This document shows, in pieces, positions 1 to 10,103 of a DNA stretch of 10,103 nt. Where the stretch lies: assembly GCA_021852225.1 (NCBI GenBank), contig JAJZOA010000253.1, forward strand, positions 1-10,103, written 5' to 3'. The stretch comes from Planctomycetota bacterium. GTDB taxonomy: Bacteria > Planctomycetota > Phycisphaerae > WQYP01. Under the pieces are notes generated by a model. That model searched no databases. It was not told the DNA's origin and saw nothing but the letters and a program-made list of their open reading frames with translations. The position numbers and the translations under genes are program-made. Numbering within the stretch: the first letter of the stretch is position 1; each line of letters begins with the position of its first letter.

Positions 1-849
1 TAAAGCAGAAATGCTGCGCGATAGCGATGTGGCCATTCTGGGCGCAGGCGGAGCCGCCAGGCCAAATACCCGCCAGTCCGCGCGTTGCTCCTTAAAACGG
101 AATCGTTGCATCAGCGTCGATATAGGCGGCTGTCCGGGTGCGGAATGGGCCTCCGCGTCCAGTTGCGCAAAAGTAAACGCCGCTCCGAATTTTGCCGCCA
201 GAAGTCTTGAAATTTGCCCCGCTTCGCCCATGGCAATGACCACCAGCGGCAGATCATTAAAATCTGACCGCTGGTTATATAAGTTTAATGCCGCCACCGC
301 ATCGTTTATGTCGGCGGCCGCGAAGGCCACCTTCAGCACTGTCGCCTCCGGTATGGCAGCCATTGCGGCCACACGCTGATGTAAATCTGCTGGCCGCTGG
401 ACAAAATCATGATTGGAAATAATAAGTCCGGGTGCCCGCCGCTGCGTTGCGGCACTGGCACGCCAGGTTTCCGGCATCATCAGGCAGGGGGCTAAAACGT
501 CGGCGAATCCGGCTGAATTTTGCCACGCTTTCCACTCCACATCAATCAAATCGGGTTGATATCGGCAGGCCAATCTCAACAATTCCAGTCGCTGTGCTTC
601 TGAACCGGTAAACCCGCCACCTTCCCAAGCCGGTCGAATGGTCAGAATGGTTTTTAATCGCCGGATTTCCGGGTCCCGCAGTACCGCTTCAATCACAGTT
701 GCTTCGGTGCGGTCGCAGCGCAATTCAATGGCATCCGCTCCGGCGTCACGGGCTTTTACCGCAAAGGTCCGGGCTGTGGAAAGGTCGGTCACAAAAAGGG
801 GTGTTACGATCCACGTTGATGAAAACATGTTTCCCACGGGCGGACTCAT
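1..849 (-). CDS. aroDE: Type I 3-dehydroquinate dehydratase fused to shikimate dehydrogenase (partial, C-terminal part outside window)
   Basis: Third and, by fusion, fourth steps of the shikimate pathway (cytoplasmic): dehydration of 3-dehydroquinate, then reduction to shikimate. The 283 visible codons contain the type I dehydratase signatures: ELRCD at 42-46, TIRPAWEGGGF at 70-80, catalytic Glu105 in DVEW, His147 in ISNHDF, Schiff-base Lys173 in LKVAF, MGEAGQISR at 207-215 and APGQP at 237-241. From about residue 259 the chain continues into what resembles the start of a shikimate dehydrogenase (RVFG at 260-263, then an S-x-S shikimate-binding-like element at 275-277), so a bifunctional AroDE is expected. 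The SDH start is unusual, with about six extra residues between VFG and SxS. The ATG overlaps the nfo stop codon (ATGA, 849-846), suggesting translational coupling. The dehydratase call is firm; the fused second domain is inferred from its first ~25 residues. Confidence 0.88.
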   Translation of the reverse strand, partial: MSPPVGNMFSSTWIVTPLFVTDLSTARTFAVKARDAGADAIELRCDRTEATVIEAVLRDPEIRRLKTILTIRPAWEGGGFTGSEAQRLELLRLACRYQPDLIDVEWKAWQNSAGFADVLAPCLMMPETWRASAATQRRAPGLIISNHDFVQRPADLHQRVAAMAAIPEATVLKVAFAAADINDAVAALNLYNQRSDFNDLPLVVIAMGEAGQISRLLAAKFGAAFTFAQLDAEAHSAPGQPPISTLMQRFRFKEQRADWRVFGLAAPPAPRMATSLSRSISAL

Positions 850-1925
850 GGTGAGGCTCGTTTGCGTTTTGAAGTTGAAGCGGCGCCGGGGCTTTTCCGG
901 ATGCTGGTGGATGCGGTGCTCTTTTTTCCAGGCGGTGAAATCGCGGTCGCCAGGACCTTGCTTCGCTTGCGTGAGTTCAGGCCAACCGCTGAAATCGCTT
1001 TTAAACGCCCTGCGGGTTTCGCTGATTTTTTCGCCGGTCGGGAATCAGCCTCTAGCGGTACCAGTACCGGAGTTTCGCCATTCGTTAATGCTATTAATAC
1101 ATCAAGATTATTACGGTCCCATGGCAGGCCATTGGGGGCCATTTCTTTGGGTGTTTCTAGAATTTTTGGTATCTGCATAAATTGCGGGTTCCGGCAAATA
1201 GCCGCGAAGGCCGACAGGCCCACGTGGCCGTGGCCAATGTGTGTATGGCGGTCCACGCGGCTTCCCAGCGGCTTTTTGCTGTCGTTGAGATGCATAACCC
1301 GCAGATATTTCAGGCCGATGACGCGGTCAAATTCCGCAAGCATCTTTTCTGTGCCCGCTTCGGTGGTAATATCGTAACCCGCCGCCAGTACATGGCAGGT
1401 ATCCAAGCAGACCGCCAGCCGTGAATTTTCTCCGACGCCGGCCATGACATCCGCCAGATGCTCAAATTTATAGCCCAGGCAGGTTCCCTGTCCGGCCGTG
1501 GTCTCCAGGCATATAACAGTGTTGCCGGACGCACGAAATAGAATCTGTCGCAATGCGGTGATGATATTGGAAATGCCGACGGTTTCGCCGTTGCCGCCGT
1601 GCGCTCCCATGTGCGTGACCAGATATTTTATAGCCAGTTGTTCGCAGCGTTCCAGTTCGTGTGTGAATGCGGCAATGCTTTTCTGTCGCAATTCTGCATC
1701 CGTCGTGGCCAGATTGATCAGATAAGAATCATGCGCGACCACTTGGTCAAAGCCCAGGTCAGCCAATTGGCTACGAAAGGCCGCAGTGGTTTCCGGGGCC
1801 AGGGGCGGGGCGGCCCATTGCTGTTGATTTCGGGTAAAGACCTGCACTGTTTGCAAATGAAGCTCACGGGCTTCCGCCAGTGCGTTGGTCATGCCGCCAG
1901 CGATTGATAAATGAGATCCGAACAT
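846..1925 (-). CDS. nfo: Deoxyribonuclease IV (AP endonuclease, endonuclease IV family) with a basic C-terminal tail
   Basis: Cleaves DNA 5' of abasic sites in base-excision repair, using three metal ions in a TIM barrel. Counting from the ATG at 1925 (359 aa), all nine metal ligands of the family are present: H65, H105, E141, D175, H178, H212, D225, H227, E257. Each lies exactly four residues before its E. coli counterpart. The chain begins MFGSHLSIAGG, matching the family's N-terminus, which is why this start is preferred. An in-frame ATG at 1979 has a possible GAGG ribosome-binding site nine bases upstream and would add 18 residues unlike the family, so it remains an alternative. The barrel ends near residue 282. 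The last ~75 residues are a low-complexity Lys/Arg/Ser/Ala tail, not part of the usual enzyme and possibly DNA-binding. The gene overlaps aroDE by four bases. Confidence 0.93.
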   Translation of the reverse strand: MFGSHLSIAGGMTNALAEARELHLQTVQVFTRNQQQWAAPPLAPETTAAFRSQLADLGFDQVVAHDSYLINLATTDAELRQKSIAAFTHELERCEQLAIKYLVTHMGAHGGNGETVGISNIITALRQILFRASGNTVICLETTAGQGTCLGYKFEHLADVMAGVGENSRLAVCLDTCHVLAAGYDITTEAGTEKMLAEFDRVIGLKYLRVMHLNDSKKPLGSRVDRHTHIGHGHVGLSAFAAICRNPQFMQIPKILETPKEMAPNGLPWDRNNLDVLIALTNGETPVLVPLEADSRPAKKSAKPAGRLKAISAVGLNSRKRSKVLATAISPPGKKSTASTSIRKSPGAASTSKRKRASP

Positions 1926-2204
1926 GCCCAAAGCGTAACGTGGGGAGGGTAAATTTGGCAACCCGCTCACCCAAATCATAACAGCAGGCCTCGGCCCGCA
2001 TGCCGTAGGTTTTGCAAGCGGCGATTAACAAATAATCGACGTCCATCCGGTCCGATCAGCCACCGATCGTGCGGACTATTCATTCAATATGAACAATCCG
2101 CGGTACCTCATAAGACCAATCGCATCATCGGGCGGAATCGCCGGGACGCGTAAAGTGTCCGCACCTTTATCAGGAGAGGTCATAGACCGGCGTGTCGAGC
2201 TTAT

Positions 2205-2222
2205 TTGGCACGGAATTTGCTT
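2205..2222 (+). promoter_or_regulatory. Sigma-54 (RpoN) -24/-12 promoter
   Basis: TTGGCACGGAATTTGCTT matches the sigma-54 consensus (YTGGCACGrNNNTTGCW) at every defined base. The invariant GG (2207-2208) and GC (2219-2220) are separated by exactly ten bases. Transcription should start near 2232 and read the 118-aa membrane protein at 2412. Sigma-54 promoters need an AAA+ activator bound upstream. A weak imperfect inverted repeat, AAAGTG (2152-2157) with CACCTTT (2162-2168), is a possible but unproven activator site. The rest of the gap 1926-2204, up to the divergent nfo gene, holds no convincing ORF, and I could not pin down an nfo promoter there. Confidence 0.8.
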
Positions 2223-2266
2223 CATACCTATTTCGTCAGGCGGGTCTGCCCTGATTATCGGCATCT

Positions 2267-2330
2267 GTGCCTTTGGCACGATTGACTGGGCGACTCGCCA
2301 GAGTTGATTGCGTGATCAACCCGACGGGTT
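2267..2330 (+). other. Cluster of short hairpins in the sigma-54 leader
   Basis: The predicted leader (about 2232-2411) contains three short perfect inverted repeats. They are GTGCC/GGCAC around TTT (2267-2279), TTGAT/ATCAA around a six-base loop (2304-2319), and AACCC/GGGTT around GAC (2318-2330). A weaker GGCG/CGCC lies at 2289-2299. The second and third share bases 2318-2319, so they cannot both form fully. The first hairpin includes a second copy of TTTGGCACG (2272-2280) without a -12 element. No known riboswitch class is recognisable. A regulatory role is speculative. Confidence 0.3.
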
Positions 2331-2411
2331 CGGACATGCTATTGCGAAATTCATGCCAAGTCCGCACCGGCCGACAGCTATCTTCCATGGCCCTTTTTTG
2401 GGTGAGGTGCA

Positions 2412-2768
2412 ATGATGAAATCTCCTATTCCTCTGCGTGCCGATTGGGCGAAATCCTTTCCGCTCCCGAAAAAAGTTCGCTTTCCCAAGCATCCCGCCCT
2501 TTGGAATGAGGCGGGGCCGCGTAAGTTACTCACGTTCATGGGCCGGATTTTAATTGCGTTGCCGGCACTTCTTGGGTTGATGATCATCATGCAGTCATTC
2601 ATGGCGTCGGATAGTCCGCTGCACCATGCGGCTAAACCGGCCAGTTTTATTGGGCCGGCAAATGTCTCTTCCGGCACAATGGATAGCGCCATGCCGTTAA
2701 AAGCCACCGTTGCCGGCGGCACGGCTACGAGCGCAATTTCGGCGAATGTCGGTCAGACTGGTTCGTAA
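2412..2768 (+). CDS. Small single-pass membrane protein of unknown function, sigma-54 controlled
   Basis: I do not recognise this 118-aa protein. A basic, proline-rich N-terminus (residues 1-38, about ten Lys/Arg) precedes one hydrophobic segment at about 39-63. A C-terminal half follows that is almost free of charge and rich in Ala, Gly, Ser and Thr. The positive-inside rule predicts the N-terminus in the cytoplasm and the C-terminal 55 residues outside. The n-region is too long for an ordinary signal peptide, so a membrane anchor is more likely. A GAGGTG ribosome-binding site (2404-2409) lies just before tandem ATGs at 2412 and 2415. The gene stands alone between a sigma-54 promoter and an intrinsic terminator, which supports its reality and implies conditional expression. 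It could be a cell-envelope or regulatory microprotein; nothing in the sequence decides this. Confidence 0.65.
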   Translation: MMKSPIPLRADWAKSFPLPKKVRFPKHPALWNEAGPRKLLTFMGRILIALPALLGLMIIMQSFMASDSPLHHAAKPASFIGPANVSSGTMDSAMPLKATVAGGTATSAISANVGQTGS

Positions 2769-2828
2769 TTCCCGCCCTGGGTTACCAAGTGTTTTGAATA
2801 CGCTGTTAGTCAATTGATTTCCAGAAGA

Positions 2829-2868
2829 AATACCCTGCCCAAACGAAACGGGACAGGGTATTTTTTTT
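2829..2868 (+). terminator. Rho-independent terminator of the sigma-54 unit
   Basis: AATACCCTG (2829-2837) pairs perfectly with CAGGGTATT (2854-2862). The stem continues as CCC/GGG (2838-2840 with 2850-2852) past a single bulged A. The loop is nine bases, and a run of eight T follows (2861-2868). It lies 60 bases after the stop at 2768 and separates that gene from the prepilin-like gene downstream. Confidence 0.92.
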
Positions 2869-3049
2869 GTCTCAAAATTCGATCCATTTCATGGTTGGCG
2901 GCGGATCTGCCCGGTCAGCCAGCCTTTGGGATAAATTCGCGCTCCTGGCGTCTGATAACCCCACCTTGCGTCCTATATCAGGTAAACACGAGCTTCTGTT
3001 ATTCGGTCTTAATTAACTTGCCGATACGCCTATTAGAACCCGGAAACAG

Positions 3050-3066
3050 GCCGCGCATTGCGCGGC
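3050..3066 (+). other. GC-rich hairpin upstream of the prepilin-like gene
   Basis: GCCGCGC and GCGCGGC form a perfect seven-pair stem around ATT, ending 53 bases before the start codon of the gene at 3120. No T-run follows, so it is not a classical terminator. It may shape the mRNA leader. Apart from this, 2869-3119 shows no convincing promoter, RNA gene or ORF. Confidence 0.35.
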
Positions 3067-3119
3067 AACCCGGCAAATTTAGTCGCCGGATTAAAGGGGG
3101 CTATCGCAAGGACCTTCAC

Positions 3120-4022
3120 ATGGAAACACCGGTTTTATGCAATACATCTATGATTTTTACCGTCCCGCTTTCTGACGCGGGAAGGCCAGGTACGTCATCC
3201 GGCCGCAAAGCTTTTACCTTGGTGGAAATGATCGTTGTGATGACAATCATTGCTTTGCTGATATCTTTGCTGCTGCCCGCGTTGGCGGCGGCTCGCGCCA
3301 CAGCGCGTACGGCATTGTGTGGTTCGAACCTTCGCAGTCTTGGTCAGGTTACGCTGGAATATGCAAGCAATTATCAGGGAATGTTGCCATACGGTACGTA
3401 CTCAAACCCCAAGTTTGCGACCAGTGTGTATAACTCCTATTTTGGTGAATGGGCTAATTTGGAATTCTATTTTCTAGTTGGCCCGCCCGTCAGTATTGGC
3501 AATAACGGAATTATTGGAAAAAATATTCCCGCCAATATGGCGGGAAAATGGAGCGATTATTTCTGGTGCCCGGACCGGCAGGTTCCCATGGTGGGAGGCT
3601 GGGGGGTTAACTATGCAGCCAATCCGAACGTATTTCTTACACCGTATACCAATTCGGTTAATTCCCTGGCGGCTAATCAGAGCATGCGTTTAAGCTCCAT
3701 ACCCAATCCCGCAAGCCTCATTTCCATCGGTGATACCAACCAGAGTTGGCCCGGAACTGGCAATTGTGCGGCGTTTCTGTTTTCCTGGTTGCCGGGGCAA
3801 TTAACTTGGCAATATGGTGCTTATACCAACCAAACCGTTATTCCGCCTAATCCTGGTAATAATGATGCAACCACATCCATCGTGAACCATCAGGGATTGC
3901 GCTATCGTCATGATATGAATGAAGCGGGTCAGGGCGTTGCAAATGTCGTTTTCGTGGACGGCCATATTCAAACCATGGCCGAAAATGGCCTGCACGTTTA
4001 CAACGTTCTGCCAATCAATTAG
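3120..4022 (+). CDS. Type IV prepilin-like secreted protein (DUF1559-like, with 'H...DG' C-terminal domain)
   Basis: A 300-aa pseudopilin-type protein of the kind greatly expanded in Planctomycetota. A 31-residue basic leader ends in GRKA (28-31), followed by the prepilin motif FTLVE with Glu36 at +5 and a hydrophobic helix to about residue 57. Prepilin peptidase should cut before Phe32; the residue before the cut is Ala, not the usual Gly. C150 in WCPD (149-152) and the C-terminal VDGH (279-282) match the family. His264 is followed by 15 residues before the DG, where the classic spacing is nine, so there is a small insertion. The start at 3120 is chosen because an AAGGA ribosome-binding site lies at 3108-3112. 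The longer in-frame ORF would start before a terminator. The protein probably forms or decorates envelope fibres or a type II/IV apparatus; its exact role is unknown. Confidence 0.88.
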   Translation: METPVLCNTSMIFTVPLSDAGRPGTSSGRKAFTLVEMIVVMTIIALLISLLLPALAAARATARTALCGSNLRSLGQVTLEYASNYQGMLPYGTYSNPKFATSVYNSYFGEWANLEFYFLVGPPVSIGNNGIIGKNIPANMAGKWSDYFWCPDRQVPMVGGWGVNYAANPNVFLTPYTNSVNSLAANQSMRLSSIPNPASLISIGDTNQSWPGTGNCAAFLFSWLPGQLTWQYGAYTNQTVIPPNPGNNDATTSIVNHQGLRYRHDMNEAGQGVANVVFVDGHIQTMAENGLHVYNVLPIN

Positions 4023-4055
4023 GCATGTGAAATATTGCACAATCTATTTTGCCAT

Positions 4056-4091
4056 CCGCCTTAATTATTTTAAAAAAAATAAATTTGGCGG
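4056..4091 (+). other. Imperfect A/T-rich hairpin after the prepilin-like gene
   Basis: CCGCC/GGCGG (4056-4060, 4087-4091) encloses AATT/AATT and ATTTT/AAAAT, with small bulges, around an AAAA loop, 34 bases after the stop codon. It may mark the mRNA 3' end or protect it. There is no T-run after it, so I do not call it an intrinsic terminator. The following stretch 4092-4300 shows nothing I can name. Confidence 0.35.
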
Positions 4092-4300
4092 CGGAGGTGC
4101 TCATCAGCTTTCGCCCTTTGTCCAGATTCTCTGTTTTTCATTGTTCTGGCAACATGGGGTTTGGCATAGTCTTTTACGTGGCAATTCCATCTGTCTTGTT
4201 GGCGGCTTTCCGGTCATCTCTTTGCATTTGTCGATCGAGAAATTGCCCGGGCGGGCGCTCATATTCTTAAATTGGGGTGAGTGCGGCGGGGCCGGCAAGT

Positions 4301-4333
4301 CAATTCTGGTTGCGATTTCGCGATTCAGAATTG
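4301..4333. repeat. Eight-base inverted repeat next to the rpsB promoter (possible operator)
   Basis: CAATTCTG (4301-4308) and CAGAATTG (4326-4333) are perfect reverse complements. They frame an inner GCGA-TT-TCGC palindrome (4312-4321). The repeat ends 13 bases before the -35 hexamer at 4347. That position suits a transcription-factor site, but it could instead be a hairpin in a read-through transcript. No known operator consensus is recognised. Confidence 0.35.
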
Positions 4334-4346
4334 CGCTAAAAAACCA

Positions 4347-4375
4347 TTGACTCCCCATCCAATTTCCCGTAGGCT
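4347..4375 (+). promoter_or_regulatory. Sigma-70-type promoter of rpsB
   Basis: TTGACT (4347-4352, five of six consensus bases) is followed after exactly 17 bases by TAGGCT (4370-4375, three of six, keeping TA and the final T). Initiation near 4382 would give a leader of about 145 nt before rpsB. The -10 box is weak, so this is a prediction. Confidence 0.55.
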
Positions 4376-4393
4376 AGTGGTTTACGCCGCGTT

Positions 4394-4495
4394 CGTTGGC
4401 TTGCCCCGGTGTGTTGCCGGAGTTGCCAATGGTTTGTTTTGGCGGCCGGTGTGCCGTTCATAAGCGATGGTAGGAAATCTCCGCGGCGTGGTTTC
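4394..4495 (+). promoter_or_regulatory. Structured rpsB leader (possible autoregulatory RNA)
   Basis: CGTTGGC (4394-4400) pairs with GCCAATG (4425-4431), one pair being a G-U. Inside lies a CCGG/CCGG stem (4406-4409, 4417-4420). A second stem, GAAATC (4474-4479) with GGTTTC (4490-4495), follows. Many bacteria repress rpsB through S2 binding to its own leader. That precedent makes these stems candidates, but I see no match to a described S2 leader motif. Confidence 0.35.
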
Positions 4496-4527
4496 TGAAG
4501 TCGCTGATACAATTCGGAGCCTTTTTC

Positions 4528-5394
4528 ATGGCCAATCCCCAATTGGTGCGCGACCTTGTGGACGCGGGTATTCATTTCGGCCACCGGACCAGCCGGTGGA
4601 ATCCAAAAATGAAGCCGTACATTTACGGCAAGCGGAATTTGATTCATATTATTGACGTGCGCGAAACCCTGAAGGGTGTTCTGGCGGCACAGCGTTTCCT
4701 CGGTCGGCTGGTTGCCAGCGGCCGCGATGTTCTGTTTGTGGGCACCAAGCGGCAGGCCCGGGCGGTCATTGACGATATCGGCAAGCAGGCTGGAATGCCG
4801 GTTGTAACCGAGCGGTGGCTCGGCGGCACGCTCACCAATTTCCGCACGATCCGTTCCCGCCTTCAGCGGCTGGAGGAACTCGAACGCGTACTCAACTCAC
4901 CGGATGTAAACAAAAGCTACTCCAAGAAAATGGAATCGAGCCTGAAGCGGGAATACCGCAAGATCCTTCGTAATCTTGCCGGCATCCGCAATATGGAACG
5001 GCTGCCTGGTGCACTGTTTGTGGTGGACGTGCGGCGCGAAGTTATCGCAATCGCCGAAGCCCGCAAGCTCGGAATTCCTGTAGTTGCCATTATTGATACC
5101 GACAGCGATCCAGACTTGGTGGATATTGCCATTCCGGCCAACGACGATGCACTTCGCGGCATTGACCTGATTATGAAAGAAGTTTTGGCGTCTATTCTGG
5201 AAGGAAAAGCCGGCCGCATTGCCAAGGAAGAGCAGGACAAGGCCCAGCAGCGCTCCGCACGCCAGGAAAAATCTGGCCGCCGTCGCACCACATCCCAGCA
5301 AGCCGCCGATGAGGCCGAGGCCGAAAAGCCGCAGGCTGTTGTGACTGAAGCAACCCCGGCACCCGCCGCGGCAGCTCCGGTCGCCAACGCCTGA
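4528..5394 (+). CDS. rpsB: 30S ribosomal protein S2
   Basis: Structural protein of the small ribosomal subunit, needed late in assembly and for translation initiation. The sequence is typical: GIHFGHRTSRWNPKM (14-28), YIYGKRN (31-37), HIIDVRET (40-47), FVGTKRQA (70-77), ERWLGGTLTNF (95-105) and AIIDTDSDPDLVDIAIPAND (187-206). The globular part ends near residue 230. The remaining ~58 residues form a charged, then Ala/Pro-rich tail that exceeds the E. coli protein and is probably disordered. A CGGAG ribosome-binding site lies about nine bases before the ATG. The usual partner tsf (EF-Ts) is absent: an intrinsic terminator follows only 30 bases after the stop, and no gene on this strand follows in the window. 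Confidence 0.98.
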   Translation: MANPQLVRDLVDAGIHFGHRTSRWNPKMKPYIYGKRNLIHIIDVRETLKGVLAAQRFLGRLVASGRDVLFVGTKRQARAVIDDIGKQAGMPVVTERWLGGTLTNFRTIRSRLQRLEELERVLNSPDVNKSYSKKMESSLKREYRKILRNLAGIRNMERLPGALFVVDVRREVIAIAEARKLGIPVVAIIDTDSDPDLVDIAIPANDDALRGIDLIMKEVLASILEGKAGRIAKEEQDKAQQRSARQEKSGRRRTTSQQAADEAEAEKPQAVVTEATPAPAAAAPVANA

Positions 5395-5423
5395 TCCTTT
5401 CAATTTTAAATGGTTGAAAACAG

Positions 5424-5458
5424 ACGCCGTCCCCGTTTTCGGGACGGCGTTTTTTTTT
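5424..5458 (+). terminator. Rho-independent terminator of rpsB
   Basis: ACGCCGTCCC (5424-5433) pairs perfectly with GGGACGGCGT (5441-5450) around a seven-base loop, and a run of nine T ends at 5458. It lies 30 bases after the rpsB stop and makes rpsB monocistronic. Confidence 0.96.
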
Positions 5459-5514
5459 GCTCGTGCCAGTGCCCAGGTGGTTTGCAACGGAACGTTCAAA
5501 GTTGTGGGACAGGC

Positions 5515-5555
5515 AAAAAAGAAAATCCTCCGCAGAATCATAGTTTCTACAGAGG
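5515..5555 (-). terminator. Rho-independent terminator of the dinG unit, convergent with rpsB
   Basis: Read on the minus strand, CCTCTGTAGAA (5555-5545) and TTCTGCGGAGG (5537-5527) form an unbroken eleven-pair stem with two G-U pairs and a seven-base loop. The T-rich tail A-TTTT-C-TTTTTT (5526-5515) follows. It ends about 110 bases past the last minus-strand ORF. A competing stem, CGCAGAA/TTCTGCG (5531-5537, 5582-5588), is also possible. No gene lies between 5459 and 5625. Confidence 0.8.
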
Positions 5556-5625
5556 GTGAAGAGTTTAACGCTCTTTAATTGTTCTGCGAGCTTGGTCTCG
5601 GCAGGGGCATACTCTATGGGAGGTT

Positions 5626-5943
5626 TCAGGCTTGGCACTTGCGACGCTTAATCGCCATAACGCCCAGCAAGCCAATTGCAAGGAACGCCAGCGAAGCGGG
5701 TTCGGGAGTCGGTGTGGCCGTCAATGTCGGGTTAAACAGGCTGGATTGTTCAAAGATGCCCGCTGTTGTGGTGGGGGTGGCCTGCAGGTCTTCGCCCAGA
5801 ATAACCGTCAGATCACCGGAAACGGTGGCGCCGGTGGTGTAGTTGACTGTCAGCGGGCGGGCAAAACCGGCCACCAACCTGCCCGTCGGGTCGGAGGCGG
5901 TTTTTGGGGATCGGGAATCAAAACCAGCCAGTAACCCGCCCAC
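5626..5943 (-). pseudogene. Truncated PEP-CTERM protein (C-terminal sorting tail without signal peptide)
   Basis: The 3' end encodes a clear PEP-CTERM sorting signal: a Thr/Pro-rich spacer, PEP at residues 80-82 (EPASL at 81-85), a hydrophobic helix at about 84-97 and a basic end with KRRK (99-102). Such tails are recognised and cut by an exosortase and mark exported, often surface or matrix, proteins. Export needs an N-terminal signal peptide. Here the frame is closed by a TGA at 5967-5965, and the only plausible starts (GTG at 5943 or later) give a protein with none. I therefore read it as the 3' remnant of a larger gene, or a gene broken by a frameshift, left downstream of dinG. The longest reading is 105 aa; surface PEP-CTERM proteins usually have 200 or more. 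The tail is convincing; the pseudogene status is inferred. Confidence 0.65.
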
Positions 5944-6044
5944 CGGCGCTGGCGCATCTGAAAATCAGACAATTTGCGTCTTGGCGGATATTGGGCTTTA
6001 CCGTCTGATTTCCACATATCCAGTCCGAACCGGGCAATGTTCAC
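5850..6044 (-). CDS. Possible 64-aa small protein coupled to dinG
   Basis: A GTG start (6044-6042) overlaps the dinG stop as GTGA, the arrangement of translationally coupled genes. The 64-residue product is basic and rich in Trp and Pro, with no signal peptide, membrane segment or motif I recognise. It overlaps the PEP-CTERM frame by 94 bases, so at most one of the two frames is under protein selection in 5850-5943. Codon use is not obviously foreign, but the ORF is short enough to be chance. It could be a real microprotein, the N-terminal half of a frameshifted gene, or nothing. Confidence 0.3.
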   Translation of the reverse strand: MNIARFGLDMWKSDGKAQYPPRRKLSDFQMRQRRWAGYWLVLIPDPQKPPPTRRAGWWPVLPAR

Positions 6045-8248
6045 TCGGTTTTGCCTCCCACGCGAACAATTTTGCAGTCTGGCAGGGCGGTTATAAAATG
6101 TTTCCCGTAATATTTTGTCACAATGCGGGAATCCAGTACCACCACAATTCCGGCGTCCTCCCGCGTGCGGATCAGCCGACCGAAGCCCTGCTTGAATTTA
6201 ATCAGCGCTTCGGGCAGTGAATATTCGCGGAATGAATTTCCGCCGCTGGCCTCAATCGCCTCCATGCGGGCCTGCACCAGTGGCTTATCGGGTACCGCAA
6301 ATGGCAAGCGCGTGATAATGACATTGGAAAGCGCTTCTCCCTGTACGTCCACTCCCTGCCAGAATGAATCCACACCCAGCAGTACGCTGTGATCGGTGTC
6401 CCGGAACTTCTTTAACAGTTGGCTGCGTCCCTCATCGCCGCCCTGTATCAGCAATGGATAGCCCAGCCGATCGAGTTCCGGTCGGAGAATATTCGCCGCC
6501 TCGGTCAGATTCGAATAACTGGTAAAAAGTACAAAGGCTCGCCCCTGTGTCTGCTTAATGTAATGAATCGCACGGGCCATCGCCGCCGGAATGAAATCCG
6601 GCTCGTTTGGAGATGGCAAATTGGCCTCCAGATACAGCGTGACCTGACGCGTATAGTCAAATGGCGAACCGAGTACCAGATCCCGCCCGGTGCTCACGCC
6701 CAATCGCTGGCGTAGATAGGCAAATGGACCTTCGCTGGCCGCCGTTTCGGAATACTGGATTTCTGAAGATTGACTGGTATGAGATTGCCCTGCCCCATTT
6801 GCCGGCGGGCGGGTCGCCGTTCCACCCGCTTGTTCGATTTCCAAACCCGGCCGAGAGGCCGACTTTTTGGCGCGACTGGTCTTGCCGACCGTTCCGCCCC
6901 GGTTGGTTGCCAGAGTGGCGCTGGTAAGAATGACCGATTTAATTTCCTTGAACAGGTTTTCCCGCAAATGTGCGGCGACATTAATCGGCGAGCTTTTCAA
7001 GGTTAATTTCCGCCGGGTCAGGCCGCCTTCTTCAATCCAGTAAACTGAATCTTCCAGTTGCTGATTTAATAAGGCCTCAAGCGATACGCTTTGTGCATGG
7101 CATTGATCGGCCAGACTGGAAAGCTCGAAGCGCTCTTTTTCAATTTCAAAGGCCATGCCGCCCTCGCTGTTTCCTTCCGCCGGGTCGTCTTCCACATCCG
7201 GAAGCGCTTTGTCAGCTGAAGCGGCAAGCTGGCGAACCATTTGGCGCAGTGCCTTTTCTACGGAATCCAGTGCGGGAGAAAGACTGTTTTCCACCACCTC
7301 CTTTTCGCGAAGCCGGCCGTTGGGTGGCGCGTGCTGGCGCTTCCAGTTTTGCAGGGTGTCAAAAAAATTCTGCGCCTCAAGCTCCGCCGTGCGGGCCGCT
7401 TCCAGAGACTCTTGCGAATCGCAAAATTTTACGCCGGTCAGAAATCCCCGGCCCGTTCGCGGCTGATACAATCCGCCCAGCAGCCTCATGACACTGAATT
7501 CCCCGCAGGACAGTCCCATATGCTCCGCTGCCACCGCTTCCAGGGTGTGGGCTTCATCCAGAACCGCCAGGTCATACTTTGGCAGCATGGAAGCGCCGAT
7601 CCGCCGAAGCGCCAGATCGGCAAACAATATTGCATGGTTGCAGATCAGCAATTGACCGTTGGCGATCCTTTTGCGGCTGGCCTGATAAAAGCAGCCATCA
7701 TAAAATTTGCAGCGTCGGCCAAGGCAGTTCCCATGCTCGGCACAGACCTTATCCCAGACTGACCACTGCGGCTGGCGGGGCAGGTCGGTCAACGAACCGT
7801 CGGTGGTTTTTTTCGACCAGTGGCGGATCATTTCCAGGTCGTCATGCTGGGCATTGGCCGCGAACAGATGGGCGGCTTTCTGCTGGGCCATTTCCAGCCG
7901 CCGCTGGCAGATATAGTTGCCCCGACCCTTGCACAAAACCGCGGAAAATTCCTCGCCGCTGACAGATTGCAGAAACGGAACATCCTTGTTTACAAGTTGT
8001 TCCTGAAGACTGATTGTGTGAGTGGAAATAACCACCCGCTGACGGTGATTCACAACCTGACTTATTGCCGGAATCAAATATGCAAACGATTTTCCAACGC
8101 CCGTTCCCGCCTCTACGACAAGATGTTCACCGGCATTCATGGCGCGGTTGACCGCAGCCGCCATTTCCACCTGCTGCGGTCGCAGTTGATAATTGCCCAG
8201 CCGCCGCGCCACCGGTCCGTCAGATGATAAAAACCGCTCTACATCCAT
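6041..8248 (-). CDS. dinG: DinG-type ATP-dependent DNA helicase (XPD-like, iron-sulfur)
   Basis: Superfamily 2 helicase, 5'-3' in characterised relatives, acting on damaged or structured DNA and R-loops. Numbered from the ATG at 8248 (735 aa): Walker A EAGTGVGKS at 46-54; Fe-S ligands C114, C175, C180 and C186 with the C-x4-C-x5-C spacing of E. coli DinG; DEAH at 231-234; LTSATL at 441-446; FWQGVDVQG at 629-637; and motif VI QGFGRLIR at 687-694. A hydrophilic stretch of about 58 residues (449-507), rich in Ser, Gly, Ala and Thr, is inserted between SATL and FAYLRQRLG, where relatives are compact. In-frame ATGs at 8254 and 8302 are alternatives. None has a clear ribosome-binding site; 8248 best fits the family's N-terminus. 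The gene follows the cox terminator and overlaps a small ORF at its end. Confidence 0.93.
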   Translation of the reverse strand: MDVERFLSSDGPVARRLGNYQLRPQQVEMAAAVNRAMNAGEHLVVEAGTGVGKSFAYLIPAISQVVNHRQRVVISTHTISLQEQLVNKDVPFLQSVSGEEFSAVLCKGRGNYICQRRLEMAQQKAAHLFAANAQHDDLEMIRHWSKKTTDGSLTDLPRQPQWSVWDKVCAEHGNCLGRRCKFYDGCFYQASRKRIANGQLLICNHAILFADLALRRIGASMLPKYDLAVLDEAHTLEAVAAEHMGLSCGEFSVMRLLGGLYQPRTGRGFLTGVKFCDSQESLEAARTAELEAQNFFDTLQNWKRQHAPPNGRLREKEVVENSLSPALDSVEKALRQMVRQLAASADKALPDVEDDPAEGNSEGGMAFEIEKERFELSSLADQCHAQSVSLEALLNQQLEDSVYWIEEGGLTRRKLTLKSSPINVAAHLRENLFKEIKSVILTSATLATNRGGTVGKTSRAKKSASRPGLEIEQAGGTATRPPANGAGQSHTSQSSEIQYSETAASEGPFAYLRQRLGVSTGRDLVLGSPFDYTRQVTLYLEANLPSPNEPDFIPAAMARAIHYIKQTQGRAFVLFTSYSNLTEAANILRPELDRLGYPLLIQGGDEGRSQLLKKFRDTDHSVLLGVDSFWQGVDVQGEALSNVIITRLPFAVPDKPLVQARMEAIEASGGNSFREYSLPEALIKFKQGFGRLIRTREDAGIVVVLDSRIVTKYYGKHFITALPDCKIVRVGGKTE

Positions 8249-8300
8249 TGTCATACAGTGTAAAGCATAACCGGACACAATTGCCGGTGACCAGCAGTGC

Positions 8301-8345
8301 AAAAAAAATAATAATTATCCGTCACGACACAAGATATCGTGCCGG
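8301..8345 (-). terminator. Rho-independent terminator of the cytochrome oxidase operon
   Basis: On the minus strand, CCGGCACGA (8345-8337) pairs with TCGTGACGG (8327-8319) with one G-A mismatch and a nine-base loop. An A/T stretch ending in eight T (8318-8301) follows. It begins 29 bases after the subunit IV stop and ends about 50 bases before the dinG start, separating the two units. A dinG promoter should lie within or just after it, but I could not identify one. Confidence 0.7.
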
Positions 8346-8373
8346 GCCAAACGGTAGAATGCCAATGAACGTT

Positions 8374-8811
8374 TTATTTCACGGCCGCTGGGGCGACAGC
8401 CGTCTTCGCTGTTGTAGCGGCCGCAGGAGCCGCGGCTGCCGCCTTTTGCATGGCCGGAGCATAGCCGGGAATCAATTCAGAACGGTAGTCAGTTGTGTCG
8501 GTCAGTGAAAAGCTGATAAACAGCGTAATGAAGATCACCGTCAGCAGCATGGCGGCAATATTAAACGGGTTGTCATACCGAAGGTGCATAAAATACAGCG
8601 CCGCCACAATGGCCATGATCGACGCAATAACCATTTCCACCAGCACATTAAGTGAACCAATATTCACCGATGCAATGACCATGCTGACAACCGCCATGCC
8701 GCACAACAAAACCCATACGGCAAACAGCATCGGAATGGGCACAATGTGCGATTTGGCCGGCGTTAGCGGCAACGAATGAGGATCCAGGGAACTATGTGCA
8801 TCGTGGGTCAT
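8374..8811 (-). CDS. Cytochrome c oxidase subunit IV (prokaryotic type)
   Basis: Small accessory subunit of the aa3-type heme-copper oxidase in the cytoplasmic membrane. The 145-aa protein has a His-rich N-terminus, then three membrane segments (about 25-49, 55-76, 84-103). ALYFMHLRYD at 71-80 matches the characteristic MHL element of the family. The last ~25 residues are a low-complexity Ala-rich tail. GGGAG lies just before the ATG, which follows the subunit III stop by 28 bases. The gene order I-III-IV on one strand supports the call. It contributes no redox centre; subunit IV helps assembly or stability in characterised enzymes. Confidence 0.85.
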   Translation of the reverse strand: MTHDAHSSLDPHSLPLTPAKSHIVPIPMLFAVWVLLCGMAVVSMVIASVNIGSLNVLVEMVIASIMAIVAALYFMHLRYDNPFNIAAMLLTVIFITLFISFSLTDTTDYRSELIPGYAPAMQKAAAAAPAAATTAKTAVAPAAVK

Positions 8812-8839
8812 GGGAAACTCCCGTTGTTTGCGTATTGAA

Positions 8840-9694
8840 TCAGCGAATCAGGTAAAGCAGAGGGAACAGGAACATCCATACCATGTCCACAATGCCCCAA
8901 TACATACCGACAAAATCAACCGGGTTGTAGTAGCCCGGACCAAAATCTCCCCGAAGGCTGCGCACCAGCAGCCAGCCCATCAAAATCACTCCGATTATCA
9001 CGTGAATGGAGTGGAGGCCTGTCATGAGAAAATATATTCCAAAGAAAATCTGCACATTATGCGGTTCAGGAATCAGCGGCACGGCGGGGGTTGCCGCATG
9101 TTTGGCCGCTACACCCGCGGGTCCGATGCTTGCGGGCATAATCGCTGAATGAGCCGTGATATACCCTTGCGCCGCCAAGAGTCGCAGATTGGCATAGGAA
9201 CCGGGTGCGCCGGCCGTTGCGGTCGGTGCCGGCTTTTCGATCTTGGGAGCGTAATTTGTTCCCCAAAGAAGCTTCTGCTGATATTTTTCGAAATATTCAT
9301 CCGCGTGAATAGCAATGAATGTCAGCCCGCCCAGCATGGTCAGCACCAGACATATCGCCAGAAGCGCGGTTTTCCCGGTTTGTGCGAAACGAACTCCCAG
9401 CGCCATCGTCAATCCGCTGGTCAGCAGGACAAGCGTGTTAATCAGCCCGCTGGTCGGGTCCAGATATTGCGATGCAAACTGGAAAATTTCCGGATGCAAC
9501 GCTCGGTACACGGCATAAGCGCAGAACAAACCGCTGAACAGCAGAAGTTCCGTTGTTAAAAACAGCCACATGCCGAGTTTGCCGGAATCAAATTGCTGCT
9601 GAGGCGTATCAAAATGATGCGCCAGATGCTTCCGCACCACCGCTTGGTCCACTGCGGGCGCTGCTGTCGGACTGATTGCTTCACTCATGGTCAC
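8840..9694 (-). CDS. ctaE: Cytochrome c oxidase subunit III
   Basis: Membrane subunit flanking the catalytic core of the aa3-type oxidase. In the 284 residues I see five membrane segments (about 40-60, 82-101, 108-130, 216-244, 264-283), fewer than the seven of proteobacterial enzymes. Signatures are GMWLFLTTELLLFSG (41-55) with the conserved Glu, HSIHVIIG (228-235) and VDMVWMFLFPLLYL (269-282). The usual YWH before VDxVW reads YWG here. A loop of about 80 residues (131-214), Ala/Pro-rich from 146, separates segments 3 and 4 and is longer than usual. The GTG at 9694 is chosen because AGGA lies nine bases upstream; the ATG at 9688, two codons on, is equally possible. Confidence 0.93.
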   Translation of the reverse strand: MTMSEAISPTAAPAVDQAVVRKHLAHHFDTPQQQFDSGKLGMWLFLTTELLLFSGLFCAYAVYRALHPEIFQFASQYLDPTSGLINTLVLLTSGLTMALGVRFAQTGKTALLAICLVLTMLGGLTFIAIHADEYFEKYQQKLLWGTNYAPKIEKPAPTATAGAPGSYANLRLLAAQGYITAHSAIMPASIGPAGVAAKHAATPAVPLIPEPHNVQIFFGIYFLMTGLHSIHVIIGVILMGWLLVRSLRGDFGPGYYNPVDFVGMYWGIVDMVWMFLFPLLYLIR

Positions 9695-9754
9695 TCACTG
9701 CTTTCCTGGGTCTGTTTGCCGCACGCCCATACGCGGACGCGGTGTTCATTGCCG

Positions 9755-9789
9755 CAATCGTTTTCCGCTGATCCATCAGCGGCCGATTG
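9755..9789 (-). other. Long intercistronic hairpin between oxidase subunits I and III
   Basis: On the minus strand, directly after the subunit I stop, CAATCG (9789-9784) pairs with CGATTG (9760-9755). Inside, CCGCTGA (9782-9776) pairs with TCAGCGG (9771-9765) around the loop TGGA. The 13 pairs are perfect apart from an internal G/AAAA loop. There is no T-run, so it is not an intrinsic terminator. It more likely stabilises the 3' end of the subunit I message or marks a processing site. The rest of the 96-base gap has no ORF. Confidence 0.5.
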
Positions 9790-9790
9790 T

Positions 9791-10103
9791 TTAGTGGTCC
9801 ACATGGTGCGGACCTACATGTTCTTCGGTCTGCACATATCCACCAATCGCCGGATCGAATTGCAGATGCGAATAATCATATGGATCGTAATGATCTCCAA
9901 TCACGGGAATCGTATCAAAGTTGTCCGTCGGCGGGGGGGATGAAGTGGTCCATTCCAATGAGCCGCTGCCCCATGGGTTGACCGGGGCCTTCTTGCCGCG
10001 GAACAGGGAATGCAGCAGGTAGGCCGCCATAATCAAAAACGCAACAAGTTGAATATACGCTCCTATCGTCGAAGCAACCATGATACCTATTTCGTGGTGG
10101 GCC
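9791..10103 (-). CDS. ctaD: Cytochrome c oxidase subunit I, C-terminal end (partial)
   Basis: Catalytic heme-copper subunit; only the last 103 residues lie in the window, and the frame is open at the right edge (AHHEIG before the first internal Met). The visible part has the last membrane helix (STIGAYIQ... about residues 10-30 of the fragment). The family's C-terminal signature NPWGSGSLEWTTSSPPP follows, then a short His/Asp-rich tail ending HHVDH. None of the heme or copper ligands are visible, as they lie further upstream. This is the first of three oxidase genes here; the subunit II gene is expected beyond the window, as in most such operons. Confidence 0.92.
   Translation of the reverse strand, partial: AHHEIGIMVASTIGAYIQLVAFLIMAAYLLHSLFRGKKAPVNPWGSGSLEWTTSSPPPTDNFDTIPVIGDHYDPYDYSHLQFDPAIGGYVQTEEHVGPHHVDH

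Follow-up and report, generated by a model that had tools for sequence, protein, structure and literature searches.

A small membrane-protein gene with a conserved sigma-54-type promoter and its probable tie to nitrogen limitation in planctomycetes

Gene content and architecture of the locus

The window (the whole 10.1-kb stretch of DNA analysed here, probably from a planctomycete lineage within the Phycisphaerae) contains a compact unit made up of a −24/−12 promoter, a leader, one short gene and an intrinsic terminator (Table 1). The promoter had been described in a first-pass annotation of this DNA as matching the consensus perfectly, and a pattern scan of the 10.1 kb agrees: TGGCACGGAATTTGCT is the sole match to TGGCACNNNNNTTGCW without a mismatch. 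The remaining seven matches listed for the window have two mismatches each, and because shuffled versions of the window also give 8 matches with at most two mismatches, the same number as observed, only the perfect site at 2206–2221 stands out. No sigma-70-like sites were found between positions 2000 and 3200. Judged by its sequence and its conservation, the site is almost certainly a genuine sigma-54-type promoter.

The predicted leader, whose 5′ end near 2232 is placed from the −12 element, agrees with the length of about 180 nt given originally. Its length is not conserved, as the promoter site precedes the start codon by 209 nt in the window versus 103–160 nt in 13 relatives. A search of positions 1950–3200 against Rfam returned no match at E 0.1, and the hairpin predicted in the first 59 nt of the window's leader is not significant (z −0.98). 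At the other end of the unit, the terminator had been called strong, and in folding energy none of 200 shuffles was as good as its stem; a simple terminator scanner did not list this stem, the loop of 9 falling outside the scanner's rule. The terminator and a gap of 350 nt before the next likely start, at 3120, are together the grounds for the earlier description of a self-contained one-gene unit. The closest relative, contig L001, has a terminator-like stem that is weaker than that of the window (z −1.98).

The open reading frame spans 2412–2768. The methionine at 2415 is favoured both by where the homologues start and by the distance to GAGGTG, so the protein is likely to be 117 amino acids long and not 118 as first annotated. 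Its description as a single-pass protein stands, with a single hydrophobic stretch at residues 45–63 (Kyte-Doolittle 2.25) and a structure model consisting of one helix from 33 to 66, confident at about 41–60, between disordered ends (mean pLDDT 60.7). Residues 1–40 include 9 K/R versus 2 D/E. According to the positive-inside rule, basic segments face the cytoplasm, and we therefore take the conserved basic segment to be cytoplasmic, which gives a predicted single-pass topology with the basic end inside. The basic character of this half thus holds as annotated; the outer part, which had been called uncharged, is net neutral and contains 2 K and 2 D. The protein has no match in Pfam or NCBIfam and its profile has no match to any PDB chain, and it has conserved homologues, in keeping with the original view of a membrane protein of no described family.

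Table 1. Coordinates of the features discussed, in the window unless a contig is named.
Feature	Position	Strand	Details
−24/−12 (sigma-54-type) promoter, TGGCACGGAATTTGCT	2206..2221	+	0 mismatches
Predicted 5′ leader, about 183 nt	2232..2414	+	5′ end placed by site geometry, from the −12 GC (2219–2220)
Weak NtrC-box-like dyad, TGCCCTGATTATCGGCA	2247..2263	+	inside the leader; weight-matrix score 10.1
117-aa predicted membrane protein with one pass, a basic inner end and a short net-neutral outer part	2415..2768	+	homologues, alignment, helix model
Intrinsic terminator	2828..2870	+	stem 2828–2863, then eight T; −18.1 kcal/mol, z −4.4
DUF1559 pilin-like gene	3120–4022	+	syntenic with L001:6008–7015
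105-aa ORF with a C-terminal PEP-CTERM motif	5626–5943	−	3 kb from the unit
ORF between the sigma-54 site of amtB and amtB (contig L026)	8897–9563	+	same place in L047, L025, L052, L003

Homologues and their distribution

Database searches returned four homologues at first and 24 in all with which an alignment could be made. A database entry among them has the label Phycisphaerae bacterium, and the closest relative (L001, from genome G001) is a contig of the planctomycete MAG ZJ4.bin39. The sequences form three clades: that of the window itself (about 65–72% identity), clade b, with the motif MLxIPFK, and clade c, with MxPLPFK, the latter two being 17–28% identical to the window's protein. Three residues, W11, P16 and K20 (numbered from 2415), are invariant in 23/23 alignment rows and the conserved basic segment reads P-[FL]-[KR]-x-x-W-x-x-x-x-P-x-x-[KR]-K.

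Clear homologues were identified in 10 of 150 related genomes with the first profile and in 13 of 198 with the second. A phylum-wide draw gave at least one positive among 392 genomes, that one being G001, and a class-wide draw at least 16 among 397 (13 clear, two marginal and one dropped), with no more than 11 first-look candidates scored for each genome in either draw, so that some homologues may have been missed. The marginal homologues, G008 and G016, have E values of about 1e-4 and are backed by gene context. The dropped candidate, in G066, consisted of 36 matching positions within a long unrelated ORF. From these draws, the family looks narrow in distribution. No relative of the 117-aa protein was found among viral contigs.

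The gene for a DUF1559 protein follows the small gene in the window as well as in L001, and the small protein could be an accessory of this type IV pilin-like product. We regard this as very improbable: the terminator separates the two genes, no DUF1559 relative occurs in the examined stretches, some of them short, of the other 12 genomes, and DUF1559 proteins are abundant in planctomycetes.

Conservation of the promoter with the gene

The first-pass annotation had raised the question of whether homologues also keep a −24/−12 site. They do: a same-strand site precedes the start in all 13 genomes with a clear homologue, and it is perfect in 11 and has one mismatch in G003 (the last base) and G005. 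The site persists where protein identity drops to about 20%. Even between the window and G001, an ungapped comparison gives 30% identity for the 60 nt preceding the site and 43% for the 60 nt following it, versus 10/10 for the fixed bases of the site.

Perfect matches are scarce in these genomes, as had been stated for sigma-54 promoters in general; there are 94 across the 13 related genomes (about 45 Mb, 2–13 per genome), a rate that corresponds to 2.6e-4 expected per 250 nt and strand. The reversed pattern gives 30, from which roughly a third of the perfect sites may be due to chance. A lone perfect site is thus no proof of a promoter; the weight lies in its recurrence upstream of one and the same gene.

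The gene for sigma-54 itself, rpoN, was found in 11 of the 13 relatives (not in G022, a genome of 1.5 Mb, or G027), and that of G001 has a perfect −24/−12 site of its own. Sigma-54 activator domains were identified with strong scores in all 13, the weak tail of the search also matching genomes without rpoN. A hairpin-like GCAACCGTATGTTGC is common to leaders of clade b (L021, L022, L023 and L027), a short way downstream of the promoter.

PEP-CTERM and exosortase genes

In proteobacteria, a link between sigma-54 and PEP-CTERM proteins has been described (PMC1569441, PMC9850573), and 99 of 167 PEP-CTERM genes are reported there to have in common a site containing a sigma-54 motif (PMC1569441). 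The annotation had drawn on this PrsK/PrsR precedent, according to which the small gene could belong to a PEP-CTERM, exosortase and exopolysaccharide regulon under a PrsR-like activator. Several features resemble such a regulon as those reports describe it: the gene forms a single-gene unit behind a sigma-54 site, 12 of the 13 relatives encode an exosortase, and in L001 two PEP-CTERM-type genes, one identified by Pfam and the other by its C-terminal motif only, lie just upstream of the small gene. The PEP-CTERM tail that had been noted 3 kb away in the window is indeed present; the ORF that carries it is short and possibly a remnant.

On the other side, the small protein has no PEP-CTERM itself and such tails show no enrichment downstream of perfect sites. 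None was found downstream of 90 perfect sites (up to 2 kb examined, median 1.9 kb; at least 1.5 kb for 78 sites and under 0.6 kb for 6), and random positions in the same loci were positive in 22 of 1580 cases, so that only about 1 would be expected among 90 and the zero, although it indicates no enrichment, is weak evidence for absence. The count used a third motif pattern, two earlier ones having been too strict, one of which missed both L001 controls. No protein in the 13 relatives scored above the cut-off for PrsR (TIGR02915), as was also the case for the 14 controls, and the recurrent neighbour of the gene in other clades is amtB. Membership in a PEP-CTERM regulon is accordingly improbable in our view, and the annotated link was not borne out; this is a lack of support and not a disproof.

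Pairing with amtB and P-II genes

The small gene is transcribed divergently from amtB, which encodes an ammonium transporter, in 10 of the 13 genomes (contigs L020–L026, L028, L047 and L048). The transporter domain PF00909 is encoded at the divergent position in all 10, one of the genes being cut by the contig end, and the transporter of L028 scores above the cut-off for the amt subfamily. Each of these amtB genes has its own −24/−12 site facing away from the small gene (3 perfect, 7 with one mismatch), and the two sites of a pair are 344–551 nt apart. Genes for P-II proteins, called by clustering with one member confirmed by Pfam, follow amtB in three genomes (two each in L026 and L047, one in L048). 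The marginal homologues in G008 and G016 are likewise divergent from amtB, with −24/−12-like sequences that have 2 and 1 mismatches, respectively, before the small gene and 1 and 2 before amtB. In all, the pairing spans at least three diverged clades. The genomes counted represent a small number of clades and include near-duplicates (G013/G027), so that counts made over them are not independent.

No amtB was found next to the small gene in the 10.1 kb of the window or in G001, G005 and G019. In G001 and G005 it is located on another contig, with a perfect sigma-54 site about 0.9 kb before its ORF and the dyad described in the next section. In G019 (L027) the small gene and its site are kept, as is the glycosyltransferase gene that is the usual neighbour of amtB in clade b, and the absence of amtB beside them may represent a loss, a move or an assembly gap.

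Two further observations concern amtB itself. In the four genomes of clade c and in G001, an ORF of 190–276 codons lies between the sigma-54 site of amtB and amtB. Its product has a hydrophobic segment and a C-terminal PRLS or PRLC, the L026 copy has no Pfam match, and the operon may here encode a second uncharacterised protein, either exported or in the membrane. The AmtB encoded at L028:8423–9955 and its kin have a long N-terminal signal-like extension rich in Ala and Pro, the transporter domain starting at residue 81 in L028.

An NtrC-box-like dyad at sigma-54 sites

Sigma-54 sites of the relatives are enriched in an upstream 17-bp dyad, TGCNY-N7-RNGCA. We searched for it up to 400 nt upstream of 90 of the 94 perfect sites (near-identical ones were merged), 64 of which are intergenic and 26 inside ORFs according to a crude caller. 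The box occurs upstream of 23 of the 64 intergenic sites versus 2.8 expected from shuffles, with the qualifications that orthologous sites among the positives are not independent and that the pattern was drawn after viewing the alignment of clades b and c, whose regions supply 6 of the 23 (two each in L016 and L017, one each in L044 and L045); 17 positives remain without them. It occurs upstream of 2 of the 26 sites inside ORFs, with 1.0 expected, and these two belong to a porin-like gene and an amtB leader at which the caller had overextended the ORF. Box-bearing sites precede amtB, a second amtB, a citrate synthase gene, an isochorismatase-domain gene, two porin-like genes and the small gene.

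At the small gene, the strict box is present within 400 nt upstream of 4 of 14 promoters (G014, G020, G022 and G023), in each case between the promoters of the small gene and amtB. It is absent from that distance at the other 10, which include those of the window, G001, G005 and seven of eight in clade b. An alignment of the divergent regions shows other conserved blocks for most of clade b, and these are clade-specific. Within the window, TGCCCTGATTATCGGCA has the second-best score in the 10.1 kb, versus 15.2–20.9 for the ten sites from which the matrix was built, and does not fit the strict pattern. An earlier dyad test, with a spacing of 4–8, was positive in 8 of 15 regions and negative in the small-gene regions of the window, G001 and G005; exact dyad counting over the clades gave nothing common to all, and the best match to the enteric NtrC consensus upstream of the 14 small genes has 8 of the 12 specified positions.

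None of the 13 relatives encodes a protein above the NtrC equivalog cut-off (TIGR01818), the best scoring 433.7 of 558.6 bits, and all 13 have NtrC-like response regulators below it; among 14 control genomes one passes. A 2025 survey describes the conservation and functional presence of NtrB/NtrC as limited in Planctomycetota (PMC12316311).

The protein might alternatively be a general small protein of envelope or membrane stress, controlled by sigma-54 and sharing a regulatory region with amtB without acting on AmtB. Sulfotransferase, DUF892 and porin genes also follow perfect sites in the relatives, which indicates that sigma-54 does not serve nitrogen solely in these organisms, and in G001, G005, G019 and the window both gene and promoter are retained without amtB as a neighbour. 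Such a role is nevertheless unlikely in our estimation, although less so than the pilin and PEP-CTERM alternatives, given that the pairing with amtB recurs, in 10 of 13 genomes and in the two with marginal homologues, over no fewer than three diverged clades, and that in four genomes the box lies between both promoters.

Proposed function and relation to known systems

We favour, with reasonable though far from full confidence, the interpretation that the locus responds to nitrogen limitation under sigma-54/Ntr-type control and encodes a single-pass membrane protein that likely serves as an accessory of AmtB and P-II. The small protein would thus probably be a protein of nitrogen starvation rather than a part of surface-protein sorting. 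Membership in a nitrogen regulon seems likely for the family as a whole; we infer it for the copy in the window too, with less assurance. A partnership with AmtB is a more tentative suggestion, which we would rank somewhat below an even chance.

We hypothesize that nitrogen shortage switches on an NtrC-like activator, which together with sigma-54 polymerase would open the −24/−12 promoters of the small gene and amtB, and that AmtB, P-II and the small inner-membrane protein would then be made together. The basic cytoplasmic segment could dock on a partner, for which AmtB or its regulator P-II is the most likely candidate, and docking might tune or stabilise ammonium uptake, with the outer part as a variable tail. 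The boldest form of this model is rather unlikely as a whole: a lineage-specific, membrane-anchored partner of AmtB, switched by sigma-54 along with amtB and P-II, that would gate or couple ammonium uptake in planctomycetes and so fill the role of sP36 with a different protein.

The small protein sP36 of Methanosarcina mazei is archaeal, cytoplasmic and 61 aa long, and is reported to be recruited to the membrane on nitrogen upshift (PMC10714827). As described there, it resembles the protein studied here in being small and tied to nitrogen status and to AmtB and P-II (GlnK1), and it acts at the cytoplasmic membrane. By that description it differs from our protein, which has 117 aa, a predicted transmembrane helix of its own and a sigma-54 promoter. 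Binding of AmtB by the 117-aa protein is a guess by analogy with sP36. Few regulated transport systems are better known than AmtB with P-II. None of the papers surveyed by title and opening lines of the abstract concerns such a planctomycete protein, and on that showing another protein linked to amtB through both gene position and promoter would have no bacterial precedent. The loci also outline a testable sigma-54/NtrC-box nitrogen regulon for Planctomycetota.

The arrangement is similar to the enterobacterial Ntr regulon (glnK-amtB), as presented in PMC8743547, in its RpoN promoters and in its targets, which include amtB and P-II genes. In E. coli, the box bound by NtrC is the 17-bp TGCACCAnnnTGGTGCA (PMC8743547), and the box of the relatives has the same length and the same TGC/GCA ends. 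Unlike in enterobacteria, the dyad has more variable arms (TGCNY/RNGCA), all regulators score below the NtrC equivalog cut-off, and the box also precedes genes for citrate synthase, an isochorismatase-type protein and two porin-like proteins.

To our knowledge, the small protein has no enterobacterial counterpart. Among the additional box-bearing loci, L057, L061, L182 and L187 have an isochorismatase-domain gene (identified by Pfam in L057) behind a sigma-54 site, with the box at −214. In L067, L070, L158 and L198, a citrate synthase gene (L067 by NCBIfam, the others by a similar start) follows a perfect sigma-54 site common to these loci, the NtrC-box-like dyads being placed near −200, −230 or both; as a side remark, such control of citrate synthase would be a form of carbon–nitrogen coupling.
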